From NCBI GenBank assembly GCA_008802785.1, contig VUYT01000011.1:186001-250000 (forward strand): 64,000 nt of DNA. The letters are read 5' to 3'. The DNA is from Symmetrospora coprosmae (Eukaryota > Basidiomycota > Cystobasidiomycetes > Symmetrosporaceae). How positions within the stretch are numbered: the first letter of the stretch is position 1; the number at the start of each line of letters is the position of its first letter. The notes under the pieces were generated by a model that made no database searches, had not been told where the DNA came from, and saw nothing but the letters and a program-made list of their open reading frames with translations. Of the stretch, positions 1 to 64,000 are shown one piece after another. Both the position numbers and the translations under genes were made by a program.

Positions 1-396
1 GGCGGCAGCGAGCGTGGATTGGGCTGGTTCGCTACGCTGGAACTGATAATAAACCGGATCACCGTCCTCGAAGTCTTCGTCCTCCACTATATCGTCTGTG
101 GTGCCTAGCCCGATGCGTAGACTCTTAACGAGGCTGCCGTTCGTGACCTCGGAGCCGCTCGTAGAGTCTGGCGCGACGGCCGTCATTGCTGGGAGTATTG
201 CGTCGGCTATAGTTGTATCCAGCTCGCGCTTATTTACGATGAACTGAATGTCGACTGTGCGGAACATCTGCATCATGCAGGGTGATTGTAGGGCCTTGCA
301 GGCGAGGGAGAGGGAGAGGAGGTCGCTCTTCCTGTGCAGATGAGATGCGACATTCTCGAGCATTTCGAAGGGTAGATCTGCGATGGTGAGCGGCAT
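1..396 (-). CDS. F-box-like protein, 5' part only (runs off the window)
   Basis: The reverse strand reads 132 codons without a stop from an ATG at 394-396 to the window edge. The N-terminus (MPLTIADLPFEMLENVASHL, then KSDLLSLSLACKAL and MFRTVDIQ) has the spacing of an F-box: a Leu-Pro-x-Glu start, a short helix, and a Ser/Cys-rich second helix. F-box proteins recruit substrates to SCF ubiquitin ligases through Skp1; the substrate-binding part lies outside the window. The same layout is seen in the gene at 55015-56568 (LPAELLGEICSHL, SLVCRTLR). A short acidic stretch follows near codons 105-115. It is divergent from the gene starting at 820. The family is inferred from the motif only. Confidence 0.6.
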   Translation of the reverse strand, partial: MPLTIADLPFEMLENVASHLHRKSDLLSLSLACKALQSPCMMQMFRTVDIQFIVNKRELDTTIADAILPAMTAVAPDSTSGSEVTNGSLVKSLRIGLGTTDDIVEDEDFEDGDPVYYQFQRSEPAQSTLAAA

Positions 397-819
397 TGCA
401 CAGTGTTCTTCGAAGGCGTTGATGTGTTATGTCGGCTTTGTGGATGATTGGTCGGTTGGCGGGACAACGAACTCGCGGAGATGCCCGGCCACTTGGAAAG
501 GCTAGCCAGAGCAGCTGCCTCACCGCCACGCGGAGATGCAGCCGCTTCAGGCCTTGTCGCAGATATTGTTCACCTGCTCTGCATCATCCCCGCTGTCCCT
601 GCGCGCATGCTCGAGCTCGAGCTCGGATCTCCGCGTGCGGCCCTACTCGTAGCTACGAGTAGGCCTCCGTCCTGGACCGGTGGCCCCTGGCTGGCCGTGC
701 TCGAGCTCCAGCAGGGTTGGCTCCGTCGCAACCAGTCAACACACAGACTCTCTACACATATCAACGTCGCTATTCGTGTAGGGCACCGAGCCCATACATC
801 TCCTCCTCATACACGCACA
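397..819. promoter_or_regulatory. Intergenic region between two divergent genes
   Basis: The stretch lies between the ATG of the F-box gene (-) and that of the HAPSTR1-like gene (+), so it must carry both promoters. It holds several CTCGAG/GAGCTC-type short palindromes at 610-625 and 700-712, and a perfect 22-bp palindrome at 642-663. No convincing coding sequence was found. Confidence 0.5.
642..663. repeat. Perfect 22-bp palindrome in a divergent promoter
   Basis: Each 11-nt half (CCTACTCGTAG) is the exact reverse complement of the other, with no spacer. It lies between two divergently transcribed genes, where a dimeric transcription factor site or a cruciform would fit. Function is inferred from position only. 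Confidence 0.6.
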
Positions 820-2322
820 ATGGATTCTCTTGGGCACCTCGCGGACAACCTGCCCCGAGGCCACAACAGCTCGACGGCCTCGCTCGCAGCCGCAGAGGCC
901 GAGCTCCAGTCGACGTTCCGGAACAGCGCCCTAGCTATCACGCACCTGCTCAAGGCGTCGCAGAAGACGTCAAAGAAGGGTGTGTGCTGCTTTCTTGCTG
1001 ACTAGTTGTCTCATGATCATCCGCTGACGTCGTTTCATCCGTCCGTCCGGTCGCCGCTCCCTCGCTCGCTCGGACAGCCTGGCAAGCCGGCTTCTCTACG
1101 GCGCTCGCAGACGTCCTCGAGTACCTGCAGCACAATCTGGACCTCCCAGGTCAGACCAGTGACGCATCGCAAGCCAATGCCATCGCCCAAGCCATCGACT
1201 ATATCGAGGTGGGTACATCCATCTGAGCGGCCCGCCCGAAGGAGGAACCGCCAAGCTGACCTGACTCGACGTGACACAAAGGCCCGACAGGAGGCTGTCA
1301 GGCTACAAGGACTGGAGGCCGATGGAGAAGATGAGCAGGAGCAGGCACAGCAAAGGGCCCAAGCAAGCCGAGCGCAGAGTCTGAACCCTTCGGCTCAGCA
1401 CCCGCAGAATCTGCGCCACCAACACCACCTCTACCAGTCTGCGCCGCAGCCAGTAGCATCCACCTCATCAGCTCACCTGCCGCATGGCAGCAAGACAAAC
1501 ACTGCATCACGCCCTGGCTCGTCGCTACGACGCCACTCCCGCAGTAACAGCCGCTCGACCTCGCCCGTGCCTGGCAGCTCGCTCGCGCAGCCCGCCAGTG
1601 CAGGCACCAACAGTCCAGGTAGAGCAGTCCCACAAGGCGTATCTACACTCGCCGACGATGTGCCCTCTTCATCTCTGCCCAATTCGCCTGACTATCGCCT
1701 GTCAGGCACTGCCGGAACCCGCCCGTCCTCGTCGTCTGGCCGACTCTTCGACTTCAGCAATCCGCCATCTAGCTCCACGTCCGCGACAGTAGATACCAGC
1801 GCCAGTGCATCTGCCGCGGGAGTGGTATCGCCCTTGACCCGGCTGCAAGCGCGCAGAGAGCGCGAGCACCGGGATCGGCATCATCACGGGCACGGTCACG
1901 AGCGTGGCTCTCGTTCGCGGCACGGGCACCGCGGCTCAGGCGGCGGCGTCGAAGCGGGACCGAGCACGGCGGGAATGAAGCGGCGCTGGACGGCGAGTCT
2001 CCTGCCTGACTGGACCGAGGGGAGCAGCGGCGGGATGGCTGCTGAGCACTGCATCGAGCTGGACGGGCAGGGCAGCGCGTCTGAAGGGGCTGGCACGCTC
2101 GGAGAGGACGAAGACGACGAGGAGATTGACGAGGCTGAGGGAGTCGAGCCAGAGGAGCGTGCACGAAGCGAAGCTGTATCGACGGAAGACGCCGCTGTCC
2201 CGAAGCAGGACGGGCAAGGACAAGGAGCGGCAGGAGCAGGTATGGGTATGGACATGGACCGCGGAGATACTTACCGGACAGATGGGAACACCCGTCCAAC
2301 GAAGCGTATAGTCAGGCGCTAG
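820..2322 (+). CDS. HAPSTR1-like (DUF4588-type) protein with long Ser-rich tail
   Basis: Three exons (820-979, 1078-1208, 1282-2322; total 1332 nt) give about 443 residues. Exons 1 and 2 carry the only conserved-looking part: TFRNSALAITHLLKASQKTS followed across intron 1 by AWQAGFSTALADVLEYL. This matches what I know of the HUWE1-associated stress-response protein family (HAPSTR1/C16orf72 and its fungal DUF4588 relatives), which begin with a helix of the type Phe-x-x-Ala-Ala-x-x-Val/Ile-Thr-x-Leu and continue into a Gly-Trp-Gln-x-Gly turn. The remaining 340 residues are low-complexity: Ser/Pro/Gln-rich, then His/Arg-rich (about 1860-1950), then acidic (2100-2160). The exon 3 acceptor could be 1281 or 1290, both in phase. 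A further short intron near 2240-2275 cannot be excluded. Confidence 0.55.
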
Positions 2323-2567
2323 CCAGCATGCATTATCGAGCTTAGCCATATCACATTCGTACAAATCTGCAATCGCACAACCACTAGTGTAAACGCCTGC
2401 TGTTCTGGAGCAATATGACGCAATGATGTCTATCTAGCTGCTCGTGGATCTGCCAATGTGTGCTCATCACTGCACATGCTTTCAGGACAGGCGTGACCTC
2501 TGCTTTGACCGGCCTGACAAAGCTGTTCAGTCTTTGACGCACTGAACGCATTGCCGACCAAGACAGC

Positions 2568-4062
2568 ATGAGCATGGACAAGGGCAAGGGAAAGGCAGAC
2601 GCTGAGCAGGATATGTCCGCAGCAGGAACAGGAGATGCCTCTGCTTCGCCGGCTGCTGCTGCTGGATCGCTCGGCGGCGAGGAGAAGCGTCCGCACCCAC
2701 TCGAGGGCGAATCTCCGAAAGCGACGTGCATCATCTGCATTGGCATGGCAGGTGGGTTCGCTACAGCGCCGTAGTACGCTTCAAGAGACAACTCTGAACC
2801 TGTTCCCTGCACATCCTGCGCGCAGGCTCCGGCAAGACGACCTTTATCCACCGCCTGACGAGCTACTTGCATGGCCAGAAGAAACCGCCCTACGTGCTCA
2901 ACCTCGACCCCGCAGTCGTGAACCTAGGCTACGAGGCCAACATTGACATCCGCGACACGGTCGACTACAAGCAGGTCATGCAGCAGTACAACCTCGGGCC
3001 GAACGGGGGCATCCTGACGGCGCTGAACCTCTTCACGACCAAGTTCGACCAGGTCCTTGGGTACGTCGACAAGAAGGCGCACTCGGGCAGCGTCGAGCAC
3101 ATCCTCCTCGACACACCTGGGCAGATTGAGATCTTTACGTGGTCCGCGAGCGGTGCCATCATCACGGACGCGCTCGCCTCGTCGCTGCCCACAGTAGTGG
3201 CGTACATCATCGACACGCCGCGGACAGCGTCACCCGAGACGTTCATGAGCAACATGCTGTACGCGTGCTCCATCCTCTACAAGACCAAGTTGCCGTTCAT
3301 CCTCGTCTTCAACAAGACGGACGTGCACGAGTGGGCGTTCGCAAAGGAGTGGATGGAGGATTTCGAGGCGTTCCAGGCGGCCCTGATGCGCCGCCGTGAC
3401 AAGCAGAACAGAGACGTCGAAGGGACAGAAGGAGGCTTCATGACGTCGCTCATGAGCAGCATGAGCTTGGTACTGGAGGAGTTCTACAAGAACTTGAGAG
3501 CGTGCGGGGTGAGCGCAATGACGGGTGATGGGATGGAAGACTTTTTCATCAAGGTCGACGAGGCGCGGCAAGAGTACGAGGAGTGGGTTGCGTGTCCTCG
3601 GAGAGCATCTGCGACATAGGTCGTGGCTGACCGATTCGCGCTTCCACCTACAGCCTCTACAAGCCTGAACTGCTCGCGCTGCATAAGGAGCGGGAACAGG
3701 CCAAAGAAGCCGAGAAGGCCGACTCGATGGCCCGCATGATGCGCGACATGAAGATGTCTGTCCCGTTGCAAGCGAGCGGCAAGGGTAAGGCTGCCTCTGG
3801 CAAGCCAAAGACGCGCGAAGAGCTGCTCGCCGAGCTGGAGGAGCAGGACCGGGCGGCAGAGGAGGAGGACCAGGAGCGCGGGTACGACGAGGACGAAGAA
3901 GGCGTGACGATTGACAGGGAGGACCACGGGATGTACAAGAGCATGCGGGCGGAGCATGCACGGCGGGCCGGCCCTGCTGCCGCCATTGCTGCTGCTGGAC
4001 GGCGGACGGGGCAGAGCGTGGTGGACGATGGGCTCGGTGGGAGATGGCCAGCGCCACGATAG
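2568..4062 (+). CDS. GPN1: GPN-loop GTPase 1 (RNA polymerase II assembly factor)
   Basis: Three exons (2568-2751, 2826-3591, 3654-4062) give 452 residues, close to the length of Npa3/GPN1. Intron 1 interrupts the P-loop (GMAG, then SGKTT). The Gly-Pro-Asn loop that defines the family is in [16 protein letters not shown]. The G3 motif is DTPGQIE, G4 is FNKTDV, and the G5-like SAMTGDG comes later. The C-terminus is charged and helical ([19 protein letters not shown], then [20 protein letters not shown]), as usual for GPN1 and unlike GPN2/3. GPN1 acts in cytoplasmic assembly and nuclear import of RNA polymerase II. The upstream start fits an N-terminal extension of about 40 low-complexity residues before the G domain. 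Confidence 0.93.
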
Positions 4063-4564
4063 TGTACCACACCATATAGCAGGGAGGGAATGCCTGTGCA
4101 CATTTGATCCTGATTGCCGTCATTTGTGTGTGTGGAGCGGTGTGTCTCTCGGTGTTCGGAGACGACTCAACTGCAAGACGCGCGTGTCTGAGTGGAGGCC
4201 ATTCCGCTGCCCGGTCCGTGCGGGCGCGCGCCTCGAGCGAGCGAGTTCCGCCCTTCTGTCACCTCCTCTATTTTCGTCGCAATCAGGCTCGAGCACAGCA
4301 TCGCATCAGGACGACATCAACAGAGGCATCACGCAGGAAGTTGACACTACTATACTGTTGTGTACGACGGACCTCATCGTCTGCCTTCTCGAAAGCGCTT
4401 CACCCGCTCGCTCCAGTGTCGCGGTCAAGTGTCAGCAGGTCGGAGTCGGAGCCCACACAGCCATCCGGGCGCAGACGCGTAGTTCTAGTGGGACAGACAG
4501 CAGCAGGAGATTCGCACAGCGGGACATCTGCTGCACCAACAAGGCAGACGCGTGAATCAGAAAT
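4063..4564. other. Intergenic region upstream of the KRE6-like gene
   Basis: Between the GPN1 stop and the KRE6-like ATG. It contains a TG-rich run at about 4122-4152 and no motif I can assign. Long open frames here lack ATG context and family resemblance. Confidence 0.4.
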
Positions 4565-7500
4565 ATGTCGCGCAATCCGTTCGCTTCCTCGAGCGGTTCA
4601 GGAAGCGGTGGACGCGACCGACCCCCTCCAGTCGCGACAGGGACTGGAAACTACGACAGTCCTGGCAGCACGAGCGTCAGCCCGACCATCCCTCAAGGCC
4701 CTTCATCCTACCAGGTCTCTCACCGCCCAACACGCTCCATGGAAGCCCGCGCCGGCTTTAACAACCACCCTTCGTTCGCCGAGGTGCCCTTGCGGAGCAG
4801 CAGCAACAACGGCAATGTCAATGGGCACACCCACAGCTACTCGCAGTCGAGCAACATCCCATCATCCCCTTCCATCTCCAACTCTAACTTCCCTGCCGGA
4901 TCGCACGTCTCTGGCTATGGACACGGTCAGCGAGGCGTCAAGCACGGTGGAGGCGGGATGGGCCTCCTAGGCATGTCGCGGCACCTCCAAGACGATGCAG
5001 CGTCCGTCTCGAGCTTGCTCATGGACAGGGATGGCTCGTACGACAAGCACTCGGATGATAGTCACGGACACGCAGGGCTCGGCGTCGGGCGCATGCCCTA
5101 TACCTATTCGACCGACTCGCTCGTCCCGCCACAGCTCCAGGGGCACCCGGCCCTCCGACAGAAGACGAGCTATAGCGACCTGAAGGGCAGTGATCACAAG
5201 ATCCTGTCGAACGAGGAGTACGTACATTATCCTTGGGCATATCGCGAGTAGTGCTAACCGCGCATCTCAATTCCGCAGCAAATACAACGCGTATGTCACG
5301 CCAGGAATGGCGCAGTATGACGGCCCAGAAGCAGACGACGCGCTGCACGACCCCGGACCACGCTTGAAGGGCTTTGGACCGGATAGACGGCTCGGAGACT
5401 CGCGCTACATCGCCGGCTCGACACGGATAGCCTCGTGGAGAGGATGGCTGAATGCCATCGGGCTGATGTTGATCATCCTGCCTTTGATTGGGCTGTTCGC
5501 TGCGTGAGTACATCCCGCGCACCCAAGAGGCTTCCTACAGCTGCTGAACTCGCGGACGTGCAGGTACCCCATCACATCCTACGTCCTGAGCACGATCAAT
5601 CCCATCACATCGCTGATGACAAACTCGACCGGCCAAGTAGCCGAAATCAGTGGCTTCCGCGGCCTCGTGGACATCGCGACTCCGACAGAAGCTCTGACGC
5701 GAGTGGGGCAAGACGGAGAAGTCTACGATCTCGTCTTCTCTGACGAGTTCAACGAGGATGGACGGACTTTCTACCCCGGCGACGACCCATTCTGGCGTGA
5801 GTCCTGCTCGCCAGTAGACAACTGGAAGCAATGCTGATAGCTCTGTTTGCTATTGTCTGCAGAGGCTGGAGACTTCCACTACCACGTCACGGGCGATGTC
5901 GAATACTACGACCCGCAAAGTATCACCACAGCTGGTGGCCACCTCGTCCTAAATCTGACGCACGTCCCCAACCCGCGTATCAACCACGTATGTTGATTAT
6001 CACCCCACCTCTTTCCGATGCTTCCGCTGACACTGCGGACCCCTCTGCAGAACCTTTCCTACATGTCCGGTATGCTGCAAAGTTGGAATCAACTCTGCTT
6101 CACAGGGGGAATCATTGAAGTCAGCATTAATCTGCCCGGGCGGCCTGACGTGACTGGACTATGGCCTGGTGCGTTGGTCCTCTCTGGCTTTCCGCTCACG
6201 AACGAAACTGACTTCCTGACACCTGTCTTGCTCAGGTGCATGGACGATGGGCAATCTGGGCCGAGGTGAGCCCCGACTAGTGACCGTAGCCGAGCACGCG
6301 GATGTGCAGCTGACCTTGCGCCTTGCGCCACCATGTACAGCGAGCTACGCAGCGACGACAGATGGCACCTGGCCGTACAGCTACGACTCTTGCGACACGG
6401 GCACGCTGCCGAATCAGACAGACTTCAGCAAGCAGACGGAGGCAATTCAAAATGCAGATGGCGGGCCGCTGTCGTACTTGCCGCGTCAAAGATTGTCTTC
6501 GTGCACCTGCTCGGGCGAAGAGTGGGTCGACAGGATGCACGGTGACGTCCGTGAAGCGTCTGTGACTGACACTGCTTGAGCACGCACCCGCAGCCATCCC
6601 GGTCCAAGCCATGACATTGGTCGAGGCGCGCCGGAGCTTGATATTATCGAGGCCTTGGTCAATGTCGCCACTGAGCACGGCGAAGTCAGTCAAACATTGC
6701 AGATGGCGCCCTTCAGCGCTTCGCACAACTGGAACAACGTGACGGGCGTCACTTTCGAGACCACGGATACTTTCCAGACCGAGCTAAACGAATACCGCGG
6801 AAACATTTACCAGGAGGTGCGCTGACCCGGCTTCATGGCATTTGCACAGACATGTTCGGCTAATCGCAGCCTCTTCTTCTTTGCAGTCCGTCTCTGCGCT
6901 CTCTTGGACTGACCAGCTTTCTTATAATCTAGTTGATCCTACAAGCTTCCAGACCTACGGGGTTGAATACGGAGCGAGCAAAGGGTCAAATTACGACGGT
7001 TTCGTGCACTGGATGCAGGTGCGGGGCACCGGCAGCAGGCGATGCGGAGCTAGAGGCTGACAGTTCTGTCTTGCAGAACGGCACGTTGAATTGGAGTTTG
7101 AACGAAGGCGCTCTCGCTCCTGAGCCATCTATCGATGTCGGACAACGCCTGGTCCCTCGAGAGGTAGGTCTGCGCCGCGTCCTGCTTGGGTCCCCCAAGC
7201 CTGACTGAGGCGGAATGCTTGCAGCCCATGTACATGATCATGAATCTCGGCATGAGCGAAAGCTTCAACCCCATCAACTACGACGAGCTCACCTTCCCCG
7301 CCATCATGCGTGTCGACTATGTCCGCATCTGGCAAAAGCGCGGCGAGATCAACATCGGCTGCGACCCTGACGACTACCCAACAGCCGACTACATCCAGCG
7401 TCATATCGAGGCGTACAGCAATTGGAATCTGACCACTTGGGCCGACGCCGAGCCACGGTGCGTACCTCCGCTTTCTCCGCTTTGCCCCAAGCAATCTCCG

Positions 7501-7565
7501 GCTGACACCATCCGCTTGTTGTACACAGAGGTTGGCCAAAGAGCTCGCTGCTCGAGGGCTGCTAG
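4565..7565 (+). CDS. KRE6: Kre6/Skn1-type beta-1,6-glucan synthesis protein (GH16 fold)
   Basis: Twelve exons. The N-terminal third is a Ser/Gly/His-rich cytosolic tail ending in SYSDLKGSDHKILSNE. It is followed by one membrane segment (WLNAIGLMLIILPLIGLFAA, about 5445-5505), so this is a type II membrane protein. The luminal part carries the SKN1/KRE6 domain: LVFSDEFNEDGRTFYPGDDP, NGTLNW-type blocks, YMIMNLGMS and VDYVRIWQK. The GH16-type acid triad ELDIIE is at about 6630 (GAPELDIIEALVNV). The last exon (7529-7565) encodes GWPKSSLLEGC and stop, matching the Cys-ended tail of the family. Intron 1 uses a GTACGT donor at 5218 and acceptor at 5278. The protein works in the ER/Golgi or at the cell surface in beta-1,6-glucan assembly. 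Exon borders were inferred by eye. Confidence 0.92.
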
Positions 7566-7868
7566 TTGCCTTTCGTTCTTTCGCAAGTCTCTCTGCTAGT
7601 CTGCTGCAAGCGCATTCCCTCGTCCCAGCATCTCCGTGCCTCTGTCCGAATCTGTTGCAATCTGCCTTTCTCCTGTACCTGTACAGAGTGCCTTTCATGG
7701 CAGACGGACGTTATGAATGCAGCAAACGACGGTACTAGCGATGCAGAGGCGCTGAGCCACGCGCATCCCGCATTGCCTCGGAGAATGCGATAGAGAGGCC
7801 AATGCGTCATTGACCCGGTCTGGCTCAGCGACCTGCGGGACCGGGTCTGATCCAGGCAGACCGGAAAG
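7566..7868. other. Short intergenic stretch
   Basis: Lies between the KRE6-like stop and the next ATG. It is moderately pyrimidine-rich (7580-7690). I see no gene in it. Confidence 0.4.
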
Positions 7869-9753
7869 ATGAACAGCACAGAGTCATCCAGCAACGGCTC
7901 CTACTATGGCACTATCCGTACGCTGCGCAATCTGCTCCTCAGCGCTGCCCCTGTGCAGCTGCCAGCGGCATGGACCTCCACGGGCGTGAGCTCCGAGGGG
8001 GAAGCCACCATCCGAGCTCGGGACACAGATGAGCAGCAGCAGCAGCGACAGCCTGGCAAGAAACGGTCGCGGCCTGGTATCCAAGACTTGTTCAGCGATG
8101 CTCCGTCACCGGTCGTCGACGGGCACGGCGTCGAGAAGAGCATCACGCCAAGCGAGGTGCATGCGCCAGATGCGAGTCCGTCTCCACCGTCGATAGACCG
8201 GATCCTCTTTCAAGCTGGTACAGCGGCAGGCGTGCAGGACGGCGATGACACCAGTGATATGCAGCAGCTGCCGCTCCTGGTGCTGTGTCCGTGCAATCTT
8301 CCCGACGGCAAGGACCGCCGTGCGCAGGATGCTGCAGTGACCGCGTGCATCACGCGTCTCGAGGAGTACGCTCAGGCACCCTACCTCCTCGTCCTCTTCG
8401 CCTCCCCATCGCCGACCGTCCACGTCCAGCAGCTCATTGCTTACTACAGGCAGCTTTCGCCGGATGCGAGACGGAATGTTAAGCGGATGTGGATTGTCCA
8501 TCCCGGTCTAGTCACCCGCATGTGCGTGTGCGTCCCATCAAAGTTGGGATGCTATCGGGCTGATCTGCGATGCGACATACAGCTCGGTCAAGCTCTTCCT
8601 GAACACCATCGTCAGCGGAAAGGTGTCGAGAAAGGGAAAGGTGCGGCTCGCAAGCTCGTTGAGCGACCTCGCCATAGATATAGACATCTCGCAGTGAGCG
8701 TTTGTTTGAGAGGCTGGGATCATCTTGCAGTTGACGTTACTGACTATAGTGCTATCTCGCAGAATCAATATACCGCCTGCCGTCCTGCTGCACAACCGGA
8801 CTGTAGAAGCAAAGGTCGTTTTTCGTCAGAGCAGTCCTGTCTTTGGCATGTCCCTCGGCAATGCCGCAGTGGACGGACAACTCCCACGAGTCGTCAAAGA
8901 CTGCCTCGCCCACCTCAGCAAGGGTACCAGTCTTGCCGTCACCGGTTTGTTTCGGAAGGTCCCTCGTATGGCCGACTTGGATGTCCTGCGAGCCACTTGC
9001 GACCGCGGGCACCCGGTCGACCTCTCAGAATGGCCAGAGAATGTCATCCTCACCGCATCCCTGCTCAAGCTCTACCTGCGGTCACTACCCACGCCACTCA
9101 TCCCAGCCTTATTCTATGACAGGGTCCGAAAGTGTCCGGCAGACTCCGAGGCCGCTGCGAGATACATCAAGGATGTATTCTTGCCGGACCTGGCTGAAGA
9201 TCATCCCGATGGCGAAGCGGTCTGCCTGATGCTAAAGACAATGCTACGCTTGTTGGCTAGCATCGCAAACCGAAGTGGTGCGTTGTCGTCTCAGCGCCAA
9301 GCTATGCCTGTAGCTCACAACTCCCACATGGGCAGATGCGAATCTTATGGATGCTCACAATCTGGCGATTGTGATCGCCCCCGTTCTGGTCCGGTCGGTC
9401 GATGTGCACACCGATGCAGAATTGTGCCGCGTACCGAAAGAAGGGCAGGAAAAGGAGGCCAGCTTTCCGTGGTCCAGCAAGTCCAAGCCGAGCAGGTCTC
9501 CCGCTGGCTCCGCCGCGAACAAAACATCGACAACGCTCGGTAGCATGCTCAAGCTCTGCATAGAGAACTGTGCTGCCATATTTCCCATGGATGACGCGCA
9601 CGGCATTCCGGAATTCAGCTCGTTGCGCGCTTCAAGCTCGAGTAGTCTGCAAAGCTCGCAGTCCGGGGCAGCCAGTCCGGCCCCACTCTCGCCGTCCTCG
9701 ACGAAAGTAGGTCCTCGCATGCAAGTCTAAATAACACTTAACAGGCTTACTGA
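7869..9753 (+). CDS. CRAL-TRIO (Sec14-like) plus RhoGAP protein, p50RhoGAP-like
   Basis: About five exons. After a Ser/Gln-rich N-terminus comes a CRAL-TRIO_2-type lipid-binding region (LLVLFASPSPTVHVQQLIAY, RRNVKRMWIVHPGLVTR, then SVKLFLNTIVSGKV and LASSLSDLAIDI). The RhoGAP domain follows: FGMSLGNAAV, PRVVKDCLAHL, and the arginine finger in TGLFRKVPR, with the helix TASLLKLYLRSLPTPLIPA and the later AHNLAIVIAPVLVR. This architecture matches fungal Ecm25-like and animal ARHGAP1 proteins, which switch off Rho/Cdc42 GTPases at membranes. Exon 1 ends in ATT split by a GTGCGT donor near 8521. The 3' end is uncertain: a donor near 9707 spliced to 9745 gives an early stop at 9753, while an acceptor near 9790 gives about 50 more residues ending in SFDSDDLPTR at 9947. 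Confidence 0.85.
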
Positions 9754-10242
9754 GCGCGTCCCCTTCTTCGTCTCGTGTCTTGTGAAAGACGACCGTCCGA
9801 GCCGGTCGATCCACCCTGCGCCTCCTCGCTGGCTCTCCAAAAGCTAGACCACGGGCCCGCACGCAAGCACTCCGTAACGCCGAGTCCAAAACGAGCGCTA
9901 AAGGCTTGCTCACATCATTTGACTCGGATGACTTGCCGACAAGATGACCCAAATATCGCTGGTCTTCCGCGCCCCTTTGGACCCTACCAAGAAGTCCCTT
10001 TCCGCACAACACTTCGGTATCATCCCGTCGGTTGGATAGCAATGATAGATGCTGCGGCGGTCCCCTTCAGGCTGTGTTGAACGGGAGGGATAGTATGTGG
10101 GGTCGCCGGGGTCTGACGGTCTGCGTCAGCGGTCGATGACTTCCGGCAACATTCAAGCTCCGACCACGGTTACATCCGCTCATCACACTCCGCCGACTTC
10201 AGCTTGTCCTGGCGACAGCTACAACCTCCGCATCAGACCGTC
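9754..10242. other. Intergenic region, possibly with the last RhoGAP exon
   Basis: The first 190 bases can be read as an extra in-frame terminal exon of the RhoGAP gene (ending at 9947). The rest is the upstream region of the ABC gene and shows no recognisable motif. Confidence 0.4.
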
Positions 10243-13200
10243 ATGCTAGTTGACCAGCAGTCTCCAATCGCACCCGACACGAGCTCTGACAAGGTCAACA
10301 CGGCTGACAAGAGCGGCAACGGCGCCGAAGATGCGGCAGAGAAAGAGCTCGAGCGGCAGTGCCAGGCTCTTGATGTGCCTGGCTACAGAGTCGAGACCGA
10401 AGGCGTCTTCACTGTGATCAGGAGGACGACCAAGACAGGCAGATCCGCTACATTTCCAGCTCGTATGGCAAGGTGAGCCAACGCCGTCTGTTTGATGCAA
10501 GTCGCCATAGCTGATGTGTCTTTGTATCATGTCGCAGATGGGCCTTCGCATCCGACCGATGGCTTCCTTACCTGATGCGCTTCATCCGAGAGTCGATGGT
10601 GCTGGCGCCCTGGCGAATGATGATCCTCCTCTTGCAGAAGACGATCTCGTCACTCGGCCCGACTGCTCGTCTCTGGGTGACTTCCCATATGCTTGTCATG
10701 GTGGAGCGCGCAGTCAACACAGGCGAGGTGCACAAGCTCAGGCTGTTCTCCTATGCTCTCATCGGCGCCACTCTGAGCTCCGGCTTGCAGACGCTCAATG
10801 GCTTCTTGTGAGGCTCGGCAGCCGATCAATGACTGGTACGGGCGGTCTCTGACCTACCCTGCACTTTACAGCACTCGCAACTCTGGTATACTCGATCGAC
10901 ACTTTGAAGCCAACATCGCTGCTCGCCTTCTCGACGCTTCGGCCAGGCTGGATCACCAGGCCGCCAACTCGCCAGAGACGATGAAGCTGTTCAGCGAAGC
11001 CTCTCGCATGGCCAGCGGAGGTAAGCCAAATGTGCCATTCCAGTGCTGGTGGTGTCGCAGTCTGTGACGGTTCTTGTCTCGCACACGACAGGGTCGGAGC
11101 AAGGCTTGACTATCGTAGCAGACATCGTCAAGCTATTCACCAGCGCTGTGGGCGTCATCTCCCAAGCTACACTTCTGCGCAAGACCGTGACCCGCAACAA
11201 CTTCGACCTGATCTCGATATGCTTCGCCGCCAACTTTATCAGGTCGGCCGACTGGCTGTTCCGTGGAGGTAGGTCTTCGCGCGGCAGACTTGTGCAGCTC
11301 GGTCTAACCAGCTGCGGCATTCCGCACCTAGACCCGGGCGTCGGCGTCGCTTTGACCAGCGCCGCATACCAGCGCATGCAGACCATCTGGAGCGAGACCC
11401 GATGCACCACTGCCGAAGATATCATCCTCGGTCTACCGCGCTACCTTACCGACCAGTACAATAAGGCCAACGCCGCTCTCGGCGACGTGTCGACAACTTG
11501 CTTGCGAGATGAGTCACGCCTGGCGCGCACTACCGGGCTATTGCAGAATCTGTCAGACCCGGTTGTCTACGCTCTCTTCGCATTGCGAGCTGCTGCACGC
11601 CGAAACCCCTCATCCCTTGCATCCAGCCTCTTCACCGATACGTTCAGCATGGGAAGTCTCGCCTTCATTCAAAGCGCTTCAACTGCCATGGCCGAAGAGA
11701 TCGCCGCCTTCTTCTATACCCTCGACGATGTCAGACAGCACACCAGCAAAGTCCTCCAGTTCTATCGAGCTCTTGATGCCAAACCTGCTATGCCGCAGCC
11801 GGCCAAGCCGGTGCCTTACAGGTCGATGGGAAGTTCCGCTCCACGCGACAAAGGACGGCTTGGAGGTGTGAGTGGTCTGCCCGCCCTTCAGCTGGATGGA
11901 AGAGAGGGATCGATCAAGGTGCTGACCGCCAGTCTCGCTCGCCCACAGATGGAGATTGAGCTGCGGGATGTCTCCTACAGGTATCCCGGCAGCGAGGTCG
12001 ACGTCCTGAACAAGGTATCCCTGAAGATCGCTGCCGGGTCATTGACACTGCTGGTCGGGCACAACGGTGGCGGCAAGTCGACCATTTTAAACCTGATGAC
12101 CCGAGTCGTGGATCCTACGAGTGGTCAGGTCCTGATCAGTGAGTCAAGGAGAAGGATAATTCCATATTTGGACAGCCATTGGACGGAAGCTGACATTCTT
12201 TGCAATCAGACGGTATCGATGCGAAGCAATATGTGCCAGCCGACCTCTACCGCAAGATCAGCTGTCAATTCCAGACAACTTACCCTGCCGATGTCACCTT
12301 ACGCGAGTTCCTGCACATGAGCGACGTCTCCGACGACAATGAGGGAGCCAAGATGATAGAGTGCATCGAGATCGCTGGGCTCACCAAAGTGCTCGCTCGC
12401 TTCCCGAAGGGCCTCGATGCCCGTCTTGGTCCGTATCCAGCGAACCCGACACCGAGCTCGTTCCTCAAGGAATACGTCAAGGACACCAAGCTCGGTCCCA
12501 TGGAAGCATGGGAGGAGGGCTTTGCACAGCTCGTTGCCAGAGAGATAGAGGAGGACGAAGAGTGGGAGGACGAGGTCATTGGCGGTTCTGGGGCGTCTGG
12601 CAACGGAAGCCTCAAGAACAAGGACTGCGCATTCTCCCCTGGTCAATGGCAAAGACTCTGCTTTGCTCGGTCTCTTATGAAGCGCGACGCGGATCTCAGG
12701 TGAGCGAGGTCGGGATGCGGTGTAGGTGGATCACACAGCACTGAAACGTCTGTTCATGCAGGATCTTCGACGAACCGTCGGCTTCTCTGGACCCTCTGGC
12801 TCGACGCAGAGTCTTTGACGAAATCGAGAAGCTTCGTGGCCAGAGCACGGTCATCCACGTCACCCATGAGCTCGGAGCCTGCCTCAAAGCCGATCAGATC
12901 ATCTTGTTTGAGGATGGCGAGATTATCGAGACTGGCACGCATGATCAGCTTCTGGACAAGACAGATGGCAAGTATCGCGAGTTTTACCTGGCGTCAATCG
13001 GCCACGATGACGACCAGGAGAACGAGGACGACGAGGATGCGGACGAGCAAGACGTAGGAGAGGCAAACGAAGACGAGGAAGAGGAAGAGGAAGAGGAAGA
13101 GGAAGAGGAAGAGGAAGAGGAAGAGGAAGAGGAAGAGGAAGAGGAAGAGGAAGAGGAAGANNNNNNNNNNGAAGAGGAAGAGGAAGAGGAAGAGGAAGAG

Positions 13201-13782
13201 GAAGAGGAAGAGGAAGAGGAAGAGGAAGAGGAAGAGGAAGAGGAAGACGATGAGTGGGAAGACGAGGACAACACAGAGCAGCAGGAGGAGGAGCAGGCAA
13301 TGAAGACCTCGGAGCCCGCGGAGCTGCATCTACGCGCTTCGCTGCAGGCCCAAGTCGACGATGAAGATAGCGTTGCCTCCCCGCTCGACCCTGCCGCCGC
13401 CTCCGTTCCTTCCGGCTCACTCGACGACCTCGAAGACTGCAGCAGTGCAGATGACGAAGCCTCGAGCGACGACAGAACGGCTTGGGAGGACGAAGACGAA
13501 GGAGACGACGAAGATGCTGGTGCCACCTGCGATAAGATCACGACGGATGCAACGGAATTGCCGTTCTCCGATAAGGATGTTTCGGTATCCCAAATTGGCG
13601 ACAACGCAGCAGATCCCAGCTCTGGACCGACCCCGGAGGATGGCGAGGCGTCCGCTCCTGTCGATCTGGACGAGCCTGCTCTGGACAATGACTCTGGTTT
13701 TGAGGGCAACTCGCGCGATGAGAATGAGGATCAGGGGAGTGTTTGCTACGGGGCGGGATCAGCCGTGGACGAGGACCGATAG
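10243..13782 (+). CDS. Half-size ABC protein with degenerate signature and poly-Glu tail
   Basis: About seven exons. The N-terminal half is a weak transmembrane region: scattered hydrophobic helices such as SYALIGATLSSGLQTLNGFL, not six clear spans. One nucleotide-binding domain follows, with Walker A GHNGGGKST (about 12060), a signature read as FSPGQWQRLCFARS instead of LSGGQ (about 12640), Walker B LRIFDEPSASLDP (around 12760, interrupted by an intron before IFDEP) and the H-loop VIHVTHE. This pattern is known to me from a basidiomycete group of ABC proteins with few obvious membrane spans. After EFYLASIGHDDD the protein continues for about 270 residues that are extremely acidic, including a (GAAGAG)n tract holding a 10-N gap. 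Substrate and location are unknown. The annotated start is the first ATG; the frame is open upstream. Confidence 0.8.
13075..13246 (+). repeat. (GAAGAG)n hexamer tract coding for poly-Glu
   Basis: Near-perfect GAAGAG repeats, in frame with the ABC gene, encode an uninterrupted run of glutamates. The tract is broken by ten unknown bases at 13161-13170, so the true repeat number is not known and the reading frame across the gap depends on the gap being exactly ten bases as drawn. Confidence 0.95.
13161..13170. other. Assembly gap (10 N) inside a coding repeat
   Basis: Ten N characters interrupt the GAAGAG tract. Ten is a conventional placeholder length, and the flanking repeat makes a collapsed or mis-sized assembly likely. 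Confidence 0.98.
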
Positions 13783-14423
13783 CAGCAGCACCACCTTAGA
13801 CTGTCGTATTAGAACAAAGCTCTCCCGGATACCGCTTGGACACCACGCTTCGCAGCGAAGATCAGCAAAGCACAAGAGCATCTCCGTCACGCTGCTCTGA
13901 TCCTGATGCCATGCACTGGCGGAGGTCATGCGAGCGAGGTGAACGCAAGGTGCCTGTGGGTCGCTTTGGACCAGCTGATCAGGTGGGTCTGCGAGGTCGC
14001 GTCTGGACTGCTTGACGCGGTCCGGGGTAGTGCGGGGTAGGCGGGCTATCGGGTTTCCATGCACGTGCTCGATCAGGCACGAGCCATCCAGATGGGCTTA
14101 AATTAGCGGCGGGCGGATTCTGGACGCGTGGTCCGGACCGAGTGGCGGAGTCGTGACTATCCTGCAGGCCGCGCTGTCCCCTCGCCGGTTCTGGCCCTGC
14201 GGGAGCAGGAAGGCGAACGATGGCCTGCAGGCTATAGGGAAGAAAGCCGGAGTCGCGGGGGAACACCTTATCGCGCTGCGTGCAGGGCTGCCATCGTCTC
14301 CTTCGTCCTCGTCCTTTTCCTCTTTCCTTCTTTCTCCCATTTCTCTCACCCTAATTGATCTCCCTTCCTCTCACACACCCCTTGCCCTCTCCACCTCAAG
14401 CTACACCACAGCAAGGAGGCAAG
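13783..14423. promoter_or_regulatory. Upstream region of the amino acid permease, with a CT-rich leader
   Basis: Between the ABC stop and the permease ATG. Bases about 14283-14400 are strongly pyrimidine-rich (repeated TCCTC, CTTTCC and TCTC blocks) immediately upstream of the start codon. CT-rich tracts of this kind commonly mark the transcription start of well-expressed fungal genes. No coding sequence is apparent. Confidence 0.5.
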
Positions 14424-16417
14424 ATGTCCGCGCAGCCTATCGGCTACCAGGGGAATGAGTACCCGGTTGAGGGTGACCTCGAGAAGAAGCTCTCCAAGCA
14501 GGAGGGCGGAGCTGGCGAGATCTCGGAGAGCGTCGTCGAGGGCGAGACGACAACGACGGATCCTCAGTGAGTTTCGCGTGCCGTGGCCTGCGCGACCGTC
14601 ACAGCACGGCGACTGAGCAATGGCGCCTTCTCCGGCTCCAGCATGCACCGGTCCCTCAAGGGTCGACAGATTTCCATGATTGCCATCGCAGGTACCATCG
14701 GTACCGGTCTCTTCCTTGTGGGTTTCGCACAGGCAGTCTGCTCCTTACGGCATTGCGGGACAGCCAGCTGACGGGTCAAGCTACCACTTCCGCGCGCAGG
14801 GCTCCGGACGTGCTCTCGCCAACGGTGGTCCCGTCGGCGCCCTCATCGGTTACACCGTCGTTGGTCTCCTCGTCGGATGCATGATGTACTCGCTCGGAGA
14901 GATGATGGTCTACGATCCCAGTGAGTTCGGGGAGGAGATAGCACGGTGGTGCGTGATTTGACCCGGAACCCACATCAACAGGCGCCGGCGGTTTCATCGA
15001 GTTCTCTGCACGTTACGTCGACCCTGCCGTTGGATTCGCAGTCGGATGGCAGTTCTGGTTCCAGACGGCCATCACCGCCCCTGTCGAAGTTGTTGCAGCC
15101 TCCATCGTTATCCAGTACTGGGATCAGAACGACGACCATCTCGCTATCTACGTCGCAGTCTTCCTTGTCGGAATGATCGCTATCAACCTTGCGGGTGTCA
15201 AATACTTTGGAGAGTTTGAGGTGAGTTTCTCCGCGGAAACGCCCTTGTCTTCGGCATTCGCAGTACTGACAATCACATCTGCACCCTCAGTTCTGGTTCG
15301 CCTTCATCAAGATCGCAGCCGTACTTGGTCTCATTCTCTTCTGTCTCGTCATCGACCTTGGAGGTGGACCGGACCGTGACCGCCGAGGATTCCGCTACTG
15401 GCGCGATGAGCCCTTCAACGGCGACTACCTCGGCATTCAACCCGCTTCCAAGGCTCGCTTCCTCGGTTTCTGGGCCGTCCTCACGCAGGCCTCCTTCTCG
15501 TACGGAGGAATGGAGTCACTCGCTTCGCTTTGCCTCGAGGCCTCGAACCCGCAGAAGACGATGAAGACCGCCGTCCGAGCAATCTTCTACCGAATCGTCG
15601 GTCTCTACATTCTCGCCATCCTCATGATCGGTCTCTGTGTGCAGCGATCCAACCCGAACCTCCTCCAGGCCAACAAGGAGGGAGGCGGAACTGCCGCTCA
15701 GTCTCCGTTCGTCGTCGTCGTCAAGGTTGCCGGTGTCAAGGTCCTTGACCATATTATCAACGCCGTCGTCCTCACCTCTGCCTTCTCCTCTGGAAACGAG
15801 TTCCTCTACGCCTCGTCGCGAGCCCTCTTCATGCTCTCGCAGCAGGGCCAGGCACCGCGCTTCTTCAGCAAGATTCTCCCTAACGGTGTCCCCATCTACG
15901 CACTCGGCTTCACCTCGCTCTTCTCCCTCCTTGCCTTCCTCAACGTCTCGGCCGGCGCGACCACCGCATTCAACTGGCTCGCCAACATTACGACGCTCGG
16001 CTCGCAGATCAGCTGGATCAACATCGCCATTGCCAACATCCGCTTCAACCGCGCGCTCAAGGTGCAGGGTGTCAGCCGCGCCGTCCTGCCCTTCCGTTGC
16101 CCCGTGAGTCTCTTTGAGGGATTTGCCGCATTGCGCTTTAGAGCAAGACTGACTCTATTCCTGCGTTCCAGGCCTTCATGCCTTACGCGGTAGTCGTTGG
16201 CTTCATCCCCATCGTGTTCTTCGCCGGATGGACGACACTCGTCCCCTTTTCGGCCTCGAACTTCTTCTCGACATACGTCAACCTCGCTTTCTTCGCGTGC
16301 CTGGTTGTCGGGTGGAAGTTTGCCAAGAAGACGCAATGGGTCAAGCTGTCCGACATGGACATTACGAGCCACTACGAGCAGGGCCAAACATTGGCTGTCT
16401 CGAAGTTCGGCAAGTAG
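14424..16417 (+). CDS. Amino acid permease (fungal AAT/YAT family)
   Basis: About six exons encode a roughly 550-residue transporter. An N-terminal soluble tail (EYPVEGDLEKKLSKQEGGAG) leads into the family hallmark HRSLKGRQISMIAIAGTIGT, GLFLGSG (joined across an intron with a GTGGGT donor at the LFL codons) and ALANGGPVGALIGY. Later motifs are EMMVYDPS, GGFIEFSARYVDPAVGFAVG, SFSYGGMESLASLCLEASNP, SSGNEFLYASSRALFMLSQQ and TTLGSQISWINIAI. Twelve hydrophobic segments are expected and most can be seen. Such permeases import amino acids with protons across the plasma membrane; Asp-Pro and Glu residues in the motifs match the general amino acid permease group. Substrate range cannot be judged. Confidence 0.93.
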
Positions 16418-16839
16418 TCGTTGTGCACCAAAACGGGGGGGAGTGTCATAGGGTGCGTCGATGGAGAAGGGCGGTTCTCGTCGGCGGTCGGGCGGTGTCC
16501 CGCATTTGTAGCAAGAGTCTCGTTATGGTCAGATAGTGTGCACAGTAATGCGCTCAATGCAAAAAGTGCTCCTACCATCTCGGACTTTCCTGCGACCTTG
16601 CTCTCGTTTCAGATCGGTCTGCAGATGACATCGATGAAGAGGGTCGCTGGGCGGTGTTAGGCCGGTGCAGCCGGCGAGCTCCCTTGTGCCACTGTGGACT
16701 CAAGCGACATGCATCCTGACACTCGTCCACCCTTCTTGTATAATTAGTTCGAGAGGATCGTCAACACGGCTCGTGTCCGAGATCGGCGTATGTATTCGGA
16801 GCCGAATGGATCTCTTCTTCGCTCGACCGCGACGCACTG
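16418..16839. other. Intergenic region
   Basis: Holds the 3' end of the permease transcript and the upstream region of the following membrane protein. I see no gene or repeat in it. Confidence 0.4.
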
Positions 16840-17892
16840 ATGGCACAAACAAACGAATACGTCGCATATGGCGACGAGGCGCCGAACCTGTTCGGTGCCC
16901 TGCTCTTCCTCGGCTACATCGTCGCAGCTCTCGTCCTCTCGCTGCAAGCGGTCTCGCGGATCTATCGACAATATCATGCTATCCCACGAGCTCCGAGGGA
17001 CCGCCGTCGCATACGAGTCATGTCAATATTGGCGCTTGCGAGCTTCTCGACGCTCTCGTACAACATGCTCGCTTTCTTGGTCTTCTCGTACCGCAGCTAC
17101 CTAAAGAGGCATGGCTACATCGCCAGCCTGTCGCCCCGCAACTTGCATCTCTGGGAATGGATGCACCATTCTGGGCTCTTTGAGGATTTTGCGCATGCTC
17201 TGGTTGCGCGTCCGGACGGATGGTGGTGGACACAGCTTGCGCTGCTGGCTTCCTTCCAGATTACGCTCTGGATGGCTCGATGCTGTACGTGCGCGCATGC
17301 TTGCTCGGACTCGGCACGGCACTAACCTGATTGAACACGATCTCCGATCTCAGTCCGACAGCGGCGCACCGACGGGCTAGGTGTCCTCTTCCTCATCTCG
17401 CAGATCCTCCCCATTTCCTACACGCTCAACCTCGCCTACCTCACTTTCCTCACGCAGCCGCCTCGAAAGCCTGCGGTGACAGCGAATGGACTGCGGCGCG
17501 TCGGACAGAGAACAGACAGCAAGCCCGATATCATAAGCTTGACGCAGCTCGTCTCGGCGACCTTGTTCCTTGCCAGCCTGTACGCGGCCTCAGGGAGTCA
17601 GCAGGAGAGCACCTTCCTCCCGTTCGTAGGGGTCCTCAGGCTGCTCCTCTTCAGCCCGTACTTGCTTCAGGATGGCACCACGTCAACAAAGACGGTAGCG
17701 AGCTTGCTGGCTGTCCTCGGAGCGGCGATGCAGGTGCAGCAGAGTGGGAAGGTGCAGGCACGAAGCAGTCTAGGGCAAATGGCAAGCGCATTATTGGGAG
17801 TTGTGCTGCATGGACACTCTGCCGTCAGGGCTCTCGGGCAAGACGTAGTTCTAGCTGGCACCAGTAGTTTGGTGTACGTCTGGTTGCTATGA
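16840..17892 (+). CDS. Uncharacterised multi-pass membrane protein
   Basis: Two exons (donor GTACGT near 17284, acceptor near 17354) give about 325 residues with seven or eight hydrophobic segments, e.g. ALLFLGYIVAALVLSLQAV, SILALASFSTLSYNMLAFLV, WWWTQLALLASFQITLWMA, LGVLFLISQILPISYTLNLA and TFLPFVGVLRLLLFSPYLL. The first exon has a hydrophilic segment with HLWEWMHHSGLFEDFAHALV. I do not recognise the family with certainty. It looks like the small fungal membrane proteins often annotated only as hypothetical. The start was chosen at the ATG just before the first hydrophobic helix, with a short polar N-terminus. Confidence 0.72.
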
Positions 17893-18287
17893 CCAGGCCC
17901 ATACAGTTGTCGGACTATATCGGGTGCGCCTTGATGGACGTCAGCTCGGAGAGCGTTCACAGAGGACAGTGACAGCAGCGGCTGTATGCTGTGGACACCG
18001 CATTGCGATCTACTCGTAGAAGTACTGTACTGTCCCTTGCTCGATGTCTCTGGAACTCTCTGTGTGTGCGATATCGATGCCTTTGCCCTTTCCTTCCCTT
18101 CCGGAACCTCCCGCAGGCCAATCCGGCGGGCGCCAAAGCTGAGATCCCTGAGACGGGCAGCGGGTGGCGTCTCCCCTCCCCGCCGTCACGTCGACCTCTC
18201 CCCATCAAGAAAGACGAGCACCGATAGCACCATAGCCGCATAGCAGGACACAGCACATTCGTCAATCGCATAGCATACACCACAGCC
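17893..18287. promoter_or_regulatory. Upstream region of SDHB
   Basis: Non-coding gap between the membrane protein and SDHB. The SDHB ATG lies in CCACAGCCATG, a good initiation context. No other motif was assigned. Confidence 0.4.
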
Positions 18288-19618
18288 ATGTCTCAGTCCA
18301 TCATTGCGGGCTCGATGCTCAGGCCCGCCATCAGGTCGGCAGCAGCAGCGCAGGTGAGGGAGACGAGGCTGCAGTGGCAGCGGCCTAGACAGCCTATAGA
18401 ACAGCATGGAGGCTGACTACGGTCATCCTGCGATGCTGCCGCACCATCGCAGCCCATGCTTCGAGCGTCGATGTCGACCTCGGCGCCGCGAGCTCTTGCG
18501 ACGGCCGTCAACGAGACGAGCCAGCAGAAGCCAAAGAACCTGAAGCAGTTCAAGATCTACAGATGGGTGCGCGTGTGCACTGGCTCATGTGGCAGCACCA
18601 ACAGATAACCATATACTGACGCTCTGTGTTATGCTCCTGCTCGACAGAACCCAGACAAGCCGACCGAGAAGCCCTACATGCAGAACTACGAGATCGATCT
18701 GTCGTCGTGCGGGCCGATGGTCCTCGACGCGCTCATCAAGATCAAGAACGATGTCGACCCGACCCTCACTTTCCGGTGCGTCCACGCTGTCGTGTCGCAT
18801 TGTGCTCTGCCTCTCTCAGGAAACAGCTGACAGTTTCACCGGACTTTCCATCTTCCGCCCGTGCCGGTGCTCTCGATTGCCTACTCATTCATTCGCTCGA
18901 CTGCTTCTACGACAATGCATGCATCACAGACGGTCATGCCGTGAGGGGATCTGTGGCTCCTGCGCCATGAACATCGACGGACAGAACACGCTCGCTTGCC
19001 TGAAGCGCATCAACCCAAAGGCCGGCAAGGACGTCAAGATCTACCCCCTTCCCCATAGTGCGCCAACCATCTCCCCGCATGTATCGCACGCACACACGCT
19101 GACTCGCACTACTACGCACTCTCTCTCACAGTGTTCATCGTCAAGGATCTCGTCCCAGACATGACGCAGTTTTACAAGCAGTACAAGTCCATTGAGCCTT
19201 TCCTCCAGTCATCGCCACCAGACGGCAAGGAGCACCTTCAGTCGCAGGAGGATCGCCGGAAGCTTGACGGCATGTACGAGTGCATTCTCTGCGCATGCTG
19301 CTCCACTTCGTGCCCATCGTACTGGTGGAACCAGGACGAGTACCTCGGCCCGGCAACGCTCATGCAGGCCTACAGGTGGATTGCAGACAGCAGAGATACA
19401 AAGGGAGCAGAGAGGAAGGAGAAGCTCCAGAACACGCTCAGTCTCTATCGATGCCACACCATCTTCAACTGCACAAAGACATGCCCGAAGGGTCTGAACC
19501 CGGCGAAGGTGAGCATGCTCAAGCCTTTTCAGCATCTCCTAGTGCACACTGCTGACGCCGCCTGCATCCCCTGTACCAGGCTATCGCGGCGCTCAAGCAG
19601 GAGATGGCTATGGCATGA
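18288..19618 (+). CDS. SDHB: Succinate dehydrogenase iron-sulfur subunit, mitochondrial
   Basis: Six exons. The first two encode an Arg/Ser/Ala-rich mitochondrial presequence ([28 protein letters not shown]). The ferredoxin domain begins at LKQFKIYRW and holds the 2Fe-2S ligands in [17 protein letters not shown] and LACL. The C-terminal domain holds the 4Fe-4S ligands in [12 protein letters not shown] and the 3Fe-4S ligands in [17 protein letters not shown]. Trp in [12 protein letters not shown] lies in the known quinone-site segment. The last exon reads [12 protein letters not shown] and stop. The subunit passes electrons from SDHA-bound FAD to ubiquinone in complex II. The gene ends 225 bases from MBF1, which runs the opposite way. 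Confidence 0.97.
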
Positions 19619-19842
19619 TGGTCTGATCTCTAGCGCCGGATTATCTGGCTTGCGGCTCTCATTGTCCTCCAGCCGCGGCCGTGTTGTATGCCATCTCTGC
19701 TACCGCATCATTCTGTCGCAATACAAGACGATCTCGTCTATTCAGTGCACCGCATGCGATCAGCGCCACGAACGGCTGCATGGCCAGAGACCGGTCTTGT
19801 CGTGTCACGATGCGGCTAACCGGGAGCATCTACATACGCTTA

Positions 19843-20566
19843 TCACACCGCTTTGTCCTTGTTATCTGCAGCAGCCACGACTACCTCCTGAGCCAGGCCA
19901 TCAGTATCGAATTTCGCCTCGCTGGACTGCACGCTGTCTGCGTTCTTGCCCTCTTTGGCAGCCTTCGGCTTCGTGCCAGACTTGGTCTTTGCTGTCTCCG
20001 CCGCTTTTGGCGCCTTCTTCGGCTCCTCTGTCTTCGGCTCGCCGATTCTGTCAGTGCTCCCCGTCAGCCAGACGCCGAGCTTCTTCTCGATGCGCTGAAG
20101 CAGCTTGTTATCTCGTGGGTGCCTGCCGGACTCTAATTCCGACACGACGCCTCTCTGCGCATCGACAGGTCAGCGGAGTCCGTTTGCTACTGGGGCAAGC
20201 GCATTCTGAGACGCACAGTAAGGTTCAGCGAGTTGGCAAAGTCGGGCACCTTCATTCCCTTGTCGTTCCTGGCTTTGGCGATGGCCTGGTGCAATAGACA
20301 AGACACTCGACTGCATTAGCAACTCGTGTGTGCGTTGGTGCCCTCCGAGACTTAAACAGGCTCACGCGACCGACAACGAGATCGACGGTATCTGGCGCCT
20401 TGGGCTCGTCCGAGTCGAGCTTCGCAGCAGTTTGGTTGTCCAGCCGCGCACTGAGTCCTGCCGAGCCGGGCGCCTTTTTCTGCCCCGCTTTCGCTTCGCG
20501 GCTCGCGCTCGCGCCTCCGCCTTTGCCTGCACGGCTACCGATGGTGACGGGTGTGTAGTCCTGCAT
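19843..20566 (-). CDS. MBF1: Multiprotein-bridging factor 1 (transcription co-activator)
   Basis: Three exons on the reverse strand. Exon 1 begins [18 protein letters not shown] and continues [20 protein letters not shown]. Exon 2 gives [20 protein letters not shown], and exon 3 gives [20 protein letters not shown] followed by [10 protein letters not shown]. These are the conserved N-terminal MBF1 segment and the cro-type helix-turn-helix; the family bridges bZIP-type activators and TBP. After the HTH there is an unusual tail of about 60 residues rich in Lys/Ala/Glu ([20 protein letters not shown]). An upstream in-frame ATG at 20671 would add 35 Ser/Arg-rich residues; I chose the inner ATG because the family starts there. 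The usual Trp near the N-terminus is absent. Confidence 0.85.
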
Positions 20567-20757
20567 TGAGCTGGTGCGGGGTGTGCTAGACGATGTTAGG
20601 ACGCGGGTGTGACTGAAATATGGAGCAGAAGAGCGCGTGGACAGTGACGAGCACCGCAGCCTCAGCTGCATGACGATGATGAGTCAGTCCCTGCTTGGTC
20701 CGTCAAGTAAGCTGGGTCAGACAGCGAATCGAGACAAGGGGGTAGATCTTGTCACGG

Positions 20758-21180
20758 TCAGTTTGGACGGACAAGGGGCATGTCAGCGAGATTGGAGGCA
20801 AGCCGGACCACTGGCTCCGGGGCATTGATCCGATGCACAAGCCGGGCGTTAGAAAGGGCAGCCTCGCCATCGTCATAGTGCGCAGGTGGAGTAGAGTCGA
20901 GTGCCAGCTGGAGTGCAAGTCCTGCAGCTCCGTTACCTCCGCGTCGAACCGCCCAAACACCAGCAGTTGGATCTGCCTCGCCAACCATGTCGCTCATCCC
21001 CGTACCGATGCTCATCAACGACCCGCTTGCGTACCCCGTCCTCTCTGCTCCGTACCCAGTCTTCTCGCCGCCGGTGATCCTTGAAGAGTTCCCCATCGTC
21101 CCGCCGGCCCTTGTGCCGTCACCGATGCCACTGCTGCCGGTATTCCCGCCGCTTGGCTTTGCGCCGCCCGTCGTCGACAT
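20758..21180 (-). CDS. Doubtful Gly/Ser-rich small protein
   Basis: A 140-codon frame starting MSTTGGAKPSGGNTGSSGIG, with TGYGAERTGYASGSL repeats-like wording and a more ordinary C-terminal half. The opposite strand also has an 80-codon ATG frame (20987-21226, Pro-rich) followed by AATAAA at 21301. Upstream of the minus ATG the frame stays open for 15 codons (KPRQSIDGTAYGST) to a TAG that could itself be a splice acceptor. I recognise no family, and which strand is coding is undecided. Confidence 0.25.
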   Translation of the reverse strand: MSTTGGAKPSGGNTGSSGIGDGTRAGGTMGNSSRITGGEKTGYGAERTGYASGSLMSIGTGMSDMVGEADPTAGVWAVRRGGNGAAGLALQLALDSTPPAHYDDGEAALSNARLVHRINAPEPVVRLASNLADMPLVRPN

Positions 21181-21517
21181 TGTCGATCCATACGCGGTGC
21201 CGTCTATGCTCTGGCGCGGCTTCTAATGGTCAGTGAGAGCAGAAGCGAGCTCCCCGACGAGCTCGAATTCGCTGACATCCGCCTCCGCTCGTTCACAATC
21301 AATAAACAAATAACCGATTTGAACGACAGCTTAACGTTATGTTGATTAGTCGATTGTGCTGTATTGGTTCAGAGACTGCTGGTACGATTCTACGCTACAC
21401 GGCTTGGCTTATCGGGCTAGCGATTCTTCGCTGACCTATGCAGAACCCGGCACAACGGCATGTAGCGGTACGAGTCAGCGTGTGTCTTCGTACCGTCTGG
21501 AGGCGTATGAAGGCCAC
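21181..21517. other. Intergenic, 3' side of the FAD enzyme gene
   Basis: Mostly AT-richer than its surroundings (21295-21345), with AATAAACAAATAA at 21301. Nothing else is recognised. Confidence 0.35.
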
Positions 21518-23884
21518 TCACGTTGCGTCGTTCTTGCCCTTGCGGTAGATGGTACCGTGGCTGAGGAGCAGGTAGACTGGAACAAGAAATGATCGTGTCA
21601 GGGAGATTCCGCCCATGCGATCCTGACAGGACGACTTACGCCTGAAGCACAGCAGCGCGAACGGGTCCTCTTGCAGCTCCTTGGGGTACTCTGCACCAAG
21701 CGTGTAAGCGGCAGCCATGCCGCTAATAACACCGAGCTCGTGGGCATTGACGAGCGTCCAGCTTCCACCGAAAGTGACGGACTTCTTGCCATTGAGGAGC
21801 CACATCCACGGGACGACCTTGATGTAGCTGCAATTGTACATACTTGGTCAGTCTCGCCATCTTGAATCTTGGGCGCGGGGGCGTGGACTTACTGCGTGTA
21901 CGAGTGGCAGAGCTGGTGCCACCAGTCCTCGCGGATGATCTTGTCCTTCCTGATCTCAGAGCGCGACCACGTATCCTCGTGCTTCTGGTTCAAGAAGATT
22001 GTCTGGAAGACGTGGTCCTTGAACGGCTTGTTGGCCTCCTTGAGCTGGTACTGGAAGTTGCTGCAGTCGAAGCCTGCGGCGAGCGGAGACAAGCTGTGTC
22101 AGTCACGCCACCTCCTGGGAAGTAACAGACAAGCATGCTTACACATCTCGAGCTTGCGCGCGTCGGCGGGGACATTCTTGATGAGGTACATAGGGTTGAA
22201 GTCGGTGCTGCCTCGCTGGACGCGGTCCGAGTCGTCGCGGCCATTGATGTGGCTGACAGCAAGCTTGTCGTCAAAGTCGACCTGGTACCATTTCTTCATG
22301 TATTCGGTGTCCTACGCGGCCAATGTCGTTAGCGTTGCCTCATGCCAGCTCACGGAACAGACGACCCACATTGTGCGTGACGGTGATGTCATCGGACCAC
22401 TTTGTGCTGCCAAGGACCTGGTTGTCAATCCATCGCGCATGCTTGCCGAGCAGCCTCTGTGCGGTATCAGCGAGGACGCAGAGGACGATCTCGTCGTACT
22501 CCTCCTCTGTTCGGGGCGCATCCTGGTCCTGGTCCTCGGGCGGGTGGACATCCTCGTTCGGGACGTGGTCATCGGCGAGCGGCGTACGGCGGCGGGTGAG
22601 AACCTTGACTCGCTCCTTGGTGCGCTCGGTGATGGCATCGACCTCGGTTGCGAGGCGGACCTTGACGCCGCGAGCAACGAGTGCCTGACGCCACTTCTCG
22701 TAGAAAGCTCGCTCCTCTGGAAAGACGACCATCGGCGGCAGGTTGCTGGAGAGTGACTTGTCATCAATTTCGTACCACATCCCGTAGGTACTAGGGAGGG
22801 AGGGAGTTAAGAGGAAGCGCATCAGCAGGCTGTCCAAGGCGTCCACCGGAAGCACGGTCACGTACGGGCTCGTGTAAAGACGCTCCATCATGATGGAAGG
22901 CAAATCGGGAGTTGCATTGCCGGTTCCGAGGAAAAGGGCGAGGGCGGGGTAGATCATAAAGTTCATGAAGCTGCGCAAGGAGCCAAATATCAGCCTGTCC
23001 GTTGAGAGATGCTTGATGTAGTATCTCAGGAGACTGCCGCCACGTACTCATCGGAGAAGAAAAGCATCTTGAGGGCGATCTTGATCGGGATGAGAGCCCA
23101 GAACACCTCGGTCCAGCGCATGAATCTGATGGCCCACTTGAACCTCCTGATCTCGCCCGCATGCTTCTCCTGCATTTTGGTTGGGAAGAGATTCGTCCAG
23201 AACTGGAAACAGCAGAGCAGTGGAAACACGTCAGACCAGGTACATAGCGAGCATGGCCCATTGAGCCTCGCGCACCGTGCCCTCCTTGCCGAAAGAGACT
23301 TGGAGATCGACGCTGAGGGCAGTATGAGGAGGGCGACTCAGTCCGGGCTTTGCGAGATCGGAGGGGACAGAAGGACGACAAACTGCTGAGCTTGCACGTC
23401 GGAGTACTTGCTGAAGAAGCGCATCGTGTGATGGTAGATATAGCTTCTACTCTCCGTTGCGTCGTGTAGAGCATTGGGGTTTGTTGGAGGGATTCGGAGC
23501 CACCAGTCAGTCCCAGAAGTTTTGCCACCCGGGGTGGCCGACCCGACGGCCAGGCGAGCAGGATGACTCACCCTCCCTGGACACCCTGATTCATCCAGGG
23601 TGCTCCGTACTTTTCCTCATCGAGCGGAATCGAGAAGGCCTGTCCGCCGCAGTAGTTCTCGGCCTCGACGAGGGTAACATCGAAGCGGTCCGGGTGCATC
23701 GAGAGCTGCTCAGCGCACGACATGCCTGAGAGGGGGAGAGAGAAGTATGAGAGAGATGAGGAAGCGTCAGTAGGAGGCCTCTGAGTCGAGTTTCCTTCTC
23801 AGACAGGCCTTAGGCCGAAGGTGCACCTGCGCATCCGGCGCCAACGACGAGGACGCGCTTCTTCTTCTGGCCTTGAGGAGCCAT
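21518..23884 (-). CDS. FAD/NAD(P)-binding amine-oxidase-like protein, fungal family
   Basis: About nine exons on the reverse strand. Exon 1 reads MAPQGQKKKRVLVVGAGCAG, the start of a Rossmann FAD-binding fold, and exon 2 continues MSCAEQLSMHPDRFDVTLVE and NYCGGQAFSIPLDEEKYGAP. Further blocks are SYIYHHTMRFFSKY, FWTNLFPTKMQEKHAGEIRR, LFLGTGNATPDLPSIMMERL, MWYEIDDKSLSSNLPPMVVF, EEEYDEIVLCVLADTAQRLL, STKWSDDITVTHN, IIREDWWHQLCHSYTQ and GSWTLVNAHELGVISGMAAA. I know this set from a widely conserved but functionally uncharacterised fungal flavin oxidoreductase family of 500-600 residues. The last exon ends HGTIYRKGKNDAT. Substrate is unknown. A membrane-associated segment is possible (YPALALFLG). 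Confidence 0.85.
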
Positions 23885-25237
23885 GATGCTCTTGGACGGT
23901 GTACAGAGGCGGTCCTGTGGGGAAAGGTCTGACGAAGAGGTTCACACTCGAAGGATTGACGGATGTGCGAAGGAGAAGGGAGAGCTTGAAGCGAGAGAGG
24001 TTGATGGACCTGGCATCGACGAGCGAGCACCCGATCGGGATCTCGTGCGTGAGGGCAATCATCTGATCTGACGTCTCCGTCATGCGCATCACTTCAGGCC
24101 ACGCACAACATCAGCATCGCAGGCAGCGAGAGGGGCGATCAGGAGCGAGGAGCAGCAGCTGCAAGGTCAACAGCGTATGCCAGTCGCCAGATGAGCGGTG
24201 CCGCCGTCGTCTGGTCCACTAAGGTGAAGAGGACCACCCTGGAAAGTCACGCCGATCCACATTAGGGGGTGGTGGCGGAATAGGGGCAGGGAGCTCGGGG
24301 TCAAGGATGACCGTACAACCAGTACCGATACGATGCGAGTGCCTGAAGGGCCATGATCCGACTGCAGTGAGCATCCGATCCTCTAGTGCTGTACCTTGTT
24401 TAATCCTTGCCTTTTCGCTGCTCGAGGCCTGGCCCGTGCGCAGCCTCCATGAGATCCTGCAGCCGTCGACGCGTCCTGTTCTGACTACTGACCAACGCCG
24501 TGTGATGGTATGAAGTAGATGGGCAGAGACGGAGCGGAATAACTACACTTTGTAGTCCACTCGACTGTGTGCCCTGCAGCATGACACATCGCTGCTGAGG
24601 CTGAGACGCGTCTGAGCGGGATCCCGGTCGTCATTGCCTGTTGACGGCCAGCGCGCATGCCTTGCCCCGAATTATGGGCCAGCGGGGACATCCGCTGACT
24701 TGCACACACACAAGCAGAGCAAAGCACGACTGTTTGTTGAGTACGGCAGTCTTCCCGAGTGAGACTTGGCCCTGAGGCAAGCAGTTGCTTCGTCGGTCTT
24801 CCGCCTATTCAGCTCGCTGCGTCTTCAGCGCGCACATCTCGGACGCGCAGAGGCGACGCGGCAACAAGCAACAAGCAGCAACTTCATCACTGCTCAAATT
24901 GCACAACAGCAGCGCGACCACATCGACAAGACAAGAAGCTCGACCCAAACAAGGGAAGCTTCTGACCTACGCCGCCAGGCACAGCCATCGAGAGCAGACT
25001 CCGTCGCCGTTGCGGTGCAGCCAGAACGAGGGTCCGTGTGGTGTGTGTTCCGGGGGCTGAGGGAGAGGAACCGAGCTCTTGGGGCACCGTGTAGGAGGAC
25101 AACAACAGCAGGAGCTGGAGCAGCCACAGTATCAGCAGTGTCACAGTGCTGCTGCAGTAGCTGCGGGTGCAACTGCACGAGCCGGCGCCATAGCACGACA
25201 GCGTGTCCTGAACGGCCAGGGCGAACGTGCTTGCGTG

Positions 25238-25288
<51 letters not shown>

Positions 25289-25388
25289 AGGCGAAAGGCA
25301 CAAGACGCCCAGAGGACAAAGCACGCATTGGCATAGCAGAGAGAGAGCACACGCACAGTCACCTGTAGTGTGCTACTGTGAGGCCCAG
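23885..25388. promoter_or_regulatory. 1.5-kb region between divergent FAD enzyme and RhoGEF genes
   Basis: This is the longest non-coding stretch. It must contain both promoters and probably a long RhoGEF 5' leader. From about 24830 to 25390 it is rich in CAG/CAA and GCA triplets, and it carries the 13-copy GCAG tract at 25237-25288. Several long open frames cross it, but they are simple-sequence artefacts. Confidence 0.5.
25237..25288 (+). repeat. (GCAG)13 tetranucleotide microsatellite
   Basis: Thirteen perfect GCAG copies, 100 bases before the RhoGEF start codon and so probably within its leader. Length variation here would not alter the protein. Confidence 0.95.
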
Positions 25389-28300
25389 ATGGCCGCCGCG
25401 TCACCCTCGCGGCCCAACTTTGGCGGTGCCCCCGGGTCAGCAGCAGCGGCACCACAATCAACGGCAGCCCACCCTTCCACCGCGTACCCACCTCGAGGCA
25501 GCAGCAGCAGCAACGCCGACAGTCCCATACAGGGGCACGAGCATGGACAGCAGGACGACAACATGACGAGCAGCAACAGCAATGCTCGCTCCCTGCCGGG
25601 GATCCCGCCAGAGTCACCCTTCAAGGTCGGCGCCCTGTCGAGGAGCTTGAGCGACGCAATAGGGGAGCTCCCAGACGATAGCGGGCGGCAGCAGCAGCAG
25701 CACGGTGGAGAGAGGAGCAGCAGCAGCGGCAACCACCTGCACGCCTCGTCGAGCGGCAGGCTGGATGCGTCGACCTCGCAGCGCTCCGTCTCTGCGCCCG
25801 CCCACGACCCGACTCCAACGAGCAACGCGCACGCGAACGGGCTGGGGCCGCCCATCCAGCCGCCGACCAGATCGGCCACTTCAGCCTCAAAAGCGAGCAA
25901 TGGCGCGCCTAGAAACCCCTTGATAGACCTCATCGAGACGGAGCAGGGCTACGTAGATGACCTCGCGCTCGTCATCAAGGTGCGTTCCCTAGCTAGCTTT
26001 GCCGAGCCTCGAGCTCCCTCCCAGGCGGCCGCTAGGTAATGGTGCTGATACAGGCGGGACGCTTGCTTTGGGCCCTTGCACGCCATCATCCATAGAAAGT
26101 GGCAGCGGCATGGTCGCGCTCCAATTTTCCACCGCCTGCTCTTGATACCATGTTTAGAGGCATTGAGGCAGTCTACCGGATAGACAAGCAGTTCCTCGCT
26201 CGCCTGAACGACATTGGGCCGAATCCATCGAGCCCAAAGGCATTAGGGGACCTTCTCATGCGCTGGGTGCGCCTCTTCTGCCTTGCATGCAGACACCTCA
26301 TACCCAAGGCCGGCTAACACGCCTAACGTCACCGCAGATTGACGACCTGGAGCCCGCATACACGCGCTATGTAAACGCGTACCAGACCGACTTTGATCAC
26401 TTCTCGCCCGTGCAGGACAACCCGAACCTCGCGCTCATCCTGCAGAACCTGCCCGACCTATCCACCGACTCGCCCGCGTTTGCCCAATTCGACTCTCCGC
26501 ACCCAACGCTCGACATGCTCTTCCGCCTCCCGCTCGACCGCCTGTCATACTACAAGAAGCTCTACTCGAAGCTGCTCAAGTCGACTCAGCCGGGCAAGAG
26601 CGACCATAACCTGCTTGTGGGCGCGAATGAGAAGCTCAGCTGGCTGCTGGACGTCGGCCGCCAGTCTGCCCTGCGGAGAGTGACCGACCCGCCTGCGCCG
26701 TCACTGACGGCAGCGTCGTCCGTCGCATCCCTGCCCTCGCACCATGAGCCGTCGCCAGCGGCCATAGCGTCCGCCTCTGCATCGGCCCACAGCTCGCTGA
26801 CGCCCTCGCTGAGCGGTATCGCCGCGGGAAGAGGGCCATCCATCCCTCCCATCGACACCAGCTTGTCCAGACCGAACTCGGATGTTGCGTCAGCCAGTGT
26901 GACCTCCTCAGTGGAGCGGTCTTCAGGCCAGACCATCGCCAGTGCGCAGAGCACGGCTTTGTCCAGCGATACCTCGGCGACCCAGCTATCACCGGCCTCA
27001 TCACTTGGGGACCTGGAGCGGCGGTTAGACACCAGCAGAACGCTGGACATCTTTACGATGCGCCCGAAGGCATGTCGTGCACCAATGCCTCCAGCTGTTT
27101 CCCTCGTCACTGACTGCCCTCGCTCGTGTTCGCGCCCGCAGAAATGCAAGCTTCAGATGAACCCGCCAGGATTAGCCTACAAGCGCTCCCTTCGACAGTC
27201 TGGCGATGTGCAGGTATCCTTCGTCCCGGCATCTGACCCGAGCCGGCAAGAGCTCTTCACCCCGACAGCCTGCATCTTCCTCCTTACCGATCTTTTCCTC
27301 ATGTGCGAGCGCATCCCTCCGCATGAGGTCAACCGGCAGAACCCGTCGTCCGACGTCTGGCTCTCGTATCCGCCACTTGCGACAAAGCACCTCCGAGTCT
27401 ACCGCATCGACGATGCGCAGAACAACGCATTCGAGATCGAGATCATGAAGAAGGAGAGGCTGACGGTCTATACCGAGAGTCAGCGGAAACGAGACGAATG
27501 GCTGGATAGCTTTAGCGAGGCTATCTCTTTTGTCGGCCCGGGACGTGAGTGGTCTATCCGCTACTGGGTGCGGTTGCTGAATTGCAGGAGCTGACGGTCT
27601 CCGGCCCATTACAGAAGGCTTGCGCGTCGACACGGACGTTGGTAGGAACGGAAGTCCGCTTTCCGCCACCTCTGCGACGAGCTCCGGAGGGCGTGAAAAC
27701 ACCTTCTCCCCACAGTCCTGGCAGACCGGTGGTGCGACCTCCACTCTGCCTCCCCTGCCCCTTTCCGCATCCACCTCGCACTTCCCGGGCTCGGCATCGT
27801 CCATGCGCTCACCGACTCCTAACGATAACAACGGGCTCCCGCTTGCACAGGGGCCTTCGATGCCCCATCAACAGATGCAGCAAGGTCGCCAATCACCGCA
27901 TCCAAAGCTGCCGTTCCCACCTCCTCGCGGCCTGCCATCTTCGCCTCAGATGCGCTGCGGGCCCACATCGCCGTTGCATCCTGGCTTTGCGCCTGGCGCG
28001 CAGAACCGGCCACTTCCTGGACCGCCTAGCCTCAGCGCCTCTAGCTCGTATCGCCCAGCCTCGCCAGCCAACTCGTTCTCGCCCGAAGGCTACTCGATGA
28101 ACGGGCCAATGGGCGATGGCATGCATCCTCCTCAGCAGCCGTACGGACTGCAGAAGGTTCCTTCGCAGCGGTCTGTCGCGTCTTTCTCCTCGCGGTCCAG
28201 CAAGGCGTCCGCGCCGCCCGGCAACTCTGGAACCGCCTCGCCTATTCCTCCCCTTCCGACGAAAGACCAACAATACGACATGTACAGTGCTCAGCAGGGC

Positions 28301-29070
28301 AACTATGCTCGCGGGCCAGGTGGTAGTCAGCAGCCGTATCAGCAGCCGGACATGCGGAATGGCGGCTTGCTCTCGCCGAGCGGATCGCAACCCGGGATGC
28401 TGGGCGGGCAGCAGTACCAGCAACAGCAGCAAGCGATTCATCGCTCGCGCTCTGCCGAAGGCTTGCGGCAAGAGCACTATAGAATGCCCTCCTCCGTCAT
28501 GAAGGAGGCGCTGCGCGGGCAGTCGCTGCCTTCGAGCTCGGGGCGGCCAAATGGCGGCGCTCAGTCCCTTCCCGGAAGCCGGATGAACAGCGGCTATGTC
28601 CCCCCGCAGGACGATGACGTCAGTCCGCCGTCCAGTCCGGTGCAGGAGGGACCCATTACCTCACAGCTGGCGGCTCAGATGAAGTGCAAGGTCTTTGTGC
28701 AGCAGGCGCACGGGCAATGGAAGAGCCTCGGCACAGCACGCTTGAAACTCTTCCTCCAGTCGCCCATCAACCGGAAGCAGCTTGTCGTCGATACGGAAAA
28801 AGTCGTCTACATCTCGACGATCGTCCTCGAGGACGGCGTCGAGCGCGTTGGAAAGACGGGCGTGGCTATCGAGCTCAGCGACAATGGGCAGCGGACGGGC
28901 CTCGTATACATGCTCCAGGTATGTCCGCCGGCATCAGCCTTGAACTGGCGCAGCAGATCCGATCCGCTTACACTCCTGCCTCACAGCTCAAGACGGAGGC
29001 ATCAGCTACTGGTCTATTCCAGCAGTTGCTGGCCGGCTCGACGAGGGTGTCTGGTATGCTGTTGAAGTAG
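25389..29070 (+). CDS. Rho guanine nucleotide exchange factor (DH-PH) with conserved C-terminal domain
   Basis: About five exons, roughly 1100 residues. A Ser/Gln-rich N-terminus is followed by a Dbl-homology domain opening with NPLIDLIETEQGYVDDLALV and continuing KVAAAWSRSNFPPPALDTMF, FLARLNDIGPNPSSPKALG, IDDLEPAYTRYVNAYQTDF and LDRLSYYKKLYSKLLKST. A PH-like domain follows (SLRQSGDVQVSFVPASDP, ACIFLLTDLFLMCERI, LRVYRIDDAQNNAFEIEI, KRDEWLDSFSEAISFV). Then come about 350 Pro/Ser/Gln-rich residues and a compact C-terminal block (KCKVFVQQAHGQWKSLGTAR, LKLFLQSPINRKQLVV, ERVGKTGVAIELSDNG) that looks like a second PH/RanBD-type fold. DH domains activate Rho/Cdc42-type GTPases at sites of growth. 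The ATG at 25389 is in frame with all domains. Confidence 0.88.
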
Positions 29071-29217
29071 AGAGTCGTTTCGTGGGATCCAGTCAACTTG
29101 TTCTTGCAGCAAGCAGTGACGTGCAGTTCCGTTGCTTGTACCAATGTGACATGACGAACGACGTGCGATGCCGCCACGTGCGGATTCTACATGCGAATGC
29201 CTGTGGCGAACGGCGGC

Positions 29218-30869
29218 TTATGCGCGAATCCTGGGCACGTATGATATCATGGGCAAGCACCATCGCCACCATTCCCAAGTGTCTGGTGTTGGCTGGTGAT
29301 TCAGCAGACCTCGGCCAAGCCTGGAACAGCGTAGGTGCCAGGAATGAGCCCCGGTCAGTCGGTACACTGTAGGGCTTCTGCACTTCAACAGCTTTCAGGA
29401 CGCACCAAGCTCGGCTGACATCGGCCCCCGGGATGACGAGGGACAGCAGAAGCCAAGCTCTGCCGTACCAGCCTCGAACGGGCTTGCCCGTCACCCCCGT
29501 GAAAACTTGCTCCAGAACGAGCCCGATGCCCTGATACATGAAGAAGCGTAGCGATGGCAGCCTTGGGTCCAGCGGGATGTCCGAGGTGCCCAGGTACAGA
29601 GCTGCCAAGTCCGCGTATACATATGACATCTCAGCTCAGCTCCCTCGCTACGAGCGCGGTGAGTTCCGACCACAGCGCGCTGGTCCCGGCTCACCGGACT
29701 CATGCAAGACTCCGGACACGAAGAACGAGCCCAGCACGCCGGCGGCAGTCGAGGGTGCCTTGCCCATCCACGCCGTGAGCGCTCGCATAGGCTTGTAGCC
29801 CATGAACACGAACATTCGCCGCAGCACGCTATGCCAGCGGTACGTCCAGAAGTCGGCCAGACTGGTCGCGGAAACGGGGCTGCGCAGGAGCGGCGGCCAA
29901 CTTCTAGGGTCGAAAGGGGCGGGTCTGATGGCTTCAGGCAATGGAAAGAGCCTAACGGCAGCTGTGAGGATGCAGACGTAGAGCGAGATGGCGGTGAAGC
30001 CCAGCTCGAGGAAGTTCCAGACCGAAGTGCCGAATGTGAGTGCCAATGCGATGCCAGACAGTACGCGGCTGCAAGGAAAGTCTGGTAGGCCTAGGCCGCG
30101 CAAGAAGTCTGTCGCGTCGTGATTCAGCGAGTACTGTATTGTTGACATGGAGGCTATGAGGAGTATGTGCGCCTTGAGAACGCCCAGGACGCCGGAGCGG
30201 ATGTAGCTTCGGGATGGCCGCGACTTAGGGATGAGAGCGCCCTTGATGCCCCAGCTCCAGCCTTGTCCGCGATGGCTGGTCACGACGTCAGCTTGCATTT
30301 CCCCAGAAGGGTCAGACTAATGTGGAAACACGGGCCTACCTCATCAACTGTAAGACGGCGAATTTGACTGCGCCAACGCTGAAGAGGCGCAGTTCTTCCG
30401 GTTTCCGCAGCGGCTCCTCGCTATTGATGCCTTTGACAGCATTTGGATGTCCTATCCAGTAGAATCTGTCTGACAGGATGGCGTATTCCTAGCAGAGTGG
30501 CGCTCGTAAGGTTACTGATCCACCGGGTTGATACGGATACGGTGAGAGGAGCGGACTTACGATTGCGCGGGCCACCCCGATGGGAAAGGCGAGATTTTTG
30601 ATGAAGTTATACGGCCTGAAGTAGTCCACGGGCACGAAGTCGTAGAGCAGGACGCGGTATGAGAAGTATGCGGTGAGAGGAAGGAGAGCAACACGCCAGA
30701 AGCGGAGGCTGGGTGTCTGGGAAGGATAGAGGAGGAGGACTTGAAGGAACATGGGGACGAGCATCTCGCCGATCCGAATGCTTGGGAGGTGGGGCTGGAT
30801 GTCATCGACCAGGAGACTGCGAACTGCTTCGACCGCAGATGTCGGCACGCAGTCCCGGATCGAGAACAT
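29218..30869 (-). CDS. Wax-synthase-like membrane-bound O-acyltransferase
   Basis: About five exons on the reverse strand. The start is MFSIRDCVPTSAVEAVRSLL. Hydrophobic segments follow (MLVPMFLQVLLLYP, VALLPLTAYFSYRVLLYDFV, GIALALTFGTSVWNFLELGF, AISLYVCILTAAVRLFPLP). The wax-synthase block is TSLADFWTYRWHSVLRRMFV, followed by the presumed catalytic histidine in LGSFFVSGVLHES. After an intron the protein continues ALYLGTSDIPLDPRLPSLRF, GKPVRGWYGRAWLLLSLVIP and, across a GTGCGT donor, WLGRGLLNHQPTPDTWEWWR to the stop at 29218. MBOAT enzymes of this type acylate alcohols or sterols in the ER membrane; the substrate here is unknown. The gene ends 147 bases from the RhoGEF stop (tail to tail). 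Confidence 0.82.
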
Positions 30870-31497
30870 CTCGAATGCGAAGGACGACAGCTGAAGCTTG
30901 TGTCAGAGCCCGGGACGATACTATGGCTATGCAGATCGCGTTAGAAAGCGCTGCATGGAGCCAGTGTGACGACAGCGAGGCTTCAAGACAGGCAGATTCG
31001 CCACTCGAGCAGCGAGCCAGGCCTGACGCGGCCGGAGTAGGTCCGATGCTCTACGCTTCACACGAGGGGCCCTTCACACGATTGCAACGCAAATTGACCC
31101 TCTCATGCACGTAGAGCGGTGCTACAAGGCTGCCTCCTATTATCGGTACCGTAGCCAATGCTCTGCGCTGCATCAGCCGAAGGTCCATGAATTCAGCTTC
31201 CGCCTGGCCGGTCCGAGCCGGCCGAGATGGTCTGAAAGCACTTGTTGACATGCCTCGTCTCGAGCATGCCTGACGGGATATTCGAGGCTTTGTCCTGCAA
31301 TTGCCAAAACAGACAAACGCATGGCAATGAATCAGTTGCGCCAAGACCTGCGGCTACTGTCCAGCAGCTTCCCTGGCCTTTGAGCGTACCGTATCCCTTC
31401 CTTCGGCCTTCCAAGATCCTCTGACTTCCTTCAAGTCTGTCCGAAACCCTCCTCGCCTTCCCCTCTTCGCCTTCTTGTTTGGATCAACGGTCTCGCT
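30870..31497. promoter_or_regulatory. Divergent promoter region, MBOAT and exo-glucanase
   Basis: The 628 bases between the two start codons hold a pyrimidine-rich run at about 31370-31490 just upstream of the glucanase ATG. No coding sequence was recognised. Confidence 0.45.
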
Positions 31498-33654
31498 ATG
31501 CACTGTCACGCTTTCCTCGCCTTCCTGTTTGCCAGTGCCGTCGGCATCGCTCAAGCTCAGTCGTTCCGATACGGCCAGGACAAAATTCGCGGAGTCAATC
31601 TAGGCGGGTGGCTCGTTTGTAGGGAATCCCCCCTCACTCTTCCTTTCGTGTTCTGGGGACCGACCTCCTGGCTTCCTTCACAGTGGAACCGTTCATCTCG
31701 CCAAGCTTGTTCAACGCAACGGGCGATCTGAATGTCGTTGATGATTACACGTACGGCCAGAAGTACGGCTCAGCGGCCGCTGCCACCCGATTGAAGAGGC
31801 ATTGGGATACTTGGATCACGGAAGATAGCTTCAAAACCATCAAGTCCTACGGACTGAACCACGTTAGGGTGCCTATTGGCGTGTGGGCTATCAACAAGAA
31901 CACCACCGAACCATACGCTACTGGACAGTACCCATACCTGCAGAAAGCAGTAGCATGGGCGGAGAAATACGGTCTGAAGGTCATTATTGACATTCACGGT
32001 GCTCCGTGAGCATCTGCCCATTCAACCCACTGTGAACAAGCCGACCAGCACTGAGGGGCGCTTCTGCCAATCGCAGCGGGTCGCAGAACGGTTTCGACAA
32101 GTGAGTGGCTGAAGCCGATTCGCGCCTGATCTGCCACTTACCCTCAAATCCTGTAGCTCTGGCCGTCGCGGACCCGTTCGCTGGCACAAGTCGCCATACG
32201 ACGTCCAGAAGACGCTCGACGCACTGAGAGTGCTTATCAACGAATTCGTAGTTTCGCCTAGGTGGAGGAATACCGTCACATCGATGTGAGCCTGCCTCGC
32301 CAGAGGCTTTGGCCCCAGACTATCGCTAATATAGATGCGTTCTAGCCAACCCCTCCAACGAACCTGCTGGCTTTGTTGGCCAAGATATGCTTGACGTTGT
32401 GAAGCAAGTACGTCCGGCCGGCGCGACATCTTTCATCGGCCTACTCCGTCCAGGGTAGCTGACGCCAGCACCTCGTCTCGCTCGCCAGTTCTACTATGAC
32501 GCCTACGGAATGATGCGGTATCCATTCGGGAATTCGACGCAGTCTGACCTCCTGGTGTCGTTGCAGTGAGCCCAGGTTCTGCTGCTAAGGCTAGCGGTTT
32601 CACCTGACGAGGGTTGCCGTTCCTCCCACAGCGATGCCTTCCTAAGCGGCTATTATTGGCAAGATTTCATGAGAGCACCTGGATGGGAGAGAGTTGCACT
32701 TGATACGCACAGTACGTCTTCGACCAGTCAGCAGAGATACAACAACGTCCGAAACTCACCTTCACACATGCACGTCACCTTCTCACAGTCTACAGCGTCT
32801 TCACCGACGAACAGCTTCGATGGACTCCCGATCAGCGTGTCCAGTCTGTTTGCAACATGGCCAACGATTTGCGCAACTCCAACGCTCATCACTGGACCTT
32901 CGTAAGCTCGTAAGCTGGGGGCCGCGATGCTCAACCACTGACAAGACTCCCTCTGCAGGTCGGCGAATGGATGGCTGGAGATACGGACTGTGCGGGATCC
33001 TTGACGGTCACGCGGGCAGCGACAGGCTCAATGTATGACGGGACGCAGCCTGGGTCAAAGCGCGTTGGGTCGTGCGTTGGCAAGACAGGCAAAGCTTCGA
33101 CCTGGACCGCCGCACAAAAGACCAGCGTCCGAAAGTACTTTGAGGTACAGCGTGCCGTCTATGAAGAGTCCGCTAGCGGCTGGATATACTGGAACTACAG
33201 TGAGTCGTGATCGCTTTGGCGAGCAGGGTTCGCAAAGCCTGTACTGACCAGGTGCTCATACGCATACGCACACGCAGAAACGGAGGCGGCGAACGAGTGG
33301 TCATACCGTGATCTCGTCAATGCAGGCATCATCCCGATCAATCCAGCTGAGCGCAAGTATCCCGATCCTTGCGTCGTATCTTCCACCACTCTGACCAGCG
33401 CGACCTCAACGAGCACATCTTCGACGAGCATCGCCTCCAGTACAACGATAGTGACTTCCACAGCAGCGACATCCAGCCTCCTGAGCACAAATTCCGGGTC
33501 CAAGCCTGGCTCGATGACCTTTTCTGCATCGTCTGCAGCCGCTACAACGGCTTCATCGACGGCACCCTCGACCGTTACGACCGGACCGACCGTTAGTTCG
33601 GGCGTCAAATTGCCTGTAGCCACACTGGCCTTGATGCGCGGTGGGAGGTCTTGA
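31498..33654 (+). CDS. EXG1: Secreted exo-beta-1,3-glucanase, GH5 (copy 1)
   Basis: About eleven exons. A signal peptide (MHCHAFLAFLFASAVGIAQA) is followed by the GH5_9 start RYGQDKIRGVNLGGWLV and VEPFISPSLFNATGD. Conserved blocks are [51 protein letters not shown], then the acid/base Glu in NPSNEPAGFVGQDM, then YYDAYGMMRYPFGNSTQSD, and the nucleophile Glu in VGEWMAGDTDCAGSL. The C-terminus after NPAERKYPDPC is a Ser/Thr-rich stalk of about 80 residues ending in a mildly hydrophobic stretch (VKLPVATLALM), possibly a weak anchor signal. The enzyme trims glucan in the wall. A paralogue follows directly (34278-36249). Confidence 0.9.
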
Positions 33655-34277
33655 GGTGCTGCTTTAGGTTACTTGCTCTTTCGCGTTTCGCTTTTGGTGG
33701 TCGGGCCCCTGCGCAACCAGCTTTGGGTTATCTTGCGTGGTTTCTTTCTGTCTCGGGACGAAATGTACAACATTCGATAGTTTCTAGCGATGCGCATGAG
33801 ATATCGAGTCTGCTGTAGTCTCAATCCCCAATTCTGCCCTGGTGTTCTCGTGTCTGGAAACTCTGGATGAAGCGATCCCTTCAAGTTGCGCAAGGCGCGG
33901 GCTCTGCCAGCTGGAGTTGCGCGTGGATCGCGAGTCAGGACTCACCCAATGCCCAACTTTTCGAGCCCGCACTTACGTTGGACCTCCCTCGGCCACCCAT
34001 GGGACAAACCATGCTTGGACTGCACACAAATGCCAGGACCGTCGCAGCCGAGACGTCTCCTCGCGTGGCACTTCGGCGAGCTCAAGATCTTGGATCGGAT
34101 CGCAAAAGTGCATGCCTCCAACATGCCTCACGGACACAAACGGCTCGCCCGCATGGCAATGAGGCTTGCCACAAACACATTGACCCTCACTTGCTGTGTT
34201 CGCCTCATTGGCCTGTCCAGCGTTGCTCTCTTCCTCTCATTTGATCCTTCCGTGCCACTCTAACGATTGCTGCTAAC
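33655..34277. other. Spacer between the tandem GH5 genes
   Basis: Non-coding spacer of 623 bases with the 3' end of copy 1 and the upstream region of copy 2. Open frames here (33886-34263 and others) show no family resemblance. Confidence 0.4.
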
Positions 34278-36249
34278 ATGCTATTCTGCGGCCCTCTCGC
34301 CGTGATCAGCCTCTCTCTGAGCACTCTCATCGGTTTGGCACATGCTGGACCCTTCAACTACGGCACGACCAAAGTGCGCGGCGTCAATGCTGGAGGCTGG
34401 CTCGTCCGTACGTTGTGCCGGCCGGAACCGCCTCTGTCAGTCCAACTGAGCTCGCTGCTTCTCCGCAGTCGAGCCTTTCATCACCCCGGGTCTCTTCAAC
34501 GCTACTGGCGACGTGAATGTCGTTGATGATTTCACCTATGGCCAGAAGTATGGCTCGGCGGCCGCTTCCTCGCGTCTGAGGAACCACTGGGACACCTGGA
34601 TCACTGAGAACAGCTTCTAGACGATGAAAGCGTACGGGCTCAATCATGTGCGGATCCCTATCGGATACTGGGCCATAAACAAGGATGCATCGGGTACTGG
34701 CTTTGCTGCTTCTGCCTTTGCTGCTTCTGCCATCAGACCTAGATACTGACCATGGTCCTGCGTTCGTGGGGTAGAGCCGTATCCTACCGGGCAGTACCCA
34801 TATCTGATCAAAGCGGTAGGTCATCTGCACAGGAGCACTTCCACTCGCTCCAGCTTCTTTCTGACAAGCAGTACAATGCTTCGGCGTGCATAGGTCGGCT
34901 GGGCTCAGAAGTACGGTCTCAAGGTTCACATCGATATCCACGGGGCCCCGTAAGTGGTGCAACGACACGCACGACTGAGCACATTAATTGAAGCTGACTC
35001 GTGCAACACTCTCAGTGGCTCGCAGAACGGGTTTGACAAGTGAGGCACAAACTCCTCTGCACGTCGGACCGGCCAGACACTGACGCGTCTCTTCCCCAGT
35101 TCCGGGCGACGCGGTCCCATCCGTTGGCATCTCAGCCGCTCAGACGTACAGAAGACCCTTGCAGCCTTCAAGGTGCTCGTGAATGACTTCCATGTCAACC
35201 CAAGGTTCCGCGACACAGTTACTGCCATTGTGAGCCGGTCCATCGGCGTTCCTTCTGCAATACGATAGAGGGCTGAGCAGAAGCGCCTTTCCCCTGCACA
35301 CAGAGTCCAATCAACGAGCCGGCAGGCTGGCTGGGAGCTCCTATGATGGACGTAGTTCGGCAGGTAGGGACAGGCCAGCTTTTGTCCCCTCTCGCGGGCG
35401 TACACTTTCCGCCAGAGCTGATTTTCGTCGAATTGCTCTCAGTTCTACTATGATGCTTACGGCTCATTGAGATACCCTTTCGGCAATTCAACGCAGTCAG
35501 ACCTGGTACTATCGCTTCAGTCAGTCTCCGTTCCTGCTGTCAATGCCCGCTTTGCATCTGACCGATGCCTGCCTGCCATCCCAGCGATGCATTCCAGCCT
35601 CTCTCGTCTTACCAAGATTTCATGCGATATCCAGGCTGGAACAACGTAGCTTTGGACACTCACAGTGAGTAGAGCGATGCAGCTATGAATCTTCGGCTAT
35701 TGACAGCCTCCTCTACTCGCCCGTCCCCAGTCTACACTGTCTTCAATCCTGATCAACTCAGACTCACCTGGCCGCAGCGCATCCAGTCAATTTGTGGAAT
35801 GGCTCAGGGCCTGCGTGATTCCAACAACCATCACTGGACGATTGTTGGTGCGTGCGGCCGTCGTTTCACAGCTTGCCACCCCTACAAGCGCCGAGTCCGT
35901 GCTGACCACTTGACGATCAGGAGAATGGATGGCTGCGGACACGGAATGCGCCCTGTCTGTCACCAAGGCTGCCACTGGGTCAGGCTACGACGGGTCCCAG
36001 CCCGGCTCCCAGCGGATCGGCTCGTGCGTTGGCAAGACGGGCAAGGCGTCTACCTGGAGTCAGGATCAGCGAACCAACATGCGCAAGTTCTGGGAGGTCC
36101 AAGCAACAACCTACGAGCAGTCGGCGTCAGGATGGCTGTACTGGAACTGGAAGACCGAAGCCGCCGATGAGTGGTCATATTACGCTCTCGTCAACGCGGG
36201 CGTCATCCCGATGAACCCCTCGGAACGCAAGTATCCCCACCCCTGCTGA
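34278..36249 (+). pseudogene. GH5 exo-beta-1,3-glucanase copy 2 with an in-frame stop
   Basis: This is a tandem paralogue of the previous gene. Signal peptide MLFCGPLAVISLSLSTLIGL leads to NYGTTKVRGVNAGGWLV and ITPGLFNATGDVNVVDDFTY. The conserved HWDTWITENSF is followed directly by a TAG stop at 34618-34620, where copy 1 has Lys, and the frame then continues TMKAYGLNHVRIPIGYWAIN with all later motifs kept: GLKVHIDIHGAPGSQNGFDN, SPINEPAGWLGAPMMDVV, GEWMAADTECALSV, SGWLYWNWKTEAADEWSY. Everything else is open, so loss is recent, or the stop is read through, spliced out or a sequencing error. A phase-0 intron from 34513 to 34620 would remove the stop but also 36 conserved residues. The Ser/Thr stalk of copy 1 is missing; the protein ends RKYPHPC. 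Confidence 0.65.
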
Positions 36250-36495
36250 AGCGGGATCAGTGCGTTCCTTTTGGAAGGCGTTTGGACAGCCAATGTGCAG
36301 CAATTGCGAAAGCCGACACTTCACTTGATGATCGAGGAGGAAAGGATATTCGTGTTTCTCTTATCATGATGAGGTTTGAATAGGGGAACTATCTTCGGGC
36401 TGTATGGCGGCCTCGGGTCAATAGGGGAATAGTCATGATGCAAGCTGTGGACATAGTACTGTCTACTTTCTCTACGCTACAGATTGGCCGCAGTC

Positions 36496-38075
36496 TCAGT
36501 CCAAGACGGCATACTTCTGCAGCTTGTACGGGAGTGCTTCGAACAGGCCCTTCTGGTGGAGCCACTTTTTGCTGAATAGCCGGCTGCTGTATCTATAGGC
36601 ACCGTCGCAGATGATTGTGGCAACTTTGCTGCCAGAGCCGAGATGCCGTGCCATTTCGACGGCTGCGACGACGTTGAGGGCTGAAGATGCACCGATGTAG
36701 ATGCCTTCTTCGTCGAGCATGCGGTAAACCATGACGATCGTAGCGGCGTCGGGGATGAACAGAGAGCTGGAGGAGGTGAGAGGCGGTTTAACCCGAGCAT
36801 ATCGCGCGCGGAAATTTGCTGGGAGACAGAGAGGAAACACTTACTCGTCAATGAGCTCGATGTCAGCCTGAAGGTTGTTGGTGACTCTGCCCTGTCCGAT
36901 CCCTTCTGTGATGGACCCGCCCTGGCGTTCCCCGAGCTTTGTCCGGCCACTCTGGATGTGGCCGTAGAGCACGGAGCCTGGTGGATCCGCAAGGAAGCAC
37001 TTGACTCGCCCGTTACTGCGCTCCTTCAGCACGCGTGTAACACCTGCAAGCGTGCCGCCCGTTCCGGATGCACACGTGAAACCATCGAGGTTCATCCCAT
37101 CGGCAGTCTGTGCCCAGATCTCCGGACCAGTTGTCTCGATGTGCGCTTGCCGGTTAGCACGGTTGTCGAATTGATCTGTCCAATATGCGTTCTCGAGACC
37201 TTCGGCGTGCCGCTTCGCCTGATGGTTAAAGTTCTGCGGATTGTCGTACGCCACTGCAGGCACGGGATGCACTTCTGCTCCAAGCATCCGCAGGAGATCC
37301 ATCTTCTCTTGCGATTGCGTGTCAGGCATGTAGATGACGCATTTGTAGCCTCGTGAGCGGCAGATGTGGGCCTGTCACAAGGAAGATCGTGCTTCGTCAG
37401 CGGAGACCGGTCGCGCACAGGCCAGGACAAGCTGAACGCAGCAAAGGTAGCTCGGAAGCTCACCAAACCAATGCCGGTATTTCCTGCAGTGCCCTCAACG
37501 ATAGTTCCTCCTGGCCGTATCTTCCCTTCGGCCTCGGCGGCTTTGACCATGAAGAGGGCGGCGCGGTCCTTGACTGATCCTCCGGGGTTCATGAACTCGG
37601 CCTTGCCCATAATCTCGCAGCCCATTTCTGTGTACAACCATCATGAGAGGTTCAAGATACATCAGCTTGTCCATCGCTGACTTGCTCGAAAGTGGGGGCC
37701 ACCGGCATGACGAGCTTCCTGCCTTGCTCACTCACCTTCCGAGAGGCCCTTCAGCCGGATCTGGAGCAGCAACAGGGCAGACACCCACAGTCAGCCTGAG
37801 CTGCACTGCAACGCCGTTACCGTCTCGATGCTTGTGCCACCCACCAGCGGCGTGTTGCCCACAGCCCCGCTGAAGCCGTCAATGGGTCCATCATGAGCGG
37901 CCGCGACGGCGGACATGCCCCGGGACTGGGACACTGGCAGGCGCCATGACGAGGGTGCGGAGCTGCGGCTCAGGGCTGCTCCGCGGGCTATGCTACGGAC
38001 AGCGGCTGCTGCTGAGCTACGAGCGGCGGCCATATTGGCGCGATGTGCACAGGATGGCGAGAGCACGAAGAGCAA
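36496..38075 (-). CDS. Cysteine synthase (O-acetylserine sulfhydrylase type), mitochondrial
   Basis: About five exons on the reverse strand. The N-terminus ([20 protein letters not shown], then [16 protein letters not shown] from the ATG at 38033) is a typical mitochondrial presequence; an upstream in-frame ATG at 38075 adds 14 residues. The catalytic fold starts [11 protein letters not shown], then [25 protein letters not shown], and the PLP lysine in [11 protein letters not shown]. The substrate loop is [11 protein letters not shown], and the phosphate-binding glycine loop is [18 protein letters not shown]. The C-terminal exon holds [20 protein letters not shown] and ends [11 protein letters not shown]. 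Beta-replacement enzymes of this type make cysteine from O-acetylserine and sulfide. The conserved features suggest an active enzyme. Confidence 0.92.
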
Positions 38076-38389
38076 CCAGTGACTTTAAGCCTCCGTCAAG
38101 GTCCGGTGGCATCCGAGCTGTCGGTAGACACACAGGCAATTGCAGCGGCAGAGAGCTGCTCTCTTTAGATCACGGGTTAATACCATCCGCTCGCGCTCGT
38201 CGAGGGATGCTGCCTTGTATTGGCAGTAGGGCCGCCGGAGAAGATCTATGATACACGGACTAGCCTCTGGCTTCTCTGGCTTGCACAACATTAGGCACTG
38301 ATGTTGGTCCTCGAACCAGGGTGGCGCTATATCGACAGCATGCTCATGTCGTAGCTCGGTACGGATGTTGATGCGCAGCAGGCGAAATG

Positions 38390-40066
38390 CTACAAGAAGT
38401 AGTCCGGTTGCTAGCAATAGCACAACAAGTGACGGGACGTCAGCATCACGCGCACAGCCGCACGACACTGAGCACCCGCTTTGACCCACCTTGATGATAC
38501 CACTCTGTTGCTGCGCCGCCAGCTCTTTCGGCCCATCCCTTTCGTTCTCTGGCGCCGCATCGAACACATTAAAGTGCTTTGTCCCACCGGGCCCGACCTC
38601 CAGTATGGACGCCATGTTCCCACACCGGTAGCAGTAGTTTGGCGCAGACCAGACGGTCGATAACCGGTCGTCGTACATGACGCTGAAGCCCTCCATGCAC
38701 AGTTGGTGTGCGCGCAGGATGTGGTTCATGTCGTTGACTTCGAGGAACTTCTTGACGACTTGCGCGCCAAACGTGTACCCGGCCCCTCTGTATGATGCGG
38801 AGATGACGTGTCAGCAGGCCGAGGACTACACGCACGGCTTGGTGTAGAGCGGACCCACCTTGGCGATATTGCAAACTCCTCCTTGTCTGGATCTGGATCC
38901 GACCATACTAGATCTGCCATTGGACCTTCGTGAGGTATTTCTGTAAAGCAGCCGGTTGGCGCACAGCATCGTGAGTAGGCCGTCACAGATGGCGCGATCT
39001 GGCGACTCTCACTCACCTCGGAAGCGGTCGATGATCTTGATCTGGTCGATACTATGCACGGACGGTGAGAGGCCTGTTCGCAAGGCCCAAGACGCAAGAC
39101 GCAAGACACAAGGATCAGCCAGCAGCTTTGAGCGAGATCCCTTGACAAAGCCTGCACCCACCTCCGTGCACGCAAAAGATCTTGTCGTCGATGACGACGC
39201 TCAGGGTTAGAAAGTCAAACATGTCGGTGAAATAGTGCCACACGTTGGCGTTCCCGTACTTGCGTACGCATTCCGTGTAGAACCCGTATGTTTGCGTCAC
39301 TGCACGCGATTCGTGGTTCCCGCGAATGAGCTGGACGCGGTCGGGATAGCGTAGCTTCAGGCATGTGAGAAGGGAGATGGTTTCGACGGAGAAGAGGCCG
39401 CGATCGACATAGTCGCCTGCAATTGCAGTGCATGTCAGATCCGGTCGGCGAGGCAGACGTCTGGGCTTGCAGAGAGGCACGCACCGAGGAAGAGGTAGTT
39501 GGTATGTGGGGAGTAGCCGCCTATCCGGAAGATCTCGATGAGGTCGTAGAATTGTCTGCGGATCGATGCAGCCGTCAGTAGGCTGTCAGCTCTGATGCTG
39601 GTGGTCCCGGGCAGCTCACCCGTGGATATCGCCAACGACCGTCACTGGGGCCGAGATGTGGACGACATTGCTCTCTCGCATGAGGAGCCTGGGCGGCCGC
39701 AAAGAGAGCGAGCAGGAGCAGACGGAGCACATTGACGGATGTTGTGTGGAAGCCAGCATAGCGATGACAGCGGGTGTGTGGTGGTGGATGTCAGCCAGGG
39801 ACGGCCTCAGACAGACACCCAAGAGCGGGACAGCAGCGGCAGGTCTGGAAAGCGACCGACTCTTTCGTCTTTTCGCATATTTCCTTGATGAGCGCCTCTC
39901 CCAGCAGCTGCTTCTTGACGAGCGTCGATATGCAGCTGCATGGATGTCGGGAATGTGTCGGAAGCGAGCAAGTGGCACGAGGGTCAGCGACGGGGCGCAG
40001 CGCCCGCGGCCTTCACTGTCCAGTCCAGCAGACGCACGTATCGAGGTCGAACGTCGAGTTCGTCAT
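38390..40066 (-). CDS. PPG1: PP2A-like Ser/Thr phosphatase catalytic subunit, Ppg1 type
   Basis: About eight exons on the reverse strand. Exon 1 is short ([10 protein letters not shown]), then [20 protein letters not shown] and, across a roughly 170-base intron, [20 protein letters not shown]. The metal and catalytic motifs of the PPP family are present: GDIHG, GDYVDRG (split by an intron), and [91 protein letters not shown] and [18 protein letters not shown] follow. The [20 protein letters not shown] wording fits fungal Ppg1 better than PP2A or PP4. The last exon (38390-38410) encodes only QPDYFL and stop, the methylatable C-terminal Leu motif of PP2A-type enzymes. It shares a 297-base promoter region with the next gene. 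Confidence 0.9.
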
Positions 40067-40363
40067 GGCTGCTGCTCTGACTGAGGCACGTCCTTTGCCT
40101 GCCTCTGTGCTGCTGTTCTGCCCTCCTGCGTTCTGTCGGCGTCCGGACTGGCTCCCTTCCCCTCCTGCGCGCGCTCTCTCTCCTACGATCTCCTCAGTGC
40201 GACTCTGAGCGCGTCGAAAGCACTCTGTGTCGTTCAGCCGGATATCACTGCACTGGTCGCCGCTCGCTCGGTGCAGCGCGGTCGCAAGTCCTCTAGTCGG
40301 TCGAAAGGGCACACTCGTCGGGGCAGTCACGGGCATCCACAGAGAGGCGTCCGCCACCGTAGA

Positions 40364-42725
40364 ATGGGAGACATCCAGTGCGTGTGCACGGCCAGCGGGC
40401 AGCGGGCAGAGAGAGAGAGCAGGACCTGCTATTGGAGTCGCTCATCCATATCACCCGTCAATACTCCCATCCACTCTGCCCGCGCCTCGCAGCCAGCTCG
40501 CATCCCCTCTGGTCGGGCCGTATGAGGTCATCAAGCTCGCCGTCGCGCTCACTTCTGAAGCAGGCCGCAGCAGCAGCACGCCTGCCGACGACGAGGACTC
40601 GGATGCCATCATCGAGCGCATCCTCGTCGTCATAGCGAACGTAGAGAGCGGCATCGAGGAGGCGGCCCTGCTCTCTAGTGCGTTTCCGGGTCACATTCGT
40701 CTTGATGGATAGGAGCCAGCTCGCTAAATCTCCTGCTATTTCTACAGTATTGCCGCCTACAGAGGGCCTTTCTGCACGGATAGATGCTGTCGTCCCCATC
40801 TACGATGACTTCAAGGTGGCCTTCGAGCAGGTTGACGAACGCGGCGCCCATGCCGAGGACAGCGACGCGATAGCAGCCGCCAGCCAGCCCGTCCGGGCTC
40901 GTGAGGCTTGCTGCTGAGTGCAACACAGTTTACTTCCGTTCTGATACAGTACTGCGCCGCTCTTTCAGATTTCGCTGCCACCTTCACTGCTGATGGAAGC
41001 CGCTTCAAGGGCCGCGCTACCGTCCGGAACCTCGATGAACTGGAGGATCTGCTTCGCGAAACGCGTCGTCTGACGGAAATAGCGGGTGCGTTCCCGCTCT
41101 TCTCGCACTCGGTCAGCAGAACGGAGCTTGTTTCATGCCTGGCCTCATTCACCCGCAGAAAGCGAGCACCTCGACCCCTCAGCGCGGTCGCATGCCTGGC
41201 TGTCCGCGTATACTGACACCCTGCCCGAACCGGTCCGCGCGCGATCGACAACGAGTGAAAGCAATACAAGCGTCTCGAGCGCCCTGTTCTCGCTCGGCAG
41301 CAAGGCCATCGATGGCCTCCCTGCACTGGCTTCGACCTTGAGCTCATTCGGCTTCTTCTCCGGAACAAATGCGCAGCCTCCAGCAGCGAGCGAAGCAGGC
41401 TCGCGTGGATTCATCAGCGATGCTCTGTCGCATCCTCCGCCATTGCCACCGCGCCGGCCGCGAAAACCGCCGCTAGATCCGCACACGGTCGAAACGCTCT
41501 CATCCCGGCGGAGCGAGTATGTCTCGTCTGATGAGCTAAAGTGAGTCGCAGAGCTCTGTCACCAGCGCACGAGACGGACAGCTGAGAGCTCTATGGATGA
41601 TCAGAGTACACGTCTGCACTTTCAACACGAACGGCCAGTTCTATAACCCGTCTGTCCACCTGCGCGAGTGGGTCCGGCCTGAACACGAGCCAGATCTCGT
41701 CGTTGTCGGTCTCCAAGAGATGGACTTGCGGCCTGAGGTGGTGATGATTCGGCACGACCCGCTGGTCGGGGAAGCGTGGGCTTCAGCCATCTTGAAGTGC
41801 CTACACGAGCCACATCCGGATAAGGCGGAAGGTGACGCGAGAGAACCGCCGCCAGGGTACATTCTGCTAGAGACGAAGCAGCTCGCAGGGATCTGGATAG
41901 CCCTCTTTGCCAAGCAGGACCGCTTAGGGGATCTGGGCGATGTCAGCACGACGAGCGTCATGACTGGCTTTGCCGGGTTTGCGGGCAACAAGGGTGCGTG
42001 CTGCATACGGCTACGGTGAGCTACGTCTCCACCGGCCCAGCTACTGCATAACACTGACTCACGTCGCGATACGAGACAGGATACACGACAGCTACGTCCA
42101 CTTCGCGAATGCGCATCTTGCAGCCTTCCAGGACGGCGCCGACAAGCGCAATTTTGACTTTCACGACATCAGCAAGCGGGCCATCTTTGCTGCTCCATCG
42201 CCTGGCCGGCCTTTTTCGACAAGCGCACTTACAGACTGCGACCTGTGCGTCTTCTTCGGCGACCTGAACTACCGGATCGACATGCCCATCGACGCCATTC
42301 GCTCTGGCATCAAACGCGCCGACTGGATAGCATTGCTGGAGCATGACCAGCTCAAGCTGGCTAGACGGCACAAGTCCGCCTTCGAGGGATACGAAGAGGG
42401 CGAGATTGCCTTCCAGCCGACGTACAAGTTCGACAAGGGAACCGAGACGTACGATACGAGCGAGAAGCAGCGCAGGCCTGCGTACACTGATCGCGTGCTT
42501 TGGCGCACGGGCGCAATGCATGCGGACACCACGGATAGCGACAGCCATCAGGTTGAGGTACACGTAGATGAGTACGCGAGCGCGATGGATATCCGGCTAT
42601 CCGATCATAAACCCGTACTGGCGAGACTGAGGGTCACACTAGCGCGGATGGACAGGATCAAGAAGCAGGAGATCATTGATGAAATGCAGCGGCAGGGAGA
42701 TCAGCGCAGTGCAGGGCGAGAGTAA
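40364..42725 (+). CDS. Inositol polyphosphate 5-phosphatase
   Basis: About seven exons. Exon 1 is tiny (MGDIH) and is spliced to QLASPLVGPYEVIKLAVALT. The N-terminal 300 residues resemble no domain I can name, though IDAVVPIYDDFKVAFEQVDE looks helical. The phosphatase domain starts VHVCTFNTNGQFYN and continues PDLVVVGLQEMDLRPEV, GFAGNKGACCIRL, YVHFANAHLAAFQDGADKRN, CVFFGDLNYRIDMPID, FQPTYKFDKGTETYDTSEKQ, PAYTDRVLWR and IRLSDHKPVLARLRV, i.e. the metal, phosphate and catalytic Asp/His signatures of the OCRL/synaptojanin fold. The first strand reads FNTNGQ where WNVNG is usual. These enzymes remove the 5-phosphate from PI(4,5)P2 and related lipids. The splice between the second and third conserved N-terminal blocks (near 40900) is uncertain. 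Confidence 0.88.
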
Positions 42726-42892
42726 CTTTGCCTTATCAAGCTCGCCGTCTGGGGGAAGTATGTTCATAGCGTGAAGCTTGTGCTCTTGCGAAGGAATCCA
42801 GGACTTCGCTTGCTGTGCGCACGCCCTCGCAGACCCACGCCTACAAGCGATTCGCGGTTGCTTAGGGCCACCACTGCTAACAGCAGCAGACG

Positions 42893-45178
42893 TTATCGCA
42901 GCCTTTTCACACTCGTCCATTGCGATGCGGAGCGAGCTTTCCGCTGCATGTCTTCCACCTCTCGGTTATTCTTGTCCTGCTTAACTCGAATGCGCCAGGA
43001 TGTTTCTGCCGCATTGATGACGGGAAGAGACCCACTCATGTTGCGAGCGATTTTAGCCAGGGTCTCTTGATACCACGGAGTCGGCCAGCGTATGGTCCAT
43101 CCTTTGAGCGTCTGAGTGTCTGACAGATCTATAACCGCTTGGCCACTTTCCGATAGCGTTACTTTGACCTGCGTCACACATTGAAAGGAACGCAGAATTA
43201 GGAGATGCCTCCCTGTCTATGAGATTTGCCCTCACCGTGTGCCACGGCGCGTGCTTCCCCGCGCGGTTGTTCGGCGGAGGAATTCCTTCTAGCAGATCGG
43301 CTCTCTGCCAGTCACGTACCACAGAAGGTGGCTGCGGACCTGTAGTTGCTGCATTGGCTGACGGCCGTGGTGGAGAATTCGTTCTGTTGTTTCCAGATAC
43401 AATCCCCGCCGTAGAGGCGGTTTGGAGGGGCGGGCGCGGAGTGGACGGCTTGATGGCAACACGCGACCCTAAAAAGGTCCATGTGGCATCCGGAGAGTGC
43501 CTGTATCGCATAAAGTCTACCTTCCGGCTGCCCAGAACTCCATGCTCGACGCAAATCTGGAAACGAGCGAGATTCGGGTCGATCTTGCCGGCCCTCCAAG
43601 CCTCTATGAGCCGGCGCATCAGTATCGGGTAGGCCTCGTCCCAGCTGAGGACCGAGCCTCGGAGCGTTTTGTTATCGGAGAGAGATAATATCGCGGTAGC
43701 GTACTCTCCAGGGCGACGGGAGCCAGAGAATCGGACCTTGATCTGTAGGACGCAAACGACATGAAGCAACGGCAGAGCGTCTCTCTTTAAACGGAGGGCT
43801 CAACTCACGTTGTGCCATCCCACAGGTCTGCCAGGGTTGTTTCCCCTCGCATCGAGACGGCTGTTGGCTTCACCAGCGTCATCGCGATCCGCCGTCCCAT
43901 TGATCCCGGCTGCCTTTGGAGGCTGCGGTCCCTTTCCGGTGTCGTGCATTTTGCTCCCACCCATTGGAGACCGGGCACTGGGAGTGACTTTGACTGGGTC
44001 GCGTCCGACGAGCAACCATGTCTTCGAACGTGTCGTTCCAGTTCCTTCGATCCAGAAACTCTTGGAGTACCGCATGTGATCGACCTGCCGGGCGCCAATC
44101 ACAAAGTGCTCGACTCGGATCTGGAACTCAAACTTTCCTTTGAATGAGCCACGAGCCCAATCTTGCTTGAGCCGCTTCGTCAACTCGGAGTAGGATTCGC
44201 TCCAACCCAATCTCCAACCGCGGAGCGTGCGATTCTCTCTGAGCGAGAGAGAGACGTCTCCATCGGGCAGGAAGTTCACAGTAATCTGGTGACGCGTGGG
44301 TAAGAGATTAATCAACGGCAGCCAAATTAGTCAAGCGAGCATGACCCACCTGGTGCCAGGCCCGCGCCGGTTCGTCCTGTATCTGAGCAGCGGCTTCTCC
44401 GGCTGTTTCTGGGTCGCGACCGAGGCTGGATTCAGCTAGGCGACGCGCTGCTGACGAGGGCGTTCCCCAGATGCTCGTGCGGCCAACTGGAGGCTGAGGG
44501 GGCGGGAAGCGCGATGGCTGGTCTCTCCTGGGAACGGGAATGAGTGCCGGGTCCATGGGAAAGATGTACGAGTTCCAGAAGCGCTTATCTACCCCAATGT
44601 CCGCGGTCTTCCACTCCGCATTAGCGCTCACGCTGGTCCGATAGGATAGTCTCAGCTTCCCATCAGGCCTGAGTAGCAGCTTGTGGGCAGGCGTCAGCGT
44701 CACTCGAATGATGAGATCAGTCGTTCGTAATGACAAGAATATATTCTTGACGATGTCGATCAGGCCTTTCGGGATGTGTATGTTGCTCGGGGTTTCCACC
44801 CACACCTTTCCCTTCATCCTCTCTTCTAACGTTGTTCCCAGCTCATCGTTGTCCGATGCTGCCCCTGAAATCCAAGTGTGCCTGGCGAAGAGCTGGCGCA
44901 AAGGAAGCAGGTGTCAACTACAGTGGGTTGTGAGAATTACCGGCCAAGCAACCTACCCAGAACTCGCTCTCGCCGGGATTCAAGCTGGACGTCCCACTTT
45001 CACCGGGGTGCCGCTTCTTTCCTTGTGGAGGTGTTGCACTACCTGAGGGAGGACTGCGTTTATTAGGAGCATTCATGCTGTCGTTCGCGACAGTACACTT
45101 GGTCAGCGAGGACAGTGGACGGTGTGGCGAGGGCGGGGTGGAATTGTCGTTGTGGTGTGCAGGATGAAGCGGAGTCAA
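42893..45178 (-). CDS. Modular repeat protein of unknown family, copy A (intact)
   Basis: Five exons on the reverse strand: 45076-44957, 44892-44350, 44285-43809, 43742-43236, 43168-42893. All lengths are multiples of three (120, 543, 477, 507, 276 nt), so every intron is in phase 0 and the protein has 640 residues (from MNAPNK; an upstream ATG at 45178 adds 34). Exon 2 is an N-domain (NIHIPKGLIDIVKNIF, HKLLLRPDGKLRLSY, RFWNSYIFPMDP). Exons 3 and 4 are two copies of one module (ITVNFLPDGDVSLSLRENRT, LRGWRLGW, FQIRVEHFVIGARQVDHMRY; and SLSDNKTLRGSVLSW, FQICVEHGVLGSRKVDFMRY). Exon 5 is a shorter terminal module (IDLSDTQTLKGWTIRW). Exons 2, 3 and 4 end in Trp-His-Gln, Trp-His-Asn and Trp-His-Thr after a Pro/Ser-rich linker. 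I recognise no known family; there is no signal peptide or membrane segment. Confidence 0.72.
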
Positions 45179-45420
45179 CCTGTTTATACAGCATCCGGCT
45201 ACTATTTGTAGTGATCAAGGTCGACATCCTGTCCTTGCTCGTGGTGCGGTGCCTGTAAGGGCGGGGTACTCCATGGGAATCGCAACGGTCAGATCTGCTG
45301 TCCGACACGGGCAACCACGCGCATCAGCTGATTGGTCGTGGATGGACGCTGATCAGTCGTGGACGGCGATCAGCTGCTCGTCAGCTGCCGGTACGTATAA
45401 TCGGAGGGACGGCGCTCGCG
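45179..45420. other. Spacer with short internal repeats
   Basis: Upstream of copy A and before the phosphatase fragment. Bases about 45331-45375 contain an imperfect tandem duplication (GTCGTGGA.GG.CG.TGATCAG pattern, twice). Confidence 0.4.
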
Positions 45421-45764
45421 TCAAGCTGGCTAGCACTGTCACTCTTAGAGTCGAGGGTTCCGAAGAGGGTGAGATCGCCATAAAGCCTACGGACAGGTTG
45501 GACAAAGGGACGGATGGGGACGATACGAGCGAGACTCAGCGGCAGCCTGTGTATATGCGCACGGATCACGTACTCTGGCGCACGGGCGCAATGCATGCGG
45601 ACGCCACGGACAGCGATAGTCTTCGTGTTGAGGTATGCGTAGACGAGTACGCGAGCGCGATGGACGTCCGGCTGTCCGATCACAAATCCGTACTGGCGAG
45701 ACTGGGGGTTAGACTAGCGCGGATGGACAGACAGGAGACCATTGGTGAAGTGCAGCGGAGGTAA
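45421..45764 (+). pseudogene. Duplicated 3' fragment of the inositol 5-phosphatase gene
   Basis: The frame reads EGSEEGEIAIKPTDRLDKGT, DTSETQRQPVY, DHVLWRTGAMHADATDSDS, VDEYASAMDVRLSDHKSVLA and ends EVQRR. It is clearly homologous to the last 125 codons of the gene at 40364-42725 (EGYEEGEIAFQPTYKFDKGT and so on), and nucleotide identity begins at TCAAGCTGGCTAG (42353 and 45421). The catalytic core upstream is missing. The fragment has changed at key places: PTYKF is PTDRL, AYTDR is VYMRTD, and DHKPV is DHKSV. It remains an open frame, so it could be expressed as part of another transcript, but no promoter or start is evident. It marks the left edge of a segmental duplication. Confidence 0.85.
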
Positions 45765-45819
45765 GATGATATCCTGCAGTGAGACGTACACATGCGCAAT
45801 CGCCGGTCGGCGAGACAGA

Positions 45820-46789
45820 TCAGTAGCCCTTTTTGATAACACCTCCGATCTTGCTGCGAGCGCGGAACGACTCGACAGTTCGCGAACTTGTGTCGCGTGA
45901 TACCCTGATCTGTAAGCTGCTGGCATCGAGCCCTCCCTTCGCTTTGCTCTTGAACTTCACGAATGCAAGCAGATCCTGATACTTCTGATTCAATACCCAA
46001 TTCAGCTGCCAACCTTGCAGAGTTGTGCTGCTGGATAGGTCGAGCTGCGGGTGGCCCCCAGCGTCAAAGGTCACTTCGATCTGCATGTACGAGAAGGCAT
46101 TTGGACTCAGCCATGCCCGTACGATCGCCACAGACAGCGACATCCGGGCGACGAACCGCATGCCAGGCGTAGGGATATCTGTTTGAGGGATCTCCTTTGT
46201 TGTCGACCGCAGCGTTTATGTCAGCTATAACGCTGGCCGCCGAGGCTTCTGGTGGTTGAGGGGCCTTGACAGGATCGACTGCAGCTGAAGATGGCTCTGC
46301 GTCAGACGAAGCTCTGAAGTGACTCGGCTGGCCTTTCGAAAAGTTTGTATCGCTAGATTCGCTTTGGAAGGGTGCTGCAACCGCGGCAGGCGACGGTGAA
46401 GTGGGAACGTGTTGGCCAAGAGCGATCCACTGTTGCTCGCTGGGGTGGGGTTTGTATCGGATCCAGTCTACCCTCCTGGGTCCTTGAACATTGTACTCGA
46501 CGCGGATCTGGTATAAGGCGCCTTCACCCAATTTGACGTCTCTCCGGGCTTGCGCCAAGCGTCGTATAAGCGACGTGTAGGTTTCCTGCCAGTCGAGTGT
46601 CCAGCCACGTAGAGTGTGGTTCCGGTCCAGCGAGAATGAGACTTGGCCATCCGGGCTGAAATTGATGTCAATCTTGGAAGCGCACAGGACCCAATCAGAA
46701 CGGCCGTCTACCCTGAGAACCGCTACGTGTCGAGACGGCTTAGGCCAACTTACTAAATGCCAACCGCGGGATCGCCCGTCCTTCGTCAT
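45820..46789 (-). CDS. Modular repeat protein, copy C (5'-truncated)
   Basis: Three exons on the reverse strand: 46789-46754 (36 nt, MTKDGRSRGWHL), 46672-46157 (516 nt), then the terminal module from near 46075 to the stop at 45820. The first exon is only the tail of the N-domain exon; the sequence just upstream, PTAGEGNMTKDGRSRGWHL, lines up with ETAGESNAWTSDGRVTGWH of copy B. The middle module (INFSPDGQVSFSLDRNHTLR, YQIRVEYNVQGPRRVDWIRY) ends YAWHA, and the terminal module (EVTFDAGGHPQLDLSSSTTL, QGWQLNW) ends GGVIKKGY. All splice junctions are phase 0. It starts 54 bases past the copy B stop, so it may be a truncated gene, or may be read together with B. Whether it makes a protein is unknown. 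Confidence 0.5.
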
Positions 46790-46843
46790 GTTGCCCTCTC
46801 CGGCGGTCGGACGAGCAGGATATCCGTCAGTGGCAGCAGCAGG

Positions 46844-48360
46844 CTACGGCGGCGCGTGTGCCTGCCCTGCCGGAGTGTGTGAATCAGGACGACTGAGTCC
46901 GTCTGGTGAGGTCGATCGCGGACGCTTCTTCTTGATGATATAGCTATTGCCAGGCGGATTGCTCCGATGTGTCTGACCATCGATCCTGTACCGATAGGAA
47001 GCGACAGTTCTGCGACTCTCGTCATCGCACGTCACTCTGATGTCGATGAGTGTAGCACTCGAGACCCGAGGAGGCGTCATCCTGGCTAAGCCCTCCAGCA
47101 CGCTGACCAGGCCTTGGTATCCGTCGGATTGCCAGTCAATAGACCATCCTTCGAGTGTTTTAGTCTGCGACAAGTCGACCGACACGTTGCCGTTCTTCCC
47201 GACGGCCAGCTTGACCTGAAAAAGCAGAGGCCGGCCAGATCATCAGTGGAGATTCGGCTACAGTCTGGCGGCTCACGTACATTGTGCCACCTAGCCTTGG
47301 CATCGTGACCCCGCCCGCTGCCCGCATCCAGAGCGGCTCGCATCAGCTGCCAGCGCACTGTAGCTGGCTGCGGACCGGAGTTGATGCCGGGCTGATTTGG
47401 GTTGCATGCGGGGGGCGACACACCCCTCGCCTGCGCTGTCTGTGGGGTCGGTGTTGCCTGACGGCTGGGGGCGGGTGACGTGATGGCAAATTTCAGCCCT
47501 AGGGGTCGCCAGGTTACCGGTCGGGCAGATTGGTCCTTGGGAGTAGAGTATCTCATCCAATCTACTCTACGCGACCACTTGACACCGTGCTCCACTCGAA
47601 GCTGGTAGACCGTGCCCGGTGGGAACTGACCGCTTCGATGAGAGCCCTTTCAGTCTCTTGGTCAGATCGTCAAAGACGTTGCCCCACTGCAGCGTCCAGC
47701 CCCGGAGCGTCTGGTTGTTCCGGAAAGAGAGACTGACGTCGCCATCTGGCGTGAAATCAACGCTGATCTGCAATCAGCAAGAGGTTTCAGCGTGAGATTG
47801 TCCTAATTGGCTTCCAACGTCGAGCACAAGAGCGCACTGACTGCGTGCCATCCTGTCACGCGCCCATCCGAGGTCCAGGCGTTGCTTTCGCCAGCCGTCT
47901 CCCGATCCTGGTACCCACTCAGGCCCGGGCCGGGCTGGGAAGCGCTGTGCCGCGATGGAGAGGGAGATCTCTCACGCGGGTTGGCGCTATCATGGTGCGC
48001 TGGGTGTTTGAACCTGGATGCAGAAGGCTTTCGGGGCAATGATGGAAGCCGGGTCTCATGTAGCTTGCGGTCGAACAGATGCTTCTCAGCTGCCGGCAGT
48101 GGGACGACAAAGTGACGCCAGACTCGAGGATCCATCCTAAAGTCGATGACGTGGTTGAGATGGCGGGGAGAAGTGCCGTATGTGGCGCGAACAAGACCGC
48201 TCTTGCGGAAGAGCAGCTTGCCAGACGCTGCAAGCGGCACCTCGAAGAAGAGCTGGTCTGCGTCATCTTTCTTCATGAGGCGTGCGACCTGGGGTACCAT
48301 CGCGTCTACCAGGGTACTGGGGATGTGAACGTTGATGGGGAGCTCAATTGTAGGCAACAT
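46844..48360 (-). CDS. Modular repeat protein, copy B (frameshifted module)
   Basis: Exons on the reverse strand: N-domain 48360-47842 (519 nt; PINVHIPSTLVDAMVPQVAR, GKLLFRKSGLVRATYGTSP, FRMDPRVWRHFVVPLP), module 47767-47281 (487 nt) and terminal module 47215-46844 (372 nt; VSVDLSQTKTLEGWSIDWQS). The module exon is one base too long for phase 0: it starts ISVDFTPDGDVSLSFRNNQT in one frame and continues QFPPGTVYQLRVEHGVKWSR in the next, with the shift in the GAAAGGGCTC run near 47648. The start is the first ATG of the N-domain exon; a proline-rich upstream exon (about 48450-48660) is possible but has no ATG that I can connect. So copy B is probably inactive, or the extra base is a sequencing error. 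Confidence 0.5.
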
Positions 48361-49298
48361 CAGAGGAGGCTGTTGAGGCTGGTCAGGAGACGCATGCAGT
48401 CGGAGGGAGAAGCCAAACTGACAAATGCTCGAGAAGGTATCAGCGGACGCACGCGGGATGAATACCTTGCGGATTGGGCAGTACGCACGCGGAAGGTATT
48501 CGGTCTGCCCGGGCTATCGAGCAGCTGGGTCACCGCAGCTCGCTTGGCTGGACCGGGTCCGGGGGGCGGTGTTGTTCTGGCTCGACGATTTTCTGGGGCC
48601 TTGGCAGTAGTAGTAGCCCTGCCTGCGGTGGACGTGGTCTGCGAGTATGTAGTGAGTCTGTGTGAGTGCCGAGGTCACAAAGTCAGAGGAGCAGAGGCAG
48701 GAAAGAAAGGCAAGCGCTGGCCGCTCGTCCCTGCATCAGTAAGAAGTGCAAAGCGACACCCGAGAGCAGGGTCCGTCGTCCAGTCAGGGCAGTGCGCGTT
48801 GTATACATTGGGGCATCGGACAGCGGGGCTCCGTCAAGGCGCAGCCGGACAGCCGGCAGACAGCTGAAGGGGGGCCCGAGGCGTTAGCAACGTATTCTGA
48901 TCAGATGTCTGCGGCACCGTCCAGTGATGCGCCGTCGAGGGTGCTTGCATACGGGTACTGCACTCGAGAACTGTAGAGCAGAGTACTGTATGGCAACAGA
49001 GACCTCGCTCCTCTCGACGATGTCACCTCCTTCGCCGCCCCCCGTCTGATTTGCCACCGACACGTGCCTCACATTCCTTGTTGTTTTCGAGGGCAGCGCG
49101 CAGACGGCACCGGGGGAGGCGAGACTCTGGCCTCTGCCTTCTGCTGCACAGCAGCGACAGCTACAGTATTGGGTGAGGACAGCGTCGAGAGAGCAGGAAC
49201 AAGGTGCGTGTGTATGTATTGTGCCAACCTTGCTGCCGCTTGTAGCGCCGTGTCCGAGCTGGCTGACCCCCTCGGACGTCGGCCTCGCCTCGCCAGAA
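48361..49298. other. Region between modular copy B and the Bud4-like gene
   Basis: Contains a possible 5' exon of copy B on the reverse strand (Pro/Arg/Thr-rich frame, about 48450-48660, without a usable ATG) and the upstream region of the Bud4-like gene. Nothing else is recognised. Confidence 0.35.
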
Positions 49299-52200
49299 AT
49301 GACGGTCGACTATCTCGCTTCGCCCGCTCAGCACCATCATGGTGGAATACAGGAGCCTGCAAGTCCCAGCTTGGGCCCGCCCAGCCCCGCCCTCAACCGC
49401 GAGCAGATCAAGAACCGCAGCTCGAGGGGGTGGAGCGCCTCTGGAGGGAATCCCTTGGCCGGGTCCATCCTGCTCTCGGCCAGCCAGACGGGGCACACCA
49501 TCCCTCCTCTGAGCTTCCGCAGCAAGGCTACTGCTGCTTCAGGCCCTACGAGCACAGGGATGCACCTCCAGCCATCGACCGACTCGGCCATCTCGTCGCT
49601 CGACGCGGGTTCGCCCTTCGGCAGCATCCTCAGCAAGTTCGACAACCCCCCGCTGGACAACGTGCGCAAGTCCTCCGGCTCGTTCAAGGTCCTCGACAAG
49701 AAGGCAGTCTCCAACTCGCCCTTCCTCACTGGCGGAAACACAAACTCCGCCACAAACTCGCCGACCGCGACGAGAAAGCCCTTCTCGCCGAGCGCGTTTG
49801 GATCCAGCACCCATGCTTCGTCCGCTCCTTCCTCTCCTGCTTCAAAGCACGGACTCGGCCTCTTCACCCGCTCGTCCGCCGGTATACCCCAGCCCGCCAG
49901 CCCATCGTCCCACGGCCCAACAACCATATCCGCCTCCGCCTTCACCGCCGCGTCCAGGATACCCCACAAGCGGAGCAACAGCGACGTTGAGAACCAAAAC
50001 CCTCGCGCAGGTGCTCGAGTCCCGCCCCCGCCGTTCCACCACGCCGCAGCTGCCAAGCACGGCAGAGAGCAGCATCAGCAGGAGGTTCTCAGCGATGACA
50101 AGTATCTGGCAGCAAAGGACGCGCGCCCATCGTTCGATGTCCCGTCCCCTGCCACCCAGTTCAATGCAGAGATGGAAGCATTCGGCGGGCCTGTCGCGGT
50201 GGACGTGACTTACTCGCACTCGAGCTCGTCCGGGTCCACGTCCGGCTCCCCCGACATGGAGCTTGACCATGTGCGAGCGACCCAGAAACAACAGCAACAA
50301 CATCAGGGCAAGCGCGGTCCTCGCCCAAGCGTGGCAGCTCTCGGGAGCCGAGGCACAGTCTCGAGCAGCCCCTTCCTGCAGCAGGGCCTGCCTCAGCCGC
50401 AGCCTCAAGTACAAGCGCAGTCCTCCATGTCCAGCTTGCGCAAGGGCATGGGCCCGCGCGAGCCCTCCTTCACAGATCTCCGAGCCCAAGCTGGCGCAGA
50501 GGAGGCGGGGTACGACCACAAGGACGAGCTTGCCCGACACGAGGAAGGCCGGCTCACGCAGCACGCGTTGCAGCGCAAGGCGTCCAAGAAGTCGGTCAAG
50601 TGGGCAGAAGTGGAGGAGGTGTGCGAGTTTGACGTGCTCACGGAGGACGGCGAGTCGCGTCGGTCGTCCGCAGCAAGCAGCAACGCCAATTCCGACGACT
50701 ACTATGCCAACTATGTCGGCGGGCGGTACGGACGCGACAGCGACAGCGAGGAGGGCGGGTCCGAGACCGACACAGAGAACCTCACGCCCACGCTTCAGCA
50801 GCTGGACGACGAGCAGCGGCAGCGCCTTGAAGCCGAGGACGAGGAGAACAGGCAGTACTACGACGACTACCGGCACTCGTCCGTCGAGCTCGAGTCCGCC
50901 CCTCGTGTTGACGACGACGACGAGGAGGACGCGACGGTCAATGTGTCGCACGCCCTCCGGCGGGACGCCTCCTTCCACTCTGAGCAGGCAAGCTTTGTCG
51001 ACCACGGCGGTCTTGCCGACGACACTGGCCTGGACCAGGCAGACGTCTTCCACCCGGGAGACTCTTCCGCCTCGTCCTACGACGATGAAGGACTTTCCCC
51101 CGAGCAGAAGGAGGAAACTGAGGTGCAGCGCCTCATCGACGAGGTTGCAGCTGCTTCCCTGTCTGCGCGGATGCCTCTCCCGGCAGCTGGAGACGTCTTC
51201 AACGAGTTTGGAACACGCACGCCGAAGAGCAGCGCTGGTTCGGCACTCAGCGCAGTCAGCAGCAACCAGTCCGGCGCGTCTACACCTCAGCCGCTCCACT
51301 TCACCTCTAGCCTGTCCCGCCGCCCGCTCCCCTCGCCTCCTGTGCACCCGAACATGCCAATCGACTTTCGCGTTGATGGCGCTTCGCCTACTCGCACACG
51401 AGGTGCCTCAGCGGCCAGCGATGGTGGCGACGATAATGTAGAGATGTCATCCTCAGGCGGCTTGACCCGCGCAGATGATAGCCAGTTCTCCCTGCCGGAT
51501 CTTGGGCTTTCAAACAGCCCGCTTCTCTCCTTTGACGAGATGGCTCTCGCTCGTAAGGAGTCACTGAAGCGCGCATCTCCAAAGATGGTACACGCTGGCA
51601 AGAAGGCATCGACATCACCTAGCATGCTGTCGCAGGAGGTCCTGATGGATACGTCGGCTTCAAGCGCGACCGCGCCACTCCCGCTCGAGCGAAGCGCGTC
51701 GGACCGCCCACAGATCACGATGGAAGAAGTGCGCGACAGCCTGCGCAAGCGGCCCAACTCGCTCTTTGCCAACTTCAAGTCGTCCGCTGCGGCCGACACT
51801 ACTGCGGCTGGACCCCTGTGCTCCACCCCACCGTCAAGCAGCCAGGCCTCGCGCCTGCCCACACCGGCAAGCAACTCACGCGCCGGGCCTTCCAAAGCCA
51901 TCTCTGCGCGCCCCGCGCCCTTGCCCGTCAAGATATCGTCTGAGCAACTCCCCACTCTGCGCAGCGCCACGCCGCAGCCTGCCTCGCCGACCAAGGAGCC
52001 CGAGTCGGCGCTCGATCGGCTCGTCCGCGAGACTGAGAGTGAGGCAGGGCGCACCGACGGACTGCTCGCTGCCCCACCCATGGGCCGTGGGCGCTCCAAC
52101 AGCTCGTCGAGCTCTGGCAGCGGGCACAGCTTCCACTCGGCCGATTCTGCGCACAGCGAGGGACGGGACGCGCTCAGGAAGAGGGACGAGGCGCTCCTCG

Positions 52201-54375
52201 CTGCGAAGAGGAAGAAGAAAGGCTTGTCTGTAGACTTGAGCAGCAGCTCGCGGGCGCCGAGCCCGGATGCAAGGCCCCGAGGTCGCCGACGCAGCTTGTC
52301 GACAGGCGATGCGGACATTGAGACGCTTCAAGCGAAGGAGAGGGCGGACGAGGCGCAACGAGCCGAGACGCCCACTGCTCCTGTAACACGCAGCGCTCAG
52401 TCGTCAAAGGCGCGGCCGCAGAGTGCGATGCAGCGTCTGGAGACGGGTCTTGAGACCGGACGGGCCGAAGCTGGCTTCGGCAAGTCCCTAGGCAAGGCGC
52501 TCGACAGTGTCGTCGACTACCACGAGGTGAGCTGCGTATCATGGCACCGTAGCGCGCGAACGTGAGTTTGCTGACGCGCACCTTGACCGACTTGCAGAAG
52601 GGCTACCGCGTTCGAGAGCGCGAGAAGGGTGCCTTGACGTACCTCGGGTCGCCTACTGGCCCGAGCAAGATTTCAACGGTCGGCGACGCAGGTGATGTTG
52701 ATGCCGGTGGCGCATGGAGGAAGGTTAGGAGGCCGTCCGACATTGTAAGCTTTCATGCTCATGACTCACGACATGGGTTTCTGCTGAGTTGCGTCTTCTG
52801 TCTGAGCAGCACGAGCACCGGACCCAGATCAAGGAGTATAAGCAGACGAGCGCGAATCGTGCCAGAGAGACGGGCGCTATCTTTGTCAAGAGTGAGTTGG
52901 ACGCGCTGATACGCTCTCAAGTTGCTGGTGAGACTGACACCATCCCCTGGCAGTCGGGAAACTCATGCTGGACGAGAAGTTTCCCATCCCGAAGGAGGCG
53001 ACATATGTCGCTTGCGAGCTCAACAACGGCTTCCAGCATGTCGCGACTGGCGCCACCCGGCTGGCGAAGGACACCGCCATTGCACAAGAGTTTGAGCTGT
53101 GAGCAGATGCGAAGATTTCGTAATCATGGCCATGATGCTGACATGTCTCCTCTACAGTATCGCTCACCCAGGACTCGAGATCACCCTCACCTTCAAGCTT
53201 CGCAAAGACCCCAAGCTAGACCGCCATCTCCTGCCGCAAGCACCCGCGCCGGCAATGCATGTCGTCGCCCCGCCTTCGCCGTCCAAACACTCGCACACAG
53301 GCTCTGCAGGCGGTGGTTTCCGCAATGGGCTGCGCAACCTGCTGTCGTCGCCGAAGAAGAACAGAGCTCCGACCCGACCTGGCTCTGCGATGGAGATCCT
53401 GTCATCATCGCAGGGCATGCAGCAGCAGCCATCGCAGGCGCCGCTGCAGCCCATCCTCGACTATGTCTCGTCCAGCGATGGCCAGATCTGCACAGTGACA
53501 GTCAAGACGGACGCGCTGCTGAAGCAGTGCACGGGCAAGAAGCTCAAGATCGCGGCCATGTGCACGCAAGCTGCTTCGGCCCGGCGGCGCCTTCCGGAGA
53601 TCGCCGAGCTGGAGATCACCCTCTTTCATATCCCGCCGCTGCAGGGCGTCCCCGTCAATAGCCTGCCGCAGAATATTGAGGAGTGCCTCATTGGCCTCGA
53701 GCAGGCCAGACGGTACGAGGAGACTGTGTGGGAGGGTACTCTGACGCAGCAGGGTGCCGATTGCTCGGTAGGTGGCGTCATCTAGTACTTAATTAACGAT
53801 TGGCTGACATGCTCTCTCGTTGCGCTTAGACATGGCGTCGACGCTTGATGCGCCTCAAAGGCAGCCGGCTTCTTGCATTCAACGAGATTACCCACAATGC
53901 CCATGCGGTCCTCTACCTGCATACGGCTTTGGCTCTGGAGGATCCAGATGAGGTTCTGGCAGAGTCACCTGTTCCTTCAGCTAACTCCGGCACCAATGCC
54001 GATGCCACCCCGACTACCGTTGCCAGTACGCCTCAGACGGCTGCAGGGCGCTCGACTGTAGCGCCGTCGCGGCAGTCCGGCCACAGACGTGCTCTTTCCA
54101 TCGAGGACGAAGACGACCCTTTCTCAACGCGCCCACACTCGTTCCGGATTGTCTTTGAGAACGACATTGCGGTCGACTTTTTCGCTGATACGGCCGAGGA
54201 GAAGGCCAAATGGATGACACACCTCCGCCCCATTATTCGAGGCAGCGGTGCGCGCAAGGAGAGCAGCAGCAGGAGGCTGAATGAGCCCCCGCCGCTCTGG
54301 GCGCAGAGCCTGCGCGCGCTCAGGAAGGAGCAGCAGCAGGCGGCTACAGCCCAGTCAAAGAAGACCGAGGCGTGA
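49299..54375 (+). CDS. BUD4: Bud4/anillin-like septum and polarity protein with C-terminal PH domain
   Basis: About six exons; the first is over 3 kb. The N-terminal 1070 residues are Ser/Pro-rich and largely disordered, with a short conserved-looking block KKSVKWAEVEEVCEFDVLTE near 50600. The anillin-homology region follows in small exons: GYRVREREKGALTYLGSP, HRTQIKEYKQTSANRARET, VGKLMLDEKFPIPKEATYVA, CELNNGFQHVATGATRLAKD, then IAHPGLEITLTFKLRKDPKL. The PH domain includes WEGTLTQQGAD, spliced to TWRRRLMRLKGSRLLAFNEI, and later FRIVFENDIAVDFFADTAEE with KAKWMTHLRPIIRG. Proteins of this type place septins and the contractile ring at the division site. The assignment rests on domain order and wording; N-terminal parts do not align in such families. 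Confidence 0.75.
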
Positions 54376-55014
54376 ATGGACACTCTCTCATCCGGCGCAG
54401 TCTGTATGTAGCAGCCTCCCCCTCATTCCTTGCTGTTCGGCGGCTTTCTCCACCATCCAGCATTCGCGCTCAATTCGCTTTCAAATATAGCCAGCTTAGG
54501 TCCGCACATCGCATCGCATACTTGATTGGCTGCTTTTGTTGTACAAGCACTTTGGCTCGATGTGGGATAGACACATGCAGGCCTGCACATCGTGCTGTCG
54601 CGACAATTCCGCTGAAGAGTCCGGACGTCACGGTGCTGAAGCCGCCGCTCTGGGCCGACCTCCTCGCTGCTGCCTACTAGCCCTCAGCAACGACAACGCA
54701 ATTACACCTGCGACATTGCCAGCATCAGCACCGTCCCGCACAGCGATGACATGAGCCCCAAACAGCAGCCTGCTCCGGGTCCTGCTCCTGCTCCGCGAGC
54801 ACTGGAGGCCTATGGTCAGCTGCCTGCCGACCTCTCTCTTACAGGCGGGCCTTCACGTGCGCATGGACCTCTCTGCGCTCGAGCAGCCTTAAGCGGGCTG
54901 TACTCGTATCAGTGCTCTCGCTGACGTGCGTTCGTGTCATGTCCGCTCTCCCCTCTGAACTCATCTACTGCTCCCCCTCACCTCGAATCTCATCGTTACC
55001 AGCCGAGAAGCGCA
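54376..55014. other. Intergenic region upstream of an F-box gene
   Basis: Non-coding. An in-frame ATG at 54934 could extend the following gene by 27 residues. No other feature was seen. Confidence 0.4.
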
Positions 55015-56568
55015 ATGGCCGGAGGAAACGACGCGACAAGTGCGTCGCGAGCGCGTCAACCACGACACCGGATGCGCAAGCTGATGTCTCGCTTCTGGTT
55101 CTCTCCCCTCGTCACGATCCTTTGCAGATCGAAATGGCAAGCTCAGAGGCTTCTGCTCGTGCATCTCCCGGCCGAGCTCCTGGGCGAGATCTGCTCGCAC
55201 CTCGAGAAGTCTAGCGACCTCAAAGCAGCTAGCTTGGTCTGCCGAACTCTTCGCACCGAGAGTCAGAAGCGCCTCTTCTCAAGACTTCGCCTTCAGCTCG
55301 GACCCACCAGCGACCGTGGAGATCGGGAAGCGCAAGTCAAGGCCACTCAACGTCTGCAGGACAAGATCGAGGCCGTACTCTCTCTCCCTTTCGGCATAAG
55401 CTCGCTTACAATCTCAGTCAGATCCAATATGCCTGAAGATCCTTGGTTCCTGGCTGTCGAGGCACCAAAGCGATTCGCCCTTATCAGGCAGTACCTCACC
55501 GAGACCAACATCAACATCAACTCGCTCAAGCTCGATCTCAAAGACAGCAAAAGCGGCTGGTCGACACCGGCTATTGCCCTGCTGGTCGCCTCCCGGCATA
55601 CACCTACGCGTCTCGAGCTCACCCTCTGTCCTCGCGTACAACACCCGATCAATCTGCTCAGCGGTTTACTAGCACGCTGGCCAAGCTGCGATGCACTTGC
55701 AATACATCTTCATTGGCCTAGGATCAACCCGTCCGCCCATCTTTGGGGTACATTACCTCCCGTGATCCCGATGAACGCCGACTACGCTCGCTTCTTTGCC
55801 CAAGGCCAGCTCCAGCTGCGGAAGGCCTACTTCTTCACTGCTGGATACTTCTTCGAGAAGCTCGCATCTGCGTCTTTCCTGGCTACTTTGCAGTCGCTGC
55901 AATTCGAAGTACAATGCTGCCGGGGCTTGGAGAAGCCTTTCAGGGATGCCAAAGCAGCTGGCGTCGCCATCATGATAGAGGAAATCGACATCTTGTGGGG
56001 AAAGGCGGAGATCGCCGAGCCCGCGGGGTATCTATGCGACTTCCGTGCGATATTTGGCGCATGTTCGCGTCTCAAGCGCGCACACATAGAGGGCCTATTC
56101 ATGTGCATGCGATTCAGTCAGCTTCCCCTGACCCTCGAGTACATTCGAGTGATCGACAAGAGTCCCCACCTGGAACAGCACGCGACCGCGCTCAAGCGCA
56201 TGATAGACTGGCTCTGCGATCCCAGCTCCTCTCCGCAATTGAAAGAAGTCGAGCTGTATATCTCATGGGACCAGCACGAGGCCAGACTCCGCGAGGATGC
56301 CGAGGACGAAGATCCGGACGACTACGCCTGGGGCTGCGATCTCGACGAACTCGCAGTCCGGTATCCTTGGGATGCGAACAGTCCTCTTGAGGATCTAAGA
56401 GATGTTGAAGCAACATTAGTAGAAGGCCAAGTGCGTGACCGCCTCACGACGCTACGCAGCCTTGTCGCTTGCGCTCGAACGGCTATGAGGGATCGGGGGG
56501 TCCGCTTCTGCCTGGACATGCCGTCCTTCAACACACTCAGTTGCCGACTTGTGCAACCCTACCTGTGA
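55015..56568 (+). CDS. F-box protein, single exon
   Basis: An uninterrupted frame of 517 codons from MAGGNDATSASRARQPRHRM (or 544 from an ATG at 54934). The F-box is at residues about 45-90: LLLVHLPAELLGEICSHLEK, SDLKAASLVCRTLRTESQKR, LFSRLRLQL. The remaining 400 residues have leucine-rich, irregularly repeated helices and strands (ININSLKLDLKD, LQSLQFEVQCC, LTLEYIRVIDKSPHLE, LKEVELYISWDQHE) typical of the LRR-like C-terminal parts of fungal F-box proteins. It probably acts as a substrate adaptor of SCF ubiquitin ligase; the substrate is unknown. It is unusual among its neighbours in having no intron. The partial gene at 1-396 has the same type of F-box. Confidence 0.75.
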   Translation: MAGGNDATSASRARQPRHRMRKLMSRFWFSPLVTILCRSKWQAQRLLLVHLPAELLGEICSHLEKSSDLKAASLVCRTLRTESQKRLFSRLRLQLGPTSDRGDREAQVKATQRLQDKIEAVLSLPFGISSLTISVRSNMPEDPWFLAVEAPKRFALIRQYLTETNININSLKLDLKDSKSGWSTPAIALLVASRHTPTRLELTLCPRVQHPINLLSGLLARWPSCDALAIHLHWPRINPSAHLWGTLPPVIPMNADYARFFAQGQLQLRKAYFFTAGYFFEKLASASFLATLQSLQFEVQCCRGLEKPFRDAKAAGVAIMIEEIDILWGKAEIAEPAGYLCDFRAIFGACSRLKRAHIEGLFMCMRFSQLPLTLEYIRVIDKSPHLEQHATALKRMIDWLCDPSSSPQLKEVELYISWDQHEARLREDAEDEDPDDYAWGCDLDELAVRYPWDANSPLEDLRDVEATLVEGQVRDRLTTLRSLVACARTAMRDRGVRFCLDMPSFNTLSCRLVQPYL

Positions 56569-57251
56569 GTTGGCCAACACGGCGATGTCGGTCGAGCATG
56601 GCTGCATACCTGTGCTGAAGCTACGTCTCTTCATCAGAGGAGGCTTCCTCGAATTCCGCAGAGTATTTGCGCGGGAGCAGCGGATCTTCCTGCAGGACCG
56701 CGATTGGGACAGGCGCTGCGCCAAGCGAAGAAACGGGCTTCCTGAGCAGGCGCAATCCAAGCTGTATGTTTCCGGTCATACACTAGGCCTCGCTCGACTG
56801 CTTTCCACTGAAGGAAGACCTGCGCGTCCTTTGCCTTCATTCGCCCTTCTTCCGCACTACCGCGCAGCACTCGCTTCTTCAACCAGACCGTGCGAAGCAG
56901 CGAGAAGACCGCTGAGAAGGAATGATCGGTACCGCTAAAGATCAGCTGGTAATTATCTCGAGCCTCTTAGGCAGCCCGTTCAGAGATGCAAAACGATTCG
57001 ATGGAGTTAATGCCGGCGTGGCAGCTGCAACACCCTTCGGCAGATGAAGGTACGGCTATTGCATGGACCAATCTGCACAACACTACAGCACACTGGAAGT
57101 TTCGAAGGAATAGACACAAAATGGCAGAGACAGGACGGAAACTACAAGAACGCAGTCTGCATTACATCGTGTATTCTTCTACCGTTGCAGGGCTGTCATC
57201 ATCGATGGCGCGAGTGGGGTGTCGTGATGTTCATTCCATGAAGAGAGTCTC
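56569..57251. other. Tail-to-tail spacer between F-box and Spa2 genes
   Basis: The 683 bases between two stop codons. A 130-codon frame on the plus strand (56549-56938) overlaps the F-box gene end but has no family resemblance. I see no gene. Confidence 0.4.
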
Positions 57252-60200
57252 TCAGGTGCTAGCCAGCAGGCTGTTCAGGCTCTTGAGCGACTTCGCCACG
57301 CCAAACGAGGCGGTAGCCATCTGCTGCTTGATCTGCTTTGTGAAGCTCTGCCCTCCTTCGCTTGCCGAGTTCTGCAGCTCGATGAGCTTGTCGCAGTTCT
57401 TTGCAAGTTCGTCGATGATGGGCTCCGAGTCCTGCCGGAGGGACGGGGGAAGATTGTCTTTGAGGATCGCGACGATTGACGAGACGATCGTGATGATCTG
57501 CGAGAGATTCTCTTCAAGCTTGGGCGCTTGGGCGCCGCCGCGGATGGCGGCGAGCAGGGCCGTAATGGAGTGCACGATGGCCTCCGTCTGCGCTTCAAGG
57601 TAGTTCTGGTACAGTGAAGCGCCGTGTCAGCCCAGTCCGTCGAATGAATGATGAAGCTGGCTCACCTTTAGCTCGGTCCAGTCCGCTTGTTGCCCCTCTT
57701 CCCTCTCCTCATCTCGCCCGTCATACTGAGTCTGATCGTACTGCTCATTGCGTCCTTCATCGTCGTATGACGGACGGCGAGCGGCGTCGTCCTGCTCGTC
57801 CTCGTCGCCGTACTCTGGCCTGTCCTGTCTGGCGTTCGTCGGCGGGCCGCCGCGCGAGCTGAAGTAGTCTTGCTGTTGATGAGGCGCTGCCTGCTGCTGC
57901 TGAGGGGCACCTTGCTGCTGCCGCACATTCCTCGCGTCCAGCGTAGAAGCGAGCGATCGGTCCGACGACGAGCCGTTCATCCGCGACGAGCCCGCCTGTG
58001 CACCGTATGCCGAAGGGTCCGGGGAGCGGGTAGAGCTACGCTCGACTGTGCCCGTTCGCGAGCGGCTCAACGGCGCAGGCGAGACGCGCCCTGCTCCCGC
58101 AATGTCTGCGGGCCTGTCGCTCTCTGGCTGGCGCAGCGAGGCCAGGCGCTGCGGGAAGCCGGATCTCCCTTCAGCGACAGGAGCAGGCTTGCCGGTGCTG
58201 CTGCTGTTCGATGCTGCAAACGGCTGTCGATCGAAAGGTTGGTTCTGACTGGCGAGCGAGAATGTTGACGCTGCTGAGTCACTCGTCGAGTGCGTGAGCC
58301 CGCCAGCGGACGACGAGGACGATGGCGCGCCGCGCGCTTGACCAGTAGAAGGCGGGAGAGGTGACCCGGCTTTCCTCATATGCACTAGGCGGACGAGCTC
58401 GATGATGGTCTGCGAGATGTGTGACGCCGCGGCGTCGAGTAGCGAAACGGGGCTGAGGCCGTGCCCGGTGGCATGGTTGCGCGCCGCGGTAGTAAGGTTC
58501 GACAACGTCGCGTTACATTTCGCCTTGAGCGCGTGAAGGCGCTCGCGCTCGTCGGGCGTGAGCAGCGCCTCGGGCCGTCCAGACGCCTCGTACGCCTGCA
58601 CGTCCTCGTCGATCCGCGCAATGCAATTGATGACCTGCTTCGTCGCGATGATCACGCTTGATGGCGCGTTCGACCGGCCGCCGATGAGCAAGTCGTCAAT
58701 GCTCGCTTGAAAGGAGGTGACGTGCGTCGAAGTGATGGCGCCCTCATCGGAAGTAGGCATATAGTCGTCGTCCGCCTTGTTCGGCTTTACGAAGAGCTGC
58801 GATGTGGCTTTTGAGGTACACTGCGTTAGCCGACTGCGCGCAAACGCAGGCAGGAAGGGCAGGCTCACCCTTCATGTCCCTAAGCTCGCTTTTAGCGCCC
58901 TCGTACCGCTTCTTCCACTCTTTCGCCTCATTCTCCAGCTCGGTGATGCGAGTCTGGTCTCCTTCAGCCTGCGTGACGAGCTCGTCCTGCCTCTGGTTCA
59001 TCTCGCGCAGTGTGTCAACGAGCCCATCCATCTCATTGCGGAGGTTGCCCGCAGCGTCCGACTGGCTCCGGAGGCGCTTCTCCGCGTCCCGGAGCTCGTC
59101 CTCGAGCCTGACAATCTCCTCGCGGTCCTCGTCCGCCGCTTCTTGCCTCTGACTCTGGCTGTGCGCCTGTGCCTGTGCCCGCTCGTGCGCCTCGTCCGCG
59201 CGCTGCCGGTGCTCCTGCTCCCGATCGCGCGCGTCCCTCGCGTCCCGCTGTGCCTGCTCCAGCTCGCGCTCGAGCTGCTCTGTAGCCCGGTCCGCGCCAC
59301 TCGCCCGCGTCTCTGCGGCTTCGAGCTGCTCCTCGAGCGCGCGCATCCGGTCCGCGTCCCGGTCGCTCCCTGCCTGCACCGCGCCTGCTGCATCCGCGAG
59401 GTCACGCTCGAGCGCGGAGATACGGCTCTGCATCGTCGCGATTCGGAACTCGTACTCGCTGCGCACTCGCTCGAGCTCCTCGGCGTGCGCATCCTCGCCC
59501 GCCGCAGAGAGACCGGATGACGCTCCTCCACCAGCGCCGTACTGGCCGATCAGGCGTGTGCCGATGGACGACGCTTCGCTTGCCCGCGAATGCGCGTTTG
59601 TGGCCCATTCAGGAGATGCAGGCATGCCTGGGCCGTTCAGGCGTGCAGGGACGCTTTTCGCCCCGCTGCCGTTCCCGCCCATCGCATCGTGTCGGCCGCC
59701 GTCGTCCATCGATGGCTTGCGGCCGGGCAGACTCGATGTGGGCGAAATGGGTGAGCGGGCGTCCTGCTCGTTCGTGTCATAGTCGTTGCTGCCGCTGGAA
59801 TTTCCAGTCCCTGCGCCACGCATGCGGTCCCGCTCGGACGACTTGCGCGGCATTGGCGCATTGCCAGAGCCGGACGAGGCCGAGTATCCACGGGACCGCG
59901 TACGCTGGTGTTGGCTCTGACTGGGATAGCCCTGCTGCTGCTGCTGCTGCTGTGCAATCATGCTGTTTGTCGAGTTTGACGGCGGCATCCCGACATCCTC
60001 CTCGACGAGCGTGCTCTTGTTGGGGACGATCGTCTCGTTTGCGACATTGTGCTGCTGCTGCTGCGATGCAGGTCCGGCGGTCCCAGGGTGCCCGTTCGGG
60101 AATTGTGGATGGCGTTGCTGCGGTTGCGACTGCGGCTGCGGAGGCCCATCCGCATAGTCTGGGTTCTCCGACTCCTTGAACTCTGGATACCGGCGCTCGA

Positions 60201-61461
60201 GCTCAAAGTAGACGTCGCTCGCGAGGTCCCTGAAGCGCACCTTGGGCAGAGTGGCGAGCTTCTGGCGGGCCTGGTTGCGCTTTGGGTGGAACTCTGGCTT
60301 TTCAGGCAGCGCAGCGCCTATAGACAGCACGCAGAGCGGAGCAGGCAAACGTCAGCGAAACCGACTGCAGCCGTAACAGAGGGCACGCGGGCGCACCCGT
60401 CACCGAGGGTGCTGCGTTGCGTGTGCGTTGGCGCCGGACGAGCTCGTCGTAGACGTCGGTCGAGAGCTCCTGGAACTGCTGTCGCGTGAGGCGCGTGAGC
60501 TTTTCGCGTGCATTGACGCGGGCGTTGGGGTCTGGTGAGCGACAGGGGGGCGATTGTCAAGGGTGGTGGGTGGAAAAGCAGAGTCAGTCATGCGCGCCCG
60601 CGTCTGGGCTTTGGGTGGCGAGATCGGTGGTGATGGCCCGCCAGGTCAGGTCCTTGGGCCGAAGTATGACGAGCAGCATCTCGGGTACCACTGTCGTCCC
60701 GTGACTATCTCTTGCCCCTCAGGCATGAGCCGCGCGCCGCTTGACAGGCCCATGCGAACCGCCCTGCTCAGTCGCCTGTGCCCGCACGCGTGCGCCCTGG
60801 CGGGACACCTGGCATTGAAACCCATTGAGGGAGCGAGTGGAGAGAAGCCTCACTCACCTCTCATTCCTTCGGCGTCGAGGTACACTCTAAACTCGTCAAA
60901 GTGTACCTTTGCGGTGCGCCTGCTCGCTTCAATCTCCTCTGGGCTGTTTGCAGCGGGTTTGTTGTTTGCGCTGCTGCTGCTGCCGGCCATGCCAGCTGCT
61001 CCTCTCGAGGACGACGAAGAGGAGGATGTGGACTGCTGCATATTGCCATACGACTGTGGTTGTTGCTGTTGCTGCTGATAGCTGTCGCTGCCGTTGCCGT
61101 TGCTATTGCTGTAGCCTCCTCCTCCCACATAACGCGTCGTCGAGGTGCTGCCTGCTCCTGCTCCTGCTCCAGATGGCGATGGCCCTGACGCCGACGCTGA
61201 CGCTGACCCGGCAATGCCACCAAAGGACACACTGCCGCTTCCTCCTCCACCATGCCGCATCGCAGTGCTGCTGCCATTCCTGCTGCCATTGTCGTAGCCG
61301 TTTGTGCTGTTGTTCCCATTCAGCAGGATCCCTCCTCCACTACTGCCACTGCCGCTGCCATACTGCTGCGGAGGCTGAGGCTGATACTGCTGGTATCCTC
61401 CGTATTGCTGCTGCTGCTGCTGCTGCTGCTGCTGGGCAGCCCGGAAGGATGATGCTGCCAT
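57252..61461 (-). CDS. SPA2: Spa2-like polarisome scaffold
   Basis: About five exons on the reverse strand. The N-terminus MAASSFRAAQ is followed by a polyglutamine run and 170 Ser/Gly/Asn/Gln-rich residues, then RTAKVHFDEFRVYLDAEGMR. The paired Spa2 homology repeats come next on separate exons: NARVNAREKLTRLTRQQFQE with LSTDVYDELVRR, and NQARQKLATLPKVRFRDLAS with DVYFELERRYPEFKE. A long coiled coil (about 59000-59520; LEEQLEAAETRASGADRATE and on) precedes a block with SFQASIDDLLIGGRSNAP, VIIATKQVINCIARIDEDVQ and SLLDAAASHISQTIIELVRL. The last exon reads ENLSQIITIVSSIVAILKDN and ends SLKSLNSLLAST. Spa2 anchors MAP kinase kinases and formin partners at growing tips. The promoter is shared with PGS1. 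Confidence 0.88.
61407..61434 (-). repeat. CAG repeat coding for poly-Gln at the Spa2 N-terminus
   Basis: About nine CTG copies on the plus strand (CAG on the coding strand) give a glutamine run directly after MAASSFRAA. Confidence 0.85.
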
Positions 61462-61641
61462 ACCCCTGCAGTGTACAGTATTACAGTATGGCGGATGCGC
61501 GCAAGGGAGAGCCGAGGGGATCCGCATGAAAGGAATCCAGCTGTATCGTCGCACCGTCACTCCAACAATGTCTGAAATCATGGCAGCATCGCATTGCGCG
61601 CGTATTCGTCGTTCATGAAACGGCATTGCCTGCCTGAAGCG

Positions 61642-61661
61642 ATCCATCCATCCATCCATCC
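61642..61661 (+). repeat. (ATCC)5 tetranucleotide repeat between Spa2 and PGS1
   Basis: Five ATCC copies lie nine bases upstream of the PGS1 start codon within the 208-base region shared by two divergent genes. Confidence 0.8.
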
Positions 61662-61669
61662 GTTTCATC

Positions 61670-63528
61670 ATGTCGATGCGACCAAGGCTGCCCGCGCTTC
61701 TGGGCTGGAGTCGCCGTCTTCGAGCATGGCTGCCCAGCTCTACCACATCCTCATTGCAGCATGCTGGTAGTGCTCGTTCTGCCGCACCGCCAATATGCGG
61801 ACACGCTTCCACCCGCGGACTCGCTTCCGATGCCACAACCTCTCTAGCCACCTCCACCTCCTCCACACCGCTGCACATCCACCTCCCCACCCTCCCCACC
61901 TTCCGCGCAAAAGGGTCAGACATCAAGGTCCTCTACGAACCGTCACAGTTCTACCAGTACCTCCTTGGGCGCATCAAGCGCGCAAAAAGGCGCATCTTCC
62001 TCGCCAGCCTGTACATCGGCAAGGAGGAAACCGAACTGGTGCGTCCGTCCTCCTGCACCCCGTGCAGGCCTCTTCTAGCACGCTCCTCGCTCATCCCTGT
62101 CACTGCAGATTGCAGCCCTCCACGCGGCACTCAAGGCCAACACGGCCCTCGAACTCCACATTGTCGTCGACTGCCTCCGCTCGACGCGCGAACACCCCCA
62201 GGGCACCTCGTCCGCATCTCTGCTCGCAACCCTGCAAGCCTCCTTTCCCTCGCGCGTCCACATCTCGCTGTACCACACCCCCGCCCTGTCCGGCTTGGCC
62301 GCGCGCCTCGTCCCCAAGCGGTACAACGAAGGGTGGGGGCTATGGCACGGCAAAATCTACGGCTTTGACGACGACGTCGTGCTCAGCGGGGCGAATTTGT
62401 CCCGCGACTACTTCACCAACCGCCAGGACCGCTACATCGCCTTTCGCGGGCACGCGCCCCTCGCAGACTACTTCCACGCGCTCATGCAGCGCTTCAAGCA
62501 GCTCTCGTTCACCCTGGAAGGCTACTCGACCGCCACAGCCAGCCCGCGCAACTTCGACCTGCGCTGGATATCAAAAGGCTCTTCGGGTGCGCTCGGCACA
62601 GCGACGACGCATGTCGCCCAGCCGAACACGCACCCGCGCCAGTACACCGACAGCGCAAAGCGGATCCTGGGCGATTTCCTCGCGCACTACGCGCGGAAAA
62701 GCACAGCCAGCCTCTCCTCTCCCCGCTCGCCCGTCAGCACCACCGGCGGAGCGTACGACACGACTCTGCAGCCGTTCCTCCAGATGGGCGCGTTTGACAT
62801 CAAGCAGGAGACGGACCTCGTCGTCCCCGAGGTCCTGCGCGCTGCAAAGGAGAGCTCCGACGTCCGGGTGGACTGGACTAGCGGGTACTTCAGTCTGCGC
62901 AAGGACTATCGGGACGCTCTGCTTGCGGCCAAGGGAGAGGTGGCGATTGTCTGCGCGAGTCCCGAGGTGCGCCAATGACATCTCTACATGGTTGTTGGCC
63001 GGGCGATGCAGACTGACAAGTCCTCTCGCACGCCAGGCCAATGGTTTCTTCCAATCCAAGGGTTTCTCAAAGTACATTCCTCCGGCGTACACGTACCTCG
63101 AACACCGCTTCTTTGACGAGCTGCAGCGGCAGGGCAAGACGGACAGCGTCGGCGTGACAGAGTGGAAGCGGAGCGGGTGGACGTACCACGCCAAGGGCGT
63201 CTGGCTGTCGCCAGCGGCGGCGGCAGCGGCGGACTCTGGCGCGCGAGCAGCAGGGGGACTGGGCACGGGCGACCCAGCTCTCACGCTCGTCGGATCGACC
63301 AACTACGGCTACCGCAGCGCTGTCCGCGACATCGAGGTCAACCTTGCCGTGCACACCACCAGCCCGGCGCTGCGCAAAGCCCTGGGCGACGAGCTCAGGA
63401 ATATACACCAGCACGCGACGGACAAGGTCGACGAGGCGCTATTCGCGAGGGAGGACAGGCGTGTGGGGTGGATCAATCGCTTGGCGGCGAGGTGGGTGCA
63501 GGGAACAGGGCGACTTTCGGCAGCGTGA
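61670..63528 (+). CDS. PGS1: Phosphatidylglycerophosphate synthase, mitochondrial
   Basis: Three exons. The N-terminus (MSMRPRLPALLGWSRRLRAW, then RSAAPPICGHASTRGLASD) is a clear mitochondrial presequence. The PLD-type fold follows: KVLYEPSQFYQYLLGRIKRA, RRIFLASLYIGKEETEL. Exon 2 starts at IAALHAALKANTALELHIVV. The first HKD motif is HGKIYGFDDDVVLSGANLSR (His-x-Lys-x4-Asp), and the second is the reduced HAKGVWL with LVGSTNYGYRSAVRDIEVN, as in the yeast enzyme. Other blocks are SGYFSLRKDYRDALL and NGFFQSKGFSKYIPPAYTYL. It makes phosphatidylglycerophosphate from CDP-diacylglycerol and glycerol-3-phosphate, the first committed step to cardiolipin, at the inner mitochondrial membrane. It ends LAARWVQGTGRLSAA. 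Confidence 0.95.
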
Positions 63529-63948
63529 AGTGCGGAGAGCTGATGATGCTTCTGACGCAGGGTTATTGCTGACATGCTATGAGAAAAGGGGAGAGGCGGG
63601 CCCAGCGTAGAATGTAAATAGACGCAGGAACGAGCGTAATAGACTGTGTATGCCGTGCAAGTGTGCCGTCAACTTTGCTTTGAGAGTCGTATTATCGAGC
63701 TCAGTACGGTAGTCCCGTTGCCTTCGTGCTGCAGCGGTTGCCTCGCATCCTCCTTCTTCCGCCGACACGGTGCCCTCGCGAGCCTCTCACGTACACGCAA
63801 GGTGGGCAGACCGCTCACTACTCTGTCAGACAGCAGCCGTCCTGCACGTCGTTGACAACATCGGCTGTTTCGCAGCACGCTCTTCTCCTCTTCTCCGCGG
63901 GTCCTGCAGGTCGACGCAGCCAGCTCTCCCTGCCTGACCAGCACCATC
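63529..63948. other. Intergenic region to the last gene
   Basis: Upstream region of the gene whose start codon is at 63949. It contains CT-rich segments (63720-63770 and 63880-63935) but nothing else that I recognise. Confidence 0.4.
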
Positions 63949-64000
63949 ATGGACGTGGACGCCGACAGGGCAGCCGCAGCGTCGACGATGGACGAATCTG
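63949..64000 (+). CDS. First codons of a further gene (cut by window end)
   Basis: An ATG in the context CATCATGG opens a frame MDVDADRAAAASTMDES that is uninterrupted to the edge. The CT-rich leader just upstream resembles that of other genes here. It is too short to name. Confidence 0.4.
   Translation, partial: MDVDADRAAAASTMDES

What the first reader, a model, noticed from the sequence alone, without database searches (positions are those of the whole stretch)
42893..48360. Unrecognised family built from phase-0, exon-sized repeat modules
Three adjacent reverse-strand copies share one design: an N-domain exon, one or two internal module exons and a shorter terminal module, with introns at matching places. 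In copy A all five exon lengths (120, 543, 477, 507, 276 nt) are multiples of three. N-domain and internal module exons end in Trp-His-X right before the donor. Each module has a Pro-Asp-Gly turn, a Thr-Leu-x-Gly-Trp core and an (Ile/Leu)-Arg-Val-Glu (Cys once) block followed by Val-Asp. Symmetric 0-0 exons can be duplicated or lost without a frameshift, so the number of modules can change freely (A has two, B and C one). I know no family with this pattern.
Basis: partly seen in the sequence, partly recalled or inferred. Interest (0 to 1): 0.85.

Follow-up and report, generated by a model that had tools for sequence, protein, structure and literature searches.

The report
Orphan fungal family of exon-coded modules
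A fungus related to lichen-dwelling yeasts carries at least eight strongly diverged copies or remnants of one unknown gene on a single contig, built like bead strings in which each bead is one exon that can be copied without breaking the gene; what they do is not known.

Summary
Copy A splices as described (exons 120, 543, 477, 507, 276 nt; 640 aa). Copy C has a frame break inside its internal module exon. Copy B has no N-domain and looks like a truncated tandem copy. Pro-Asp-Gly and I/L-R-V-E occur in 3 of 7 window modules each, not in every one; Trp-His-X stands before the donor at 7 of 7 junctions that lead into a module.

The family is larger: five more genes (D, E, F1, F2, G; partial models except D) lie in two other clusters on the same 616-kb contig; the best match elsewhere in the genome had E 0.108. 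All 22 modelled introns are phase 0. The tree indicates separate within-gene duplications of the internal module exon in D and in E. No Pfam or NCBIfam match reached significance and no fold match was convincing; the best module model is fair (pLDDT 80, pTM 0.64). Two protein-database searches found only a near-copy of B. The host is a basidiomycete near Cyphobasidiales.

Most likely: a lineage-specific family of strongly basic intracellular proteins, strings of an unrecognised binding module, diversifying by exon and gene duplication. Function is inferred, not shown.

The parts
44957..45076 (-). Copy A exon 1 (120 nt): basic, Ser/Pro-rich N-terminus, ends ..EFW before the donor
44350..44892 (-). 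Copy A exon 2 (543 nt): N-domain and linker, ends WHQ before the donor
43809..44285 (-). Copy A exon 3 (477 nt): internal module A-M1 and linker, ends WHN
43236..43742 (-). Copy A exon 4 (507 nt): internal module A-M2 and linker, ends WHT
42893..43168 (-). Copy A exon 5 (276 nt with stop): terminal module A-T with basic tail
46754..46789 (-). Copy B first exon (36 nt, MTKDGRSRGWHL): resembles an N-exon tail, no N-domain
46157..46672 (-). Copy B internal module exon B-M1 (516 nt), ends WHA
45820..46080 (-). Copy B terminal module exon B-T (261 nt with stop)
47842..48360 (-). Copy C N-domain exon (519 nt from ATG), ends WHA
47281..47767 (-). Copy C internal module exon C-M1 (487 nt, frame broken inside the module), ends WHN
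46843..47215 (-). Copy C last exon with module C-M2 (373 nt, ending just after or at its TAG as counted)
48489..48674 (-). Possible relic of copy C exon 1 (TPPPGPGPAKR.., donor GTGCGT at 48488, acceptor ending 48370); no ATG in frame. Weak, by eye
41970..42725 (+). Last part of an Exo_endo_phos2 gene (PF22669; inositol-phosphatase-like is recalled), convergent neighbour of copy A
45421..45767 (+). Duplicated fragment of that gene's 3' end (77% identical to 42352-42701), between A and B: footprint of a duplication

Best explanation
A lineage-specific, strongly diverging gene family of a basidiomycete near Cyphobasidiales. In A and D each gene has a short basic Ser/Pro-rich first exon, an N-domain exon, two internal modules of roughly 90 residues (beta-beta-alpha-beta-beta-beta in the model) joined by Pro/Ser-rich linkers, and a terminal module; other members vary. 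Each module exon is bounded by phase-0 introns placed just after the Trp-His that precedes the next module, so exons can be duplicated or lost in frame. SHOWN on the sequence: anatomy of A and D, exon phases on the models, paralogues on one contig, within-gene similarity of internal modules in D and E, defects of B and C, and a duplicated piece of the neighbouring phosphatase gene. INFERRED: the proteins stay inside the cell, probably in or near the nucleus (basic N-termini, pI 10.4-10.6), and work as multivalent binders of protein or nucleic acid, with the modules as diversifying binding beads.
For: Copy A model. A profile from 9 modules finds genes E, F1, F2 in six-frame translations at 30.3-48.9 bits, non-family frames of the window at most 9.3 bits; rebuilt from 14 modules it finds gene G at 31.4 and 29.8 bits. 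Own-genome searches: every match below E 0.1 is on contig C2. D: exons 123, 555, 594, 666, 300 nt; junctions of E, F1, F2, G. Tree: D-M1+D-M2 100/99, E-M1+E-M2 99/98; terminal modules of A, B, C 84/85. In 14 of 14 module pairs the third codon position differs most. A and D: pI 10.4 and 10.6, no hydrophobic leader or span by a simple hydropathy scan; 14 of 14 modules net positive. Phosphatase fragment duplicated. Control: an SDHB-like exon of the window finds many basidiomycetes, so the database does hold such fungi.
Against: No transcript was available; splice models were drawn by eye to keep frame. Nuclear location and binding rest on composition only. Copies B and C look decayed. The pairs were aligned as proteins, which itself favours third-position differences. 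Terminal modules of D and E do not join the A-B-C terminal group, and most of the tree is unresolved. The N-domain is weakly conserved (A-C 5e-11, D-E 1.5e-5, C-D 2e-3, other pairs 0.06 or worse, in a set of six) and F2 seems to lack it. The control protein evolves slowly, so it does not show that a fast-evolving relative would have been found.
Confidence: 0.45

Rival explanations
1. An orphan family in neutral birth and death: tandem duplicates arise and decay, and the modules carry no shared, selected function today.
For: C has a frame break and no clear first-exon start, B has no N-domain; modules share only 14-53% identity between paralogues.
Against: A and D keep five in-frame exons each; third codon positions differ most in 14 of 14 pairs, with the alignment caveat given above; a core (LSL, TLRGW, LxW, QIRV, R-V) recurs across 16 modules, with one invariant and six nearly invariant columns.
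Confidence: 0.25
2. A recognition repertoire (vegetative self/non-self recognition or defence against invaders), in which modules set specificity and exon duplication plus divergent alleles generate diversity, analogous to but not homologous with HNWD genes.
For: A near-copy of B from a 1,028-base contig has 18 changed codons of 327 compared, 17 of them in the first 119: 14 of 91 in the module, 0 of 81 in the linker, 0 of 86 in the terminal exon; module numbers vary; the family is clustered.
Against: The preceding intron differs as much (3 of 27 codons read through it, Fisher p 0.76), so this is a divergent block or mosaic, not proof of selection on the module; one contig of unknown sample, possibly chimeric; no NTPase domain in the frames scanned.
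Confidence: 0.12
3. The modules belong to a known domain family too diverged for these searches.
For: The better model is only fair and lacks the Trp-His, which comes from the previous exon; weak fold matches cannot exclude a known fold.
Against: No Pfam hit above cut-off for 16 modules (best E 0.024); best PDB sequence E 0.1 with the 16-row profile; Foldseek best E 0.66 in the PDB and 0.28 among viral models.
Confidence: 0.2
4. The exons are chance open frames and the introns misread.
For: No RNA evidence; only mechanical frames.
Against: The same exon design recurs in D, E, F1, F2 and G far away on the contig, unseen members score well above background, codon-position pattern.
Confidence: 0.03

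Closest known systems
HNWD allorecognition genes of Podospora anserina (het-d, het-e, het-r)
   Same: Fungal multigene family with repeated modules whose number changes; repeat regions are highly polymorphic (abstract and outline of PMC2873952)
   Different: HNWD are STAND NTPases with WD repeats in concerted evolution; here no NTPase was found in the frames scanned, the modules are strongly diverged from each other and each is one exon
WD40 repeats
   Same: The stretch FSPDG to W has WD40-like spacing (by eye, against recalled WD40 sequence) and gives a summed profile hit
   Different: That hit is columns 3-25 summed over many repeats and is absent from the 6 matches of the 16-row profile; the model has a helix; no WD40 Pfam hit
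Symmetric class 0-0 module exons (exon duplication and shuffling, best known in animal multidomain proteins; recalled)
   Same: Phase-0 introns on both sides, in-frame duplication
   Different: Fungal, and the intron seems to sit about three residues inside the module rather than in the linker

Membership tests
Symmetric 0-0 exon modules | introns of the same phase on both sides of each module exon | tested here: met
   22 of 22 modelled introns phase 0; exception: copy C module exon has a frame break inside; splice sites unconfirmed by RNA; one further F2 junction tried gave no GT at the guessed place and is not counted
Symmetric 0-0 exon modules | module exons duplicated within genes | tested here: met
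   D-M1+D-M2 100/99 and E-M1+E-M2 99/98; gene conversion within a gene would look the same
WD40 repeat | match to WD40 profiles | tested here: not met
   no WD40 family at E 1 or below for copy A and three exon frames or 16 modules
WD40 repeat | four-stranded propeller blade | tested here: inconclusive
   model shows strands around one helix, pLDDT 80, pTM 0.64; fold searches weak
HNWD/NLR allorecognition genes | NACHT or other NTPase domain | tested here: not met
   no such Pfam hit in copy A or in 9 exon frames of D, E, F1, F2, G; exons of D-G outside those 9 frames were not scanned
HNWD/NLR allorecognition genes | near-identical repeats under concerted evolution | tested here: not met
   paralogous modules 14-53% identical
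HNWD/NLR allorecognition genes | controls recognition specificity | not testable with these tools
   needs crosses or transformants
Small secreted proteins/effectors | secreted and under 300 aa (definition seen in a passage of PMC8355462) | tested here: not met
   A 640 aa, D 745 aa, no hydrophobic N-terminus by Kyte-Doolittle, a crude test; other members not tested

The most novel reading that the evidence does not exclude
A non-NLR recognition repertoire in basidiomycetes: a contig-confined family of a new fold, in which phase-0 exon modules are duplicated, diverge quickly and segregate as divergent module alleles, serving self/non-self recognition or defence.
Probability: 0.12. Interest if true: 0.85.

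Novelty: new variant of a known kind. Interest (0 to 1): 0.5.

Why it matters
It is a compact case of one-exon-one-module evolution in a fungus, with paralogues, decayed copies and a near-identical variant of one copy all visible. If the modules are a new fold and the variants are kept diverse by selection, it would open a recognition or nuclear binding system in a group of basidiomycetes whose relatives live in lichens. If not, it remains a well-documented orphan family, useful for studying how new domains arise.

Tried and rejected
WD40 membership: profile hits (best E 1.9e-9) come from columns 3-25 summed over many repeats, no single stretch passing for those chains, and no WD40 chain is among the 6 matches with 16 modules. 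C and B as one gene: C's last exon continues in frame past its TAG into B's first exon, but C-M2 groups with the terminal modules of A and B (84/85) and B's first exon resembles the tail of C's N exon, so B as a truncated duplicate is preferred; one gene is not excluded. N-domain as a diverged module: profile comparison gave 0.6% and 0.2% probability. A second module type in F1 and F2 (starting FW): three of five pieces related among themselves (E 3e-5 to 6e-4 in a set of five), none shown related to the WH modules. Link to mating loci: homeobox matches on C11, C1, C8, not C2; the STE3 search found nothing and is uninformative. Fold families: no match of weight, which excludes nothing. Literature: searches; only listings were seen for these, searches returned none, and no listed title or abstract start describes this family. 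That is no proof that it is not in print.
Full report
WHAT IS THERE. Copy A was rebuilt from the reverse strand: exons 45076-44957, 44892-44350, 44285-43809, 43742-43236 and 43168-42893, that is 120, 543, 477, 507 and 276 nt, introns 64, 64, 66, 67 nt, all GT-AG, giving 640 residues. Copy B is 46789-46754, 46672-46157, 46080-45820 (36, 516, 261 nt) and copy C 48360-47842, 47767-47281, 47215-46843 (519, 487, 373 nt). C's 487-nt exon is not a multiple of three: the first half of the module reads in one frame and the second half in another, although both halves still match the family. B has no N-domain. Its short first exon, with the sequence just before it, resembles the tail of C's N exon (TAGEGN..DGR..GWHL against TAGESN..DGR..GWHA by eye; gapped DNA alignment, not tested for significance).

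THE DUPLICATION. The convergent neighbour of copy A is the end of an Exo_endo_phos2 gene (PF22669, E 4.1e-48). A 350-base piece of its 3' end (42352-42701) recurs between A and B at 45421-45767, 77% identical, and still shows a PF22669 match (E 5.1e-9). The simplest reading is that a block holding the end of that gene and a family gene was copied.

A LARGER FAMILY. Searching the window's own genome (20.05 Mb, 77 contigs) with modules, N-domains and module-bearing exons gave matches on contig C2 only, apart from hits no better than E 0.108 on C11, C15, C19 and C30; the tool scores only its best candidates, so counts are lower bounds. The members lie in three clusters: the window (C2 about 229-234 kb), about 475-487 kb, and the last 7 kb of the 616-kb contig. 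A profile from 9 modules, not trained on E or F, finds E (48.9, 41.6, 37.4 bits), F1 (38.1) and F2 (30.3); non-family frames of the window score at most 9.3. The profile rebuilt from 14 modules finds gene G (31.4, 29.8 bits) and the two halves of C-M1 (46.4, 19.2), with unrelated frames at most 8.2 in the nine stretches searched. That makes eight genes or remnants: A, B, C, D, E, F1, F2, G. The models of E, F1, F2 and G are partial, and the start of F1 does not join in frame with its first module junction, so another intron is likely there.

EXON DESIGN. D has exons of 123, 555, 594, 666 and 300 nt. For its fourth exon I use the in-frame acceptor before position 3688 of L018 from the candidate list; the first acceptor tried there was wrong. 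Introns counted: A 4, B 2, C 2, D 4, E 3, F1 3, F2 2, G 2, in all 22, every one phase 0 and GT-AG, 59-98 nt. The junctions were sought where the protein pattern predicts them, so this is consistency, not independent proof; one more junction tried in F2 gave no GT and is not counted. Of 17 junctions leading into a WH-type module, 15 read Trp-His-X before the donor; in E two read WYD and FHK. Three junctions in F1 and F2 lead into another module type and end FWIQ, YWLK and FWVQ; the first exons of A and D end in FW and WLP. In the alignment the Trp-His directly precedes the first strand of the following module, so the exon seems to be the module shifted by about three residues. A linker motif, GPQP, stands twice in A and once in D and similar strings are seen in the C, B and E linkers.

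HOW IT EVOLVES. The module tree (18 rows; 2 of 15 inner branches well supported) joins D-M1 with D-M2 (100/99) and E-M1 with E-M2 (99/98): internal module exons were duplicated, or kept alike by conversion, within each gene. Terminal modules of A, B and C form a weaker group (84/85); those of D and E do not join it. The rest is unresolved. In 14 of 14 compared pairs the third codon position differs most, as expected of coding sequence, but the pairs were aligned as proteins, which favours this. Identity between paralogous modules is 14-53%, while some shared flanks keep more: 76% over 206 bases upstream of D and E (80% over about 170) and 77% in the phosphatase piece. That hints at fast change of the coding part, but flanks may be kept by function or conversion and the duplications may differ in age.

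RELATIVES. Full-length copy A found nothing at E 1 or better (the 7,997 candidates sharing most words were scored). A 16-module alignment found two proteins at E 10 or better (5,953 candidates). The database is clustered at 90% identity, so further variants may be hidden; whether the sample is a metagenome or an isolate is not shown. Of 18 changed codons, 17 lie in the first 119 of 327 (P 2e-7, region chosen after looking): 3 of 27 in intron 1, 14 of 91 in the module, 0 of 81 in the linker, 1 of 30 in intron 2, 0 of 12 in the first exon, 0 of 86 in the terminal exon. Since the intron differs about as much as the module (p 0.76), this is a divergent block next to an identical one, not by itself evidence for selection; a chimeric assembly is possible. 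A figure of 8e-9 printed treated all 18 changes as inside the block and is superseded.

HOST. The control search with an SDHB-like exon of the window (residues 1-125 of frame 19131-20294) gave 98% to an unnamed protein, 90% to a Cyphobasidiales metagenome-assembled genome and 79-87% to the other basidiomycetes named among the 120 rows listed of 8,000 scored. So the host is a basidiomycete, probably in or near Cystobasidiomycetes (lineage). It is unlikely to be the Cyphobasidium genome of PMC8355462, whose basidiomycete genomes are given as 51-52% GC (passages seen), against 56-66% in 2-kb steps of this window. The database thus holds related fungi, but SDHB is slow-evolving (recalled) and says little about finding a fast family.

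MECHANISM. Composition (pI 10.4 for A and 10.6 for D, 14 of 14 modules net positive, no hydrophobic leader or membrane span in A and D) and the basic Ser/Pro-rich starts of A, D, F1 and F2 (starts of E and G not found) suggest an intracellular, perhaps nuclear, multivalent binder. This step is inference. Recognition by analogy to HNWD genes (abstract of PMC2873952) is a lower-probability reading: the works-like claim is open, the is-a claim fails because no NTPase was found in the frames scanned and the modules are not near-identical.

Noticed in passing
45421-45767 (+): Fragment of the neighbouring phosphatase gene's 3' end, 77% identical to 42352-42701, left between copies A and B.
   Followed up: yes
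46744-46435 (-): A near-copy of B from a 1,028-base ENA contig differs here at 17 codons, yet is identical in the linker and terminal exon: a sharp mosaic edge.
   Followed up: partly
L042, C2:481.9-486.4 kb: Genes F1 and F2 carry a second module type beginning FW, with phase-0 introns, not shown to be related to the WH modules.
   Followed up: partly
L041 6970-7139 and L018 1834-2000: About 170 bases upstream of E and D, without a long shared frame seen, are 80% identical while the genes themselves are far more diverged.
   Followed up: partly
48489-48674 (-): Possible first-exon relic of copy C with plausible splice sites but no start codon in frame.
   Followed up: no
C2 end, 615826: Gene D ends less than 100 bases before the contig end; no telomere-like repeat is seen by eye in the last 300 bases printed.
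   Followed up: no
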